From Sediminihabitans luteus (lineage in GTDB: Bacteria > Actinomycetota > Actinomycetes > Actinomycetales > Cellulomonadaceae): DNA of 64,000 bases. The DNA lies in NCBI RefSeq assembly GCF_002797595.1, contig NZ_PGFE01000002.1, forward strand, positions 186,001 through 250,000, read 5' to 3'. The position numbers and the translations under genes are program-made. Positions 1 through 64,000 of this stretch are shown piece after piece. A model generated the notes under the pieces. The model searched no databases. It was not told the origin of the DNA and saw only the letters and a program-made list of their open reading frames with translations. Each line of letters opens with the position of its first letter. Positions within the stretch are counted from its first letter, which is position 1.

Positions 1-1475
1 AGCAGCAGGGTCGCGCCGCCGAGCTCGAGCAGCAGGATCTGCATGCGCGCCTGCTGCCCGCCCGAGAGCGTCTCGTACCGCTGCTCGGCCTGCGACACGA
101 GGCCGTAGCGGTCGAGGGCCTTGGAGGCCTGCTCGCGTCCCATGCCGGAGCGGTGCCCCTCGCCGCGGTGCAGGATGTCGAGCAGCGTGCGGCCCTCGAG
201 CTCGGCGTGCCCGTGGTTCTGCGCGAACCAGCCGGGGCGCACGCGCGAGCCGAGCGCGGCCCGCCCGGTGTGCTCGACGGGCGCGATCTCGGGCGACCCC
301 TCGGCGGGCTCGTGCTCGCGGTCCGGGTCGGAGCCGCCGCGCGCCAGCAGGCGCATGAAGTGGCTCTTGCCCGACCCGTTCGAGCCGAGCACCGCGACGC
401 GCTCGCCGTAGAACAGCTCGAGGTCGAACGGCTGCATGAGGCCCGTGAGGCCCAGCCCGTCGCACGTGACCGCCCGCTTGGCGGTGCGACCGCCCGCGAG
501 CCGTACGCGCACGTTCTGCTCGTGCGAGAACTGCGGCGGCGGCCCGACCTCCTCGAACTTGCGCAGGCGCGTCTGCGCGGCCGAGTACCGGCTCGAGAGC
601 CCGTCGTTGAACGCGGCCTTGTTCTTGAGCGTGTTGACGAGGTCCTTGAGCTTGGCGTGCTCCTCGTCCCAGCGCCGCAGCATCTCCTCCTGCCGTTCGC
701 GCCGCTTCTCGCGCGCGTCGGCGTAGCTCGCGAACCCGCCGCCGTGCACCCAGATGCTCGCGCCGTTCGCGCCGGGCTCGAGCGTCGCGACGTGCGTCGC
801 GGTGTTCGCGAGCAGCTCGCGGTCGTGCGAGACGTAGAGCACGGTCTTGGGGGAGGCGACGAGCTCGGCCTCGAGCCACCGCTTGGTCGGCACGTCGAGC
901 GCGTTGTCGGGCTCGTCGAGCAGCAGCACCTCGTCGGGACCGCGCAGCAGCGAGGTGAGGATGAGCCGCTTGCGCTCGCCGCCCGAGAGCGTGCGCATCT
1001 CGCGCCACTGCGCCTGCTCGAACTCGATGCCGAGCACCTCGGTCGTGACCTTGTCCCACGCGAGCTCGGCGTCGTACCCGCCGACGTCGGCCCAGTCGAC
1101 GATCGCCTGCGCGTAGCGCATCTGCGCGGGCTCGTCGTCGACCTCCATGATGTCGTGCTCGGCCTCGGCGAGCTCCTTCGCGGCGGCCCGGATCGTGGGC
1201 GAGGAGACCTCCACGAGGGCCTCGCGCACGGTCGTCGGGTCGTCGGCGCGCACCACGACCTGGCGCATGACGCCGAGGCCGCCCGTGACGGTCACCGCGC
1301 CGCGGTGCGGTGCGAGGTCGCCCGTGACGATGCGCAGCAGCGTCGTCTTGCCCGCGCCGTTGGGGCCGATCAGGGCCGTGCGCGTGCCCGTGGGGACGCG
1401 CAGCGAGACGCCGTCCAGGAGCGTGCGCCCGTCGGAGAGCTCGTAGCCGATCTCGCTGATGTCGATGTGACCCAT
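1..1475 (-). CDS. ABC-F family ATP-binding protein, 3' end missing
   Basis: Soluble tandem ABC ATPase of the ABC-F class, which acts on ribosomes (translation factor or antibiotic protection) rather than in transport. The first domain has Walker A GPNGAGKTT near residue 35, signature LSGGERKRL and a Walker B ending in LDEP. A charged linker follows (EKRRERQEEMLRRWDEEH, the expected inter-domain region). The second domain has Walker A GSNGSGKS and signature LSGGQQAR. No membrane segment is present. About 491 codons are visible and the reading frame runs off the window start, so only the final Walker B region is missing. Start chosen at ATG 1475 (MGHIDISEIGYEL). Which ABC-F subgroup it belongs to cannot be told from motifs. 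Confidence 0.9.
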   Translation of the reverse strand, partial: MGHIDISEIGYELSDGRTLLDGVSLRVPTGTRTALIGPNGAGKTTLLRIVTGDLAPHRGAVTVTGGLGVMRQVVVRADDPTTVREALVEVSSPTIRAAAKELAEAEHDIMEVDDEPAQMRYAQAIVDWADVGGYDAELAWDKVTTEVLGIEFEQAQWREMRTLSGGERKRLILTSLLRGPDEVLLLDEPDNALDVPTKRWLEAELVASPKTVLYVSHDRELLANTATHVATLEPGANGASIWVHGGGFASYADAREKRRERQEEMLRRWDEEHAKLKDLVNTLKNKAAFNDGLSSRYSAAQTRLRKFEEVGPPPQFSHEQNVRVRLAGGRTAKRAVTCDGLGLTGLMQPFDLELFYGERVAVLGSNGSGKSHFMRLLARGGSDPDREHEPAEGSPEIAPVEHTGRAALGSRVRPGWFAQNHGHAELEGRTLLDILHRGEGHRSGMGREQASKALDRYGLVSQAEQRYETLSGGQQARMQILLLELGGATLL

Positions 1476-1506
1476 GCGGGCAATGATCCCCGACGCGGAC
1501 GGCCGC

Positions 1507-1524
1507 CCGGTACCTGAATACCGG
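1507..1524 (-). terminator. Short hairpin downstream of the oxidoreductase gene
   Basis: CCGGTA-6-TACCGG inverted repeat in the 59-base gap just after the oxidoreductase stop and before the ABC-F start. It has no T-tract and is weak, so termination is only a possibility. Confidence 0.25.
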
Positions 1525-1534
1525 ACGGTGACCG

Positions 1535-2455
1535 TCAGACCCGCACGACGACCTTGCCGCGCACGTGACCGGTCGCGCTGAGCTCCTGCGCCCTGGCCGC
1601 GTCGGCCAGGTCGAAGACCTCGGCGACGTGGACCGCGACCTTGCCGTCGTCGATCAGCGTGCCGAGCGCCGTGAGGTCCTCGGACGACGGGCGCACCCAC
1701 GCGTAGATCCCGCCGAGCTCGCGCACGGCCGGGTCGGCGATCGAGACCGCGGTGCCGCCGTCCGCCAGCACGTCGGGCGTCGAGGCGAGCGCGTCCCCGC
1801 CCACGTAGTCGAGGACGACGTCCACGCCGTCGGGGGCGATCGCGCGCACCCGCCCGGCCAGGCCCTCGCCGTACGTGACGGGCTCGGCGCCGAGCGAGCG
1901 CACGAACTCGTGGTTCGACTCCGAGGCGGTCCCGATCACGCGGGCGCCGCGTGCCGCGGCGATCTGCACCGCGAACGACCCGACCCCGCCGGCCGCGGCG
2001 TGCACCAGGACCGTCTGGCCCTCGCGCAGCCCCGAGCGCTCGATGGTCTGGTAGGCCGTGAGGCCCGTCAGCGGGACGGCCGCGGCCTCCTCGAACGTCA
2101 ACGACGCAGGCTTCGCGGCGAGCGTCCGCACGGGCGCCGCGACGTACTCGGCGAACGTGCCGCCCTGCAGCAGGTCCTTGCGCACGTACCCGTAGACCTC
2201 GTCGCCGACCGAGAGCTCGGGGGTGTCGAAGCCCACCTGCTCGACGACGCCCGCGACGTCCCAGCCGGGGATCGCGGGGAACCGGATGTCGAGCACCGGG
2301 TCGAGGTACCCCGCCTGGACCTTCCAGTCGACCGGGTTGACGCTCGTCGCGCGCACGCGGACCAGCACGGAGTCGGGACCGACCTTGGGCATCGGCTGGT
2401 CGGTGAGCTCGAGGACGTCGGGGCCGCCGTAGCGGGAGTAGGTGATTGCTCGCAT
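1535..2455 (-). CDS. NADP-dependent zinc-independent alcohol dehydrogenase/quinone oxidoreductase-like protein
   Basis: 306-residue medium-chain reductase. The N-terminal GroES-like half (MRAITYSRYGGPDVLEL, then VNPVDWKVQAG) and a Rossmann half with VLVHAAAGGVGSFAVQIA identify the quinone oxidoreductase (Qor-like) branch. It lacks the structural zinc Cys cluster of true alcohol dehydrogenases. Expected to reduce quinones or activated alkenes with NADPH in the cytoplasm; the substrate is unknown. Start at ATG 2455 is preferred over an upstream in-frame ATG because family homology begins exactly at MRAITYSRYG. An 8-bp-arm palindrome lies directly upstream, suggesting its own regulator. Confidence 0.88.
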   Translation of the reverse strand: MRAITYSRYGGPDVLELTDQPMPKVGPDSVLVRVRATSVNPVDWKVQAGYLDPVLDIRFPAIPGWDVAGVVEQVGFDTPELSVGDEVYGYVRKDLLQGGTFAEYVAAPVRTLAAKPASLTFEEAAAVPLTGLTAYQTIERSGLREGQTVLVHAAAGGVGSFAVQIAAARGARVIGTASESNHEFVRSLGAEPVTYGEGLAGRVRAIAPDGVDVVLDYVGGDALASTPDVLADGGTAVSIADPAVRELGGIYAWVRPSSEDLTALGTLIDDGKVAVHVAEVFDLADAARAQELSATGHVRGKVVVRV

Positions 2456-2461
2456 GTCAGC

Positions 2462-2481
2462 GGCAACCCCGACGGGTTGCC
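2462..2481. promoter_or_regulatory. Perfect inverted repeat upstream of the oxidoreductase gene
   Basis: GGCAACCC-CGAC-GGGTTGCC, arms of 8 bp and spacer of 4, ending 7 bases before the ATG at 2455 (minus strand). It is a candidate operator for an unseen regulator or a leader hairpin. No regulator gene lies next to it. Confidence 0.4.
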
Positions 2482-2525
2482 CTGCATTCCGGCGCACCGA
2501 TCCGCCGCGGCGTCCCGCACGACGC

Positions 2526-2921
2526 TCAGAACTGCGACACGTCCATGAAGAACGGTTCCCAGTGGTGGCCGTCCGGGTCGGCGAACCCGCCCTCGTACAT
2601 CGGCCCGTCCAGACCGGTCTCCTTGGTCGCGGTGCCCCCGGCGGCGAGCGCCTTCGCGACGATCGCGTCGACCTCGTCGGTCGAGTCGAACGAGAGCGCG
2701 TACAGCGCCCCGACGGTCCCCTCGGCCGGGCGCGGCGCGGGGGTGAACGACGCGAAGAAGTCGTGCGTGAGCAGCATCGCGTAGACCGTGTCCGAGAGCA
2801 CGACGCACGCCGCGTTCTCGTCCGTGAACTGCGGGTTGATCGTGAACCCGAGCGCCTCGTAGAAGGCCTTCGACGCGTCGAGGTCCCGCACGGGAAGGTT
2901 GACGAAGATCTGCAGGGCCAT
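2526..2921 (-). CDS. VOC superfamily (glyoxalase/bleomycin-resistance-like) protein
   Basis: 131 residues. It begins with MALQIFVNLPVRDLDASKAFYEALGF, the typical start of a glyoxalase-fold repeat, and ends with the second half-repeat DPDGHHWEPFFMD. Members of this branch (PhnB/YcgJ-like) are often annotated as extradiol dioxygenases or lactoylglutathione lyases, but the reaction cannot be assigned from sequence. An SD-like GGAGG lies 8 bases upstream of ATG 2921. It is divergent from the CHRD gene across a 175-bp gap. That gap holds a small GGTCGG-gat-CCGACC repeat at 3006-3020. Confidence 0.85.
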   Translation of the reverse strand: MALQIFVNLPVRDLDASKAFYEALGFTINPQFTDENAACVVLSDTVYAMLLTHDFFASFTPAPRPAEGTVGALYALSFDSTDEVDAIVAKALAAGGTATKETGLDGPMYEGGFADPDGHHWEPFFMDVSQF

Positions 2922-3096
2922 GACGTCCTCCGGTCGTCGGTGCGCCGCGGCGAGGTCGCGGAGCGCGTTCACGGGTTCAGACGCCTCGCGCGGGCCGAAC
3001 TCATCGGTCGGGATCCGACCCATCCGTTGCCCCGAGCACTCCGAACCCTGGACGTGGCACCGAGATTCGGGACGCCACCGAAGGAGGGGAACGACC

Positions 3097-3888
3097 ATGA
3101 AGGCACGCACCCGCGCCGCGCTCGCGGCACCCGCACTGACGCTCGCGGCGATGTTCGCCGTCGCCGGCCCTGCCGCGGCCGACACCGGCACCGCCCAGGG
3201 CGACCTCACGCCCGTCCCGCTCAACGGGGTCGACGGATCCGGCACCGCGATGGTCTGGGTCGACGGCACGACCCTCACGGTCCAGGTCGAGGCGACCGGA
3301 CTGCTGGCGGGCAGCCCGCACGCCGCGCACATCCACTACGGCGCCGACGCGCGCAACCAGTGCCCGACGGCCGCCGACGACGCCGACGGCTCGGGCACCA
3401 TCACGACGTCCGAGGGCGTGCCCTCGTACGGCACCGTCCAGGTCTCGCTCACGACGTCGGGCGACACGTCGCCCGACTCGGCGCTCGCGGTCGACCGGTT
3501 CGACACCGCGGAGGGCGGGAAGATCACCTACGAGCGTGGCGAGATCGAGGTCTCCCAGGACCTCGCCGACGACATCCTCGCGGGTGACGCGGCCGTCGTC
3601 GTGCACGGCGTCGACTACGACGGCTCGGGCGCCTACGACGGGGACGCGAAGTCCGACCTCGACCCGTCGCTGCCCGCCGAGGCGACCGACCCCGCGCTGT
3701 GCGGGATCGTCACGGCCTCGCAGATGACCGACATGCCGACCGGCGGCGTCCAGACCGGCAGCGGTGGCACGCAGGGCACCGAGAACCTCGGCCTCCTGGT
3801 CGCCGGTGGGGCCGCGCTCGCCGTGGGTGGCGGGCTCCTCGGCGCCGGCGTCGTGAGCCGTCGTCGCACGCACCGCACGGACGCCTGA
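3097..3888 (+). CDS. CHRD-domain surface protein with C-terminal membrane anchor
   Basis: 263 residues. A Sec signal peptide covers residues 1-29 (cleavage after GPAAA). A CHRD-type beta domain follows (roughly 35-190), with the family hallmark ATGLLAGSPHAAHIHYG. The C-terminus has a Gly/Thr linker, a hydrophobic stretch LGLLVAGGAALAVGGGLLGA and the basic tail SRRRTHR. That layout resembles a sortase substrate, but there is no LPxTG; a PTGGVQTG segment precedes the hydrophobic stretch instead. GAAGGAGGGG is an SD 8 bases before ATG 3097. The stop overlaps the sortase start (TGATG), so the two are surely co-translated and the protein is the obvious sortase client. The function of CHRD domains is unknown. 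Confidence 0.88.
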   Translation: MKARTRAALAAPALTLAAMFAVAGPAAADTGTAQGDLTPVPLNGVDGSGTAMVWVDGTTLTVQVEATGLLAGSPHAAHIHYGADARNQCPTAADDADGSGTITTSEGVPSYGTVQVSLTTSGDTSPDSALAVDRFDTAEGGKITYERGEIEVSQDLADDILAGDAAVVVHGVDYDGSGAYDGDAKSDLDPSLPAEATDPALCGIVTASQMTDMPTGGVQTGSGGTQGTENLGLLVAGGAALAVGGGLLGAGVVSRRRTHRTDA

Positions 3889-4655
3889 TGTCGGACGACG
3901 CCCGGCCCGCCGAGGCCGGTACCGCACCGGGCCGGCGGGCCTGGCGTCGTCGTCCGGTCGTGCTCGTGACCGCGGTCGCCCTGCTCCTGGGCGGGGGGAC
4001 CGCGGTCACGGTCGCGGTCGCGGGCCAGGAGCCCGCACCGCCGCAGGTGTCGGACGCCGCGGGGTCGGGTCGGTCCGCCGGGCCGGGCGTGACCTCGTCA
4101 CCAGGGGTCACCCCGGTGCCCGGCATGACCCCTGTGCCTGGCATGACCTCGTCGCCCGGTACGAACCCGGCGCCCAGCGAGACCCCCGAGCCGGTGGCGC
4201 CCGCGCCCGAGCCGCTGCCCGTCCGCGTCGAGATCCCGTCGATCGGGGTCTCGTCGGAGCTGCTCCACCTGGGCCTGAACGACGACGGCACGGTCGAGGT
4301 GCCGGCCGGCGCCGACATCGACCGGGCGGCATGGTTCGACGGCTCGCCACGCCCAGGCGCCGTCGGGCCCGCGGTGATCGAGGGGCACGTCGACAGCCCG
4401 AACGGCGAGTCGGTGTTCTACGACCTCGCGGCCGTCGAGCCGGGCGCACGCGTCACGGTCGAGCGGGCTGACGGCAGCACGGCCGAGTTCGTCGTCGACC
4501 GCGTCGAGTCGTACCCCAAGGACGAGTTCCCGACGCTCGCCGTGTACGGCAACACCGACGGCCCCGAGCTGAGGGTCATCACCTGCGGCGGGTCGTGGGA
4601 CCCGTCCGTCGGTCACTACCGCGACAACACGGTCGTGTTCGCGCACCTGAGCTGA
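3888..4655 (+). CDS. Class F sortase
   Basis: 255-residue membrane-anchored transpeptidase. Basic N-terminus, one TM segment (VVLVTAVALLLGGGTAVTVAV), then a low-complexity Pro/Thr/Ser linker with repeated TPVPGM/TSSPG units. The sortase barrel follows: PVRVEIPSIGVSSEL, catalytic His in VIEGHVDS, catalytic Cys in RVITCGG, and Arg in HYRDNTVVFAHL. A VITC variant of the TLXTC box and the short barrel fit class F. It should cleave a sorting signal and attach the protein to the cell wall outside the membrane. Translationally coupled to the CHRD gene by a one-base stop/start overlap. Confidence 0.92.
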   Translation: MSDDARPAEAGTAPGRRAWRRRPVVLVTAVALLLGGGTAVTVAVAGQEPAPPQVSDAAGSGRSAGPGVTSSPGVTPVPGMTPVPGMTSSPGTNPAPSETPEPVAPAPEPLPVRVEIPSIGVSSELLHLGLNDDGTVEVPAGADIDRAAWFDGSPRPGAVGPAVIEGHVDSPNGESVFYDLAAVEPGARVTVERADGSTAEFVVDRVESYPKDEFPTLAVYGNTDGPELRVITCGGSWDPSVGHYRDNTVVFAHLS

Positions 4656-4686
4656 TCAGCGATCGGGCAGCGGTGGCTTCGCCGAC

Positions 4687-5118
4687 TCAGGAGCCGTCGC
4701 CCCCGTCACCGTCAGGGGGGACGTACTCGTAGCGCAGGTCGTGCGTGACGGAGGCGATGTGTCCGAAGTCCCGGTCCGCGGTCAGGACCGTCGCGTCGTT
4801 CAGCAGCGCGTAGGCGGCGATGAGGATGTCGATCGCACCGGCTGCGCGGAACAGCCCGCCTTCCCACAGGCCCTGCTGGATGTCGAGGACGAGTGCCTCG
4901 TCCGGGTGGTGGTCGAGGGGGAACCCGAGCCCGATGGCCTCCCGGTACGCCGCGTAGCGTCCGGCGGGCGCGGAGTGGCAGAACTCCAGGACCTGCGGGG
5001 GACAGGTCACGAAGTAGTCGGCGGGACTTCGACGGATCTGCTCGATGCGGGCGGTGGCCAGCGGCGACCGCAGCACGACGCGTGCCCACACGGAGTTGTC
5101 GACGAGGTACGCAGTCAT
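4687..5118 (-). CDS. VapC-family PIN-domain toxin
   Basis: 143 residues. PIN ribonuclease fold with the expected acidic residues D7 (YLVDNS), E45 (VLEFCH), D97 (AIDILIA) and D115 (LTADRDF), which would bind Mg/Mn and cut RNA. The RNA target is unknown; VapC proteins often cut initiator tRNA or the 23S sarcin-ricin loop. ATG 5118 overlaps the stop of the antitoxin gene by one base. The tail ends in an acidic Gly/Asp stretch. Convergent with the sortase gene, 31 bp away. Confidence 0.92.
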   Translation of the reverse strand: MTAYLVDNSVWARVVLRSPLATARIEQIRRSPADYFVTCPPQVLEFCHSAPAGRYAAYREAIGLGFPLDHHPDEALVLDIQQGLWEGGLFRAAGAIDILIAAYALLNDATVLTADRDFGHIASVTHDLRYEYVPPDGDGGDGS

Positions 5119-5357
5119 CAGGGTGTCGGTGCAGCTCCGGGAGCCTTCGGCTCATGGGGGTGGCCGACGGTCGCCGACCCGAGGCCCTCGGGCAGGTCGG
5201 ACAGTGCAGCGATGGCGTCGACCATCGCGGTCTTGCTCTCGTGAGCGATCAGGCGGCGAAGCGCGAGATCCACGACGTCCTTGTTGGATCGTGCGTGAGT
5301 CAGCGCGCGGGCACGCGCAAGGCGTTCGGGGTCGATCGAGATGCTGGTGATCGCCAT
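5118..5357 (-). CDS. VapB-type antitoxin (ribbon-helix-helix)
   Basis: 79 residues. The N-terminal strand-helix-helix MAITSISIDPERL...RSNKDVVDLALRRLI is a typical ribbon-helix-helix DNA-binding domain. The C-terminal half (PEGLGSATVGHPHEPKAP) would wrap around the toxin. The SD GGAGGTGAG sits 6 bases before ATG 5357. Directly upstream is a perfect 13-bp-arm palindrome, which should be the autoregulatory site. Stop overlaps the vapC start, as in most type II systems. Confidence 0.88.
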   Translation of the reverse strand: MAITSISIDPERLARARALTHARSNKDVVDLALRRLIAHESKTAMVDAIAALSDLPEGLGSATVGHPHEPKAPGAAPTP

Positions 5358-5370
5358 GGTGTCTCACCTC

Positions 5371-5400
5371 CGGTGATATATAGGCGACTATATATCACCG
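5371..5400. promoter_or_regulatory. vapBC operator/promoter palindrome
   Basis: Perfect inverted repeat: CGGTGATATATAG, spacer GCGA, CTATATATCACCG. It ends 14 bases from the vapB start, immediately upstream of its SD. The TATATA runs are an island of A/T in GC-rich DNA and probably serve as the -10 element, so toxin-antitoxin complex bound here would block transcription. The other edge lies 13 bp from the ligD stop codon. Confidence 0.8.
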
Positions 5401-5412
5401 GGCGAAGTCCGC

Positions 5413-7851
5413 TCACTCGACGCGCACCTCGGCCGGCGACTTGTCCGGCCGCCACCCCCGCCACACCGCGTGCCGCAGGCTCCCGACGCCCGGCTCGCCG
5501 CCCGTCCAGTCCGAGTGCAGCACCTCGACGACGTGCTTCGGGGTGACCCACCGGGCGTCGGCGGCGTCGGCCGCGGGGACGCCGTCCGCGGGCGAGGTCC
5601 TGCGCTCGATCGAGCCCAGCCGTGCGACGACGTCGGTGCGCTCGCGGTCCGTGAAGCCCGAGCCCACGCGACCGACGTACCGCAGCCCGCCGTCGTCCGG
5701 CACCGCGAGCAGGAGCGAGCCCAGCAGGTGGGAGCGTGCGCCGTGCCCCGGCCGCCACCCGACCACGACCGCCTCCTGCGCGCGCACGTGCTTGACCTTG
5801 AGCCACGAGCGCGACCGGCGGCCCGCGACGTACGTCGAGTCGAGGCGCTTGGCCACGACCCCCTCGAGCCGGAACCGGCGGCTCAGGCCCAGGGCGTCGT
5901 CGAACGCGTCGAGCGCGGGCGGCACCTCGACGCCCGCCGGCGGGTCGGCCAGCACCTCGGCGAGCCGCGCACGACGCACCTCGTACGGCTCGTGCGCGAG
6001 CGACCGCCCGTCGGCCTCGAGCAGGTCGAACACCATGTAGACCACGGGCACGCGCTCGCGCGCGGCCGCGACGTCGCGCGTGCCGCTCAGGTGCATGCGC
6101 TCCTGCAGGCGCCGGAAGCTCGGCCGGCCCTGCGTGTCGAGCGCGACGACCTCGCCGTCGAGCACCACGGGGTCGGACGGCGCGAGCCCGGCCAGCGCCG
6201 CGAGCTCGGGGTACGTCGCGGTCGTGTCCGCCCCCGAGCGACCCTGCACGCGCACGCCCTCGGGCGTGACCCGCGCGATCGTGCGGACCCCGTCCCACTT
6301 CATCTCGAACGCCCACCGGCCGTCGTCGGTGGACGACCGCGCGAGGGTCTCGCTCGCGGGGTGCGCGAGCATCGGCCGCCACGTCCGGGGGCTCTCGATC
6401 GGCGCGGGCGGCGGTGGGTCGGGCGCGGGGGCGGTCTCGACACCGCCGGGCTGGTCCTTCATCCGGTGGATCAGCCACGAGCCCTCGTCCTGCCCGTGCG
6501 TGCGGATCAGCGCGAGCCGCCGGTCGCCGTGCTGCTCGCCGTGCAGCACCACGATGACCTCCTCGCCCTCGCGCCACTTCTCGAGCTCGTACGTGCCCGC
6601 GTCCCAGATGCTCACCTCGCCCGCGCCGTACTCGCCCGCAGGGATCGTCCCCTCGAACGCTCCGTACGCGAGCGGGTGGTCCTCGGTCTGCACCGCGAGG
6701 TGGTTGCGCCCCGGGTCGGTCGGCTCGCCACGCGGCAGCGCCCAGCTCACCAGCACGCCGTCGTGCTCGAGCCGGAAGTCCCAGTGCAGCCGCCGGGCGT
6801 GGTGCTCCTGGATCACGAAGCTCGTGCCGGACGACGTCGCCGCGGGCTCGGCGGGCACCGGCTCGGGGGTCCTGCCCGGGTCGCGCATCGACCGGTACGT
6901 CGCGAGCCGGTCCGTGCCCGGCGCGGCCTCGAACGTCGCCATCCGGGCGGGCGTCGGCTCGAGCGCGGCCAGGTGACCCCGGGCCAGCGGCGCCAGGAGG
7001 TCGCCGTCCGCCTCGAGGCGCGCGACGACGTCCGCCATCTCGAGCTGCGCCAGACCGGGGGAGTCGAGCTCGTCCCAGGTCCGGGGCGCCGCGACCCACG
7101 GGCGCTCGCGGCCGCGCGGCGAGTACGGCGCGATCGTGGTCTTGGCGCCGTTGTTCTGCGACCAGTCGACGAGCACCTTGCCCGTGCGCAGGGACTTCTT
7201 CATGTCGCTCACGACGAGGTCGGGGTGGTCGGCCTCGAGCGCGCGGGCGAGCTCGTGCGCGACGTCCGCGACCGTGCCGGCGTCGTGCGCGCCGTCGAGC
7301 GGGGCGTACAGGTGCAGCCCCTTGGACCCGCTCGTGACGGGCAGCGGGTCGAGGCCCATGCCCGTCAGCAGCGTGCGCGCCCAGCGCGCGACCTCGGCGC
7401 ACTCCGGCAGGCCGACCCCCGGGCCGGGGTCGAGGTCGAGCACGAGGCGGTCCGGCGCGAGGTGCACCCCGGTGCGGCCGAACCGCCACTGCGGCACGTG
7501 GATCTCGAGCGAGGCGGTCTGCCCGAGCCACACGAGCGTCGGCAGGTCGCCGACGATCGCGTACTCGGTCGTGCGGCTGCGGTGCTCGATCGGGCGGCGG
7601 CGCACCCAGTCGGGCGTGCCCGCGTCGAGGTTCTTCTGGAAGAACACCTGCCCCTCGACCCCGTCGGGCCAGCGCTTGCGCGTCACGGGCCGTTCGGTCG
7701 CGTGCACGAGCAGCGCCGGGGCGACCGCGGTCAGGTAGGCGATCACGTCGGCCTTGGTCGTGCCTGTCGCCGGGTACAGCACCTTGTCGAGGTGCGAGAC
7801 GCGCACGCGCCGGCCGTCCACCAGGACGGTCTGAGCGGGGGCGGCGGCCAT
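5413..7851 (-). CDS. ligD: Multifunctional NHEJ DNA ligase LigD (polymerase-phosphoesterase-ligase)
   Basis: 812 residues in the mycobacterial domain order. The archaeo-eukaryotic primase-type polymerase domain covers about 1-300 (VSHLDKVLYPATGTTKADVIAY; catalytic DLDPGPG near 139). The 3'-phosphoesterase domain covers about 335-460 (FVIQEHHARRLHWDFRLEHDG, metal-binding His/Asp cluster). The ATP-dependent ligase has KWDG with nucleophile Lys about 518, then ligase motifs and an OB region (SWLKVKHVRAQEAVVVGW). It fills and seals double-strand breaks bridged by Ku, encoded 900 bp away on the other strand. Start ATG 7851 matches the usual LigD N-terminus; in-frame codons upstream lie inside the opposing gene. 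Its 5' end is divergent from the alarmone synthetase gene. Confidence 0.95.
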   Translation of the reverse strand: MAAAPAQTVLVDGRRVRVSHLDKVLYPATGTTKADVIAYLTAVAPALLVHATERPVTRKRWPDGVEGQVFFQKNLDAGTPDWVRRRPIEHRSRTTEYAIVGDLPTLVWLGQTASLEIHVPQWRFGRTGVHLAPDRLVLDLDPGPGVGLPECAEVARWARTLLTGMGLDPLPVTSGSKGLHLYAPLDGAHDAGTVADVAHELARALEADHPDLVVSDMKKSLRTGKVLVDWSQNNGAKTTIAPYSPRGRERPWVAAPRTWDELDSPGLAQLEMADVVARLEADGDLLAPLARGHLAALEPTPARMATFEAAPGTDRLATYRSMRDPGRTPEPVPAEPAATSSGTSFVIQEHHARRLHWDFRLEHDGVLVSWALPRGEPTDPGRNHLAVQTEDHPLAYGAFEGTIPAGEYGAGEVSIWDAGTYELEKWREGEEVIVVLHGEQHGDRRLALIRTHGQDEGSWLIHRMKDQPGGVETAPAPDPPPPAPIESPRTWRPMLAHPASETLARSSTDDGRWAFEMKWDGVRTIARVTPEGVRVQGRSGADTTATYPELAALAGLAPSDPVVLDGEVVALDTQGRPSFRRLQERMHLSGTRDVAAARERVPVVYMVFDLLEADGRSLAHEPYEVRRARLAEVLADPPAGVEVPPALDAFDDALGLSRRFRLEGVVAKRLDSTYVAGRRSRSWLKVKHVRAQEAVVVGWRPGHGARSHLLGSLLLAVPDDGGLRYVGRVGSGFTDRERTDVVARLGSIERRTSPADGVPAADAADARWVTPKHVVEVLHSDWTGGEPGVGSLRHAVWRGWRPDKSPAEVRVE

Positions 7852-7915
7852 GGTGCCATGGTGCGTCGTGCCGGGGCGCGGCGCAGCAGGGCAGGGTTCG
7901 TCCAGGGGCGCCCCG

Positions 7916-7921
7916 TACCCT
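7916..7921 (+). promoter_or_regulatory. Probable -10 element of a leaderless mRNA (alarmone synthetase)
   Basis: TACCCT followed by 6 bases and the GTG at 7928. No Shine-Dalgarno is present. Same geometry as twelve other genes in the window, and it supports the GTG rather than the ATG at 7850. Confidence 0.6.
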
Positions 7922-7927
7922 GGACGG

Positions 7928-8698
7928 GTGAGAGACGAACGACCGGCCGCCCCGCACGACGCGGCCGAGACGGCCCGCGTGGTCCACGAGATGCGCCGCA
8001 TGCTCATGACGTACCGGTTCGGCATGGACGAGCTCATGACCAAGATCACGGTGCTGCGCGACGAGTTCCGGGCCATCCACGACGACAGCCCGATCGAGCA
8101 CATCGGCTCGCGCCTGAAGTCCCTCGAGTCGATCGTGGCCAAGGCCCAGCGCAAGGGCATCGCGCTCACCCCGGGCGCGCTGCGCGCGCAGATGTTCGAC
8201 ATCGCGGGCGTGCGCATCACGTGCGGGTTCGTCTCGGACATCCGCAAGGTGCGCGAGATGCTCGTCGGGCAGGCCGACCTGACGGTGCTCGAGGAGCGTG
8301 ACTACATCGCGCACCCCAAGGAGAACGGCTACAAGTCGTTGCACCTGATCGTCCAGGTCCCCGTGTTCCTCTCGGACCGCGTGGAGGACGTCACGGTCGA
8401 GATCCAGATCCGGACGATCGCGATGGACTTCTGGGCCAGCCTCGAGCACAAGATCCAGTACAAGTTCGACCACGAGGTGCCGGACCGCCTCGTGACCGAG
8501 CTGCGTCTCGCGGCGGACGTCGCCTCGCAGCTCGACCGGTCGATGGAGCGCATCCACGACGAGGTCGTCGAGCACGCGAGGCTCGACGACCTCGCGCACG
8601 GCGTGACGGCGCCGGTGACGTCCGCGCTGCCGCCCACGGTGCTCGAGGCGCTGCTGCGCTCGACCGTCGCGGCGCAGGACCACGCGACCGAGGGATAG
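7928..8698 (+). CDS. Small alarmone synthetase (RelA/SpoT-type GTP pyrophosphokinase domain)
   Basis: 256 residues, single RelA_SpoT nucleotidyltransferase domain with no HD hydrolase, TGS or ACT domain. It would make (p)ppGpp from ATP and GDP/GTP but could not degrade it. Visible motifs: RLKSLESIVAKA, DIAGVRITC, the substrate loop DYIAHPKENGYKSLHL and EIQIRTIAMDFWASLEHKI, all conserved in active synthetases of the YjbM/YwaC (RelQ/RelP) class. GTG start chosen from the leaderless promoter geometry. It sits between ligD and ku, 76 bp from the former and 66 bp from the latter, which hints at a link between starvation signalling and end-joining repair. Confidence 0.9.
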   Translation: MRDERPAAPHDAAETARVVHEMRRMLMTYRFGMDELMTKITVLRDEFRAIHDDSPIEHIGSRLKSLESIVAKAQRKGIALTPGALRAQMFDIAGVRITCGFVSDIRKVREMLVGQADLTVLEERDYIAHPKENGYKSLHLIVQVPVFLSDRVEDVTVEIQIRTIAMDFWASLEHKIQYKFDHEVPDRLVTELRLAADVASQLDRSMERIHDEVVEHARLDDLAHGVTAPVTSALPPTVLEALLRSTVAAQDHATEG

Positions 8699-8764
8699 CC
8701 GCCGCACAGCCGGGACACACCGTCCCCTCTGGCCGGAACCAGGCTTTGGGGTCACCATGGCGGA

Positions 8765-9724
8765 ATGAGGGCGATCTGGAAGGGCGCGATCACGTTCGGG
8801 CTCGTCAACGTGCCCGTCAAGGTCTACAGCGCGACCGAGGACCACGACGTCCCGCTGCACCAGGTCCACGACGCGGACGGCGGGCGCATCCGGTACCAGC
8901 GTCGCTGCGAGGTGTGCGGCGAGGTCGTCCCGTTCGAGCACATCGACAAGGCGTTCGACGACGGCGACCGCACGGTCGTGCTGACCAAGGACGACCTCGG
9001 GGCGCTCCCCGCGGAGCGCAACCGCGAGATCGAGGTCGTGGAGTTCGTGCCCAGCGAGCAGATCGACGTGCTGCTCCTCGACCGCGCCTATTACCTCGAG
9101 CCCGACTCGGCGTCGAACAAGGCGTACGTGCTCATGCGCCGCACGCTCGAGGAGACCGAGCGGACCGCGATCGTCCGGTTCGCGCTGCGGCAGCGGACGC
9201 GACTCGCCGCGCTGCGCGTGCGCGACGACGTCCTCGTGCTCCAGACACTACTGTGGGGTGACGAAGTCCGGGATGCTTCTTTTCCCGCGCTTGACGAACC
9301 GGCGAAGGTTACCGACAAGGAGCTTGCGATGTCCGCCCAGCTGGTGTCGACCTACGAGTCGGACTTCACGCCCGACGAGTTCGCCGACGACTACCAGGTG
9401 CAGTTGCGCGAGCTCATCGCCGCGAAGATCGAGCAGGGCGACGCGCTCGACACCGCGGCGACCTTCGGCGAGCCGGCGGGGAGCGAGGAGGGGGCCGAGG
9501 TCGTCGACCTCATGGAGGCGCTGCGCCGGAGCGTCGAGTCGTCGCGGTCGGGGGGCGCCGGCGGGTCCGGCAAGTCCGGCGGGTCCCGCAAGGCCGGCAA
9601 GGCTGGAAAGACCGGCGGGTCCGGCAAGGCCGGCAAGGCTGGCGCGGCGGGAAAGGCAGGCCGGTCGGGCAAGGCTGGGAGCGGCACCACGGCCGGATCC
9701 GGGAGGAAGAAGTCGTCAGCATGA
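8765..9724 (+). CDS. ku: Non-homologous end-joining protein Ku
   Basis: 319 residues. The bacterial Ku core (MRAIWKGAITFGLVNVPVKVYSA, EVCGEVVPFEHIDKAF, YYLEPDSASNKAYVLM) forms a homodimeric ring that binds DNA ends and recruits LigD. From about residue 260 a Gly/Ser/Lys/Ala low-complexity tail (KAGKAGKTGGSGKAGKAG and similar) replaces an ordered C-terminus. Such basic tails in actinobacterial Ku bind DNA and allow internal translocation. Codons around 9245-9330 are strikingly A/T-ending compared with the rest of the gene, although the protein sequence there is conserved. The weak start context (ATG 8765) has no clear SD. Confidence 0.95.
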   Translation: MRAIWKGAITFGLVNVPVKVYSATEDHDVPLHQVHDADGGRIRYQRRCEVCGEVVPFEHIDKAFDDGDRTVVLTKDDLGALPAERNREIEVVEFVPSEQIDVLLLDRAYYLEPDSASNKAYVLMRRTLEETERTAIVRFALRQRTRLAALRVRDDVLVLQTLLWGDEVRDASFPALDEPAKVTDKELAMSAQLVSTYESDFTPDEFADDYQVQLRELIAAKIEQGDALDTAATFGEPAGSEEGAEVVDLMEALRRSVESSRSGGAGGSGKSGGSRKAGKAGKTGGSGKAGKAGAAGKAGRSGKAGSGTTAGSGRKKSSA

Positions 9725-9807
9725 CGTCGTGCTGCCAGGACCACCGTGCGAGGGGCTTTTTCACTGGGGGCCGCTCGGGCGGGGACCGCATCTGATGCGG
9801 GAGGTAC

Positions 9808-9846
9808 GGAGGGCGTCGGTCGCTGTGGGAGCGGCCGACGCCCTCC
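9808..9846. terminator. Hairpin terminator between ku and the tetR gene
   Basis: 16-bp arms, one G.T pair, 7-base loop (TGTGGGA). It lies between two convergent genes and can serve both strands. No T-run follows, as is common in GC-rich actinobacteria. Confidence 0.7.
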
Positions 9847-9901
9847 TCATGTCGTGACGCGCGCGTCGGGCCGGGCTCGTCGGGCCGGGCTCGTCCGTGC
9901 G

Positions 9902-10477
9902 TCAGGGGCCGCGCTCGGCCGCGCGTGCGGCGCGCATCTCCTCGACGAGCACGAGCAGCTCGTCGACGCGGGCGTCCTTGCGGCGGCGTGAGCGCGAGTC
10001 CGCGTCCCAGTCGCCGGTGCGCGACGCCTCGAGGTAGAGGCCGTCGCCCATGAGCACGACCGCGCGGGCGACGACGGGGTCGCCCACGGCGTCGAGCACC
10101 TCGCGGTGCCACCCCTCGTGCGCGGTGTCGAGCGCGGCGCGCGCCTGCGGGTAGGTGTCCTGCGGCAGCCGGGTCACCGCGACGTAGACGCGGTCGAAGT
10201 CGGTGTCGGACTGCGCGGAGGTTCGAAGGAAGTGGTCGACCGGGCCTTCGGGTGCGGCGTGCATGTCGAGCACGTCGGCCGCGGCGAGCTCGACGAGTCG
10301 TTCGAGCAGGCCGTCGACGAGCGCCTGCTTGGACGCGAAGTGGTAGAGCAGCCCGCCCTTGGAGACGCCGGCCTGCGCGGCGACGGCCTCGATGGTCGCG
10401 GCGCGCTCGCCCTGGGTCACGAGGATCGTCGCGAAGGCGTCGAGGACCTTGTCGCGGGCGACGGGAGCAGGAGGCAC
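9902..10477 (-). CDS. TetR family transcriptional regulator
   Basis: 191 residues. The N-terminal HTH (IEAVAAQAGVSKGGLLYHFASKQALVDGLL) is textbook TetR; the C-terminal helical ligand domain is unassigned. It is divergent from a DHA2 drug exporter, and the 146-bp gap carries two 19-bp repeats, so it most likely represses the exporter and is released by an exported compound. The GTG start at 10477 is supported by TAGGGT exactly 7 bases upstream and by full coverage of the HTH. Confidence 0.93.
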   Translation of the reverse strand: MPPAPVARDKVLDAFATILVTQGERAATIEAVAAQAGVSKGGLLYHFASKQALVDGLLERLVELAAADVLDMHAAPEGPVDHFLRTSAQSDTDFDRVYVAVTRLPQDTYPQARAALDTAHEGWHREVLDAVGDPVVARAVVLMGDGLYLEASRTGDWDADSRSRRRKDARVDELLVLVEEMRAARAAERGP

Positions 10478-10484
10478 GGCACCG

Positions 10485-10490
10485 ACCCTA
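10485..10490 (-). promoter_or_regulatory. Probable -10 element of a leaderless mRNA (tetR)
   Basis: TAGGGT on the minus strand, 7 bases from the GTG at 10477, with no SD. It lies outside the two operator repeats by about 50 bp. Confidence 0.55.
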
Positions 10491-10543
10491 TCCGTTCGCG
10501 GACCGCGGGGTGATGCTCGCCACGACGGCCGCCGATCCCTGTC

Positions 10544-10599
10544 ACTGTACCGACTGGACGGTGTACAGTACCAAATCGTTACTGTACCGACCAGACGGT
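10544..10599. promoter_or_regulatory. Operator repeats for the TetR regulator
   Basis: ACTGTACCGACTGGACGGT at 10544-10562 is repeated as ACTGTACCGACCAGACGGT at 10581-10599 (17 of 19 identical, 37-bp period). Each contains ACCG-6-CGGT, and ACTGTAC/GTACAGT also forms an inverted pair at 10544-10569. The sites lie 25-80 bp upstream of the exporter start, where they would cover its promoter. Confidence 0.75.
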
Positions 10600-10623
10600 C
10601 CGATCCCGAGAGAGGGTGACCCC

Positions 10624-12165
10624 ATGACCACGTTCATGCCCGTGAACGAGACCACGACTCCGCAGGCGCCCTCCGGGACGTCCGCCGCCCGACGCTGGAT
10701 CGCGCTCGGGGTGCTCATGCTTCCCGTCCTGCTCGCGTCGATCGACAACACCGTCCTGACGTTCGCGCTGCCGCAGATCTCGCGCGACCTCGCCCCGACG
10801 AGCACGCAGCTGCTCTGGATCGTCGACGTCTACCCGCTCGTGCTCGCCGCGCTGCTCGTGCCCATGGGCTCGCTCGCGGACCGCCTGGGGCGCCGCCGTC
10901 TGCTCCTGGTCGGCGCGGTCGGGTTCGGCGTCATGAGCGTGGTCGCCGCGATGTCCACGAGCGCCGAGGCCCTGATCGCCGCCCGCGTCGGTCTGGGCGT
11001 GTTCGGCGCGATGCTCATGCCCTCGACGCTCTCGCTGCTGCGCAACATCTTCACGGACCGCGACGAGCGCCGGCTCGCGATCGCGATCTGGGCGTCCGGG
11101 TTCGCGGCGGGGGCCGCGCTCGGCCCGATCGTCGGCGGCCTGCTGCTCGAGCACTTCTGGTGGGGCTCGGTGTTCCTGCTCGCGGTGCCCGTGCTGCTCG
11201 CGCTGCTCGTGCTCGCCCCGGTGTTCGTGCCCGAGTCGCGCGACCCCGAGCCCGGCCCGGTCGACGTCGTCTCGATCCTGCTGGCCGTCGCGACCATGGC
11301 GCCCGTGGTGTTCGGCATCAAGGCGATCGCCAAGGGCGAGCCCCTGGTCGCGTGCCTCGGCGCCATGGCCGTCGGCGTGCTCGCCGGCACCTGGTTCGTG
11401 CGTCGCCAGCTGCACCGCGCCAAGCCCATGCTCGACGTCCGGCTCTTCCGGATCCCCGCGTTCACCGGCAGCGTGCTGATCAACCTGCTGTCGATCCTCA
11501 GCTACGTCGGCTTCCTGTTCTTCGCCTCGCAGGACCTCCAGCTCGTGATCGGGCTCAGCCCGAGCCAGGCGGGTCTGGCGCTGCTGCCGGGCCTCGTGGT
11601 CATGATCGTCGCGGGACTGCTCGTGGTCCGCGTCGTGCGGGTCGTGCCGCCGTCGCGCGTCGTCGCGGTCGCGCTCCTGCTCTCGGCGACGGCCTACGCC
11701 GTGGTCGCGCTGACGGGCGGGTCGGGCGGCCTGTGGTCGCTCGTCGCCGCGTTCGTGGTGCTCTCGGCCGGGATCGGCGCGGCCGAGACCCTCTCGAACG
11801 ACCTCGTCGTCTCCTCGGCCCCGCCGCGGCAGGCCGGGGCGGCGTCCGCGATCTCCGAGACCGCCTACGAGGTGGGCGCGGTACTCGGCACGGCAGTCCT
11901 GGGCAGCATCCTCACGGCGTCGTACGCGGCGAACCTCGTGGTGCCGGACGCCGTCCCCGCGGCCGACGCCGTGACCGCGACCGAGACCCTCGGCGGGGCC
12001 GCGCGCGTCGCCGAGTCCCTGCCGCCGACGCAGGCGCAGGCGCTCCTGGACTCCGCGCACGCGGCGTTCGGCAGCGGCGTCGTCTTCACCGCGAGCATCG
12101 GGGTCGTCACCATGATCGGCGCCGCGGTCATGGCGCTCGTGCTGCTGCGCCGCGCCGACGCGTGA
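10624..12165 (+). CDS. MFS drug:proton antiporter, DHA2 (14-TM, QacA-like) family
   Basis: 513 residues, about 14 membrane segments. The DHA2 signature follows TM1 (LASIDNTVLTFALPQISRDL). The motif-A loop GSLADRLGRRRLLLVG lies between TM2 and TM3, and an antiporter motif-C-like stretch (GFAAGAALGPIVGGLLL) in TM5. It exports hydrophobic cations or antibiotics at the cytoplasmic membrane; the substrate is unknown. Start ATG 10624 follows GAGAGAGGGTGACC (SD). The upstream operator repeats and divergent tetR indicate substrate-induced expression. The last codons lie inside a tandem 18-bp repeat. Confidence 0.93.
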   Translation: MTTFMPVNETTTPQAPSGTSAARRWIALGVLMLPVLLASIDNTVLTFALPQISRDLAPTSTQLLWIVDVYPLVLAALLVPMGSLADRLGRRRLLLVGAVGFGVMSVVAAMSTSAEALIAARVGLGVFGAMLMPSTLSLLRNIFTDRDERRLAIAIWASGFAAGAALGPIVGGLLLEHFWWGSVFLLAVPVLLALLVLAPVFVPESRDPEPGPVDVVSILLAVATMAPVVFGIKAIAKGEPLVACLGAMAVGVLAGTWFVRRQLHRAKPMLDVRLFRIPAFTGSVLINLLSILSYVGFLFFASQDLQLVIGLSPSQAGLALLPGLVVMIVAGLLVVRVVRVVPPSRVVAVALLLSATAYAVVALTGGSGGLWSLVAAFVVLSAGIGAAETLSNDLVVSSAPPRQAGAASAISETAYEVGAVLGTAVLGSILTASYAANLVVPDAVPAADAVTATETLGGAARVAESLPPTQAQALLDSAHAAFGSGVVFTASIGVVTMIGAAVMALVLLRRADA

Positions 12166-12210
12166 CGCCGCACTGACGCGTGACGCCGCACTGACGCGTG
12201 ACGCCGCACC
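12157..12210. repeat. 18-bp tandem repeat, three copies, across the exporter stop codon
   Basis: Unit GACGCGTGACGCCGCACT at 12157, 12175 and 12193; the third ends in C instead of T. The stop codon of the exporter lies in the first unit. Each unit holds ACGCGT and TGACG. No function is evident. Confidence 0.85.
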
Positions 12211-12306
12211 GACGCGCGGGCCGGCGGGCGAGGCCTGCCGTGTGAGGTCGGCCTCGCTCGTCGTGTCGCGCTCGCGTGGCCCGGCGCGGTGCACAAGGGT
12301 GGGCGG

Positions 12307-14016
12307 GTGACCAGAACCCGCCGCATCCCGAGCCGCTGGGTCCGCTGGACCCTGGCGTCCGTCGCCGCCCTCGTCGTGTGCGGCGCCTTCGGCCTGACCA
12401 CGGCGAACGCCGAGCTGAGCCTCGGCCCGCACGAGGCGCGCTACGAGGTCACGACCGACGACCTCGTCACGGTGGACTTCGGCCCGCTCGGGACCCTGCA
12501 GATCGACTCGCCCGTGCCGTTCGGGCTCGGTGCCGACGTGACCGTCAAGGAGATCCCCGCCGAGCTGCGCGAGGTCGACGAGTCGGCGACCCTCGACGCG
12601 CTGCAGGGCGACGCGCAGAGCTACCTGCAGTTCTTCAGCACGCCCGAGAGCACGATCGAGCGGGCGGTGCGGGCGCTGGTCAAGGACGCGCTCGTGCGCA
12701 CGCTCGTCGCGCTCGTGGTCGTCGCGGGCGCCGTCGCGGGCGTCGCCCTGCTCATGGGGAGCGCGCGCCGGCGCGAGGTCTCGGCGGTCCTGGCGCCGCG
12801 TACCTGGGAGGTCACGGCCGGCGTCGTCGTGCTGGGCCTGGTCACGGGAACGCTGACGTCGGGCGTCGTGCGGCACGACCCGGACGGCGAGCCGTCCGCC
12901 GTGTTCGCCGGGACGGCGCTCGAGGGCGCCCGGATCACGGGGCGTCTCGCGGGGGTCATCGACACCTACGGCGGCAAGCTGCTCGACACGTACCGCGACA
13001 ACGAGGACTTCTACGCCGACGCGGACGCGTCGCTCGACGAGGCCTGGAGCGAGCGGCTCGCGCAGCAGGAGTCGTTCGACCTGCGCGCGTCGGTCGGCCT
13101 CGAGGGGCCCGCGGCGCTGCAGGACGCGCTCTACCGCGGCGAGATCGTGACGATGGTCGTGATCTCGGACCTGCACTGCAACATGAGCATGGCGCCGCTG
13201 ATCACCACGACGGTCGAGCGCTCGGGGGCGAGCGTGGTGCTCAACGCGGGCGACACGACCATGAACGGCACGTCGGTCGAGGACGCGTGCGTGACCGCCT
13301 TCGCGGGGGCCGCGCCCGACGGCGTGACGACCGTCGTCGCGGACGGCAACCACGACTCGGTCACGACGTCCGAGCAGGAGCGCAAGGCTGGCGACACGGT
13401 GCTCGACGGCGAGGTCGTCGAGGTCGAGGGCGTGCGGATCCTCGGGGACCGGGACGCGCTCGAGACGCGCGTCGCGCAGGGGTCGAAGGTCGCCGACACG
13501 GAGACGCCGGACGAGCAGGCCGCGCGCCTGGCGACCACGGCGTGCGACGCGCGCGACGGCGTGGACCTGCTCCTGGTGCACAACCCGCGCGTGGGTGACG
13601 CGGCGCTCGAGTCGGGCTGCGTGCCGTTCCAGGTCTCCGGGCACTACCACCGGCGCGTCGACCCGGTGCAGGTGGGCGACGGGATCCAGTACGTGAGCTC
13701 GTCGACGGCCGGCGCGACGCTCAACGAGCCGACGGTCGGGCCGCTGCACGGGACCGCGGAGATGACCGTGCTGCGGTTCGACACCGAGGCGCGCGAGATC
13801 GTCGACTACCAGGTGGTGTCTGTCGACCCGGGCGGCACCGCGACGGTGGGGGAGCGGATCGCGGTCCCCGCCGTCGTCCCGACGACGCCGCCGTACGCCC
13901 TCACCCCGACCGACGGACCGACCGCGCAGGCGAGCGGATCGACCGTGAGCCCGTCCGGGACCACCTCACGGTCCGGGCGGACGTCGCCCGCGCCGTCCGC
14001 CACCCCGGTGGACTAG
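12307..14016 (+). CDS. Membrane-anchored metallophosphoesterase
   Basis: 569 residues. Signal anchor at 11-30 (WTLASVAALVVCGAFGL), a beta-rich extracytoplasmic segment, then two further TM stretches near 140 and 170-185. The calcineurin-like phosphoesterase domain starts near residue 280: VISDLHC (DxH), NAGDTTM (GD), ADGNHDS (GNHD), LLLVHNP and SGHYHR (GHxH). These bind two metals and cut phosphate esters. The domain probably faces outside and its substrate is unknown. A Ser/Thr/Pro tail ends the protein. GTG 12307 begins right before the basic/TM segment; GTG 12289 is an alternative. Confidence 0.85.
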   Translation: MTRTRRIPSRWVRWTLASVAALVVCGAFGLTTANAELSLGPHEARYEVTTDDLVTVDFGPLGTLQIDSPVPFGLGADVTVKEIPAELREVDESATLDALQGDAQSYLQFFSTPESTIERAVRALVKDALVRTLVALVVVAGAVAGVALLMGSARRREVSAVLAPRTWEVTAGVVVLGLVTGTLTSGVVRHDPDGEPSAVFAGTALEGARITGRLAGVIDTYGGKLLDTYRDNEDFYADADASLDEAWSERLAQQESFDLRASVGLEGPAALQDALYRGEIVTMVVISDLHCNMSMAPLITTTVERSGASVVLNAGDTTMNGTSVEDACVTAFAGAAPDGVTTVVADGNHDSVTTSEQERKAGDTVLDGEVVEVEGVRILGDRDALETRVAQGSKVADTETPDEQAARLATTACDARDGVDLLLVHNPRVGDAALESGCVPFQVSGHYHRRVDPVQVGDGIQYVSSSTAGATLNEPTVGPLHGTAEMTVLRFDTEAREIVDYQVVSVDPGGTATVGERIAVPAVVPTTPPYALTPTDGPTAQASGSTVSPSGTTSRSGRTSPAPSATPVD

Positions 14017-14019
14017 GGT
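14014..14019 (+). promoter_or_regulatory. Probable -10 element of a leaderless mRNA (DtxR/MntR-type regulator)
   Basis: TAGGGT, whose TAG is the stop codon of the upstream gene, then 7 bases and GTG 14027. No SD, so the regulator can be expressed from its own start despite the 10-bp gap. Confidence 0.55.
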
Positions 14020-14026
14020 GGCCGCC

Positions 14027-14731
14027 GTGCTCGAGCCCGCCGATCTGACGCCCGTCGCCCAGGACTACCTCAAGGTCGTGTGGTCGGCGCAGGAGTGGTC
14101 CGACGAGCCCGTCACGACCAAGCTCCTCGCCGAGCGGCTCGGGGTCGGGGCCTCCACGGTCTCCGAGACCGTGCGGCGCCTCGGTGCGCAGGGTCTGCTC
14201 GACCACGCGCGCTACGGCGCGATCAGCCTGACCGACCTCGGGCGCGCGCACGCGGTGTCGATGGTGCGCCGGCACCGGCTCATCGAGACGTTCCTGGTCT
14301 CGCAGCTCGGGTACTCGTGGGACGAGGTGCACGACGAGGCCGAGGTGCTCGAGCACGCGGTCTCGGACCTCTGGGTCGAGCGGGTCGACGCGGTGCTCGG
14401 GCACCCCACGCGCGACCCGCACGGCGACCCGATCCCCGCGCCCGACGGCACGGTCCGGCGCCTCGACGCGAGCCTGCTCGCGGACGCCCCCGCGAGATCG
14501 CGCGGGGCGGTCGCCCGGATCTCGGACGCCGACCCCGAGATGCTGCGCTACCTCGCCGAGCTCGGCATCGACCTCGACGTCGTGGTCGAAGTCGTCGAGC
14601 GCCGCGACTTCGCGGGCACCATGACCGTGACGTGGGGCGGTGGCACCACGGGGGCCGGCGGGCCCGTCGAGCTCGGGCTGCGCGCGGCGTCGGTCATCTG
14701 GGTCGTTCCCGTACCCGCGCCCGCGCCCTGA
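14027..14731 (+). CDS. DtxR/MntR family metal-dependent transcriptional regulator
   Basis: 234 residues. Winged HTH (TTKLLAERLGVGASTVSETVRRLGAQGLL), then the metal-binding dimerisation domain (RRHRLIETFLVSQLGYSWDEVHDEAEVLEHAVSDLWVERV, with the expected His/Glu/Asp ligands), then a FeoA/SH3-like C-terminal domain. Full-length like IdeR rather than the short MntR. DtxR/IdeR respond to Fe2+ and MntR to Mn2+; the ligand set here cannot settle which. No iron or manganese transporter gene is adjacent. GTG 14027 is preferred over 14018 because of the upstream TAGGGT. Confidence 0.88.
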   Translation: MLEPADLTPVAQDYLKVVWSAQEWSDEPVTTKLLAERLGVGASTVSETVRRLGAQGLLDHARYGAISLTDLGRAHAVSMVRRHRLIETFLVSQLGYSWDEVHDEAEVLEHAVSDLWVERVDAVLGHPTRDPHGDPIPAPDGTVRRLDASLLADAPARSRGAVARISDADPEMLRYLAELGIDLDVVVEVVERRDFAGTMTVTWGGGTTGAGGPVELGLRAASVIWVVPVPAPAP

Positions 14732-14750
14732 CAGGTCCGCCCGCCCGGGC

Positions 14751-14756
14751 TAGGAT
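14751..14756 (+). promoter_or_regulatory. Probable -10 element for the second MFS gene
   Basis: TAGGAT, about 70 bases before ATG 14826. The predicted transcript has a roughly 63-base leader with SD-like AAGGTGG. An out-of-frame ATG at 14762 sits near the predicted transcript start. Confidence 0.45.
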
Positions 14757-14825
14757 CGGCGATGTTCCTCGTTCTGTCGCCGGTGCTGCCGACCGAACCC
14801 TCGAAACGATTCGACAAGGTGGCGC

Positions 14826-16064
14826 ATGCGCACCCGCACCTCGGCCACGACCGCGCTGCTCGCACTCGCGATCGGTGGCTTCACGATCGGCACGACCGAG
14901 TTCGCGACCATGGGTCTGCTGCCCGACGTCGCGTCCGGCCTCGGCGTGTCCGTGCCCGCGGCGGGCCACACGATCTCCGCGTACGCACTCGGCGTCGTCG
15001 TCGGCGCGCCGCTCCTGACCGTGCTCGCCGCGCGCGTGCCGCGCAAGCGGCTCCTGGTGTGGCTCATGGTCGCCTACACGATCGGCAACGTGCTCTCGGC
15101 CGCCGCGCCCTCGCTCGGGTGGCTCGTCGCGGGCCGGTTCCTCGCGGGGCTCCCGCACGGCGCGTTCTTCGGCGTCGGGGCGGTGGTCGGCACCGCGGTC
15201 GTGGGTGCGGCGCGTCGAGGGCACGCGGTCGCGATCATGATGGCCGGGCTCACGGTCGCCAACGTCGTCGGCGTGCCGCTGTCCACGTTCGTGGGCCAGC
15301 AGCTCGGCTGGCGCGCCGCGTTCGTCGTGATCGGGGCGCTCGGCGTCGTGACCGTCGCGGCCCTGTGGCTGTGGGTGCCCGCCGGCGCGGGGGACCAGGA
15401 CTCGAGCGTGCGTCGCGAGCTCGGCGCGCTGCGCAACACCCGGCTCTGGGTCGCGTTCGGCGGTGCCGCGATCGGGTTCGGCGGGATGTTCGCGGTCTAC
15501 ACCTACGTCGCCGAGACGGTCACCAAGGTCTCGGGCGCGAGCACGGGGGCCGTCCCGCTCGTCCTCGCGCTGTTCGGCGTCGGCATGACGGTCGGCACGC
15601 TCGGCGGCGGTCGGCTCGTGGACCGCGACGTGTACCGCACGGTCGTGCTCGGGCTCGTCTCGACGCTCGTCGTGCTCGTCGCCCTCGCGCTCGTCGCGGA
15701 GTCGCTCGTGCCCACGCTCGTCGCGCTGTTCCTGCTCGGGGCGACCTCGCAGGTGCTCGGCATCGCGCTCCAGGCGAGACTCATGGACCTGTCGCCCGCC
15801 GCGCCGTCGCTCGGCGCGGCGCTGTGCCACTCGGCGCTCAACGTCGGCAACGCGAACGGCGCGTTCGTCGGCGGTCTCGTGATCGCGGCGGGCTGGGGGT
15901 ACCCGGCGACCGCGTGGGCCGGGGCCGCGCTGACCGTCGTCGGCCTCGTCGTGCTCGTCGCCCTCGGACGCCGCGGGGCACCTGCCGTCCGCGAACCGGG
16001 CAAGGACGTCGCCGACCGGGCCGTGGAAGACCCAGCAGACCTCCAGACTGCGCCGCTACCCTGA
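14826..16064 (+). CDS. MFS exporter, DHA1 family (AraJ/YdhP-like)
   Basis: 412 residues, 12 predicted TM helices. The opening GGFTIGTTEFATMGLLPDVASGLGVSVPAAGHTISAYALGVVVGAP is characteristic of the sugar/nucleoside/drug efflux branch containing AraJ, NepI and YdhP. Later GLPHGAFFGVGAVVG and GVPLSTFVGQQLGWRAAF match TM4-TM5 motifs. A proton antiporter at the cytoplasmic membrane, substrate unknown. It follows the metal regulator by 94 bp with its own likely promoter. Confidence 0.9.
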   Translation: MRTRTSATTALLALAIGGFTIGTTEFATMGLLPDVASGLGVSVPAAGHTISAYALGVVVGAPLLTVLAARVPRKRLLVWLMVAYTIGNVLSAAAPSLGWLVAGRFLAGLPHGAFFGVGAVVGTAVVGAARRGHAVAIMMAGLTVANVVGVPLSTFVGQQLGWRAAFVVIGALGVVTVAALWLWVPAGAGDQDSSVRRELGALRNTRLWVAFGGAAIGFGGMFAVYTYVAETVTKVSGASTGAVPLVLALFGVGMTVGTLGGGRLVDRDVYRTVVLGLVSTLVVLVALALVAESLVPTLVALFLLGATSQVLGIALQARLMDLSPAAPSLGAALCHSALNVGNANGAFVGGLVIAAGWGYPATAWAGAALTVVGLVVLVALGRRGAPAVREPGKDVADRAVEDPADLQTAPLP

Positions 16065-16125
16065 CCGCGCGCGCAGCAGCGCGCACCCGACCCAGGGCCA
16101 CGGCCCTCGTCCCGAGGAGCGCCGC

Positions 16126-16833
16126 GTGAGCGACACCCCCCACCTGAAGGACTCCACCGACCCGGGTGCGCCGGACGACGCGGCGACCGACGACGAGCTC
16201 GAGGCCGAGCTCGCCCGGCTGCGCGCCGCGGCCGAGCGCCCGGCGTTCTCGGTGCGCGTGCTCGGCGGCGTGCTCGCCGTCGGCGGCCTGGTCGGGTTCT
16301 GGGCCGCTCTGCGCCTGCTGCTCGACTACCTGCTCACGCTCGAGGACCCGGACGCGCAGCTCGGGTGCAACCTCAGCGTGTTCATCCAGTGCGGCGCGGC
16401 CATGGGCTCGTGGCAGGGGTCGCTGCTGGGCTTCCCCAACCCGGTGGTCGGCGTCGCGGCGTTCCCCGTGGTCGTCACGATCGGGGTCGTCGTGCTCGCA
16501 GGGTTCCGGCCCGCGCCCTGGTTCTGGCGTTCGCTGCTCGCCGTGAGCACCGTCGCGATCGGGTTCATCGGCTTCGCGATGTGGACGAGCCTGTACGCGC
16601 TCAACGCGCTGTGCCCGTGGTGCATGCTCGTGTGGGCCGTGATGATCCCGATCTACTGGCTCCAGCTCGTGCACGCCCTCCAGGAGCGCATCCTGCCTGC
16701 GCCCGACGCGCTGCGCCGACTCGTCGTGGACCACCGGTGGATCGGCCTCGCGGTCATCTACGCGGGGGTCGTCGTGTGGATCTTCGCGGTCATGGGCAGC
16801 GACCTGACGACCTCGATCGTCGACCTGTTCTGA
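16126..16833 (+). CDS. Vitamin K epoxide reductase (VKOR) family membrane protein
   Basis: 235 residues. Acidic N-terminal tail, then about five TM helices. Loop cysteines ([12 protein letters not shown]) and the active-site CPWC in a later helix are the VKOR redox pairs. In actinobacteria VKOR replaces DsbB: it reoxidises an extracytoplasmic DsbA-like thioredoxin and passes electrons to menaquinone. No DsbA-like partner is adjacent. GTG 16126 follows GAGGAGCGCC (SD). Only 17 bp before leuS, but leuS has its own promoter-like hexamer in that gap. Confidence 0.92.
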
Positions 16834-16837
16834 CCGG

Positions 16838-16843
16838 TAAACT
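16838..16843 (+). promoter_or_regulatory. Probable -10 element of a leaderless mRNA (leuS)
   Basis: TAAACT followed by 7 bases and GTG 16851; the intervening GGAG is too close to act alone as SD. Confidence 0.5.
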
Positions 16844-16850
16844 GGAGCGT

Positions 16851-19826
<2,976 letters not shown>

Positions 19827-19828
19827 TC

Positions 19829-20722
19829 GTGGCAGCGACGCGGGGGCACGTCGCAGGATCGGGGCGGCACGTCGCCGTCGTGACGGACTCCACGGCGTCC
19901 CTCCCGGCGCACCTGCCCGACGGGATCGACCCCGAGGGTCTGCGGGTCGTGCCGCTGCACGTGCTGGTCGGGGAGGACTCGTTCCTCGAGGGCGTCGAGA
20001 TGAGCGACGAGGACCTCGCATTGCGGCTGCGGGCCGGTGCGCGCGTGACGACGTCGCAGCCGTCGCCCGCGGCGTTCGCGGCCGCGTACGCCGCGGCCGC
20101 GCGCGCCGGGGCCGGGTCGGTCGTCTCCGTGCACCTGTCCGGTGCGCTGAGCGGGACGGTGCACGCCGCAGCGCTCGCCGCGAGCCGCGCGCCCGTGCCC
20201 GTGCGCGTGCTCGACTCGCGCACGGTCGGCATGGGGCTGGGCTTCGCGGCCCTCGCGGCGGCGCGCGCGGCGCAGGACGGCGCGCCGCTCGAGGAGGTCG
20301 CGCGCCGCGCGATCGCCGTGGCCGACTCGAGCCGTGCCGTGTTCATGGTCGAGTCGCTCGACCACCTGCGACGCGGGGGGCGGCTGAGCGCGACCGCCGC
20401 GGCGATCGGCACCGCTCTCGGTGTGCGCCCGCTGCTCTCGGTGCGCGACGGGTCGATCGTCGTGGTGCAGAAGGTCCGCACGCGCGTCGCCGCCGTCGAC
20501 CGGATGATCGACGTCGCGGTCGAGGCGGCCGGGCGACGTCGCTCGCCGGTGCTCGCGGTGCATCACCTCGGTGACCCGGGGCTCGCCGAGGACGTCGCGT
20601 GGCGCCTGCGGTCGCGCGTCGACGTACCCACGCTCACGTCGCCCGTGAGCGCCGTCGTCGGTGCGCACGTGGGCGAGGGCGTGCTCGCGGTCATCGTCGC
20701 GGACGACGACGCCGGGCGTTGA
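19829..20722 (+). CDS. DegV family fatty-acid-binding protein
   Basis: 297 residues. VAVVTDSTASLPAHLP at the start, TTSQPSPAAF, VSVHLSGALSGTVHAAALA, ESLDHLRRGGRLSATAAAIGTALGVRPLL, and GAHVGEGVLAV at the end are the conserved DegV/FakB blocks that cradle a fatty acid. FakB proteins present fatty acids to the FakA kinase; no fakA is visible here. GTG start 2 bp after the leuS stop, so it is probably co-transcribed with leuS. Confidence 0.92.
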   Translation: MAATRGHVAGSGRHVAVVTDSTASLPAHLPDGIDPEGLRVVPLHVLVGEDSFLEGVEMSDEDLALRLRAGARVTTSQPSPAAFAAAYAAAARAGAGSVVSVHLSGALSGTVHAAALAASRAPVPVRVLDSRTVGMGLGFAALAAARAAQDGAPLEEVARRAIAVADSSRAVFMVESLDHLRRGGRLSATAAAIGTALGVRPLLSVRDGSIVVVQKVRTRVAAVDRMIDVAVEAAGRRRSPVLAVHHLGDPGLAEDVAWRLRSRVDVPTLTSPVSAVVGAHVGEGVLAVIVADDDAGR

Positions 20723-20861
20723 CCCGCCGATTCCTGCCCGGACGCCGCGCTGCCACGACGCCGCGCTGCCACCACTCCGCGCTGCCACGACGTCGCGCTG
20801 CCACGACGCCGCGCTGCTGTGACGCGCTGACCCGCCGATTTCGCCCCGACGCCGCGCTGCC
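20720..20861. repeat. 16-bp tandem repeats between degV and comEA
   Basis: Five units of GACGCCGCGCTGCCAC-type sequence at 20741-20820 (units 1 and 2 identical; 3-5 diverged). They are flanked by copies of TGACCCGCCGATT at 20720-20732 and 20828-20840, and the second copy is again followed by GACGCCGCGCTGCC at 20848-20861. It looks like a duplicated composite unit. It occupies most of the 252-bp gap, which otherwise holds only the comEA promoter. Confidence 0.85.
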
Positions 20862-20961
20862 GTGCGGCGTGCGAGGGCGGGAACGTCGTCCACAGGGTGC
20901 GCTGAGAGCGCCCGCCCCACAGGTGTCGTCCCGGCCTGAGCCGCGGTGGTCCGGCGCGCCG

Positions 20962-20967
20962 TAGCGT
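20962..20967 (+). promoter_or_regulatory. Probable -10 element of a leaderless mRNA (comEA)
   Basis: TAGCGT, then 7 bases, then GTG 20975, with no SD. Confidence 0.55.
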
Positions 20968-20974
20968 CGCGCGC

Positions 20975-22090
20975 GTGCCGACCTCAGCGCCCGACCACGC
21001 CCGTGCCCGCCGGCTCGACGCCCTCGCCGCTCGGCCGCCGAGCCGCCGCGTCGAGGCGTTCGACGGCGCCACCGACGACGGGCCGCCGGGGCGGCTCGAC
21101 GGCGGGCCCGGCGGCGGTTCCAGCAGCGGTTTCAGCAGCGGATCCAGCAGCGGTTCCAGCAGCGGGTCGGACGCGGGACCGGACGACGGTCCTGACGAGG
21201 TCACGCAGCCCCGGCGCCCGAGCGCCGCAGGAGCCGTCGCCGCGTACCGGGCGGCGCACGGCGTGCCGCTCGTCGGGTTCGACGACGAGCCGGAGCGCGC
21301 GGGGGAGCGCGACGGTCCCCGCGTGCGCGTCGGTGTCGACCTGCGCACGGCAACCGTCGGGACCGTCGTGCTGCTCGCCCTGAGCGCGGTCGTCGTGTGG
21401 CTCGCGCTCACGCGCGCGGGCGGTCCCGTCGTGCCGCTCGACGACGTGCGGCCGGCGGTCGCGGCGAGCGACGCGCCGGTGGCGGACGCGAGCGGCGACA
21501 GCGACGGATCCCCCGCCCCGGCGGGCACCGCGGGAGGGGTAGCTGACGGGGGCACTGGCTCCGGTTCGGGCGGCAGCGCCGCCACCGCGGGGACCGCCGG
21601 TCCGGACGCCGGGAGCGTGGTCGTGCACGTCGCGGGCCACGTGCGCACGCCGGGTCTGGTGACCCTCGCGGCGGGCAGCCGCGTCGCGGACGCGATCACG
21701 GCGGCCGGCGGTGCGGACGGCGAGGCCGACCTCGGTGCGCTCAACCTCGCGCGGCTCGTCGTCGACGGCGAGCAGATCCGGGTGCCCGCGCCCGGCGACC
21801 CGCCCGTGGACACCGGCGGCTCGGGCGGTGGCACCTCGACGGGCGGCGGCTCGGAGGGCGGTGCTGAGGCGGGGGGAGCGGGCGCGACCGGCGTCGGCGC
21901 CGTCGTCGACGTCAACACCGCGGACGTGGCAGCCCTCGATACGCTCCCGGGCGTCGGGCCGGTGCTCGCGCAGCGGATCGTCGACCATCGCGCCCAGAAC
22001 GGGCCGTTCGCGACGGTCGACGAGCTCGCCGACGTCAGCGGGATCGGGCCTGCGGTGCTCGCCAAGATCCGCGACCTCGTGCGCACGTGA
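20975..22090 (+). CDS. comEA: ComEA-like DNA-binding membrane protein (SLBB + helix-hairpin-helix)
   Basis: 371 residues. Disordered N-terminal region (1-120) with a GSSSG repeat run around 48-63, one TM helix (TVGTVVLLALSAVVVWLAL), a Ser/Gly-rich linker, an SLBB domain (VVHVAGHVRTPGLVTLAAGSRVADAI) and a C-terminal pair of helix-hairpin-helix motifs (VDVNTADVAALDTLPGVGPVLAQRI; DVSGIGPAVLAKIRDLV). It binds incoming DNA at the cell surface during natural transformation and hands it to ComEC, whose gene overlaps by 4 bp. The long cytoplasmic tail is unusual compared with Bacillus ComEA, though common in actinobacteria. Confidence 0.93.
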   Translation: MPTSAPDHARARRLDALAARPPSRRVEAFDGATDDGPPGRLDGGPGGGSSSGFSSGSSSGSSSGSDAGPDDGPDEVTQPRRPSAAGAVAAYRAAHGVPLVGFDDEPERAGERDGPRVRVGVDLRTATVGTVVLLALSAVVVWLALTRAGGPVVPLDDVRPAVAASDAPVADASGDSDGSPAPAGTAGGVADGGTGSGSGGSAATAGTAGPDAGSVVVHVAGHVRTPGLVTLAAGSRVADAITAAGGADGEADLGALNLARLVVDGEQIRVPAPGDPPVDTGGSGGGTSTGGGSEGGAEAGGAGATGVGAVVDVNTADVAALDTLPGVGPVLAQRIVDHRAQNGPFATVDELADVSGIGPAVLAKIRDLVRT

Positions 22091-23760
22091 GCGGGCACGA
22101 CCTGCGTCTCGTGCCCGCGGCGTGCGTGGCCTGGGCCGTCGCGTGGTGCGTCCCCGGGCTCGCGGCGGAGCGCGCGACGGGCCTCGCGCTCGGCGCGATC
22201 GCCGCGGTCGCGCTGCTGCTTCTCGTCGTGCGCGTGCTCGACGTCGCGACCGGGCTCCACGACTCCCGCATGCTCCACGACTCCCGCATGCTCCACGACT
22301 CCCGCATGCTCCACGACTCTCGCACCCCCCACGGCGTGGAGGGCACCGGCTCCCGCTGGACGGGTGCGGTGGGGCAGCTCGTGCTCGTCGCGGCGGCGAC
22401 CGCCGCGGTCCTGGCCTCGGGGGCGGGGCACGTCGCGGCGTCCGGCACGGGAGACGTCGCCGATCTCGCCACGACCGGGACGAGCGCACGGGTCGTCGCC
22501 GTCGTGCTCACCGACCCGCGGCCGCGCGCGAGCCCGTGGTCGCGGGAGCAGACGGTCCGCCTGCAGGTCCGGGTCGTCGAGCTCGACGCCCGGGCGGTCA
22601 CGACGCGCGGCGGTGCGGTGCTCGACGTCGAGGGCGACGCGACCTGGTCCACGGTCGTGGTCGGCTCGACGGTGCTCGCCGGCGGCCGCCTGCGGGAGGC
22701 GACGGGCGTGAGCGACGCCGTCGCGCGGCTCGTGGTCGACGGGCCGCCACAGGATCTCGCCGCGGCGGGTCCGGGCCTCTCGGCCGCCGCGACGATCCGC
22801 ACGGCGCTCCTGCGGGCGACCGAGGGGCTCAGCCCCCAGGCGCGGGGCCTGGTGCCGGGCGTCGCGGTCGGCGACACGACGCGCGTGCCCGACGACGTCG
22901 ACGCGGCGATGCTCGCGACGTCCCTCACGCACGTCACCGCGGTCTCGGGCGGTCACTTCGCGATCGTGGTCGCGACGCTCGCGTGGTGCTGCTCGGCGTC
23001 GCGCGTGCCGCGCTGGGGCCGCATCGTGGCGACCGCGCTGGCGACGGTCGCATTCGTGGTGCTCGTGCGGCCCGACCCGAGCGTGCTGCGGGCCGCCGCG
23101 ACCGGCGCCGTCGGGATCGTCGCGCTCGGGCTCGGGAGACCCGCCCGCGCGGTCCCCGCGCTCGCGGCGACCGTGATCGTGCTGCTCGTGGTCGACCCGT
23201 GGCTCGCGCGCTCGTACGGGTTCGTGCTCTCGACCGTCGCGACCGCGGGCCTCGTGACGCTCACGACGCCGATCGTGCGGCGCCTCGAGCCGTGGACGGG
23301 CAGCCCGGTCGCGTTCGCGCTGGCCGTCCCGGTCGCGGCGCAGGCGGCGTGCGGGCCGGTGCTGGTGCTGCTCTCCCCGAGCATCGCGACGTACGGGGTG
23401 CCCGCGAACCTCGTCGCCGGTCTCGCGCTCGCACCGGCGACCGTCCTGGGCCTCGTCGCAGCGCTCGTCGCGCCGCTCTGGGCGCCGGCCGCGACAGGGA
23501 TCGCGTGGGTCGCGGGGCTCGCGACCGGCTGGATCGCGGGTGTGGCCGCGCTCTTCGCCGCGGTCCCGGGGGCCGCGGCGCCGTGGCCCGGCGGCCTGCC
23601 CGGGGCGGCGCTGCTCGCCGTGCTGACCGTCGTGGCCGGGGTCGCGGTCCGGGTCCTCGTGCCGGTGCCCGACCCGCGCGAGGGGTCCGTGCTGGGCGAC
23701 GCCGCGGGCGCCGTCGTCCGACGTCTGCGCCAGGAGCGTGGGCGGGCCGTGGCACCCTAG
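22087..23760 (+). CDS. comEC: ComEC/Rec2-type DNA-uptake channel protein lacking the C-terminal MBL domain
   Basis: 557 residues. N-terminal TM pairs, an OB-like extracytoplasmic domain (ARVVAVVLTDPRPRASPWSREQTVRLQ), then the Competence core (ATSLTHVTAVSGGHFAIVVA, the conserved HVTAVSGxH motif) with some eight to ten TM helices. The protein ends shortly after the core (VPDPREGSVLG...QERGRAVAP), so the metallo-beta-lactamase nuclease domain of typical 750-800-residue ComEC is absent. A fourfold 18-bp repeat encodes LHDSRM units between TM2 and TM3. The GTG start overlaps the comEA stop. Confidence 0.9.
   Translation: MSGHDLRLVPAACVAWAVAWCVPGLAAERATGLALGAIAAVALLLLVVRVLDVATGLHDSRMLHDSRMLHDSRMLHDSRTPHGVEGTGSRWTGAVGQLVLVAAATAAVLASGAGHVAASGTGDVADLATTGTSARVVAVVLTDPRPRASPWSREQTVRLQVRVVELDARAVTTRGGAVLDVEGDATWSTVVVGSTVLAGGRLREATGVSDAVARLVVDGPPQDLAAAGPGLSAAATIRTALLRATEGLSPQARGLVPGVAVGDTTRVPDDVDAAMLATSLTHVTAVSGGHFAIVVATLAWCCSASRVPRWGRIVATALATVAFVVLVRPDPSVLRAAATGAVGIVALGLGRPARAVPALAATVIVLLVVDPWLARSYGFVLSTVATAGLVTLTTPIVRRLEPWTGSPVAFALAVPVAAQAACGPVLVLLSPSIATYGVPANLVAGLALAPATVLGLVAALVAPLWAPAATGIAWVAGLATGWIAGVAALFAAVPGAAAPWPGGLPGAALLAVLTVVAGVAVRVLVPVPDPREGSVLGDAAGAVVRRLRQERGRAVAP
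22255..22326 (+). repeat. In-frame 18-bp tandem repeat within comEC
   Basis: Four units of CTCCACGACTCCCGCATG (the fourth diverged to CTCTCGCACC), at 22255, 22273, 22291 and 22309. It encodes LHDSRM LHDSRM LHDSRM LHDSRT in a cytoplasmic or periplasmic loop. The period is a multiple of three, so copy-number change would keep the frame. Confidence 0.9.
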
Positions 23761-23764
23761 TGCC

Positions 23765-24805
23765 ATGCCCGCACCTGCTCGCTCGTCCGCCCGGTCGTCC
23801 GCCGCGAAGGGCGGGTCGGCCGACTGGCGCACCGTGGTCCCCGCGCCGCTCGTGCTCGTGCAGGGCACCGAGGGGCTGCTCGCGGAGCGGGCCGTCGCGC
23901 GCGTGCTCGCGGTCGCGCGCGAGGGTGACGAGGAGCTCGGCCTGGTCGGCGACCCCGAGCTCGAGCGGGTCGACCTCGAGGCCGCGACGTACGACGCGGG
24001 GATGCTCGCGGTCGCCACGAGCCCCTCGCTGTTCGACGAGGCGAAGGTCGTGGTCGTGCGCGGCGCCGAGGCGTGCAGCGACGCGTTCGTGACCGACATG
24101 ACCGCCTACGCCGCCGCGCCCGACCCGGCGACGACGGTCGTCGTCGTGCACGGGGGAGGGCAGCGCGGCAAACGCATGCTCGACGCGATCCGGGCGTCGG
24201 GCGCCCCCGTGGTCGCGTGCGACCCGATCAAGAAGGACGCCGACCGGGCCGCGTTCGTCTCGTCCGAGTTCCGGTCCCTGCGGCGCAAGGTCGACGCCGC
24301 CGCGGTGCGGTCGCTCGTCGAGGGACTCGGCAACGACCTGCGCGAGCTCGCGGCGGCGTGCTCGCAGCTCGCGTCCGACACGACGGGCACCATCACGACC
24401 GCGGTCGTGGACCGCTACTACGGCGGCCGGGTCGAGGCGACGGGCTTCCGCGTCGCCGACGCCGCCGCCGCGGGCGACGCGGGCGAGGCGGTCGCCCTGC
24501 TGCGGCACGCGCTGGCGACCGGCGCCGACCCGGTGCCGCTCGTGGCGGCTCTCGCCATGAAGCTGCGCGCGCTGGCCAAGGTCGCCGCGATGCGCGGCGG
24601 CGGGCTCGGGGCCAAGGAGCTCGGTCTCGCGCCGTGGCAGGTCGACCGCGCCCGCAAGGAGCTCACGCGCTGGACCCCGGACGGTCTGGCCGCCGCGATC
24701 ACGGCCGTCGCGCAGGCCGACGCCGACGTCAAGGGTGGCGGCCGGGACCCCGTGTTCGCCGTCGAGCGGGCGGTGCTCACGGTCGCCCGCGCGGCCTCGC
24801 GGTAG
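23765..24805 (+). CDS. holA: DNA polymerase III delta subunit
   Basis: 346 residues. LVLVQGTEGLLAERAVARVLA opens the degenerate AAA+ clamp-loader fold. The middle carries FDEAKVVVVRGAE and VVVVHGGGQRGKRMLD, and the C-terminal collar ends in WTPDGLAAAITAVAQADADVKGGGRDPVFAVERAVLTVA. It opens the beta clamp in the clamp-loader complex. ATG 23765 sits 4 bp after the comEC stop; the comEA-comEC-holA-rpsT order is a well-known bacterial arrangement. Confidence 0.93.
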   Translation: MPAPARSSARSSAAKGGSADWRTVVPAPLVLVQGTEGLLAERAVARVLAVAREGDEELGLVGDPELERVDLEAATYDAGMLAVATSPSLFDEAKVVVVRGAEACSDAFVTDMTAYAAAPDPATTVVVVHGGGQRGKRMLDAIRASGAPVVACDPIKKDADRAAFVSSEFRSLRRKVDAAAVRSLVEGLGNDLRELAAACSQLASDTTGTITTAVVDRYYGGRVEATGFRVADAAAAGDAGEAVALLRHALATGADPVPLVAALAMKLRALAKVAAMRGGGLGAKELGLAPWQVDRARKELTRWTPDGLAAAITAVAQADADVKGGGRDPVFAVERAVLTVARAASR

Positions 24806-24845
24806 CGCGGGTCGCGGGACCGTCGCGCTCACGGACCCGAACGCG

Positions 24846-24882
24846 CGAGAGGCGCCACCCGCCGTGCGGGTGGCGCCTCTCG
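24846..24882. terminator. Bidirectional hairpin terminator between holA and rpsT
   Basis: Perfect 17-bp stem with a 3-base loop (CGT), centred between the convergent holA and rpsT stop codons. No T-run on either side, but the stem is very strong. Confidence 0.85.
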
Positions 24883-24914
24883 GTTCCCGGCGGTGCCGGG
24901 AGAGAACGTGCTGA

Positions 24915-25175
24915 TCAGAGCGCGTTGACGGCCTTCGCGAGAGCCGACTTCTTGTTGGCAGCCTGGTTCTGGTGGATGACACCCTTGGAGACGGCCTTGT
25001 CGAGCTTCTTCGAGGCGACGACGAGGGCAGCGTTCGCTGCGTCCTTGTCACCGGCGGCGACGGTCTCGCGGACGCGACGGATGTGCGTCTTGAGCTCCGA
25101 CTTGACGGCCTTGTTGCGCAGGCGCGCCTTCTCGTTCGTCTTGATGCGCTTGATCTGAGACTTGATGTTTGCCAC
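24915..25175 (-). CDS. rpsT: 30S ribosomal protein S20
   Basis: 86 residues, starts [21 protein letters not shown] and ends [17 protein letters not shown], the full S20 length and pattern. It binds 16S rRNA in the body of the small subunit. The GTG start is preceded by AGGAAG (SD). The 201-bp gap upstream must contain its promoter; I could not fix one with confidence. Confidence 0.98.
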
Positions 25176-25376
25176 GTCTGGGACTTCCTGGTGTGTTCGC
25201 CGAAGCGAGCGGATAGGTCGTAGAGGGCGGTTCCAGCGCCGGGACTGGGGTGGGGAACCCGTGGTGAGGAGCTGGAACTGTGCCCGCCGACCTGGGCGGA
25301 CACGCGAGTTTCAACGATACCAGCATCGGCGAGCCGAATCCAGGAGCCCTCGTTCGGGCTCGCCGTCCGTGCGCGG

Positions 25377-25955
25377 TCAGTGACCGTGCTGCTGGATCCC
25401 GCGCACCACCGCGTCGAACGTGCCGCGCGGCATGACCGCGCCCTCGCGCCGCACCTGCGTCGCGTCGACCCGGATCACGCGGTCGAGCCGCACCTCGCTC
25501 GGCCGGCCCTGGCGGTCCCACGGCCCGGCGCCGATGTCGAGCCAATAGCGGCCCCAGCGGGCCTCCTGCGCGGCGTCGAGGTCGTGGTCCTTGCTCGTGA
25601 GCATGAGCGCGAGGAGCCACGCGCCGTCGTGCCCGACGATCAGCACCGGCCGGTCCTTGCCCTGGCTGGGGTCGTCCTCGTACGGCACCCACGTCCACAC
25701 GACCTCGCCGGGATCGGCGTTGCCGTCGAGGTCCGGGGCGTACTCGGGCGTCACGCGCCCGGTGAAGTCTCCCGGGTAGGCGCCCCGGGCGTCCACGGTG
25801 CCGGACGACGCAGCCCCGCCCCGCCCCGCGCGTGGCCCCGGCCGTGGGCCGGCCGACGGGCGGGGGGTGCGTGCCGGACGTGACGTGCGGCTCGACGGGC
25901 GCGTCAGCGAGCGCACGAGGTCGGTCAGGAAGCGGGTCAGGCTGCGGTTGCTCAC
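25377..25955 (-). CDS. PemK/MazF-like protein without a neighbouring antitoxin
   Basis: 192 residues. A basic Pro/Arg/Ser-rich tail (about 1-60) precedes a PemK-type beta-barrel: PGEVVWTWVPYEDDPSQGKDRPVLIVG, then LMLTSKDHD, ending DRVIRVDATQVRREGAVMPRGTFDAVV. The PG.VVW and KDRPVLIVG motifs are those of the MazF/PemK RNase fold. No antitoxin gene flanks it, so toxin activity is doubtful. GTG 25955 is supported by TAGATT 6 bases upstream. Confidence 0.85.
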   Translation of the reverse strand: MSNRSLTRFLTDLVRSLTRPSSRTSRPARTPRPSAGPRPGPRAGRGGAASSGTVDARGAYPGDFTGRVTPEYAPDLDGNADPGEVVWTWVPYEDDPSQGKDRPVLIVGHDGAWLLALMLTSKDHDLDAAQEARWGRYWLDIGAGPWDRQGRPSEVRLDRVIRVDATQVRREGAVMPRGTFDAVVRGIQQHGH

Positions 25956-25961
25956 CGAGGC

Positions 25962-25967
25962 AATCTA
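25962..25967 (-). promoter_or_regulatory. Probable -10 element of a leaderless mRNA (PemK-like gene)
   Basis: TAGATT on the minus strand, 6 bases from GTG 25955. It is divergent from the -10 of the next gene, 25 bp away. Confidence 0.55.
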
Positions 25968-25992
25968 CCGGTCACTACCCCGCGCCGTCCGG

Positions 25993-25998
25993 TACCGT
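25993..25998 (+). promoter_or_regulatory. Probable -10 element of a leaderless mRNA (TmrB-like gene)
   Basis: TACCGT, 6 bases before ATG 26005, with no SD. The two divergent promoters share less than 40 bp. Confidence 0.55.
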
Positions 25999-26004
25999 GC
26001 GCGC

Positions 26005-26640
26005 ATGCTGATCTGGGTGAACGGGCCGTTCGAGGTCGGCAAGACGCAGACGGTCCACGAGATCGCGCGCAGGCTCCCGGGCAGCGTGGTCTGCGACCCC
26101 GAGCACATCGGGTTCGGCCTGCAGCGCAGCACCCCGCCCGCGCTCCGCCCCGACTTCCAGGACTTCGCCGCGTGGCGTGCCGGGGTCGTCGAGGTGCTCG
26201 ACCTCGCCCTGCGCGGCGCGGGCGGAGACGTGGTCGTGCCGATGACCGTGACGAGTCCGCGCTACCTCGACGAGACCGTCGGGCGGCTGCGGGAGCTCGG
26301 GCACGACGTCGGGCACGTCGCCCTCCTTGCCCGGCGCGAGACCGTCGTGCGGCGACTCGCGGGGCGTGGTGCGGGGGTGGGGGCGATCGCCGCGCGCGTC
26401 GGGATGACGCGCGTGGGGCTGCGTCGCGAGGCGTGGGCGCTCGAGCAGCTCGACCGTGGGCTCGACGCGTTGTCCGCCCCCGTGTTCGCCGAGCACGTGG
26501 TGACCGACGACCGCACGGTGCCCGAGGTCGCCGACGAGATCGCACGCCTGTGGGGCCTCGCGCTCCGGCCGAGCACGGACGGTCGGCTCGTGGGAGGGCT
26601 GCGGAGGGTCGTGACCAGCGTGCGGCACATCCGACGCTGA
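26005..26640 (+). CDS. P-loop nucleotide-binding protein, TmrB (tunicamycin resistance)-like
   Basis: 211 residues. Walker A is MLIWVNGPFEVGKTQTVHEIARRLPG, immediately at the N-terminus as in TmrB of Bacillus subtilis, with DPEHIGFGLQR and VPMTVTSPRYLDE following. TmrB binds tunicamycin; related proteins are small-molecule kinase-like enzymes, so the true substrate here is unknown. Start ATG 26005. Convergent with the next gene, 51 bp away. Confidence 0.82.
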   Translation: MLIWVNGPFEVGKTQTVHEIARRLPGSVVCDPEHIGFGLQRSTPPALRPDFQDFAAWRAGVVEVLDLALRGAGGDVVVPMTVTSPRYLDETVGRLRELGHDVGHVALLARRETVVRRLAGRGAGVGAIAARVGMTRVGLRREAWALEQLDRGLDALSAPVFAEHVVTDDRTVPEVADEIARLWGLALRPSTDGRLVGGLRRVVTSVRHIRR

Positions 26641-26691
26641 CTCTCGGGCCGTCAGGCACCGTTCGCGCGGGCGTCCGGCACTCCGGCGCAC

Positions 26692-27480
26692 TCAGGGCGT
26701 GAGCGCGGAGGCCAGCACCGCCTGCCACGCGCGAGGTTCGCCCGCGACGGTCAGCGTGGGCGCGTCGTCGCCCTCGCGCCGCCACAGCCGCAGCGCGAGC
26801 TCGCGCGCGGGACCGCGCACCTCGACCGCGTCGGGCTCCGACCCCAGCTCCCAGACCCGGTGCGGGGCGTCTGGACCGGGCCCGGGGACGTCGTCCGCCA
26901 CGAGCCGCACCGACGGGAGCGCGTCGAGGCGGCCGAGCGCGACCTGGCGCGGCGCCATCACGTGCACGATCTCGTCGACCGCGTCGGCCCAGACCGCAGG
27001 GCCCACGCCGAGCGACCGGGCGTGGCCCTTGCCCGGGAGGTCGCCCGCGGCGAGCGCGGCCTCGACGTCGACCAGGTGCACGAGCACCTCGTGGAGCTGG
27101 CGCCGCCGCCAGAACGTCGACGGGGCGTCGCCCACGAGCGTCGGCACGACCGCCGAGGGCGGCGCGGCGGCGAGCACGGCACGCAGCTCGTCCGCGGCCG
27201 GCGCGTACCGCTCGGCGAGCGACCCGGCCCCGGGGTCGGCGTCGGCGGGGGAGCGCAGCGCGGCGGGCGCGCCGTCCGGCAGGCCCGCCCGCACGTGCCC
27301 CGCGGCCCAGCGGTGGACCCCGGCGACGTGCTCGACGAGGTCGGTCACGGTCCAGGGCGAGCACCCCGGGACGGGCGCGTCGGGGGAGGCCCGGCGGACG
27401 GCGTCCGCGAACAGGTCCTGGACGCGCGCGAGCTCCGCGAGGTGGTCGAGCGCGGGGGAACCGGCGGCGTGCTGCGTCAT
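26692..27480 (-). CDS. Maleylpyruvate isomerase/DinB-like mycothiol-dependent family protein
   Basis: 262 residues. [19 protein letters not shown], then [25 protein letters not shown] (the His of the metal site), and [19 protein letters not shown] (the further His/Glu/Asp metal ligands) define the TIGR03083-type four-helix fold. The C-terminal domain ends with [16 protein letters not shown]. The family includes mycothiol-dependent maleylpyruvate isomerase, but most members are uncharacterised. ATG 27480 chosen because homology begins there. The start is 50 bp from the divergent lepA start. Confidence 0.82.
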
Positions 27481-27530
27481 GGGACAATGGTGGACCACCG
27501 CCCGCCACCCGGACATGGAGCGCACCCGCG

Positions 27531-29407
<1,877 letters not shown>

Positions 29408-29411
<4 letters not shown>

Positions 29412-30679
29412 GCCCCGCCCTGCCCGACGGCAATCCCGCCCCGGCCGACGGCGCGCTGCCGGACTGGGTGGGCGGGCCGCGCTCGTCGCGGTTCGGGGTG
29501 TACCTGCACGTGCCGTTCTGCACGGTGCGCTGCGGGTACTGCGACTTCAACACGTACACCGCGTCCGAGCTCGGCGGCGGGGCGAGCCAGGCCGCGTACG
29601 CCGACACGGCGCTGCGCGAGATCGACCTCGCGGGTCGTGTGCTCGACGCCGCGGGCGTGTGCGCGCGCGAGGCCTCGACCGTGTTCGTCGGCGGCGGGAC
29701 GCCCACGATGCTCCCGCCGGGCGACCTCGCGCGCATGCTCGACGGCGTGCGCGGCACCTGGGGCCTGGCGCCCGACGCGGAGGTCACGACCGAGGCCAAC
29801 CCCGACTCGGTCACGCCCGGGTCCCTCGCGACCTTCGCCGCGGCCGGTTTCACGCGCGTGTCGTTCGGCATGCAGTCGGCCGTGCCGCACGTGCTCGCGA
29901 CCCTCGAGCGCACGCACGACCCCGCGCGGATCCCCGACGTGGTGCGCTGGGCGCGCGACGCGGGGCTCGCGGTCTCGCTCGACCTCATCTACGGCACCCC
30001 GGGCGAGAGCCTCGACGACTGGCGCGCGAGCCTCGACACCGTGCTCGCGACCGGTGTCGACCACGTCTCGGCGTACGCGCTCGTGGTCGAGCCCGGCACC
30101 AAGATGGCCGCACAGGTGCGCCGCGGCGAGGTCGCGCTGCCGACCGAGGACGACCAGGCCGCGAAGTACGAGGTCGCGGACGCCGTCCTTCGCGAGGCCG
30201 GCCTCGGCTGGTACGAGGTCTCGAACTGGTCGCGGACGCCGGAGCAGGCGTGCCGGCACAACCTGGCCTACTGGCGGGGCGACGACTGGTGGGGGATCGG
30301 GCCGGGAGCGCACTCGTACCTCGCGGCTCCCGACGCGACGTCCGGCACGGGGGAGCCGAGCGAAGGTCCTGCGGGTCTGCGCTGGTGGAACGTCAAGCAC
30401 CCGCGGCGGTACGCCGCGCTCCTCGAGGCCGGGCAGAGCCCGGCCGCCGGCCAGGAGGCCCTGTCGGCCGCCTCGGCCCAGCTCGAGCGGGTCATGCTCG
30501 GGGTGCGTCTGCGCGAAGGGCTCGACCTCGCGGTCCTGTCGCCGGGCGGACGCCGCGCGGTCGCCGGGCTCGTGGCGCAGGGGCTCCTGGACGGGCGGGC
30601 CGCCGTCACGGGACGCGCGCTGCTGACCCTGCGCGGGCGTCTGCTCGCCGACGCGGTGGTGCGGGACCTCACGGACTGA
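29408..30679 (+). CDS. hemW: Radical SAM heme chaperone HemW (coproporphyrinogen oxidase-like)
   Basis: 423 residues. Cluster motif CxxxCxxC at C38, C42, C45 ([14 protein letters not shown]), then [20 protein letters not shown] and [10 protein letters not shown], all HemN/HemW blocks. HemW transfers heme to apo-proteins rather than oxidising coproporphyrinogen; the fourth Cys of true HemN is absent (C-x3-C-x2-C followed by D). The GTG start overlaps the lepA stop; lepA-hemW is a widespread pair. Confidence 0.94.
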
Positions 30680-30695
30680 GGCCCCGCACGGCCGG

Positions 30696-31187
30696 CTACT
30701 TCACGAGGCGCAGCGTGAGCGGGTAGCGGTAGTACTCGAACCGGCTCGCGGCGAGCGCGGCGAGGATCTCGAACACCAGGGCGGCGACCCACACGAGGGC
30801 GGGCAGGAAGGCCAGCAGCCCGAACGTGAGCGCCGCGAGCACCCCGCTCGCGGCGTACGCGATCGCGACCGTGATCTGGAAGTTCAGCGCCTCCTTCGAC
30901 TGGTCCTCGAGGTAGGGGCCGCGGCCGCGGAAGATCAGGAAGACGAGCAGCGGCGCGAGGAACGACACCACGACGGGGCCGATGTGAGCGACGACGGCCC
31001 ACGTCTTCTCGTCCTGCGGGGACAGCGGCGCCGACGGCTGCGAGTACGCGCCCTGGGCGTACGTGGGCCGGTGCTGGCCCTCGGGGCCGCCGCCGGGCGG
31101 GCCGTACGGCTGGCCCTCCGGTCGGTCGCCCTTCTCGCCGGGCTGCCCGGGCTGCGGGCCGTAGGGGTCGTTCGGGGGTGTGCTCAC
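30696..31187 (-). CDS. DUF4870 membrane protein with Pro-rich N-terminus
   Basis: 163 residues. The first 60 residues are Pro/Gly/Gln-rich (VSTPPNDPYGPQPGQPG). Then SPQDEKTWAVVAHIGPVVVSFLAPLLVFLIFRGRGPYLEDQSKEALNFQITVAI, the DUF4870 signature, and two further TM helices. Function unknown. GTG 31187 follows AGGAGCTCCC (SD). It is divergent from a similar Pro-rich membrane protein gene. Confidence 0.88.
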   Translation of the reverse strand: MSTPPNDPYGPQPGQPGEKGDRPEGQPYGPPGGGPEGQHRPTYAQGAYSQPSAPLSPQDEKTWAVVAHIGPVVVSFLAPLLVFLIFRGRGPYLEDQSKEALNFQITVAIAYAASGVLAALTFGLLAFLPALVWVAALVFEILAALAASRFEYYRYPLTLRLVK

Positions 31188-31257
31188 GGGAGCTCCTGGC
31201 GTCTCGTCGGGAGAGGTCGGGGCGAAGGTAGCGGAACGGGGCACGGACGGGTGCGGG

Positions 31258-31318
31258 CGTCCGCGGACGTGAGCCGGCGTCCGCGGCGGTTCGGGGGGAC
31301 GCGGCGGTTCGGCGGGAC
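31258..31318. repeat. Palindrome and 18-bp direct repeats in a divergent promoter region
   Basis: CGTCCGCGGACG palindrome at 31258-31269, then two adjacent 18-bp copies (GCGGCGGTTCGG-S-GGGAC) at 31283-31300 and 31301-31318 differing at one base. They lie between the two divergent membrane-protein genes, just upstream of the ATG at 31349. Could be an operator cluster. Confidence 0.6.
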
Positions 31319-31348
31319 GCAGCGCGCCGCGTCGGGGACAGTAGGGGC

Positions 31349-32221
31349 ATGAGTGAGAATCCGCCCGTCGGGCAGCCGCCGGAGAACGAGAACCCGTACG
31401 GGCAGCAGAAGCCGCCCGTCCCGCCGTCGCAGGGCGGCTACCCGCCGGCCGGTGGTTACCCGCCGCCGGGTGGTGGCTACCCGCCCCCGGGCGGCTTCCC
31501 GTCCGCACCGCCGCCCCAGGAGCCGTGGGGCGCTCCGGCGTCGTACGGCGGCCCCGTGCGCGTGGGTCAGGCGGTCGGCTACGGCTGGGACAAGTTCAAG
31601 TCGAACGCCGGCGTCTGGATCCTCGCGGTCATCGTGATCGGTGTCATCTCCGGCATCGTCTCGGGGATCTTCAGCCCGCAGGTCCGGGCGCTGCAGGACG
31701 TCGACTGGTCGGACCCCGAGTCGATCGAGGTGCCCGCGCTCACGTTCGGCTCGGCTCTCCTCGGCGCGATCGGAGCGGTGATCTCGTTCGTCGTGCAGTC
31801 GCTCGCCTCGCACGGTGCCCTCGCCCAGACGCGCAAGGCCCGCGTGTCGCTCGGCGACTTCTTCGCGGTGCGCAACCTCGGCGGGATCGTGCTGCTCGGC
31901 GTCGTGATCGGCCTGATCAACCTGGTGCTGGCGTTCGTGCCCTTCTTCGGTGCGCTGGCGATCCTCGTGATCAACTTCTTCCTCACGTTCGCGCTCATGT
32001 TCGTGATCGACAAGGGCGAGAACGCGCTCACGGCGATCGGGTCGAGCTTCCGGCTCGTCGCGGACAGCCCGGGCGTCGTGATCCTGACGATCCTCGCGGT
32101 CATCGGCCTCACGATCCTCGGCTTCGTGCTGTGCTTCGTCGGCCTGCTCGTGACGTTCCCGATCGCGTCGATCGCGGTCGCGTTCGTCTACCGGCGGCTG
32201 ATCGGCGAGCAGCCGGTCTGA
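31349..32221 (+). CDS. Multi-pass membrane protein with Gly/Pro/Tyr-rich N-terminus, unknown function
   Basis: 290 residues. A GGYPPPGGGYPPPGG-like disordered head covers about 1-75. The segment VRVGQAVGYGWDKFKSNAGVWILAVIVIGVISGIVSG opens a membrane region with about five TM helices, ending IASIAVAFVYRRLIGEQPV. The fold resembles DUF975-type or glycerophosphodiester-phosphodiesterase membrane domains, but I cannot assign it. ATG 31349 has GACAGT 6 bases upstream (imperfect leaderless pattern). Followed by a hairpin terminator. Confidence 0.8.
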   Translation: MSENPPVGQPPENENPYGQQKPPVPPSQGGYPPAGGYPPPGGGYPPPGGFPSAPPPQEPWGAPASYGGPVRVGQAVGYGWDKFKSNAGVWILAVIVIGVISGIVSGIFSPQVRALQDVDWSDPESIEVPALTFGSALLGAIGAVISFVVQSLASHGALAQTRKARVSLGDFFAVRNLGGIVLLGVVIGLINLVLAFVPFFGALAILVINFFLTFALMFVIDKGENALTAIGSSFRLVADSPGVVILTILAVIGLTILGFVLCFVGLLVTFPIASIAVAFVYRRLIGEQPV

Positions 32222-32250
32222 CGTCGCCGCCGCCCGCAGGGTGGCCCACG

Positions 32251-32292
32251 GACGCCCGCGCGGGGGATGAACTCGTCCCCTGCGCGGGCGTC
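32251..32292 (+). terminator. Hairpin after the Pro-rich membrane protein gene
   Basis: GACGCCCGCGC stem (11 bp) continuing as GGGGA/TCCCC past a single bulged T, with an 8-base loop. It lies 30 bp after the stop at 32221. Confidence 0.7.
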
Positions 32293-32349
32293 GGTGCGTC
32301 CAGGTGGCTACGTTCGCAGGGACAACGTCCGCCGCACCAGGGAGGCATC

Positions 32350-32913
32350 GTGTCCGACAACCCGACGTCCGAGAACCCGTCGTCCGAGAACCCGCAGGAC
32401 CCGACACGTCCGGTCCCGCCGACCGAGCCGGTCCCGGGTGCCGCGCCGCCTCCGGGCGGGTACGCCGCGCCTGCGCCGGGGGCGTCCGGAGGCTACGGAC
32501 CTCCGCCGCCGCAGGGCCCGCCGCCGCAGGGCCCGCCTCCGCAGGGCCCGCCTCCGGGGCAGGACCACGCGCGGCCCGGGTTCGACGCGGGGCGCCTCGG
32601 CACCGAGCTCCAGGGCGACGCCAAGGGTCTGTTCGGGTCGTTGTTCGACTTCTCGTTCACGAACTACGTGACGCCCAAGGTCGTCCGGATCGTCTACGTG
32701 ATCGGGATCGCCCTGATCGTGCTCGGGTGGTTCGTGGCGATGATCGCGGCGTTCACGCAGAGCGTCTGGGGCGGTCTCTTCGTGCTGATCTTCGGCCCGG
32801 TCTTCGCGCTGCTGTACCTGATCATGTTCCGGATCCTGCTGGAGTTCTACGTCGCGATCGTGCAGACGGCCGAGACGATCCAGAAGTACGCCCACCGCGA
32901 CCAGATCCACTGA
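32350..32913 (+). CDS. DUF4282 membrane protein with Pro/Gln-rich N-terminus
   Basis: 187 residues. The disordered head has SENPS and PPPQGP repeats (about 1-80). Then GLFGSLFDFSFTNYVTPKVVRIVYVIGIALIVLGWFV and a second TM pair ending in LIMFRILLEFYVAIVQTAETIQ, the DUF4282 pattern. GTG 32350 follows CAGGGAGGCATC (SD). Function unknown. Third member of a cluster of short Pro-rich-headed membrane proteins. Confidence 0.85.
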   Translation: MSDNPTSENPSSENPQDPTRPVPPTEPVPGAAPPPGGYAAPAPGASGGYGPPPPQGPPPQGPPPQGPPPGQDHARPGFDAGRLGTELQGDAKGLFGSLFDFSFTNYVTPKVVRIVYVIGIALIVLGWFVAMIAAFTQSVWGGLFVLIFGPVFALLYLIMFRILLEFYVAIVQTAETIQKYAHRDQIH

Positions 32914-32975
32914 CCCGCCCGTCGTCGTCGGGCGCGAGGCGGCGCACGAGGTCCTCCCGTCGACGCGGGAACAAC

Positions 32976-33047
32976 CCCGTGCCCCTCGCTGTTGGCGCCC
33001 ATGTCGATGCAAACGTATCGATCTGAGCGCAGCACGAGGGGCACGGG
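32976..33047. promoter_or_regulatory. 13-bp inverted repeat flanking the probable promoter of the monooxygenase gene
   Basis: CCCGTGCCCCTCG at 32976-32988 and its exact complement at 33035-33047, 46 bp apart. Between them lie TTGGCG (32992) and TATCGA (33016), an 18-bp-spaced promoter candidate, in locally A/T-richer DNA. The right arm ends 7 bases before ATG 33055 and overlaps the SD region. It may act as paired operator half-sites or, if transcription starts further up, as a leader hairpin. Confidence 0.5.
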
Positions 33048-33054
33048 AGCAACC

Positions 33055-34230
33055 ATGCAGTTCGGGATCTTCACGGTCGGGGACGTCACCACGGACCCCA
33101 CGAACGGCACCACGCCGAACGACACCGAGCGCGTGCGCTCGATGCTCACGATCGCGAGGCACGCGGACGAGGCCGGCCTCGACGTCTTCGCCACGGGCGA
33201 GCACCACAACCCGCCCTTCGTGCCCTCGTCGCCGACCACGATGCTCGGCTACCTCGCGGGCGTCACGAAGAACATCACGCTCTCGACCTCGACGACGCTC
33301 ATCACCACGAACGACCCGGTGAAGATCGCCGAGGACTACGCGATGCTCCAGGTCATCAGCGACGGGCGCATGGACCTCATGATGGGCCGCGGCAACACGG
33401 GCCCCGTCTACCCCTGGTTCGGCAAGGACATCCGCGAGGGCATCAACCTCGCGGTCGAGAACTACGCGCTGCTGCGCCGCCTGTGGACCGAGGACGTCGT
33501 CGACTGGGAGGGGCGGTTCCGCACGCCCTTGCAGGGCTTCACCTCGACCCCGCGCCCGCTCGACGGCGTCCCGCCGTTCGTGTGGCACGGGTCGATCCGC
33601 AGCCCGGAGATCGCGGAGCAGGCCGCCTACTACGGCGACGGGTTCTTCCACAACAACATCTTCTGGCCGATGTCCCACACCCGGCAGATGGTGCGGTACT
33701 ACCGCCAGCGCTACGAGCACCACGGGCACGGGCCGGCCGACACCGCGATCGTCGGCCTCGGCGGGCAGGTGTTCATGCGCCGCAACAGCCAGGACGCGGT
33801 GCGCGAGTTCCGCCCGTACTTCGACGAGGCGCCCGTGTACGGCCACGGTCCGTCGCTCGAGGACTTCTCGGCGCAGACGCCGCTCACGGTCGGCAGCCCG
33901 CAGCAGGTCATCGACCGCTACGGGAAGATGCGCGAGGACGTCGGGCACTACCAGCGCCAGCTGTTCCTCATGGACCACGCGGGCCTGCCGCTCAAGACCG
34001 TGCTCGAGCAGATCGACATCCTCGCCGAGGACGTCGTGCCCGTGCTGCGCCGCGAGGCCGAGGCCGCGCGTCCCGCGCACGTGCCGTCCGACCCGCCGAG
34101 CCACGCCCAGCGTGTCGCGGCGGCCCGCGCCGAGGGCCGGATCGCGGAGCAGGTCGTGGCCGCGGCCGACCACTGGACCGGCCGCACGGCCGAGGACGAC
34201 GTCGACGCCGCCGACGCCGTGACCCGATGA
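33055..34230 (+). CDS. LLM-class FMN-dependent monooxygenase, CE1758-type
   Basis: 391 residues. MQFGIFTVGDVTTDPTNGTTPND, FATGEHHNPPFVPSSP and LSTSTTLITTNDPVKIAEDYAMLQVISDGRMDLMMGRGN are luciferase-like TIM-barrel motifs. The sequence matches the CE1758 family, whose members are encoded beside an FMN reductase of the CE1759 family, as here. It would oxidise an unknown substrate with FMNH2 and O2 in the cytoplasm. ATG 33055 starts exactly at the family N-terminus. Confidence 0.9.
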   Translation: MQFGIFTVGDVTTDPTNGTTPNDTERVRSMLTIARHADEAGLDVFATGEHHNPPFVPSSPTTMLGYLAGVTKNITLSTSTTLITTNDPVKIAEDYAMLQVISDGRMDLMMGRGNTGPVYPWFGKDIREGINLAVENYALLRRLWTEDVVDWEGRFRTPLQGFTSTPRPLDGVPPFVWHGSIRSPEIAEQAAYYGDGFFHNNIFWPMSHTRQMVRYYRQRYEHHGHGPADTAIVGLGGQVFMRRNSQDAVREFRPYFDEAPVYGHGPSLEDFSAQTPLTVGSPQQVIDRYGKMREDVGHYQRQLFLMDHAGLPLKTVLEQIDILAEDVVPVLRREAEAARPAHVPSDPPSHAQRVAAARAEGRIAEQVVAAADHWTGRTAEDDVDAADAVTR

Positions 34231-34244
34231 CGAAGGAGCACGCC

Positions 34245-34871
34245 GTGACCGCACGCAGGATCGTCGCCCTCTCGGCGGGCCTCAGCCGGCCGTCGTCGAC
34301 CCGGATGCTCGCCGAGCGGCTCGGGCAGGCGGCGGTGGCCGCGCTCGGCGACCAGGGCGTCGACGCCGAGCTCGAGGTCGTCGAACTGCGCGACGTCGCC
34401 CACCCCGTCGTCGACGCGATGCTCACCGGATTCGCGACGGGCGAGCTCGCGGACGTGATCGAGAAGGTCACGAACGCCGACGCCGTGGTCGCGGTGACCC
34501 CGGTGTTCACCGCGTCCTACGCGGGCCTGTTCAAGTCGTTCGTCGACGTGCTCGACAAGGACGCGCTCGCGGGCACCCCCGTGCTCCTGGGCGCCACGGG
34601 CGGCACCGCGCGGCACTCGCTCGCGCTCGACCACGCCCTGCGCCCGCTGTTCGCCTACCTGCGGGCGGACGTCGCCACGACCGCGGTCTTCGCCGCGACC
34701 GACGACTGGGCCGCGTCCGGCCACGCGACCGGGGGCGAGGCCGCGCTCGGCGAGCGCATCACGCGCGCCGGTCGGGAACTCGCGCGCACCGTCGCCGCGC
34801 GCGAGCCGCGCGGCGAGGCGGACGACCCGTTCGCCTCGGCGCCGTCGTTCGAGTCGCTGCTCGGCGGCTGA
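34245..34871 (+). CDS. NADPH-dependent FMN reductase, CE1759-type partner
   Basis: 208 residues. VALSAGLSRPSSTRMLAERL (FMN phosphate loop), VTPVFTASYAGLFKSFVDVLDKDALAGTPVLLGATGG (flavodoxin-like SsuE/MsuE core). It supplies reduced FMN to the monooxygenase encoded just upstream. GTG 34245 has AAGGAG 6 bases upstream, so I prefer it to ATG 34227, which overlaps the previous stop but has no SD. Confidence 0.9.
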   Translation: MTARRIVALSAGLSRPSSTRMLAERLGQAAVAALGDQGVDAELEVVELRDVAHPVVDAMLTGFATGELADVIEKVTNADAVVAVTPVFTASYAGLFKSFVDVLDKDALAGTPVLLGATGGTARHSLALDHALRPLFAYLRADVATTAVFAATDDWAASGHATGGEAALGERITRAGRELARTVAAREPRGEADDPFASAPSFESLLGG

Positions 34872-34874
34872 GCG

Positions 34875-35747
34875 CTACCCCTGCTCGGCCGTCACGAAGT
34901 CGATGAGCTCCTCGACACGGCCGAGCAGGGACGGCTCGAGGTCCGCGAACCCGCGCACCGCACCCAGGATCCGCTGCCACGCGCGCGCCACGTCGGCCTG
35001 CGAGTCGTGCGGCCACCCCAGCTCGCGCAGGATCCCGTGCTTCCACTCGGTGCCGCGCTCGATCGTGGGCCACGCGTCGAGACCGACGCGGGCAGGCTTG
35101 ACCGCCTGCCACACGTCCACGTACGGGTGCCCGAGCACCATGACCGTGCCCTGCGGGACGCCCCGCAGCACGTCGTCAGTGATGCGCTGCTCCTTGCTCC
35201 CGCGCACCAGGTGGTCGACCAGCACCCCCACGCGGCGCTCACGGCTCGGCCCGAACTCGGCGAGCCGCTCGGCCAGGTTGTCGACGCCGTCGAGCATCTC
35301 GACCACGACCCCCTCGACGCGCAGGTCGTCGCCCCAGACCTTCTCGACGAGCTCGGCGTCGTGCTTGCCCTCGACCCAGATCCGGCTGCCGCGCGCGACG
35401 CGGGCGCGGGCACCGACGACGGCGCGCGAGCCCGACGCGGTGCGCGCGACCTTCGCGTTGACGCGACGGGGGACCGGCGGGACGAGGACGACGGGCGCGC
35501 CGTCGACCCAGAACCCCGGGCCGAGCCGGAACGTGCGCGTGCGGCCGTGGCGGTCCTCGAGCACGACGACGTGCATGCCGCCCGACTTCTCGACGCGCAC
35601 GACCGCCCCGACCCAGCCGGTCTCGACGTCCTCGACCACGAGGCCCGTCTCGGCGGCGCGCTGCGTGGCCTGCGGGCGCGTGCGGTGGTGCGCGGTGCCG
35701 CCGGGGCCCGCGGCGAGGACGTCTGGTCCGTACCGGTCGATGCTCAC
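34875..35747 (-). CDS. DUF3097 family protein, possible Toprim-like domain
   Basis: 290 residues. An N-terminal beta region (VVEDVETGWVGAVVRVEKSGGMHVVVLEDRHGRTRTF), then WVEGKHDAELVEKVWGDDLRVEGVVVEMLDGVDNLAERLAEF and RRVGVLVDHLVRGSKEQRI. The VEGKxDxE and VLVDHL segments resemble the acidic motifs of Toprim nucleases/primases such as RNase M5, but this is my inference. Actinobacteria-specific family. GTG 35747 is supported by TAAGGT 7 bases upstream. Divergent from hrcA. Confidence 0.85.
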   Translation of the reverse strand: MSIDRYGPDVLAAGPGGTAHHRTRPQATQRAAETGLVVEDVETGWVGAVVRVEKSGGMHVVVLEDRHGRTRTFRLGPGFWVDGAPVVLVPPVPRRVNAKVARTASGSRAVVGARARVARGSRIWVEGKHDAELVEKVWGDDLRVEGVVVEMLDGVDNLAERLAEFGPSRERRVGVLVDHLVRGSKEQRITDDVLRGVPQGTVMVLGHPYVDVWQAVKPARVGLDAWPTIERGTEWKHGILRELGWPHDSQADVARAWQRILGAVRGFADLEPSLLGRVEELIDFVTAEQG

Positions 35748-35754
35748 GCACGAG

Positions 35755-35760
35755 ACCTTA
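35755..35760 (-). promoter_or_regulatory. Probable -10 element of a leaderless mRNA (DUF3097 gene)
   Basis: TAAGGT on the minus strand, 7 bases from GTG 35747, with no SD. Confidence 0.55.
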
Positions 35761-35843
35761 GGCCGGGGGCCTCGTGGGGCCACGCAGCGACCCGCCGGGG
35801 TCACGCTCGCCGCGAAACCTCCCGCACGCGTCGTCCGGCACCG

Positions 35844-35875
35844 TAGGATTGGCACTCGGGCCGGGCGAGTGCAAG
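35844..35875 (+). promoter_or_regulatory. CIRCE-like HrcA operator with adjacent -10 element
   Basis: TTGGCACTC-9-GAGTGCAAG at 35849-35875 matches the CIRCE consensus TTAGCACTC-9-GAGTGCTAA at 15 of 18 arm positions with the exact 9-base spacer. TAGGAT at 35844-35849 abuts its left arm as the likely -10, so HrcA bound here would block the hrcA-dnaJ transcript. It lies 61 bp before the hrcA start. Confidence 0.85.
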
Positions 35876-35935
35876 CACGCCCGCCGGGCGCCCACGGGGC
35901 GCCGGTCCACGACGACGATCGACGCAGGAGGTGCC

Positions 35936-36964
35936 GTGAGCGACGAACGACGCCTCGACGTGCTGCGCGCGATCGTCGAGGACTACGTGACCACGCGCGA
36001 GCCCGTGGGCTCGCGCATGATCGCCGAGCGGCACGGCCTGGGCGTGTCGTCCGCGACGATCCGCAACGACATGGCCGTGCTCGAGGACGCCGGGTACATC
36101 ACGCAGCCGCACACGTCGGCCGGGCGCATCCCGACCGACAAGGGCTACCGCGTGTTCGTGGACCGGCTCTCGACCATCAAGTCGCTCTCGAGCCCCGAGA
36201 AGCGTGCGATCGAGACGTTCCTGTCCGACGCGGTCGACCTCGACGACGTCGTGGCGCGCGCCGGCCGGCTGCTCGCGCAGCTCACGGGCCAGGTCGCGGT
36301 CGTGCAGTACCCGTCGCTGCGCCGCTCGGGGCTGCGGCACCTCGAGCTCGTCCCGCTCGCGCCCACCCGGCTGCTCGTCGTCATCATCACCGACACCGGG
36401 CGCGTCGAGCAGCGTGTGCTCGAGCTCGACGCGGCATGCGACGAGGTGTCGCTCGCCGAGCTGCGCGTGCGCCTCAACGTAGCCGCCGCGGGCAAGCGGC
36501 TGAGCGAGCTCGCGACCGCGTTCGACGGTCTCGCCGCGCAGGTCCGGCCCGACGACCAGGGCCTCGTGCGCCAGGTCGGCGCGCTCGTCGTGGAGACCCT
36601 CGGCGAGGAGTCCGAGGAGCGGATCCTGCTCTCGGGCACCGCGAACCTCGCGCAGGCCGGCATGCGGTTCGAGCACGCGCTGCGGCCCGTCCTCGAGGCC
36701 CTCGAGGAGCAGGTCGTGCTGCTCAACCTGCTGACCGAGATGGCGGCCGACGGCACCTCGGGCGTCGCGGTGCGCATCGGCCACGAGACCCAGCTCGCCG
36801 GCCTCGTCGACGCGTCCGTCGTCACGAGCGGGTACGGCACCGGGTCGGACGACGACGCGGTGGCCCTCGTCGGGTCGATCGGCCCGACCCGCATGGACTA
36901 CCCGGCGACGATCGCGACGGTGCGCGCGGTCGCGCGCTACCTGTCGCGGATCCTCGCCTCGTGA
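35936..36964 (+). CDS. hrcA: Heat-inducible transcription repressor HrcA
   Basis: 342 residues. N-terminal winged helix ([49 protein letters not shown]), then [22 protein letters not shown]-like dimer domain to the end ([26 protein letters not shown]). It represses chaperone genes through CIRCE and loses activity on heat shock. GTG 35936 with SD CAGGAGG. Autoregulated by the operator upstream. Confidence 0.97.
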
Positions 36965-37040
36965 GCAGCACCGCACCGCACGCCCCCGCACCACACGAAC
37001 GTTCCGACCGACAGAGCACCGCTGGAGCAGAGAAGGACCT

Positions 37041-38150
37041 GTGAGCGACTACTACGAGACCTTGGGCGTGGCCCGCGACGCGAGCCAGGACCAGATCAAG
37101 AAGGCGTACCGCAAGCTCGCGCGCGAGCTGCACCCCGACGTGGCCGGCCCCGAGGCGGAGGACCGCTTCAAGGACGTCTCGCGCGCCTACGAGGTGCTCT
37201 CGCACCCGGACAAGCGCCAGCAGTACGACCTGGGCTCCGACCCGTCGGCGCCGGGCGGCGGCCAGGGCGGCGGCTTCGGGTTCCAGGACATCTTCGAGAC
37301 GTTCTTCGGCGGCGGCCAGCAGAGTGGCCCGATCCCGCGCGCCCGGCGCGGCCAGGACGCCCTCGTGCGGCTCGACATCGACCTCGCCGAGGCGACGTTC
37401 GGCGCCAAGCGCGAGATCCAGGTCGACACCGCGGTCGTGTGCGGCACGTGCTCGGGCTCGTGCTGCGCACCTGGCACCTCGCCGCGCACGTGCGAGGTGT
37501 GCCACGGCCGCGGCACGGTCCAGCGCGTCGCGCGCTCGTTCCTCGGCCAGGTCATGACGACCCAGCCGTGCGCCGCGTGCCAGGGCTTCGGCACCGTGAT
37601 CCCCGAGCCGTGCGTCGAGTGCGCGGGCGAGGGACGCGTGCGCAGCCGCCGCACCATCACCGTGAACGTGCCCGCGGGCGTCGACACGGGCACGCGCATC
37701 AAGCTCACCGCGCAGGGCGAGGTCGGCCCCGGCGGCGGCTCGGCCGGCGACCTGTACGTCGAGATCCGCGAGCGCAACCACGAGACGTTCCTGCGCCGTG
37801 GGGACGACCTGCACTGCACGCTCCAGGTCCCGATGACGGCGGCGGCGCTCGGCACGGTGCTCGAGGTCGACACGCTCGACGGCATGCAGGAGGTCGACCT
37901 GCGCCCCGGCACGCAGCCCGGGCAGATCATCACGCTCAAGGGCCTCGGCGTGGGGCACCTGCACGCCTCGGGCCGTGGCGACCTCAACGTGCACGTCGAG
38001 ATCCAGGTCCCCACGGGACTCGACGAGGCGCAGGAGGAGCTGCTGCGTCAGCTCGCCCGCGCGCGCGGCGAGGAGCGCCCCGAGCCGCGGCTCTCCGCCG
38101 CGCACCCGGGCGTGTTCTCGCGCCTGCGCGACAAGTTCTCGGGCCGCTAG
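37041..38150 (+). CDS. dnaJ: Chaperone DnaJ (DnaJ2-type)
   Basis: 369 residues. J domain ([34 protein letters not shown] present), Gly/Phe linker ([21 protein letters not shown]), then the zinc region with four Cys pairs. The first reads CGTCSGSC where CxxCxGxG is usual; the others ([24 protein letters not shown]) are standard. The C-terminal substrate domains end in a short tail. Co-chaperone that stimulates DnaK ATPase. GTG start 76 bp after hrcA, the usual actinobacterial hrcA-dnaJ2 pair. Confidence 0.95.
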
Positions 38151-38184
38151 CCCGCCGACCGGTCAACCACGCGAGAGGGTCACC

Positions 38185-38967
38185 ATGAGCGCACCCGTGT
38201 TCTTCGCCGAGCCCGCGGACGTCGCCGCCCACGCGGCCGGGTCGCGGTACGTCCTCGACGGGCCCGAGGGCCGTCACGCCGGGGTCGTGCAGCGCCGGTC
38301 GCCGGGGGAGCGCATCGACGTCGCGGACGGCGCGGGCACCCGCCTGCGCTGCACGGTCGCCGAGGTCGACGGCGCGCGCGTGCTGCTCGACGTCGACGAG
38401 GTCGTGGCCGAGCCCGAGCCCGACGTCGTGGTGACCCTCGTGCAGGCGCTCGCCAAGGGCGACCGCGACGAGCTCGCGATCGAGGCGGCGACCGAGGTCG
38501 GCGCCGACGCGATCCTGCCGTGGCAGGCCGAGCGGTCGATCGTGGTCTGGCGCGGCGACCGCGCCGAGAAGTCCCGGGCGCGCTGGGTCTCGACCGTGCG
38601 CGCCGCGACCAAGCAGGCCCGCCGCGCGCGCGTGCCCGAGGTCGGCGGCGTCGTCGCGACCAGGGCGCTGGCCGCGCGCGTGCGCGACGTCGTCGCGGCG
38701 GGCGGCGCGGCGGTCGTGCTGCACGAGGAGGCGACGACCGCGCTCGCGGACGTCGTGCTGCCCGAGCCCGCCGCCGCGGGCCGCGGGCCCGAGCTGCTCG
38801 TCGTGGTCGGCCCCGAGGGCGGGATCGGTGCGGGCGAGGTCGACGCGCTGCGCGAGGCGGGCGCGAGCCTCGCCCGCCTCGGCCCGCACGTGCTGCGCAC
38901 CTCGACCGCAGGCCCGGTCGCGATCGCGCTGATCTCGGAGCGCCTCGGCCGCTGGGCCGGGGTCTGA
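38185..38967 (+). CDS. rsmE: 16S rRNA (uracil-1498-N3)-methyltransferase
   Basis: 260 residues. N-terminal PUA-like part (VFFAEPADV...EGRHAGVVQRRSPGERIDVADG), then a SPOUT knot: QALAKGDRDELAIEAATEVGADAILPWQAERS, LVVVGPEGGIGAGEVDALREAG and LGPHVLRTSTAGPVAIALI, all diagnostic of RsmE. It methylates U1498 at the decoding centre with SAM. ATG 38185 with SD GAGAGGG. 34 bp after dnaJ. Confidence 0.95.
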   Translation: MSAPVFFAEPADVAAHAAGSRYVLDGPEGRHAGVVQRRSPGERIDVADGAGTRLRCTVAEVDGARVLLDVDEVVAEPEPDVVVTLVQALAKGDRDELAIEAATEVGADAILPWQAERSIVVWRGDRAEKSRARWVSTVRAATKQARRARVPEVGGVVATRALAARVRDVVAAGGAAVVLHEEATTALADVVLPEPAAAGRGPELLVVVGPEGGIGAGEVDALREAGASLARLGPHVLRTSTAGPVAIALISERLGRWAGV

Positions 38968-39047
38968 GCCGCGCCGGCCGCGCGGGCTTCGACGGCTGTG
39001 CAGGCTTCGACGGCCCAGCGGGCAACGCGAGCCGCGCGGCGACGCGC

Positions 39048-39053
39048 TAGCGT
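39048..39053 (+). promoter_or_regulatory. Probable -10 element of a leaderless mRNA (HIT gene)
   Basis: TAGCGT, 6 bases before ATG 39060, with no SD. An internal start site inside the hrcA-to-era block. Confidence 0.55.
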
Positions 39054-39059
39054 GGCGGC

Positions 39060-39410
39060 ATGAGCACCGAGAGCACCGACTGCCTGTTCTGCAAGATCGT
39101 CGCGGGCGAGGTCCCGTCCGAGACCGTCGCGTCGAACGACCGCGTCGTCGCGTTCAAGGACATCGACCCCCAGGCACCCATGCACGTGCTCGTCGTCCCG
39201 CGCGACCACCACGGCGACATCGCGCAGCTCGCGGCCGCCGACCCGGCGCTCCTGGCCGACGTCGTCGCGCTCGCCGACGAGGTCGCCGGGACGCTCGCGG
39301 ACGGCCAGTTCCGCCTCGTGTTCAACTCGGGCCCGCGCGCCGGGCAGAGCGTGTTCCACGTGCACGGCCACGTCTTGGGCGGCACGCAGCTCGGCTGGCA
39401 GCCCGCCTGA
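39060..39410 (+). CDS. HIT-family (HINT-type) nucleotide hydrolase
   Basis: 116 residues. CLFCKIVAGEVPSETV at the N-terminus (zinc Cys pair), PMHVLVVPRDHH and the catalytic HVHGHVLGG triad (HxHxH). HINT enzymes hydrolyse purine nucleoside phosphoramidates and acyl-AMPs. Length and pattern are those of bacterial HinT. Confidence 0.95.
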   Translation: MSTESTDCLFCKIVAGEVPSETVASNDRVVAFKDIDPQAPMHVLVVPRDHHGDIAQLAAADPALLADVVALADEVAGTLADGQFRLVFNSGPRAGQSVFHVHGHVLGGTQLGWQPA

Positions 39411-39460
39411 GACCGGGGCGCGTCGGGGCAAAGCGCGCGACCGACGTCGTCCGCCCTCGG

Positions 39461-39501
39461 TAGGATGGTCCCGAACCTCCCGCCGGGAGGGACGGACCAT
39501 C
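39461..39501 (+). promoter_or_regulatory. phoH promoter with hairpin at the expected 5' end of the transcript
   Basis: TAGGAT at 39461-39466, overlapping a nested inverted repeat: GATGGTCC (39464) with GGACCATC (39494), enclosing CCTCCC-GCC-GGGAGG. SD GAAGGAGCG follows at 39502. The stem could stabilise the leader or be an operator. Confidence 0.5.
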
Positions 39502-39529
39502 GAAGGAGCGCAGCGGCGAGAGCCGGCCC

Positions 39530-40567
39530 ATGACATCCCCCACCTCGCAGTCCCGGTCCTCGCAGTCCCGGTCGCAGGCGGCGTCAGCCCCGCACGTCGA
39601 GCACCGCATCGTGGTCCCGACGCACGTGCCGATGGTCGCCCTGCTCGGCAGCGGCGACGCGGTGCTGCGCGCGGTCGAGGCGGGGTTCCCCGCGGTCGAC
39701 GTGCACGCGCGCGGTAACGAGATCGCGGTCTCGGGCCCGCCCGGGGACGTCGCGCTCGCGTCCCGGCTGCTCGACGAGCTCGTCGAGGTCGTCGAGGGCG
39801 GCACGACGCTGACCCCGGACGTCGTCACGCGCTCGATCGCGATGCTGACCGCCGCGACCGCCTCGCGACCGGCCGAGGTGCTCACGCTCAACATCCTGTC
39901 GAACCGCGGGCGCACGATCCGCCCCAAGACGGTCGGGCAGAAGGCGTACGTCGACGCGATCGACGTCAACACCGTGACGTTCGGGCTCGGCCCGGCGGGC
40001 ACCGGCAAGACGTACCTCGCGATGGCCAAGGCCGTGCAGGCCCTCCAGGCGCACCAGGTCTCCAAGATCGTGCTCACCCGGCCCGTGGTCGAGGCGGGCG
40101 AGCGGCTCGGCTACCTGCCCGGGTCGTTGTCCGACAAGATCGACCCGTACATGCGCCCGCTCTACGACGCGCTGCACGACATGGTCGACCCCGACACGAT
40201 CCCGCGGCTGCTCGAGTCCGGCACGATCGAGGTCGCGCCGCTCGCGTACATGCGCGGGCGCACCCTGAACAACGCGTTCGTGATCCTCGACGAGGCGCAG
40301 AACACGACGAGCGAGCAGATGCGGATGTTCCTCACGCGACTCGGGTTCGGCTCGCGCATGGTCGTCACGGGTGACCAGACGCAGGTCGACCTGCCCGGGG
40401 CCACGGCGTCCGGCCTGCGCGTGGTCCAGGACGTGCTGACGGGCGTCGACGACGTCGAGTTCTGCCGGCTCACGTCGTCCGACGTCGTCCGGCACCGCCT
40501 CGTGACCGACATCATCGACGCGTACGCCCGCTGGGACGTGCGCCCCACCACGAAGGACGCCCGATGA
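39530..40567 (+). CDS. ybeZ: PhoH-like ATPase (YbeZ)
   Basis: 345 residues. N-terminal KH-like region, then Walker [37 protein letters not shown], Walker [13 protein letters not shown], and [10 protein letters not shown] predicted RNA helicase or NTPase that works with the rRNA-processing endonuclease YbeY, encoded with a 4-bp overlap downstream. Confidence 0.95.
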
Positions 40568-41016
40568 GCATCGAGGTCAACAACGAGTCGGAGACCGTGG
40601 TCGACGAGGCCGAGTTCGCGGCCCTCGCCCGGTACGTGCTCGACGCGCTGTACGTGCACCCGCAGACGGACCTCGCGGTGCTGTTCGTCGAGTCCGACGT
40701 CATGGCCGAGCTGCACGTGAAGTGGATGGACGAGCCCGGCCCGACCGACGTGCTGTCGTTCCCCATGGACGAGCTGCGCCCGGGTCGCGAGGGCGACGTG
40801 ACGCCCGCGGGCCTGCTCGGCGACATCGTGCTGTGCCCCGAGGTCGCCGCGCAGCAGGCCGCGGTCGCGGGGCACTCGACCGTCGAGGAGCTCCTGCTCC
40901 TGACGACCCACGGGATCCTGCACCTGCTCGGCTACGACCACGCCGAGCCCGAGGAGGAGAAGGAGATGTTCGCGCTGCAGCGCAAGCTCCTGCTGACCTT
41001 CCTCGCGAGCCGATGA
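40564..41016 (+). CDS. ybeY: Endoribonuclease YbeY
   Basis: 150 residues. Zinc site H-x3-H-x5-H in [18 protein letters not shown]; earlier [22 protein letters not shown] and [13 protein letters not shown] are family blocks. It matures the 16S rRNA 3' end and helps clear faulty ribosomes. ATG overlaps the ybeZ stop; its own stop overlaps the next gene. Confidence 0.97.
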
Positions 41017-42338
41017 GCGGCGCCGCCCTGGGCCTGGCCCTCGCGGTCGCCGTCCTCGCGGCCGCGCTCGCCGCGGTCCTGGCCGCGGGCGAGGTCGCCC
41101 TCGCCCGGGCGACGCGCTCGGGCCTCGTCGACGCCGAGTCCGAGGCGCGTGCGAGCGGCAGCGCCGCGCGCCTGCAGCGCGTCGAACGCGCCCAGGTGCT
41201 CGTGGAGGACGACGCCGCGACCGCCCAGGCCGTGGCCGTGGCCCGGGTCGTGGCGCAGTGGGTCGCGGTCGCCGCGGTCGTCGTCGTGCTCGACGGCTGG
41301 TTCGACGCGTGGTGGCTCGTGCTCCTCGTGACCACGGGCGTCGCGGTGCTCGTCGCGGTCGCGCTCGTGCGGGTGAGCCCGGCGACGGTCGGGCGGGCCA
41401 ACCCCGTCGGCGTGGTCGTGGCGCTCGCGAGCCTGCTCGGCGGCGTGGCGGCGCTCACGCGCTGGGCGCTGCCCGTGCCCGAGGAGTCGCTGCCCGCGCC
41501 CGAGCGCACCGACCGCGAGGCGCGCGAGGTCGCCGACCGCATGAGCGAGTCCGAGGAGATCGAGGACGACGAGCGCGAGCTCATCCGGTCCGTGATCGAG
41601 CTCGGGCAGACGCTCACGCGCGAGATCATGGTGCCGCGCACCGACATGATCACCACGCGCGCGACGACGCCGCTCGCCAAGACCCTCACGCTGTTCCAGC
41701 GCTCCGGCTTCTCGCGGATCCCCGTCACGGGCACCGACACCGACGACCTCGTGGGCGTCGCGTTCTTCAAGGACGTCGTGGCCGCGCTGCACGCGCGCGC
41801 CGACGAGGCGCTCACCGTGGGCGACGTCGTGCGCCCCGCGATGTTCGTGCCCGAGTCCAAGCCGGTCGACGAGCTCATGCGCGAGATGCAGGCCGCGTCG
41901 TCGCACATCGCGCTCGTGGTCGACGAGTACGGCGGCGTCGCAGGTCTCGTGACGATCGAGGACGCGCTCGAGGAGCTCGTCGGCGAGCTGACCGACGAGC
42001 ACGACCAGCCCGAGCCCGAGGTCGAGGCGCTCGACGACGACACCTACCGGGTGCCCGCGCGGTGGCCCATCGGCGAGCTCGGGGAGCTGTTCGGCCTGCA
42101 CATCGACGAGGACGACGTCGACTCGGTGGGCGGCCTGCTCGCCAAGTCGCTCGGCAAGGTCCCCCTCGCGGGAGCCACGGCCGAGGCGCACGGGCTCGTG
42201 CTCGCCGCCGAGCGCATCGAGGGGCGGCGCAAGCAGCTCGCGACCGTGCTCGTGCACCGCGCGCCCGAACCCCCCGAGCACGAGAGCTCGGGTGCGGGAC
42301 GTCCGGCCGAGCACGACCTGAAGGAGCGCCACCGGTGA
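41013..42338 (+). CDS. CNNM/CorC-type membrane protein with CBS domains
   Basis: 441 residues. N-terminal DUF21-type membrane region (about 1-150, three or four TM segments). Then an acidic linker and two CBS domains ([91 protein letters not shown]). A CorC_HlyC domain ends it ([18 protein letters not shown]). Associated with Mg2+/Co2+ efflux. Often labelled hemolysin, a misleading old name. Confidence 0.93.
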
Positions 42339-43261
42339 CCACCCCTGCGCCCGAGCACCGCTCGGGCTTCGCCTGCTTCGTGGGCCGCCCCAACGCGGGC
42401 AAGTCCACGCTCACCAACGCGCTCGTCGGGCAGAAGGTCGCGATCACGTCGGGCCGCCCGCAGACGACGCGCCACACCATCCGCGGGATCGTGCACCGCG
42501 ACGACGCCCAGCTGATCCTCGTCGACACGCCCGGCCTGCACCGCCCGCGCACGCTGCTCGGGGAGCGTCTGAACCTGCTCGTGCGCGACACGCTCTCCGA
42601 GGTCGACGTGGTCGCGTTCTGCCTGCCGGCCGACCAGAAGGTCGGGCCGGGGGACAGGTTCATCGCGCAGCAGCTCGCCGACGTCATGCGGGGTCGCCGC
42701 GGCACGCCCGTGGTCGCGGTCGTGACCAAGACCGACCTCGTTGACCGCGACACCCTCGCGCGCCACCTCATGAGCGTCGACGCGCTCGGCGACTGGGCCG
42801 ACATCGTGCCGGTCTCGGGCGTCGAGGGGTTCCAGGTCGACACCCTCGCGGACGTGCTCGTCTCGTACCTGCCCGAGGGGCCCGAGCTGTACCCCGGCGG
42901 CGAGCTGACCGACGAGCCCGAGTCCGTCATGGTCGCCGAGCTCGTGCGCGAGGCCGCGCTCGAGGGCGTGCGCGACGAGCTGCCGCACTCGCTCGCGGTC
43001 GTGGTCGACGAGATCACCCCGCGCGAGGACCGCGACCCCGCGAACCCCCTCGTCGACGTGCGCGTCAACATCTTCGTCGAGCGCGACTCGCAGAAGGCCA
43101 TCGTGATCGGCAAGGGCGGCTCCCGGCTGCGTCACGTCGGCACCGAGGCACGCCGCGGCATCGAGGCGCTGCTGGGCACCAAGGTCTACCTCGACATGCG
43201 GGTCAAGGTCGCCAAGGACTGGCAGCGCGACCCGAAGCAGCTCAACCGCCTCGGGTTCTGA
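42335..43261 (+). CDS. era: GTPase Era
   Basis: 308 residues. G1 GRPNAGKSTL, G2 region TSGRPQTTRHTIRGI, G3 DTPGLHRP, G4 TKTDLVD, and a C-terminal KH domain with VIGKGGSRLRHVGTEARRGIEALLGTKVYLDMRVKV. It binds the 3' end of 16S rRNA during small-subunit assembly. The GTG overlaps the previous stop by 4 bp, and it ends the ybeZ-ybeY-corC-era operon. Confidence 0.97.
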   Translation: MTTPAPEHRSGFACFVGRPNAGKSTLTNALVGQKVAITSGRPQTTRHTIRGIVHRDDAQLILVDTPGLHRPRTLLGERLNLLVRDTLSEVDVVAFCLPADQKVGPGDRFIAQQLADVMRGRRGTPVVAVVTKTDLVDRDTLARHLMSVDALGDWADIVPVSGVEGFQVDTLADVLVSYLPEGPELYPGGELTDEPESVMVAELVREAALEGVRDELPHSLAVVVDEITPREDRDPANPLVDVRVNIFVERDSQKAIVIGKGGSRLRHVGTEARRGIEALLGTKVYLDMRVKVAKDWQRDPKQLNRLGF

Positions 43262-43376
43262 CGGACCCGACCCGGCCCGCCTGACCCGGCTGGCCGGCGC
43301 GCCCGGCCCGACATGCCTGGCCTGAACCGGCCGGCGCGCCCGCCGTCCCCGCCCTGCCGTGCGGGCCGCCGGTGCC

Positions 43377-43382
43377 TACGAT
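43377..43382 (+). promoter_or_regulatory. Probable -10 element of a leaderless mRNA (membrane hydrolase)
   Basis: TACGAT, 6 bases before GTG 43389, with no SD. The rest of the 127-bp gap after era holds two GGCCGGCGCGCCCG copies and nothing else recognisable. Confidence 0.55.
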
Positions 43383-43388
43383 CGTGGC

Positions 43389-45008
43389 GTGATCTTCCGC
43401 ACGGCGGCGACCTCGGCGGTCCTGGCGATCCTGCTCGCGATCGTCGGTGCCGTGCTGGGCCCGCAGTGGGACCCCGCGCCGATGACGGACCACGTCGAGG
43501 TCGCGTCGGCGTCGACCGTGATCGGCGACGCGGCCTCGTACCGTGCGACCGGGCCGGTCGACGCGGGCGACGCGGCTCCCCGGGCGGACGTCGGCACCTA
43601 CGACGTGCGCACCACGGTCCTGACCGTCGAGCTCGACGGCACGAGCGTCGACGCGGTGCTGCGCGAGCCCGTGCGGGACGCCGACGAGACGACCCTGCTC
43701 CCGGGCGTCGTGTTCCTGCACGGGGCCGGGACGGGCGACGCGCGCACGGCGTTCGCGTCGACCGCCACCGCGCTCGCGAGCGCGGGCGTCGTGACGCTCG
43801 TGCCGTCCAAGCGGCTCGACACGTACTCGACCCGGCACCGCGACTACGTCACGATGGCCGCCGACTATGACCGGTCCGTCGCGGTGCTGCGGGGCGCGCC
43901 CGGCGTCGACCCTCGTCGGGTGGGTCTGTACGCCGAGTCGGAGGGGGCGTGGATCGCGCCCGTGATCACCGCGACGGACCCGTCGGTCGCGTTCCTGGTG
44001 CTCGCCTCGGCGCCCGTGGTCCCGCCGCGCGAGCAGGCGGCGTTCGCGGTCGACAACTACCTGCACAACACCGGGGTGCCGCAGGAGCTCTACCGCGTGA
44101 TCCCGCGCGCGGTCGGCATGGCGCTGCCCGGCGGCGGCTTCGAGTACGCGGACTTCGACGTCGAGCCCTCCCTACGGCGCACGGGCGGCCCGGTGCTCAT
44201 GCTGTACGGCACCGCGGACGCCTCGATGCCGATCGAGCAGGGCGCGCAGATCGTGCTCGCGCAGGCCGGGGCCGAGGTCGACGGGGGAGCGCAGGTCACG
44301 GTGCGCTACTACGACGGCGCCGACCACGGCCTGCGGGTCGACGGCACGGTCGTGCCCGAGGTCCCGCGCGACGTCGGCGCCTGGGTCGAGGGTCTGCCCG
44401 CGGTCGCGGACGCCGCACCCCAGGTCGCGGGGGCGCAGCCCTTCCAGCGGTCGCTCGCCGGTCCGGTGCCCACGCCGCGTTGGCTCGCGAGCGGCGACCT
44501 GATGCTCGCCCTGATCCTTGTCGCCGCGGCGCTCATGGTCGTCGGGAGCCTCGCGCTGGTCGTCGTCGTGCTGCGCGCGCGGGCCGTGCGCCGCGCCGGC
44601 GGCGTGCCGCGCACGGTCGTGCGGCGCTCGCGCGCGGTCCCGCTCGTGGTGCTGACCCTCGCGACCGTCGCGTCGTTCGTCGCGCTGATCGCGTACCTGG
44701 TGACGGTCGCGCGGCTCGCGCTCGGCTACGCGCGCGATCCCTGGCTCGTCGAGGGCGGGTGGCTCGCCGTCCGGGCGCTGGGCGTCGTCGCGATCGTCGC
44801 GGCCGCGGTGCTCGTCAACCGGGCGCTCGAGAGCCGGTCGCGGCGACGCGCGACGCTCGACGACACGCCCGTCGCCGCCTGGCGTGCGCGCCCCGACGCG
44901 GCCGTGCAGGGCGTCCTCGGCCACGCGTGCGTCGTCGTGCTCGTCGGGGGCGCCGTCCTGCTGCTCGTCGTGCTCGCGTACTGGGGCGTGTTCCAGCTCG
45001 GCATCTGA
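43389..45008 (+). CDS. Membrane-anchored alpha/beta hydrolase
   Basis: 539 residues. Signal anchor (1-20), extracytoplasmic hydrolase domain with the oxyanion segment VFLHGAGTGD, nucleophile elbow YAESEGAW (first Gly of GxSxG replaced by Ala), acid LYGTADAS and His in YDGADHGLR. After residue 365 come about four TM helices with short basic loops. The hydrolase half resembles bacterial acyl-CoA thioesterase/prolyl-oligopeptidase-like esterases; substrate unknown. Hydrolase plus four-TM tail is an uncommon layout. Confidence 0.82.
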   Translation: MIFRTAATSAVLAILLAIVGAVLGPQWDPAPMTDHVEVASASTVIGDAASYRATGPVDAGDAAPRADVGTYDVRTTVLTVELDGTSVDAVLREPVRDADETTLLPGVVFLHGAGTGDARTAFASTATALASAGVVTLVPSKRLDTYSTRHRDYVTMAADYDRSVAVLRGAPGVDPRRVGLYAESEGAWIAPVITATDPSVAFLVLASAPVVPPREQAAFAVDNYLHNTGVPQELYRVIPRAVGMALPGGGFEYADFDVEPSLRRTGGPVLMLYGTADASMPIEQGAQIVLAQAGAEVDGGAQVTVRYYDGADHGLRVDGTVVPEVPRDVGAWVEGLPAVADAAPQVAGAQPFQRSLAGPVPTPRWLASGDLMLALILVAAALMVVGSLALVVVVLRARAVRRAGGVPRTVVRRSRAVPLVVLTLATVASFVALIAYLVTVARLALGYARDPWLVEGGWLAVRALGVVAIVAAAVLVNRALESRSRRRATLDDTPVAAWRARPDAAVQGVLGHACVVVLVGGAVLLLVVLAYWGVFQLGI

Positions 45009-45071
45009 TCGCACGTCGTGGGGCGGACGCGCCTCGGGACCGTGGCGCACGTCTCGCCGGGCGGGCGAGGT

Positions 45072-45100
45072 TTGAGGTTCGCCGCGGGGACCGGTAGAAA
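45072..45100 (+). promoter_or_regulatory. Sigma-70-type promoter upstream of the large membrane protein gene
   Basis: TTGAGG (45072-45077), 17-bp spacer, TAGAAA (45095-45100). The leader is about 50 bases and has SD CAGGAGG before GTG 45157. One of the clearest complete promoters in the window. Confidence 0.7.
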
Positions 45101-45156
45101 CGACCCGGGCCATCGCGGCCCCGGGCGCCGTGCGAGGCCCGAGGACAGGAGGACCC

Positions 45157-47022
45157 GTGAACACCACCCCCGAGGCCCCGGCCGGGCGCAGCCCGTTCGC
45201 CGACGTGCCCCCCGCGGACTACGTGCGCGACGCCGTCGCCGCGATCCTGATCTTCGTGTCGTTCTCCCTGCCCTGGGACGCGACGCACCGCGGCGCCGAC
45301 CGCATCGAGGTCGTGCTGCTCGCGCTCGTGAGCCTCGCCTCGCTCGGCCTGCCGTACCTCGCACGCTCCGGGGTGCTGCCCGCGACCTGGACCGTCCACA
45401 CCACGCGCCGCGCACGCCTGCTCGCGAACGCGCCCTACGTGGTGCTCGTGGCCGTGTACGCGCTCGTCGACCTCGTCCAGGGCAAGGACGGGCTCGGCAT
45501 CGGCACCGCCGCCGCGCTCGGCCTCGCCGGTGCGGCCCTCGCCGCGCAGCCGCGCGCCTGCGAGCTCGGCCCGGTGGACCAGGACGCGCGCGCGACCACG
45601 GTCTCGACGCGCATCCTGCTCGGCCTCGGGGTCGCCGCGGCGGCCACGACGGCGCTCGGCGTCGTGCTCGACGCGATCGACGGACCCGGCGCCGCGGGCG
45701 TGCTGTGGGCCGTGGTCTGCGCCGCGCTCGTCGTGGTGCTCGCGACCGTCCCCGCGGTGCTCGCCGCGCGCGGCGACGAGGCGTGGCGCACGACGCTCGT
45801 CGGGCTCGGGATCGTGCTCGTCGTCGCGTTCGTGCTCGGGTCGGGCCAGCTCGCGTTCGTGTCCGTGACCTCGGTCGGCACCGTCGGGTTCGGCCTGCTG
45901 CTCGTGCCCGCCGCCGCGGCGCTCGCGGCGTCGGCCGCGGTCGAGCGGGCGACCCGTCAGGTCGACGTCGTGGACCGGTGGGCGGGCGTCGCCGAGCGCA
46001 CCCTGCTGCTCCTGAGCGCGACGGGCGTCGCCGTCGCGGCGAACGGGCTGCTCGGCCTCGTCGACGGCACCGAGGCGACGCCCGTCGCGGACGTGCTCGG
46101 CCTCGTCGTGGGGATCGTGGTCGGCGGTGGCGCCTTCGCCGCACGGCGTACGCAGCACGCCGACCTCGTGCGCGGGCGCAACCTCTCCCTCGTGCTGTCG
46201 GGGCTCGCGGTCGTGCTCGGCACCGTCCTCATGATCGTCGCCGGGCCCGGCCAGGCGCTCGCCGGCACGTTCCGGTTCCTGCTCGCGTTCGGCCTGCCCG
46301 CGCTCGTCGCCGTCGCGCTCACCGCGCCCCGCGAGCTGCGCGAGCTCACGGCGGGCGGGGCCGGGTCCGCCGCCCGAAGCGCCTACCAGTGGCAGGCCTC
46401 GCCGAGCACGGACGAGGTCGCGGACGCCGGTGCCGACGCGACGCACGCACCTGACCTCGGGGGCGTCGAGGACGCCCCCGAGGAGCGGGACGCCGCCGAG
46501 TCGACGCCCGAGCCGGCCGCCAGGCCCGTGCGGGCACGCCGGGTGGCGGGCCACCGGGCGTCGTCCGAGCGGGACGCGACCGACAGGGGCGCGACGGACC
46601 GCGCCGTGACCGAGGTCGGCGAGGCCGTGCGCCCCGCCACGGGGCGGACGGACCGTGCGGCGTCCGACCGTGCGGCGGGCGGGACCGGCCCGCAGGTCGT
46701 GACGATCGAGGGCGAGCGCACGGGCTACGCGGCGCGTCCCGGGCTCGTGCACGACGACACCGCGACCGCCGCGGTCGAGGCCGTCGGCCCGGCCACGGGC
46801 GGGGCCGACAGCACGCAGGTCATGGCCGCCGCGATGGGTCGCTGGACGCCGGCCGACGCCGCCGACCCGGCGACGCCGCTCGACGTGCTGGCGACGATCA
46901 CGGCCGAGCAGCCCGAGTTGCGTCCGTACGTCGCGGCGAACCCGTCGACGTACCCCGCGCTGCTCGACTGGCTCGCCCAGCTCGGCGACCCCGAGGTCGA
47001 CCGGGCGCTGCGCTCGCGCTGA
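45157..47022 (+). CDS. Polytopic membrane protein with C-terminal LRV-like domain
   Basis: 621 residues. Ten or so TM helices (about 25-400), then a long acidic Ala/Arg/Asp-rich linker (400-560) and a compact C-terminal domain: [50 protein letters not shown]. That tail is the short leucine-rich-variant module common on actinobacterial proteins. The membrane part shows no transporter motif I recognise. GTG 45157 with strong SD. It ends just before the leuA leader promoter. Confidence 0.8.
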
Positions 47023-47029
47023 GACGCGC

Positions 47030-47035
47030 TACAGT
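47030..47035 (+). promoter_or_regulatory. -10 element of the leuA leader transcript
   Basis: TACAGT, 7 bases before the GTG of the leader peptide at 47043, so the leader peptide is probably translated from a leaderless 5' end. Confidence 0.6.
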
Positions 47036-47042
47036 GGACGAC

Positions 47043-47093
47043 GTGCGTACTGCTTCCCAGCTTCTCCTTCGGTGCCGCGACGAGGCTCTCTAG
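47043..47093 (+). CDS. leuA leader peptide ([16 protein letters not shown])
   Basis: 16-codon reading frame, GTG to TAG, with three consecutive Leu codons (CTT CTC CTT) at 47061-47069. It ends 72 bases before leuA. Leader peptides with a Leu run ahead of leuA are known from comparative studies of actinobacteria. Stalling at the Leu codons during leucine shortage should change the RNA fold that follows. Confidence 0.8.
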
Positions 47094-47127
47094 CCGGTCT
47101 CTCGTCGCGGTGGTTGGTGTGCCGGCT
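47075..47127 (+). promoter_or_regulatory. leuA attenuator: two mutually exclusive hairpins
   Basis: Stem 1 pairs CCGCGACGAG (47075-47084, inside the leader peptide) with CTCGTCGCGG (47101-47110), a perfect 10-bp stem. Stem 2 pairs AGCCGG (47092-47097) with CCGGCT (47122-47127). The arms interleave, so they are alternatives or form a pseudoknot. A ribosome stalled at the Leu codons would cover the left arm of stem 1. Confidence 0.75.
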
Positions 47128-47129
47128 GA

Positions 47130-48953
<1,824 letters not shown>

Positions 48954-48965
48954 GCGCCACTGCTC

Positions 48966-49026
48966 GCCGAGCACGGGATCAGGCACACCGGCACGGCCGG
49001 ATCGTGTGCCTGATCCCGTGCTCGGC
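48966..49026. terminator. Exceptionally long perfect hairpin after leuA
   Basis: Perfect 23-bp arms (48966-48988 and 49004-49026) with a 15-base loop, starting 12 bp after the leuA stop. No T-run. It probably ends leuA transcription and insulates recO, whose promoter-like GACAAT lies at 49064. Confidence 0.85.
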
Positions 49027-49075
49027 ACCGCGGACGGCGTCCCCGGGCGTGGGTGGCATGGCGGACAATGGTCCC

Positions 49076-49855
49076 GTGCCTTCGTACCGAGACGACGCCA
49101 TCGTGCTGCGCACCCAGAAGCTGGGCGAGGCCGACCGCATCGTCACGTTCCTGACGCGCGAGCACGGCAAGGTGCGCGCGGTCGCCAAGGGCGTGCGCCG
49201 CACCTCGTCGCGGTTCGGTGCGCGCCTCGAGCCGTTCATGATGGTCGACCTCCAGCTGCACGAGGGTCGCTCGCTCGACACCGTGACGCAGGTAGAGACG
49301 GTCGGCCCGTACGCGCGCGCGATCTGCGCGGACTACGCGATGTACACCTCGGGCACCGTGATGCTCGAGACCGCCGAGCGCCTCGTCGCGTCCGAGCGCG
49401 AGCCGTCGGTGCAGCAGTTCTGGCTGCTCGTGGGGGCGGTGCGCGCGCTCGCCGAGGGCACGCACGCGCCCGGCCTGGTGCTCGACTCGTACCTGCTGCG
49501 CGCGTTCGCCGTCGCGGGCTGGGCCGCGAGCTTCACCGACTGCGCGCGCTGCGGCGAGCCGGGCCCGCACCGGTCGTTCAGCATCGCCACGGGCGGCGCG
49601 GTGTGCGGGCGCTGCCGGCCGCCGGGGTCGACCGCACCCGCACCCGAGACCTTCGAGCTCCTCGCGGCGCTGCTCGCGGGCGACTGGCAGGTCGCGAACG
49701 CCTCGGGCGATCGGCACCGCCGTGAGGCGAGCGGCCTCGTGGCCGCCTACAGCCAGTTCCACCTCGAGAGGACGTTGAGATCGTTGCGGATGGTCGAGCG
49801 CGGGTCCGCGCCGGACGAGCAGGCAGTCACGCGAGCGCAGGAGGCGGGCGCATGA
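49076..49855 (+). CDS. recO: DNA repair protein RecO
   Basis: 259 residues. N-terminal OB fold ([45 protein letters not shown]), helical middle ([16 protein letters not shown]), then a zinc finger [25 protein letters not shown]. It loads RecA on gaps with RecR. GTG 49076 has GACAAT 6 bases upstream (near-consensus leaderless geometry). Overlaps uppS by 4 bp. Confidence 0.95.
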
Positions 49856-50643
49856 GCCGTCGGGACGTGGTCGCGCCCCCGCCGCACCCGTCGGGCGCGC
49901 GGCCCCCCGCGATCCCGGCCGAGCTCGTGCCGAACCACGTGGCCGTCGTCATGGACGGCAACGGCCGGTGGGCGAACGCGCGCGGTCTGCCGCGCGTCGA
50001 GGGCCACAAGGCGGGGGAGGCGTCGCTGCTCGACGTCGTCGCGGGCGCGGTCGAGATCGGCGTCAAGCACGTCAGCGCGTACGCGTTCTCGACCGAGAAC
50101 TGGAAGCGCTCGCCCGACGAGGTCAAGTTCCTCATGGGGTTCAACCGGGACGTGATCCGGCGCCGCCGCGACGAGATGCACTCGTGGGGCGTGCGGGTGC
50201 GCTGGGCGGGGCGTCGTCCGCGCCTGTGGGCCTCGGTCATCAAGGAGCTCGAGGTCGCCGAGGAGCTCACGCGCGAGAACGACGTGTGCACGTTGACGAT
50301 GTGCGTCAACTACGGCGGCCGTGCCGAGATCGCGGACGCCGCGCAGGCGATCGCCCGCGAGGTCGCGGCCGGGCGCCTCGACCCGCGGCGGGTCACCGAG
50401 AAGACGGTCCAGAAGTACCTCGACGAGCCCGACCTGCCCGACGTCGACCTGTTCTGGCGGTCCTCGGGCGAGCAGCGCACGTCGAACTTCATGCTCTGGC
50501 AGTCCGCGTACGCGGAGATGGTCTTCATGGACACGCCGTGGCCCGACGTCGACCGGCGCACCCTGTGGGCAGCGATCGAGGAGTACGCGCGTCGTGACCG
50601 CCGCTACGGCGGTGCGGTCGACACCCCGAACGCGCCCGCCTGA
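49852..50643 (+). CDS. uppS: Isoprenyl transferase (cis-prenyl diphosphate synthase)
   Basis: 263 residues. [24 protein letters not shown] (catalytic Asp, substrate loop), [23 protein letters not shown], and [27 protein letters not shown]. It makes the polyprenyl carrier lipid for cell-wall synthesis. Product length cannot be read from sequence; actinobacteria often have two paralogues of differing product size. RSSGEQR replaces the common RTSGEQR. Confidence 0.95.
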
Positions 50644-50716
50644 GAGCGTCGAGCACGTCGGTCAGGCGTCATCGACGTCGTTGAGCACCCCTCGCGCGCG
50701 TGTCGGACGCCGTCGC

Positions 50717-50722
50717 TAGGGT
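50717..50722 (+). promoter_or_regulatory. Probable -10 element of a leaderless mRNA (VOC protein)
   Basis: TAGGGT, 6 bases before ATG 50729, with no SD. Confidence 0.55.
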
Positions 50723-50728
50723 CGGTCC

Positions 50729-51118
50729 ATGACGATCCGACCCAGCATGGTGACCGTGGACAGCACCGCACCGACGCCCCTCGCACGGTGGTGGGCCGAG
50801 CAGACGGGCGGGACGCTGACCGACGAGTTCGACGGGTTCTTCCTCACGGTGAGCCCGCCGGAGGGTGTGGCGGCCCCGGTGCTCGGCTTCCAGATGGTCG
50901 ACGCGCCGACGCCCGGCAAGAACCGCCTGCACGTCGACTTCGAGCTCGCCGGCGAGCGGACCGACCTCGACGCGGAGGTCGAGCGCCTCGTCTCGGCCGG
51001 CGCCGGACTCGTCGCCCCGCACTCGGTGCCGGGCTACCGCTGGGTCGTGCTCTCCGACCCGCAGGGCAACCAGTTCTGCGTCGGGGCGCGTGACGCGGGC
51101 GTGACCGACTACTCCTGA
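50729..51118 (+). CDS. VOC (glyoxalase-like) family protein
   Basis: 129 residues. One compact glyoxalase-like domain: MVTVDSTAPTPLARWWAEQTGG...LGFQMVDAPTPGKNRLHVDFE and YRWVVLSDPQGNQFCVG. The pattern matches the short actinobacterial Glyoxalase_6 group of unknown reaction. Its 3' end overlaps the converging esterase gene by 10 bp. Confidence 0.85.
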   Translation: MTIRPSMVTVDSTAPTPLARWWAEQTGGTLTDEFDGFFLTVSPPEGVAAPVLGFQMVDAPTPGKNRLHVDFELAGERTDLDAEVERLVSAGAGLVAPHSVPGYRWVVLSDPQGNQFCVGARDAGVTDYS

Positions 51119-52272
51119 GCGGCCCGGCGCTCCTCCTGACAACGAGCCGACGGCGCTCCGAGCGTCTCCCGCAGGAACGTCCCGAGGTGCTCCTGCATCG
51201 CACGGGTGAAGACGTGACCGCCGGGAACGAGCGCACCCTCGTACGTCCCGGTCGCGCCCGTGAAGAGCTCTTCGAGACGGTCGTGGGCGGCCAGGATCCC
51301 GTCGCGCGGGAACAGCGGGTCGTCGAGCGCCGAGAGCACGAGCTGGTGGTGCGTCCCGCGTGCGGCCGCGAGGTCGGGCAGGTCGAGTGCGGGCGCGAGC
51401 CCCGGCGTCGCGAGCAACCATGAGTGCGCGTCGACGTGCGCCGGGGTCATCGACGCCGCGGTCGCCATCATGCAGACGACGGCGCTCGCCCGCACGCGCT
51501 CGTCGAGCGCCGTGAGGGTCGCGGCGCGACCACCACCACCGGAGAACCCGACGACGCCGAGCCGTGCGGCGTCGACCCCGGGCAGCGCCGCGAGCACGTC
51601 GAGGGCCACCAGGTCGTCGTGCGCGACGGTGCCGGCGAACGACGTGCCGATCCATCCCGCGACCTTGGCGACGGCGTCCTCGTGGTGGGCCGCCGCGACG
51701 TCGTACGCCTCGTCGTCGTCCGGGACGTGGCCCGCGGCCGCCCAGGCCGCACGCTGGACGTCCATCACGGCGCGCAGCCGCCACGGCTCGGGGTCGAGGC
51801 GCACGCGGCGCGACCCCCATGTGAACGCGTCGTGCACGAGCACCACGTGCCCGCGGCGCGCGAGGTCGTTGACGAGCGCCCGGCCCTCGTAGTGCTCGGT
51901 GCGTCGGCGCTCGGCCCCCGGGCTTGGGCGGTCCGTGCGGACCAGACGTTCGCCCCCGACCGACTTGACGCCGCCGTGGCAGTGCAGCGCGAGCACGCCC
52001 GGGAGCGTGCCCTGCTCGCGCGGGCGCACGACCCACGCGCGCGTGGGCGGCCCGAACCCGGTGCGCCACTCGATCTCGGTGCCGACCAGCGGGTCGTCGC
52101 CCGGGCCGCCGTCGTCCCACCGGCGCACGACCCGCGGCGTCACGGGCGTCGGCTGCGGCACGCCGAGCAGCGCGGCGACCCGCGCCGCGACGGGGTCGGC
52201 GGGGGCGAACACCCCGTTGGCGAGGGCGTCCGGCCAGTCCTCGTACCCCTGGACGGTGTGCGGGCGGGTCAT
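51109..52272 (-). CDS. Alpha/beta hydrolase, dienelactone hydrolase/acetyl esterase-like
   Basis: 387 residues. LPGVLALHCHGGVKS (oxyanion region), VHDAFTWGSRR, nucleophile GFSGGGGRA, acid SALDDPLFPRDG, His VPGGHVFTRAM. No signal peptide is visible, so it is probably cytoplasmic. It overlaps the DedA-like gene by 4 bp and is the last gene of the zinc operon, which is not an expected place for an esterase. Confidence 0.85.
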   Translation of the reverse strand: MTRPHTVQGYEDWPDALANGVFAPADPVAARVAALLGVPQPTPVTPRVVRRWDDGGPGDDPLVGTEIEWRTGFGPPTRAWVVRPREQGTLPGVLALHCHGGVKSVGGERLVRTDRPSPGAERRRTEHYEGRALVNDLARRGHVVLVHDAFTWGSRRVRLDPEPWRLRAVMDVQRAAWAAAGHVPDDDEAYDVAAAHHEDAVAKVAGWIGTSFAGTVAHDDLVALDVLAALPGVDAARLGVVGFSGGGGRAATLTALDERVRASAVVCMMATAASMTPAHVDAHSWLLATPGLAPALDLPDLAAARGTHHQLVLSALDDPLFPRDGILAAHDRLEELFTGATGTYEGALVPGGHVFTRAMQEHLGTFLRETLGAPSARCQEERRAAQE

Positions 52273-52796
52273 CGCGCGGTCCCGCGTTGGTCGGGCCGGT
52301 CGGACGTCGCGTGCCGCCGCACGCTCCGGACCACGAGCGCCGCGACGAGCGCGAGCAGCACGACGACGGCCACGAGCCCCCACGGCGAACCGGTCGCGGC
52401 GGCGAGCGCCGCGGTCCACGCGGCCCAGCCGACGGTCGCGTAGATGGTCGCGTGGATCGCGCACCCGAGCAGCATCGCGGCGAGGTAGCGGCCGAAGGGC
52501 ATGCGCAGCATCCCGGCGGCGCCGTTGACGACGGTCTTGGTGCCGGTCGCGAGGAACGACGCGGGCACGGCCACCAGACCCCACCGGTCGATCGCGGCGG
52601 CACCCCGCCCGGCGGCGTCCGACGCCAACCAGGTGTGCACGCGGGCGGCCCAGGGCCGTACGGGGCGGGTGCGGTCGAGCGACCACTCGGTCACGATGCG
52701 CGCGATCCAGTAGGTGGCCTGGGTGCGCACGAGCACGACGACGAAGAAGAACGCGAAGAGCGCCCAGAAGGGTCCGCCGTCGAGCCAGGAGGGCAC
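52269..52796 (-). CDS. DedA/VTT-domain small membrane protein
   Basis: 175 residues, about four TM helices. FWALFAFFFVVVLVRTQATYWIARIV, LVAVPASFLATGTKTVVNGAAGMLRMPFGRYLAAMLLGCAIHATIYATVGW is the VTT-type core (the G..x..R motif of lipid-flipping DedA proteins). DedA proteins flip undecaprenyl phosphate or phosphatidylethanolamine; the role here is unproven. GTG 52796 lies 2 bp after zur. Confidence 0.8.
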   Translation of the reverse strand: MPSWLDGGPFWALFAFFFVVVLVRTQATYWIARIVTEWSLDRTRPVRPWAARVHTWLASDAAGRGAAAIDRWGLVAVPASFLATGTKTVVNGAAGMLRMPFGRYLAAMLLGCAIHATIYATVGWAAWTAALAAATGSPWGLVAVVVLLALVAALVVRSVRRHATSDRPDQRGTAR

Positions 52797-52798
52797 GG

Positions 52799-53188
52799 TC
52801 AGCCTGCGCGGGTCGCGGCGGCGCAGTCGGCGCAGGTGCCGAACAGCTCGACGGTGTGCTCGATGTCGGCGAACCCGTGCGCGGCGCCGACCTGGCCGGC
52901 CCACGCCTCGACGGTCGGTCCGTCGATCTCGACCGTGCGTCCGCAGGCGCGGCACACGAGGTGGTGGTGGTGCTCGGTGCGCTCGCAGCGGCGGTAGAGG
53001 TTCTCGCCGTCCTCGGTGCGCAGCACGTCCACGTCGCCGGACTCGACGAGGCCCTGGAGCGTCCGGTAGACGGTCGCGAGGCCGATCCCGTCGCCCGCGG
53101 CGCGCAGCACGTCGTGGAGCTGCTGGGCGCTGCGGAAGTCGTCGATGCGGTCGAGCGCGGCCGAGACGGCGGCGCGCTGCTTGGTCAT
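52799..53188 (-). CDS. zur: Fur-family regulator, probably Zur
   Basis: 129 residues. MTKQRAAVSAALDRIDDFRSAQQLHDVLRAAGDGIGLATVYRTLQGL (winged helix), HHHHLVCRACGRTVEIDG (first CxxC and His metal ligands), ELFGTCADCAAATRAG (second CxxC). Zinc operon context makes Zur much likelier than Fur or PerR. It would repress znuA when zinc is plentiful. ATG overlaps the znuB stop (ATGA). Confidence 0.92.
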   Translation of the reverse strand: MTKQRAAVSAALDRIDDFRSAQQLHDVLRAAGDGIGLATVYRTLQGLVESGDVDVLRTEDGENLYRRCERTEHHHHLVCRACGRTVEIDGPTVEAWAGQVGAAHGFADIEHTVELFGTCADCAAATRAG

Positions 53189-54159
53189 GCGCTGCACGGG
53201 TCGTCCTCTCCGGCCGCGGACGCCGTCGCCGCGGTGCCGTGCGGTCGTGGCGTCCCGGCGACCTGGACGTCGTCGGGGATGTCGGGGTGGGGGTCGTGCG
53301 GGGTGCGCCGTCGCACGACCAGGGGGCGGATCGCGGCGACGAGGCCGTAGGTGAGGATCGCGAGCACCACGATGGTCGCGCCGGGGGACCAGTTGTACCA
53401 GTAGGTGATCGACAGGCCGACGACGCAGACGGTGACCCCGACGACCGCCGCGACGGCCATGGTGCGGCTGAACGACCGGGTCACGAGCTGGGCGACGGCG
53501 ACTGGCACGATCATGAGCGCGCTCACGAGCAGGAGCCCGACGACGCGCATCGCGACCGTGACGGTGAGCGCCGCGACGACGGCGATCGCGATGTTGAGGA
53601 ACCGGACGGGCAGGCCGGACGCGATCGCGAACTCCTCGTCCTGGCTCACCGTGAACAGCGCGGCGCGCAGCCCGAGCCCGACCGCGAGCACGATCACGGC
53701 GAGCACGGTCGTGAGGACGAGGTCGGCGAGCGTGACGGTCGAGATCGAGCCGAACAGGTACGTCATGAGGTTGGCCTGCGAGCCGCCCGCGATCCCGATC
53801 AGGAGCACGCCGCCCGCGATGCCGCCGTAGAACAGCAGGGCGAGCGCGACGTCGCCGCTGGTCTGCCCGCGTTCGCGGACCAGCTCGATCGCGACGGACC
53901 CGATCACCGCGGCGATCACGGCGCCGGGGATCGCGAGGGCGTCCTGCGGCACGAGACCCATCCCGGCGCCCACGAGCCACCCGAGCGCGACCCCGGTGAG
54001 CGCGACGTGGCCGATCCCGTCGCCGAGCAGCGAGAGCTTGCGCTGCACGAGGTAGGTGCCGACGATCGGTGCGGTGAGGCCGACCAGCAGCGCGGCGACC
54101 AGCGCCCGCTGCATGAGCGGGTCGGTGAGCATGTAGCCGAGCTCGTCGAGGAGCGTCAT
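53185..54159 (-). CDS. znuB: Zinc ABC transporter permease
   Basis: 324 residues, eight or nine TM helices, ABC-3 family. ALVAALLVGLTAPIVGTYLVQRKLSLLGDGIGHVALTGVALGW and ASGLPVRFLNIAIAVVAALTVTVAMRVVGLLLVSALMIVPVAVAQL are diagnostic blocks of ZnuB/TroC-like permeases. Membrane channel for zinc import. Overlaps both neighbours by 4 bp. Confidence 0.93.
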   Translation of the reverse strand: MTLLDELGYMLTDPLMQRALVAALLVGLTAPIVGTYLVQRKLSLLGDGIGHVALTGVALGWLVGAGMGLVPQDALAIPGAVIAAVIGSVAIELVRERGQTSGDVALALLFYGGIAGGVLLIGIAGGSQANLMTYLFGSISTVTLADLVLTTVLAVIVLAVGLGLRAALFTVSQDEEFAIASGLPVRFLNIAIAVVAALTVTVAMRVVGLLLVSALMIVPVAVAQLVTRSFSRTMAVAAVVGVTVCVVGLSITYWYNWSPGATIVVLAILTYGLVAAIRPLVVRRRTPHDPHPDIPDDVQVAGTPRPHGTAATASAAGEDDPCSA

Positions 54160-54959
54160 GCGGTGAAACCACCTTGCTGGAGGCCGAGGTCCTGGACGGG
54201 CAGCGGGCCGGTCGAGGCGGGGTCGTGCGGGTGCAGGTGCTCGTGCTCGGCGTGCCCGTGGGCGGCGGACGCCGCGGGCGGGGCGCCGTCGTGCACGACC
54301 TTCCCGTGCCGCAGGACGACCGCGCGCGTCACGAGCGGCGCGAGGGCGCCGAGCTCGTGCAGCACGACGAGGACCGTCAGGCCCTCCTCGACGAGACGGC
54401 GCATGGTCGCCGCGAACGCCTCCTGGCTGGGCTGGTCCACGCCGGCGACGGGCTCGTCGAGGATCATCAGGTCGGGACGCCGTGCGAGCGCGCGGGCGAT
54501 GAGGACGCGCTGCTGCTGCCCGCCCGAGAGCTCGCTCGTGGCGTCGGTGGCGCGGTCGCGCAGGCCGACCATGTCGAGCGCGGCGTCGGCCTGCTCGCGC
54601 CAGTCGCGCGGCAGCCGCAGACGGCGGCCGTGCAGCAGCCCGGACGCGACGACCTCGCGCGCGGTCGAGGGCACGCCGGATTGTGCGCTGACGCGCTGGG
54701 GCACGTAGCCCACGCGCTGCCAGGGCACGCCGTTGCCGAGCGGTGAGCCGAGCAGTCGCACGCTCCCGCCCGCGAGCGGCAGGATCCCCACGAGCGAGCG
54801 CACGAGGGTCGACTTGCCGGAGCCGTTGGCGCCGAGGAGCGCGACGACCTCGCCGGTCGCGACCGTGAGGTCGACGCCGCGCAGGATCGTGCTGGCGCCG
54901 AGGGTGACGCGCACGTCGCGCGCGTCGATGACGGGTGTGGCGCCGGAGGGGCCGCTCAC
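54156..54959 (-). CDS. znuC: Zinc ABC transporter ATPase
   Basis: 267 residues. Walker A LLGANGSGKSTLVRSL, signature ELSGGQQQRVLIARAL, Walker B LMILDEPVAGVD. A His-rich tail (AHGHAEHEHLHPHD) lies after the ATPase core and may bind zinc. Powers ZnuB. Overlaps znuA by 4 bp. Confidence 0.94.
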   Translation of the reverse strand: MSGPSGATPVIDARDVRVTLGASTILRGVDLTVATGEVVALLGANGSGKSTLVRSLVGILPLAGGSVRLLGSPLGNGVPWQRVGYVPQRVSAQSGVPSTAREVVASGLLHGRRLRLPRDWREQADAALDMVGLRDRATDATSELSGGQQQRVLIARALARRPDLMILDEPVAGVDQPSQEAFAATMRRLVEEGLTVLVVLHELGALAPLVTRAVVLRHGKVVHDGAPPAASAAHGHAEHEHLHPHDPASTGPLPVQDLGLQQGGFTA

Positions 54960-55945
54960 GGGCAGGTCAGCCCGGTCTCGAGGGCGTCGAGGTTGGTCCG
55001 CATGATGCCAAGGTAGTCGGTCGAGTCGTCGGTGAGCGTCTCGATCGGGTCGAGGACGGCGGTGTCGACGCCGACGTCCTGCGCGAACGTCTCGGCGACC
55101 TTGGTGCTCGCGCTGACCTCGGTGTAGACGGTGCTGACGTCGCGCTCCTCGACGACCTCGCGGATCTCGCGCAGGCGTGCGGGGGAGGGCTCGTTCTGCG
55201 GGTCGACGCCCGCGATGCCGACCTGGTCGAGGTCGTACCGCTCGGCGAGGTAGCCGAACGCCTCGTGCGAGGTCACGAGCGCGGCGCCGGTGCAGGGTTC
55301 GAGCGCGGCCGTGTAGTCGTCATCGAGCGCGCCGAGGTCGGCGAGCAGCGCCTCGAGGTTCGCGCTGTAGTCCGCGGCGTGCTCGGGGTCGACGTCGGCG
55401 AGGCTCGCCTCGACCGCGGTCGCGACGTCCGCGAGACGGGTCGGGTCGAGCCAGAAGTGCGGGTCCAGGATCCCGTGGTCGTGACCGTCGTCCGCGTGCT
55501 CGGCGTGCTCCTCCTCGCTCTCGTGCGCGTGCTCGTCGACGAGGCCCTCGTCGTGCTCGCTCGCGTCGGTGCCGTCGGGCTCGGCCTCGAGGCGGGCGGA
55601 GTCGGCCGCGTCGAGGGCGTTCGCGTCGCGCGCCTCGACGGCCTCGTCGACGGCCTCCTGGAACCCGGCGAGGTAGATGACGAGGTCCGCGTCGCCGACG
55701 CGGCGCACCTGGGCCGGCGAGAGCTCGAGGTCGTGCGGCTCCGCGGCGGGCGGCGTGAGGTTGGAGACGTCGACGTGCTCGCCGCCGATGCGCTCGGCGA
55801 CGAATTGCAGCGGGTAGAACGAGGCGAGCACCTGGACGCGGTCGGGGTGCTCGGCCTCGACGGACGCCGTGCCGCACGCCGCGGCGGTCAGCGCGACGGC
55901 GGACACCGTGGCGGCGGTCAGAAGGGCGCGACGGGGGAGGGGCAT
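54956..55945 (-). CDS. znuA: Zinc-binding lipoprotein ZnuA
   Basis: 329 residues. Lipoprotein signal with lipobox LTAAAC, then the cluster-9 solute-binding fold. A long His/Asp/Glu loop (EHAHESEEEHAEHADDGHDHG) characteristic of zinc-specific members follows, with HFWLDP and SHEAFGYLAERYDL. It captures Zn2+ outside the membrane and delivers it to ZnuBC. ATG 55945 is preceded 6 bases upstream by GAAGAT and, 17 further, TTGACA, so the mRNA is probably leaderless. Confidence 0.94.
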   Translation of the reverse strand: MPLPRRALLTAATVSAVALTAAACGTASVEAEHPDRVQVLASFYPLQFVAERIGGEHVDVSNLTPPAAEPHDLELSPAQVRRVGDADLVIYLAGFQEAVDEAVEARDANALDAADSARLEAEPDGTDASEHDEGLVDEHAHESEEEHAEHADDGHDHGILDPHFWLDPTRLADVATAVEASLADVDPEHAADYSANLEALLADLGALDDDYTAALEPCTGAALVTSHEAFGYLAERYDLDQVGIAGVDPQNEPSPARLREIREVVEERDVSTVYTEVSASTKVAETFAQDVGVDTAVLDPIETLTDDSTDYLGIMRTNLDALETGLTCP

Positions 55946-55951
55946 GCGTCG

Positions 55952-55981
55952 ATCTTCGCCCAGTTGAGAATGAATGTCAAC
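55952..55981 (-). promoter_or_regulatory. znuA promoter overlapped by a Zur-box-like palindrome
   Basis: On the minus strand TTGACA (55975-55980), 17-bp spacer, GAAGAT (55952-55957), then 6 bases to the ATG. GTTGA-9-TCAAC at 55963-55981, an A/T-rich 19-bp partial palindrome, covers the -35 and resembles actinobacterial Zur sites. Confidence 0.7.
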
Positions 55982-56042
55982 TACAGGTGGCTGTCGACGT
56001 CCACGGGGAGTTCTCCCCATACCGCCGGGTGCGGGACCCCGA

Positions 56043-56048
56043 TAGAGT
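56043..56048 (+). promoter_or_regulatory. Possible -10 element for the ESX-like cassette
   Basis: TAGAGT, 33 bases before GTG 56082; the leader carries SD GAGGAGG. No -35 recognisable. It lies 62 bp beyond the Zur box on the other strand. Confidence 0.35.
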
Positions 56049-56081
56049 CCGGCGCGACCGTTCCGCCACCGAGGAGGCCCC

Positions 56082-56354
56082 GTGCCCGGAGACCTGCGCG
56101 TGTCGTTCGACGCGCTGACCGCCGCAGCGACACAGCTCACGAGCTTCGTGGGTCAGCTGCCCGACCGCGCTCGGGCGTGGTGCGACGACACGGGGAGCCC
56201 CGCCGTCACCGCTGCCATCGACGAGTGGGCCTTCTGGTACTCCACCGAGCTGCTCCGCGTGCAGGACGAGGTCGCGTCCGCGGCCGACCAGGCCCGGTAC
56301 GTCGTGCAGGAGATGTCCGCGGCCGACGCCGACCTCGGGAGGGCGGCCGGGTGA
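56082..56354 (+). CDS. Small ESX/WXG100-like helical protein
   Basis: 90 residues, almost all helix-forming, the size of EsxA/EsxB proteins. A turn-like WCDDTGSP region lies near 33-40 instead of a canonical WXG, and Y73-x3-E77 (YVVQE) near the C-terminus fits the YxxxD/E export signal of type VII substrates. No signal peptide. GTG 56082 has SD GAGGAGG. It overlaps the next gene by 4 bp, the usual pairing of a small partner with a larger WXG protein. No family name is assigned. Confidence 0.65.
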   Translation: MPGDLRVSFDALTAAATQLTSFVGQLPDRARAWCDDTGSPAVTAAIDEWAFWYSTELLRVQDEVASAADQARYVVQEMSAADADLGRAAG

Positions 56355-58618
56355 CGCGCTGGGACGTGACCGACCCCGGCGCGGGCGTGATGATGGGCCC
56401 GATGGGTTACGCGGCGACGCTCCGGACCCAGGCGGAGACCATCGAGCAGGTGTGGACGGGCACGGACACCGTGCTCGGCTCGCTCGGCGACGAGGTCTGG
56501 TCCGGTGCCGCGGCCGACGCCTACCGGTCGAGCCTTCGCGTGACCCGCAGCCACCAGCGGACCGTCACGAACGCCATCGAACCCGTCCAGGTGGCGCTCG
56601 ACGCGTATGCGAGCGCGGTCGTCGGCATCCAGCAGCGGGCCGCGCACCAGCAGCAGGTGCGTGACGACGCGCGACGGCGGCAGTACCAGCTCGGTGGCTG
56701 GGACCCGGGCGCGGGCCCTGCCATGGTCCAGCACAAGCAGCAGCTCGCCGAGCAGGCGGAGGTCGACGCCTACTACGCAGAGCGGGCGCTCGAGGACCTC
56801 GCCGCCGAGCGGCAGTCGGCGGACGACGCGCTCGTGGCCGCGCTCGCGGTCCCGGGAGGCGCCGCGTGGGAGCGGCGCAAGCAGGTGCTCGCGCACGCGG
56901 GGATCACCGGGGTCGACGCGCTCGACCGCGACAAGCTCGTCGAGGCATACGTGCGGTTCGCCGACCAGGCTCTCGACGGCGACCTGGACGAGGGGGACGT
57001 CACCTACCTCCGGGACTTCTTCGACGCGTGGGGCGACGACCCGGGCGTCATGGACGCGTACTTCCGCTCGCTCGGCGCGGCGCGCACGCGCGAGCTCGTC
57101 GACGAGATCGGCCTCGCGATGACGGACCCGCGGCACCCGATCGACCCGGCAGAGCTTGCCATCGCCGCCGCCGCGCTGCGCTCGGGCCTCTCGACGGCCT
57201 CGCGGGACTGGGACGACGAGCAGGCCGAGGCGTTCACCGCCGACCTCCTCGACGGGGTGAGCTCGGCGGGCGGCGGTGACCTGTCGACGATCGGATGGTT
57301 GTTCGGTGACCCGGCAGGGGCTCCCATGGGGCCTGCGTTCACCGTCGCGACGGCTGACCTGCTCGACGGGTGGGAGAGGTCGCCGGACCGGGTGGGGTTC
57401 GGTCCGGTCACGGACCGGAGCCCCTTCTCGGGAGGTCGCAATCTCACGTGGTTCGAGAACCTCGACGCCGAGGGGTTCGCCAGGAGCGACGACCCCATGG
57501 GTCGGGTCTTCGAGACGCTCGGCACCTATCCGGACGAGGCGCTCACGTGGCTCACGAGCGATGCGACCGATGTCGGGGGCAGCGGCACGGCAGGAGAAGC
57601 CCGCGTCGAGTACTGGTACGGCGAGCGGGACTGGGGCGTCGAGACGACGGGGGACGGCTTCGCCGGACCTGCCGCGCTGTGGGCGGGGTCGCAGCGGGTC
57701 GCGGGCGGTCCGGCCGACACTGCGTACGACGAGGCGACCTGGAACAGGGTCGAGGGGCTCACCGGTCGCATCATGAACGAGCTCGGCGAGAACGAGAGCT
57801 TCTCGGCCGACGCGCTCTCGCCCCAGGGCGCAGAGAACGTCGCCAAGGCGCTCGCCATCCAGCTGCCTATGCTGACGGAATATTCGATCGTGAGGCAGGG
57901 GCAAGAGTTCGACGGGGGGTTCGATACCGACGTGCTCCCGTGGGATGACTCCGAGCGTGCCGTCCCAGCCGTCACGATGGAGACGCTCGCGAAGATCGCC
58001 GGTGCCGCCGGGCACCACGAGTCCGGCGCGGGAGTGCTGACGGAGGCGGTCGACCGATATCAGAACGACCTGATCGCGCTCGCCGCGCTCGACCCGACGG
58101 CCGAGATCCAGGACGGTGTGAGCGTGACCGACGGCAACGGGCTCTTCGCCCGGATCACCGGCCTCCAGGGGCTCGTCGACGGGGCGACCGCCGGCACCGA
58201 CGTGCGCGTGGGCGCCGAGCGCGACGCCGAGATCCAGGCGGTGATCGACGGGGCCCGCTCCGTGATCGACGAGATCCCGATCCCTGGGGCGTCGAAGCTT
58301 GCCTCGGGCGTACTCGGCGCGAGCCTCGAGTGGGGCGTCGACAAGCTCCAGGACGAGGCGATCAGTGCGGGCAAGGACTACCTGGAGTCCAAGGCGATCG
58401 ACAGATGGGGCGGCAACGAGGAGCGCATCAGCGCGGCGGCCGACGGCGTGCTCGTCGACCGCCGAGGCGAGATCGAGGCGGAGGCCGCCGAGATCATCGC
58501 GCTGCTCGACCCCGACAAGTACTCGACCGCGCAGGGTGCGCTCGAGGCGTTCGAGTCGGAGTCGAGCCGATACAAGTACGTCTACGACAGCGCGCGCGCT
58601 GTGACCGAGGAAGGCTGA
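56351..58618 (+). CDS. Large WXG-type protein of unknown function (possible type VII substrate)
   Basis: 755 residues. Residues 20-110 form a WXG100-like helical hairpin with W50-S-G52 (EVWSGAAADAYRSSL). A coiled, Gln/Arg-rich segment follows (about 95-160), then a long alpha-helical middle (TYLRDFFDAWGDDPGVMDAYFRSLG; WLFGDPAGAP). The C-terminal part has a hydrophobic GASKLASGVLGASLEWGVDKLQ helix and ends EEG. I see no signal peptide, TM anchor or toxin catalytic motif. Resembles the DUF6571-type actinobacterial proteins. Third-position A/T use rises in its second half compared with neighbours. Confidence 0.75.
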   Translation: MTRWDVTDPGAGVMMGPMGYAATLRTQAETIEQVWTGTDTVLGSLGDEVWSGAAADAYRSSLRVTRSHQRTVTNAIEPVQVALDAYASAVVGIQQRAAHQQQVRDDARRRQYQLGGWDPGAGPAMVQHKQQLAEQAEVDAYYAERALEDLAAERQSADDALVAALAVPGGAAWERRKQVLAHAGITGVDALDRDKLVEAYVRFADQALDGDLDEGDVTYLRDFFDAWGDDPGVMDAYFRSLGAARTRELVDEIGLAMTDPRHPIDPAELAIAAAALRSGLSTASRDWDDEQAEAFTADLLDGVSSAGGGDLSTIGWLFGDPAGAPMGPAFTVATADLLDGWERSPDRVGFGPVTDRSPFSGGRNLTWFENLDAEGFARSDDPMGRVFETLGTYPDEALTWLTSDATDVGGSGTAGEARVEYWYGERDWGVETTGDGFAGPAALWAGSQRVAGGPADTAYDEATWNRVEGLTGRIMNELGENESFSADALSPQGAENVAKALAIQLPMLTEYSIVRQGQEFDGGFDTDVLPWDDSERAVPAVTMETLAKIAGAAGHHESGAGVLTEAVDRYQNDLIALAALDPTAEIQDGVSVTDGNGLFARITGLQGLVDGATAGTDVRVGAERDAEIQAVIDGARSVIDEIPIPGASKLASGVLGASLEWGVDKLQDEAISAGKDYLESKAIDRWGGNEERISAAADGVLVDRRGEIEAEAAEIIALLDPDKYSTAQGALEAFESESSRYKYVYDSARAVTEEG

Positions 58619-58623
58619 GCGGG

Positions 58624-59274
58624 GTGTCTGTGTTGCGGTGGCTGGGTACTGCGAGCGGTGTCGGTGTGGTCGTGGCGCTTGTCGCGGCGTGTGGTCCGCC
58701 GCAGGCGCCGCCGCTGCCGGTGACGCCGACGATCGTCTGGTCGGCGGGGGAGCCGACGAGCGACCTGGAGTCGGATCCGTGGGTCGCTGCGGTGCGTGCT
58801 GCGGCCGTGCCGTACGCAGTCGCGGTGAACGCGGTGGACACACGCTCGGAGGAGCTGCACTCCACGGTCTCGGAGCGGTCCATCTTGAGGCTCGACAACC
58901 GGTTGGAGGGTGACGGTGGTGACCCCGATGGTACTCAGCGGGTTCCGGGGCCCTGGCCGTTCGACCCGCTGTCGGTCGAGGTCGCAGAGGACGGGCGGAG
59001 CGCCGTCGTCCACGGGTGTTCGATCGACAAGTGGGTCCTGACGCTGTCTCAGCACGAGCTCCCGCCGTCGGATCCTGTGAAGGCCCGGGCCATGGTGATC
59101 AAGCTCGACGACGGGACCTACCGGCTCGACACCACGATCGGGTCTGACGTGCCGTGCGAGAGCGACCACCTCACGATCGGGGTGTTCGACCCGCTGCCGG
59201 TGGGCGACTGGGAGTACGACGAGCGTGACGTGCTCACGCGGGAGGACGAGTGGGCGTGGCCGATCGACGGGTAG
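58624..59274 (+). CDS. Lipoprotein of unknown function
   Basis: 216 residues. Signal with lipobox LVAAC (lipid Cys at 23), then a soluble domain: PWVAAVRAAAVPYAVAVNAVD, RSAVVHGCSIDKWVLTLSQ, YRLDTTIGSDVPCESDHLTIGVFDPLPVGDWEYDERDVLTREDEW. Two later Cys could form a disulfide. GTG 58624 lies 5 bp after the WXG gene stop, so the three genes probably form one transcript. It could be an envelope-located partner or immunity-like protein; this is only inference. Confidence 0.8.
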   Translation: MSVLRWLGTASGVGVVVALVAACGPPQAPPLPVTPTIVWSAGEPTSDLESDPWVAAVRAAAVPYAVAVNAVDTRSEELHSTVSERSILRLDNRLEGDGGDPDGTQRVPGPWPFDPLSVEVAEDGRSAVVHGCSIDKWVLTLSQHELPPSDPVKARAMVIKLDDGTYRLDTTIGSDVPCESDHLTIGVFDPLPVGDWEYDERDVLTREDEWAWPIDG

Positions 59275-59323
59275 CGCTCGTGAGGTGAGCGACGGTGACG
59301 GACCGGCCGCCGTCCCGACTCGG

Positions 59324-59329
59324 TAGGCT
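59324..59329 (+). promoter_or_regulatory. Possible -10 element for glyS
   Basis: TAGGCT about 100 bases before GTG 59427. The leader holds a GCCCGGG-ACGA-CCCGGGC hairpin and SD GGAG. No T-box features seen. Confidence 0.35.
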
Positions 59330-59426
59330 GGTACCTCGGCGCCCGGGACGACCCGGGCGTCCGTCGTCCGAAATCACCCCCACGAAGCCACGTGCGGGGT
59401 ACACCCGAGCTCCTGGAGTGATCACC

Positions 59427-60812
59427 GTGGCCGCTGCGCCTTCCCGTCTCGACAACGTCGTCTCCCTCGCCAAGCGGCGGGGCTTCGTGTTCCCGTCGGG
59501 TGAGATCTACGGCGGTACGCGGTCCGCGTGGGACTACGGGCCGCTCGGCACCGAGCTCAAGGAGAACATCAAGCGGCAGTGGTGGAAGGCCATGGCCCGC
59601 CGTGAGGACGTCGTCGGCATCGACTCGTCCGTGATCCTGCCGCGCCAGGTGTGGCACGCGTCGGGCCACGTGGGCGTGTTCACGGACCCGCTCACCGAGT
59701 GCCTCTCGTGCCACAAGCGGTTCCGCGAGGACCAGATGATCGAGGAGTTCGAGGAGAAGAAGGGCCGCGCGCCCGAGGGCGGCCTCGCCGAGATCGCGTG
59801 CGCCAACTGTGGCACCCGCGGCCAGTGGACCGAGCCGCGCGACTTCAACATGATGCTCAAGACGTACCTCGGCCCCGTCGAGGACGAGTCCGGCCTGCAC
59901 TACCTGCGGCCCGAGACCGCGCAGGGCATCTTCGTGAACTTCGCGAACGTCGCGGGGGCGGCACGCAAGAAGCCGCCGTTCGGCATCGCGCAGATCGGCA
60001 AGTCGTTCCGCAACGAGATCACGCCCGGCAACTTCATCTTCCGCACGCGCGAGTTCGAGCAGATGGAGATGGAGTTCTTCGTCGAGCCCGGCACGGACGA
60101 GGAGTGGCACCAGTACTGGATCGACACGCGCATGGCCTGGTACACGGGCCTGGGCATCTCGCCCGAGAACCTGCGCCTGTACGAGCACCCGAAGGAGAAG
60201 CTCTCGCACTACTCGACCCGCACGGTCGACGTCGAGTACCGCTTCGGCTTCCAGGGCAGCGAGTGGGGCGAGCTCGAGGGCATCGCGAACCGCACCGACT
60301 TCGACCTCAAGACGCACTCGGAGCACTCGGGCAAGGACCTGTCGTACTTCGACCAGACCAAGAACGAGCGCTGGATCCCGTACGTGATCGAGCCCGCCGC
60401 GGGCCTCACGCGCTCGCTCATGGCGTTCCTCGTCGAGGCGTACACCGAGGACGAGGCGCCCAACACCAAGGGCGGCGTCGACAAGCGGACCGTGCTGCGC
60501 CTCGACCCGCGCCTCGCGCCCGTCAAGGCCGCGGTGCTGCCCCTGAGCCGCAACGAGAGCCTGTCGCCCAAGGCCAAGGCGCTCGCGGCCGAGCTGCGCG
60601 AGAACTGGAACGTCGACTTCGACGACGCCGGCGCGATCGGTCGCCGCTACCGCCGTCAGGACGAGATCGGCACGCCGTTCTGCATCACGGTCGACTTCGA
60701 CACCCTCGACGACCAGGCCGTGACGATCCGTCACCGCGACTCGATGGAGCAGGAGCGCGTCGCGCTCGACCAGGTCACGCAGTACCTGGGCGCGCGCCTC
60801 GTCGGCTGCTGA
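59427..60812 (+). CDS. glyS: Glycyl-tRNA synthetase (alpha2 type)
   Basis: 461 residues, class [30 protein letters not shown], zinc-like Cys pairs ([13 protein letters not shown]), motif 2 [28 protein letters not shown], motif 3 [12 protein letters not shown]. The C-terminal anticodon-binding domain ends LVGC. GTG 59427, with GGAG 8 bases upstream, gives the standard actinobacterial length; upstream in-frame codons are rejected. Confidence 0.96.
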
Positions 60813-60839
60813 CCGCACCTTCCAAGTACGAGAGAAACC

Positions 60840-61679
60840 ATGAACAAGCTCATCACCGCTGCCGTCGCAGGCGCGGCCGCTCTCGCGGTGTCCGTCGGAC
60901 TTGCGGCGCCCGCACCGGCGGCCGCGCGGTACACCACCTACCTCAGCGTCAACGCGTCGCCCGAGCCGGTCACGGCGGGTGGGACGGTGACGGTCGCAGG
61001 GCACCTGAAGTACAAGAAGCAGGGTGTGCTCACCGCGCCGACGCCGAAGACCCTCACCGTGTACTTCGACCCGGCCGGGTCGAAGGGGCCCGTGAGGATC
61101 CGCACGGTGCGGACCTCGTCGACGGGGGCGTACGCGTTCAAGCACTCGCAGTCCCAGTCGGGGACGTGGATCGTGAAGTACGCGGGCGCCTCGAACCTCA
61201 CCTCTGACCGTGCGACCGACTACGTCGCAGCGCGATACCCCACGAGACTGACCGTCAACGCGTCGCCCGAGCCGGTCGCGATCGGTGGGACGGTGACCGT
61301 CGCAGGGCACCTGAAGTACACGAAGCACGGTCGTCTCATCGCGCCCACGCCCAAGACGGTCTCGGTCTACTTCGACCCCGCCGGCTCGGCGGGGGCGGTG
61401 CGGGTCGGCTCGGTGCGGACCACGTCGAGCGGTGCCTACTCCTTCAAGCACTCGCAGTCCCGTTCGGGCACGTGGATCGTGAAGTACGCGGGCGCCTCGA
61501 ACCTCACGTCCGACCGTGCGAGCGACTACGTCGAAGCCTACGAGCGGGGCCCGTGGAACTACCCGGGGCGGGACCTCGACTGTTCCGACGTCCGCATGCG
61601 GGTGTGGGTCGGAGCCAACGACTACCACAGGCTCGACGCGGACGGCGATGGATGGGGCTGCGACTCCTACGCGCCCTGA
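60840..61679 (+). CDS. Secreted protein with two tandem Ig-like repeats and excalibur-like tail
   Basis: 279 residues. Signal peptide (1-28, cleavage near PAAA), then two nearly identical domains of about 102 residues (TTYLSVNASPEPVTAGGTVTVAGHLKY... and TRLTVNASPEPVAIGGTVTVAGHLKY...), each ending GTWIVKYAGASNLTSDRA. The tail DLDCSDVRMRVWVGANDYHRLDADGDGWGCDS matches the excalibur calcium-binding pattern (Cys pair, DxDxDG). Likely a surface-associated protein of unknown role. ATG 60840 is preceded by GTACGAGAGAAACC. Confidence 0.85.
   Translation: MNKLITAAVAGAAALAVSVGLAAPAPAAARYTTYLSVNASPEPVTAGGTVTVAGHLKYKKQGVLTAPTPKTLTVYFDPAGSKGPVRIRTVRTSSTGAYAFKHSQSQSGTWIVKYAGASNLTSDRATDYVAARYPTRLTVNASPEPVAIGGTVTVAGHLKYTKHGRLIAPTPKTVSVYFDPAGSAGAVRVGSVRTTSSGAYSFKHSQSRSGTWIVKYAGASNLTSDRASDYVEAYERGPWNYPGRDLDCSDVRMRVWVGANDYHRLDADGDGWGCDSYAP
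60948..61535 (+). repeat. 306-bp tandem duplication within the secreted protein gene
   Basis: Matching segments recur at exactly 306 bp (102 codons): GTCAACGCGTCGCCCGAGCC at 60948 and 61254; GTGAAGTACGCGGGCGCCTC at 61173 and 61479. High DNA identity suggests a recent duplication or gene conversion. Confidence 0.85.
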
Positions 61680-61692
61680 TCGGAACGGCCGG

Positions 61693-61726
61693 CGCGGGGG
61701 TCATGACGGATGTCATGGCCCCCGCG
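61693..61726 (+). terminator. Hairpin terminator after the secreted protein gene
   Basis: 15-bp arms with one G.T pair and a 4-base loop (GGAT), 14 bp after the stop codon. Confidence 0.75.
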
Positions 61727-61774
61727 TGACGTTGCACGGGTGGCTCAGGGGCCGCCCGGCCCCAGGATCTATCC

Positions 61775-62095
61775 ATGGCGACGCCCACGTTCGACTACTA
61801 CGCCCCGCACGTCGCGCGACGTGAGAGCCGCACGGCGTGCGACCGCGCCGTCTGGGAGGTCTCGGGCGTGCTCGAGACCGAGCGCGCGGCCGAGCGTGCC
61901 GCGGTCAACCTCGTCGAGCAGTACCCGGTGCTCGAGGTCGAGCTCTGCGGGACGCGCCTGACGGGGCACACCGAGCGACCCGACGTGGTCGCGCGCTACC
62001 TCGCGGCCTTCGCCCGTGCCCGCGACATCGTCATCGTCCAGCACCCGAGCGAGCCCGCCGCGGTCACGCGGTTGTACGCCGCCGTCCCCGCATGA
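61775..62095 (+). CDS. Small hypothetical protein
   Basis: 106 residues, MATPTFDYYAPHVARRESRTACDRAVWEV...RDIVIVQHPSEPAAVTRLYAAVPA. No family recognised. Alternating strands and helices; no TM or signal peptide. CAGGAT lies 6 bases before the ATG (one mismatch from the leaderless pattern). Coding third-position bias is like that of its neighbours, so it is likely real. Confidence 0.6.
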   Translation: MATPTFDYYAPHVARRESRTACDRAVWEVSGVLETERAAERAAVNLVEQYPVLEVELCGTRLTGHTERPDVVARYLAAFARARDIVIVQHPSEPAAVTRLYAAVPA

Positions 62096-62127
62096 GGACG
62101 ACGCGGCGCCGGGAGCCGTCGGCGCCG

Positions 62128-62133
62128 TACCGT
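62128..62133 (+). promoter_or_regulatory. Probable -10 element of a leaderless mRNA (histidine kinase)
   Basis: TACCGT, 7 bases before GTG 62141, with no SD. Confidence 0.5.
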
Positions 62134-62140
62134 ATGGCCC

Positions 62141-63403
62141 GTGAACGTCGAGAGCCCGGCGCGTGAGCCGATGATCACCCGTCGCAGGTCCCGTGCGGGG
62201 GTGACCGCCCCGCGCGCACGGCGTCGTCAGTCGCTCGGCATCCTCGGCCCGACCCTCGGGGCCATCTGGATCGGGTTCATGCTCGAGCCGTGGCTCGTGG
62301 TGTGGGCCTCGCCGCCGGGCGTCGGCCGCACCGTGGGTCTCGTCGCGGTCGCGCTGACCGTCGTGGGTTACGTCGCGTGCCTCTACGGCACGCGCACGTA
62401 CGACGTCGACCCGCGGGCCGCGTGGGTGTTCCTCGTGCTGTTCGCGCTGTGCGTCGCGCTGACCTCGATCCGTGCGCAGGAGCACGCGTTCGAGGGGCTG
62501 GTGTTCCTCAACGTGTGCGCGATCTTCCTCTTCCGGTCCCCGCTCGCGCTCGTCGTCGCGGGCGTGAGCGCGACCGTGACCGTCGTGGTCCCGCTCGTCG
62601 TCGGCTGGGACTCGGCGGGCAACATCGTCATGATCATCGTCTTCACGAGTGCCGCGGTCTACGCGTTCATGGGGCTCGTCGAGGCGAACCGTCAGCTCGC
62701 GGACGCGCAGGACGAGGTCGCGACGCTCGCCGCGACGCACGAGCGCGAGCGGCTCGCCCGCGACATGCACGACGTGCTCGGGCACTCGCTGACCGTGATC
62801 GCGGTCAAGGCGGACCTCGCGACGCGCATGCTCCGCGCCGACCCGGAGCGCGGCGCCGCCGAGGTCGCCGAGATCCAGTCCCTCGCGCGCACCGCGCTCT
62901 CCGACGTGCGCGGCATGATCGCGCACGCCCGGCACGTCACCCTCGGGGCGGAGCTCGCGAACTGCCGGGCCGTGCTCGACTCCGCGGGCGTCGAGGCCGA
63001 CCTGCCGGGGGCGATCGACATCGTGCCCGACGAGCACCGCGAGCTGTTCGCGTGGGTCGTGCGCGAGGGCACCACGAACGTGCTCCGGCACGCGCACGCC
63101 TCACGCGTGCGCGTGACCCTCGCCCGGGACGGCGTGGTCGTCGAGGACGACGGCCGCGGCTGGGCCGGCGGGAAGGGATCGGGGCTCCTCGGGCTCTCGG
63201 AGCGTGCGCGCGCGGCGGGGGCGACCGTCGTGACCGGGCGCAGCCCGCTCGGTGGTTTCCGTCTCGCGGTCACGCTCGACCCGTGCCAGCACCTGGGGCG
63301 CCCCGGCCCGCGCCCGACGTCGAAGACCCGCGGAACGTCCCGCCAGACCTCTCCCACCGATGACCGTCGCACCGAACCGGTGCTCCTGGAAGGCTCCTCG
63401 TGA
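62141..63403 (+). CDS. NarL/DesK-type sensor histidine kinase
   Basis: 420 residues. About five or six TM helices (35-185) with short loops, then the HisKA_3 phospho-acceptor ERLARDMHDVLGHSLTVIAVKADL, and an HATPase_c domain (EGTTNVLRHAHASRVRV N-box; VEDDGRGW; GSGLLGLSERARAAG). The membrane sensor resembles DesK, so membrane state or an envelope signal is plausible. A disordered tail follows the kinase. The gene overlaps the response regulator by 4 bp. Confidence 0.93.
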   Translation: MNVESPAREPMITRRRSRAGVTAPRARRRQSLGILGPTLGAIWIGFMLEPWLVVWASPPGVGRTVGLVAVALTVVGYVACLYGTRTYDVDPRAAWVFLVLFALCVALTSIRAQEHAFEGLVFLNVCAIFLFRSPLALVVAGVSATVTVVVPLVVGWDSAGNIVMIIVFTSAAVYAFMGLVEANRQLADAQDEVATLAATHERERLARDMHDVLGHSLTVIAVKADLATRMLRADPERGAAEVAEIQSLARTALSDVRGMIAHARHVTLGAELANCRAVLDSAGVEADLPGAIDIVPDEHRELFAWVVREGTTNVLRHAHASRVRVTLARDGVVVEDDGRGWAGGKGSGLLGLSERARAAGATVVTGRSPLGGFRLAVTLDPCQHLGRPGPRPTSKTRGTSRQTSPTDDRRTEPVLLEGSS

Positions 63404-64000
63404 CCGATCCCATCCGGCTCCTGATCGCTGACGATCAGGGCCTCGTGCGCGGTGCGCTCGCCGCGCTGCTCGACCTCGAACCCGATCTCGAGGTCGTCGC
63501 GCAGGCGGCGAGCGGCAGCGCGGTCGTGGCCGCCGCCCGCGCGAATCGATGCGACGTGGCGCTGCTCGACGTCGAGATGCCGGGCATGGACGGCATCGAG
63601 GCGGCGGCGGCGCTGCGCGCCGAGGTGCCGACGTGCCGTGCGCTCATCGTCACGACGTTCGGCCGCCCCGGCTACCTGCGGCGGGCCCTCGACGCCGGGG
63701 CGAGCGGGTTCGTGGTCAAGGACACCCCGGCCGAGCAGCTCGCGGACGCGGTGCGCCGCGTGCACGCGGGCCTGCGGGTCGTCGACCCCGAGCTCGCGGT
63801 CGAGTCCCTGGCGGTCGGCACGAGCCCGTTGACGGACCGCGAGCGCTCGGTGCTGCTCGAGGCGTCGACGGGCGGGACGGTCGCGGACATCGCGGCCGCG
63901 ACGTTCCTGTCGGAGGGCACGGTGCGCAACTACCTGTCGGCCGCGATCGGCAAGACGAACGCGCGCACGCGGGCCGAGGCGGTCCGGATCGCGCAGGAGC
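63400..64000 (+). CDS. NarL/FixJ-type response regulator, 3' end cut by window
   Basis: About 200 codons visible. REC domain: LLIADDQGLVRGALAALLDLEPDL, phospho-acceptor in VALLDVEMPGMDG, TTFGRPGYLRRALDAGASGFVVKD. LuxR-type HTH: LTDRERSVLLEASTGGTVADIAAATFLSEGTVRNYLSAAIGKTNARTRAEAVRIA. Partner of the kinase upstream (DesR-like). The coding sequence has probably only a few codons left after the window end. Confidence 0.94.
   Translation, partial: MTDPIRLLIADDQGLVRGALAALLDLEPDLEVVAQAASGSAVVAAARANRCDVALLDVEMPGMDGIEAAAALRAEVPTCRALIVTTFGRPGYLRRALDAGASGFVVKDTPAEQLADAVRRVHAGLRVVDPELAVESLAVGTSPLTDRERSVLLEASTGGTVADIAAATFLSEGTVRNYLSAAIGKTNARTRAEAVRIAQE

Follow-up and report, generated by a model that had tools for sequence, protein, structure and literature searches.

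The LEU element upstream of leuA in Sediminihabitans luteus: a probable ribosome-read sensor with copies before leuC and leuB-ilvE

How might a short leucine-rich reading frame ahead of leuA convey the supply of leucine to that gene, and is it the ribosome or some other molecule that does the sensing? The question is raised by a locus in a 64,000-nucleotide stretch of Sediminihabitans luteus DNA (contig NZ_PGFE01000002.1, positions 186,001 to 250,000 of the forward strand), which we call the window. As judged from the letters of the DNA, the window's element is the LEU element of Seliverstov, Putzer, Gelfand, and Lyubetsky (2005, PMC1262725) and a well-formed member of it. The published element comprises a Leu-run leader, a pseudoknot, and a base stem between the Leu codons and the leuA Shine-Dalgarno (SD) sequence. 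The window's copy lies upstream of leuA in an actinobacterium (LeuA matches TIGR00970) and has a leader ORF with a run of Leu codons, a predicted pseudoknot of stems P1 and P2, and a base stem joining Leu codons to the leuA SD; it shows no difference from the description in the PMC1262725 text.

The authors of 2005 left the mode of regulation unsettled. According to their account, leuA leader mutations in Streptomyces coelicolor (Craster 1999) had some effect, unlike classical attenuation; elsewhere in the same text, Leu-codon mutations are said to be without influence on regulation. Because of these mutants, the authors deemed leader translation an unlikely sensor and proposed a protein instead (PMC1262725). 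In the open-licence PMC literature, no later test of the mode of regulation was found.

The leuA leader and its stems in the window

The features of the locus are given in Table 1. The first-pass annotation of this DNA had described a 16-codon leader with three adjacent Leu codons, a perfect 10-bp stem right after them, and a second stem that starts at the stop codon and uses the loop of the first. All three are present, as the leader ORF, P1, and P2. The P1 core starts 5 nt past the last Leu codon and lies within a helix of 13 bp counting wobble ends; P2 has a 6-bp core, with its 5' arm within the P1 loop and its 3' arm beyond P1. The same annotation had taken the two stems for alternatives, a reading that did not survive: both are conserved, and together they can form one pseudoknot. 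The P1 and P2 cores are spaced by 7, 3, and 11 nt, and from this spacing it follows that they could coexist as an H-type pseudoknot. Its account of the stems was also incomplete in that it missed P0, the likely switch partner, in which the Leu codons pair with the SD. P0 covers the leuA SD, which lies 7 nt upstream of the ATG. No contiguous helix in 47030-47190 is more stable than these three, P1, P2, and P0.

Table 1. Features of the leuA leader region, numbered from the first letter of the window
Feature	Position	Strand	Basis or content
Upstream gene	45130-47022, stop at 47022		DUF7937 domain and LRV_2 domain
-10 hexamer TACAGT of presumed leaderless promoter	47030..47035	+	sequence; positional conservation in relatives
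Leader peptide ORF, 16 codons, GTG 47043 to TAG 47091-47093	47043..47093	+	sequence; kept in relatives
Leu codons CTT CTC CTT (presumed sensor)	47061..47069	+	sequence; gap-free spacing to P1 in alignment
P0 5' arm TCCTTCGG, putative anti-SD built from Leu and Arg codons	47065..47072	+	helix listing, SD swap test
P1 5' arm	47073..47085, perfect core 47075-47084	+	helix listing, covariation counts
P2 5' arm, overlaps stop codon	47091..47098, core 47092-47097	+	helix listing, swap test
P1 3' arm	47100..47112, core 47101-47110	+	helix listing, covariation counts
P2 3' arm	47121..47128, core 47122-47127	+	helix listing, swap test
P0 3' arm CCGAAGGA, holds leuA SD GAAGGA (47153-47158)	47151..47158	+	
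leuA, 2-isopropylmalate synthase	47166..48953	+	TIGR00970

The minimum free energy fold of the window's element contains P0, P1, and one further hairpin. Its folding energy was not beyond chance, with z of -0.59 for 156 nt and -1.41 for 124 nt, and folding energy was therefore dropped as evidence for the element. It is conservation, not folding energy, that exceeds chance.

Another GTG in the same frame, at 47034, shares bases with the -10 box and gives a longer leader form, VDDVRT.... The stop codon of the DUF7937/LRV_2 gene is separated by 7 bases from the leader's -10 box.

Conservation of the leader, its start, and its stems

Relatives were collected with two covariance models: R1, a model of P1 and flanking sequence in which P2 and P0 are not included as pairs, and R2, which was built on 17 leuB-preceding elements. 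Individual places were examined among the best 150 listed for each model. The window's copy has no match in Rfam 15 at gathering score, be it T-box or any other curated family, and two matches on the opposite strand are at chance level (E 2.3 and 4.2); yet R1 matched 327 of the 344 class genomes sampled at E up to 0.001. R2 matched 320 of the 344, which is not a count of leuB copies because R2 matches leuA elements too. All 30 of the best R1 loci have leuA downstream, and the best named leuA loci are those of Sanguibacter, Isoptericola, Cellulomonas, and the like. In the window's own genome the leuA element was matched, the next best R1 match had an E value of 0.3, and no LEU element was found upstream of leuB or leuC at a useful score.

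Across a phylum sample of 158 genomes, 15 matched R1, namely 14 class members and 1 of the other 144. This single match outside the class lies on contig C191 of genome G254; the LeuA of that contig shares 69% identity with the window's, and the contig may be foreign or transferred. Three sampled class genomes of one family, f62 (G314, G331, G343), had no R1 match.

Leader parsing was tried on 111 sequences and gave a leader in 91 and none in 20, of which 14 were family loci (L006-L031) that were effectively unread, 13 being on the minus strand and one near a contig edge. From the 91, 3 without the helix triple and 15 near-duplicate or badly parsed sequences were dropped to leave 73; 70 were taken on, and 66 were then aligned. 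P1 was unparsed in 15 elements, and with 22 duplicate ids removed the distinct elements numbered 122 before leuA, 12 before leuC, and 29 before leuB. Duplicate removal drops one leuB place (L192 is the place of L231; the L231 leader, KQLVVIAC, includes Val and Ile).

When conservation of the Leu codons was looked at, they proved to be kept, not lost. A leader ORF of 8-45 codons within 420 nt, with at least three consecutive Leu codons, was present in 74 of the 80 named leuA loci; the chance level for such an ORF was 70 of 1600 Markov resamplings. In the alignment of 66 elements, the stretch from the Leu codons to P1 is gap-free. The distance from P1 to leuA varies among leuA elements from 41 to 135 nt (median 51 nt). 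In three Arthrobacter loci (L060, L064, L077), the leader ORF continues beyond P1 into an insertion in the P1 loop, so the position of the stop codon is not fixed.

The leuA leader is probably leaderless. No sigma-70 consensus promoter was matched in the window, and so the case for a leader promoter rests on the position of the -10 box in relatives; the window's TACAGT ends 7 nt upstream of GTG 47043. The motif TANNNT stands 4-9 nt ahead of an in-frame start in 115 of 122 leuA, 12 of 12 leuC, and 24 of 29 leuB elements. At control offsets of 14-19, 24-29, 34-39, and 44-49 nt it was found in 12, 0, 1, and 0 of the 122 leuA elements, 3, 0, 0, and 0 of the 12 leuC elements, and 4, 0, 0, and 0 of the 29 leuB elements. 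The relatives thus support the leaderless start that had first been proposed from the TACAGT motif. As is probable for the window, Streptomyces lividans has a leaderless MRFGLLLLSCRGEGL before leuA, LeuL1, which is reported as leaderless from 5'-end sequencing and as lacking a typical Rho-independent terminator; unlike the window's leader, it is known from transcriptome data, and the passages on LeuL1 do not discuss a pseudoknot (PMC8079986). For S. luteus we infer the leaderless start. Leu-run leaders upstream of leuA are also noted in reports on Corynebacterium diphtheriae, where no transcription start could be assigned, and Corynebacterium glutamicum (PMC5784534, PMC4046766), and the leuA uORF of Mycobacterium abscessus is named among ribosome-protected uORFs (PMC4974804).

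Compensatory changes in the stems were looked for in relatives and were found. Among the 66 aligned leuA elements, 97.2% of P1 cells pair, a percentage that is not independent because the first element set was selected for a Leu run and three helices. Double-changed cells in P1 numbered 29, a count that none of 500 shuffles reached (8.8 in the shuffles); by two other counts, pairs with a double change (4 versus 3.0, 111/500) and pair types (11 versus 9.5, 64/500), these 66 elements were not above shuffles. The 17 leuB elements, for which the tested structure omitted the outermost P1 pair and included one pair beyond the helix, gave 10 double-changed cells versus 3.8 (0/500), 5 pairs with a double change versus 2.2 (3/500), and 9 pair types versus 7.0 (12/500). 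RNAalifold predicted P1 alone on the 66-element alignment, with a small covariation term (-0.82), because pseudoknots cannot be represented.

P2 and P0 were assessed by swapping arms between elements, in tests that ignore phylogeny. The two arms of P2 pair better with each other than with swapped arms in the 122 leuA elements (z -11.2, 0/5000) and in the 29 leuB elements (z -8.5, 0/5000); the result for the 12 leuC elements was not significant (z -1.3, 509/5000). P0 was first sought as a duplex between the leader and all 85 nt of the downstream region; the signal was weak in individual elements (leuA z -5.3, median rank 0.40; leuC z -1.4; leuB z -2.2), and a test focused on the SD took its place. 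The SD-focused swap test gave z -8.3 (0/5000) for leuA, in which the best P0 arm covers the SD purines in 102 of 122 elements, and a result short of significance for leuC (z -1.1, 641/5000), in which 11 of 12 arms cover them. P0 arm pairs are found changed on both sides, as in TCCTTCGG/CCGAAGGA, TCCTTCGTCG/CGACGAAGGA, and CTGCTTCTTCTT/GAGAAGAAGCAG.

Second copies whose leader codons follow the downstream gene

Many genomes carry two R1 matches. All 17 class genomes sampled from family f50 have at least two, and each of the 12 that were examined (L150-L160, L163) has a LEU element directly upstream of leuC, identified by TIGR00170 in L150 and by tblastn in the others. These leuC copies have Leu-run leaders of their own, for example MRRVVLLLSSRDETSF. 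The nearest named LeuA for three of these genomes is from Microbacterium or Cryobacterium. In other families the second match lies upstream of leuB (NF002898), and ilvE (TIGR01123) is next in the two loci scanned (L171, L183).

Forty second-match regions were fetched, of which 17 were before leuB (L171, L173, L174, L178, L181, L183, L188, L189, L192, L194, L196, L198, L201, L203, L207-L209), 22 before leuA as main gene or paralog, and 1 was a false match (L186). The 30 best R2 loci in the class comprised 28 before leuB (L210-L239 except L220 and L237), one before leuA (L237), and one with no leu gene in the locus (L220). Altogether 30 distinct leuB places were found, in families f3, f4, f59, f60, f66, f68, and f73. 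The leuA element is known, having been published in 2005; the copies before leuC and leuB-ilvE, with codons that match the gene, were not found in print. These copies and their Val/Leu/Ile leaders are absent from the PMC1262725 text, and no description of LEU elements before leuC or leuB was found in the open-licence PMC literature, consulted mostly as listings.

The leaders of the three groups differ in the amino acids that they encode. A run of three Leu codons is present in 119 of 122 leuA leaders, a fraction that is not independent because the Leu run was a criterion in choosing much of the leuA set, in 12 of 12 leuC leaders, and in none of the 29 leuB leaders; nor does any parsed leuB leader have one when duplicates are included (43 rows). 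Ile occurs in 7 of 122 leuA, 2 of 12 leuC, and 29 of 29 leuB leaders, and Val and Ile occur together in 2 of 122, 0 of 12, and 28 of 29, respectively. R1, whose training set consisted solely of Leu-run leuA leaders, found the leuC copies and the first 17 leuB copies; R2 was trained on leuB copies. In leuB leaders the Val codon GTA stands 4, 5, or 6 codons ahead of P1, and Ile stands 3, 4, or 6 ahead, which indicates that the amino acids are kept and not one fixed RNA word.

The leaders also prefer codons that are rare in their downstream genes. The CTT share of Leu codons in leader versus gene was 48% versus 2.6% for leuA, 63% versus 2.0% for leuC, and 40% versus 1.2% for leuB, and leuB leaders exceeded leuB genes in GTA (54% versus 2.1%) and ATT (45% versus 1.6%). 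A need for an anti-SD would account for the pyrimidine-rich CTC and CTT but not for GTA.

This match of leader codons to the downstream gene argues that the ribosome, and not a bound protein, does the sensing; the leuC and leuB-ilvE copies amount to a natural experiment on the question left from 2005 and point to the ribosome. The proposal of that year, a regulatory protein of the ML1624 ortholog group that binds the pseudoknot, drew on a phylogenetic pattern (PMC1262725) and gains something from P1, where 5 of the 11 counted pairs are invariant beyond what pairing alone demands. We consider it improbable, as it gives no reason for Leu codons before leuA and leuC and Val/Leu/Ile codons before leuB-ilvE with the pseudoknot retained, and it leaves a start codon with its own -10 box unexplained. 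A riboswitch that binds leucine directly would suit a pseudoknot that is compact and whose base stem lies on the SD; it is very improbable, given that codon content tracks the downstream gene, that no Rfam family matches the window, and that the 2005 authors saw no conserved unpaired nucleotides that could form a pocket (PMC1262725).

With the ribosome preferred as sensor, the LEU pseudoknot is likely a portable and retunable amino-acid sensor, in which a leaderless leader is read against a pseudoknot. Its second copies before leuC and leuB-ilvE, with codons that match the enzymes' products and with differing outputs, would then make up a branched-chain amino acid regulon across the class Actinomycetes, with the ribosome as its sensor. 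The wider set of copies makes the old question of the sensor directly testable.

Output at leuA and at the second copies

Intrinsic terminators, which would mark a classical transcription attenuator, were absent between the leader and the gene in the window and in all 163 leaders tested (0 of 122 leuA, 0 of 12 leuC, and 0 of 29 leuB). Since these leaders lack one, leuA is best read as controlled by translational attenuation. The first-pass annotation had likewise noted the lack of a T-run terminator and had suggested control on translation or by Rho, of which the former is the more likely. We put the probability that the window's LEU element acts by translational attenuation at roughly 70%, the stalling and the direction of control being its conjectural steps. 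The computed support consists of the anatomy, its conservation, the stems in relatives, the lack of an intrinsic terminator, and the release of the SD under a ribosome footprint mask.

By this mechanism, transcription would start at or beside the GTG, and the ribosome would read the leader from the 5' end of the RNA. When Leu-tRNA is ample, the ribosome would pass the Leu codons, terminate at the UAG, and leave; the P1 and P2 pseudoknot would then form, and P0 would close around it and hide the leuA SD, turning leuA off. When Leu-tRNA is scarce, the ribosome would wait at the Leu codons, cover the P0 5' arm, and abut P1, so that the SD would be free and leuA translated. The Leu codons would thus double as sensor and anti-SD. 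A mutation of the Leu codons would also break the clamp, which may account for the difficulty of interpreting the early mutants.

The element shares with the classical leu, ilv, and trp transcription attenuators a leader peptide that contains codons for the end product; unlike them, it has no intrinsic terminator that we could find, and the codons that act as sensor are also the ones paired with the SD. In translational attenuators of the ermC type, a stalled leader ribosome frees a hidden SD. The LEU element would have this release of the SD in common with them; it differs in a stall that would come from a shortage of amino acid and not from an antibiotic, in its pseudoknot, and in its leaderless leader.

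The effect of a ribosome on the SD was computed by masking a footprint of ∼29 nt in a thermodynamic model without pseudoknots. Over 121 of the 122 leuA elements, the mean unpaired probability of the SD was 0.231 in the free RNA; a ribosome whose P site holds the first Leu codon brought it to 0.456, and one at the stop codon to 0.282; the mask at Leu raised accessibility in 99 of the 121 and gave no rise in 22. The corresponding values were 0.015, 0.66, and 0.32 in the window and 0.241, 0.376, and 0.350 in the 12 leuC elements, the latter a borderline result (p 0.052). In a scan by codon steps over every second leuA element and the window (62 rows), the mean reached 0.44-0.47 when the P site lay 5-8 codons upstream of P1 and did not exceed 0.36 from 4 codons onward. 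It peaked at 0.472 at 6 codons before P1, which places the A site on the first Leu of the three-codon run. The window's own curve runs at about 0.4-0.7 over the whole span between 8 codons ahead of the start of P1 and 4 codons past it, and is maximal at 3 codons ahead; as it is high throughout, the Leu codons are not singled out there.

The lack of an intrinsic terminator in the window and in the 163 leaders would also suit Rho-dependent attenuation, in which fast translation of the leader leaves naked RNA on which Rho stops transcription before leuA, and a stalled ribosome or the pseudoknot prevents this. Rho was suggested for cys leaders in the 2005 paper (PMC1262725). For leuA we regard this as unlikely, since few nucleotides separate P1 from the gene and the SD region finds its best pairing partner in the Leu codons of the same leader.

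The leuB copies lend the Rho alternative more room, as leader and gene lie far apart in them (median 358 nt, with a cutoff on the distance at about 700) and as they have no general SD clamp. The SD-focused P0 test gave a mean z of 0.0 for the leuB copies (22 of 29 scored), and the output therefore differs there; Rho is possible as that output. Four short-spaced copies (L171, L174, L178, L194) have 6-7 bp at the SD of the next ORF, with z of -0.3 to -1.8, none significant singly. Where the pseudoknot is retained but the SD clamp is not general, sensor and output may prove separable. In a few loci (L173, L196), leuB starts some 0.7-1.5 kb downstream of the element. Between the element and leuB in L173, L188, L196, and L198 lies a small ORF, for which two scanned examples gave no Pfam match and which carries the common motif A-V/L-Q-x-x-L-D-x-R-D-x-G-G.
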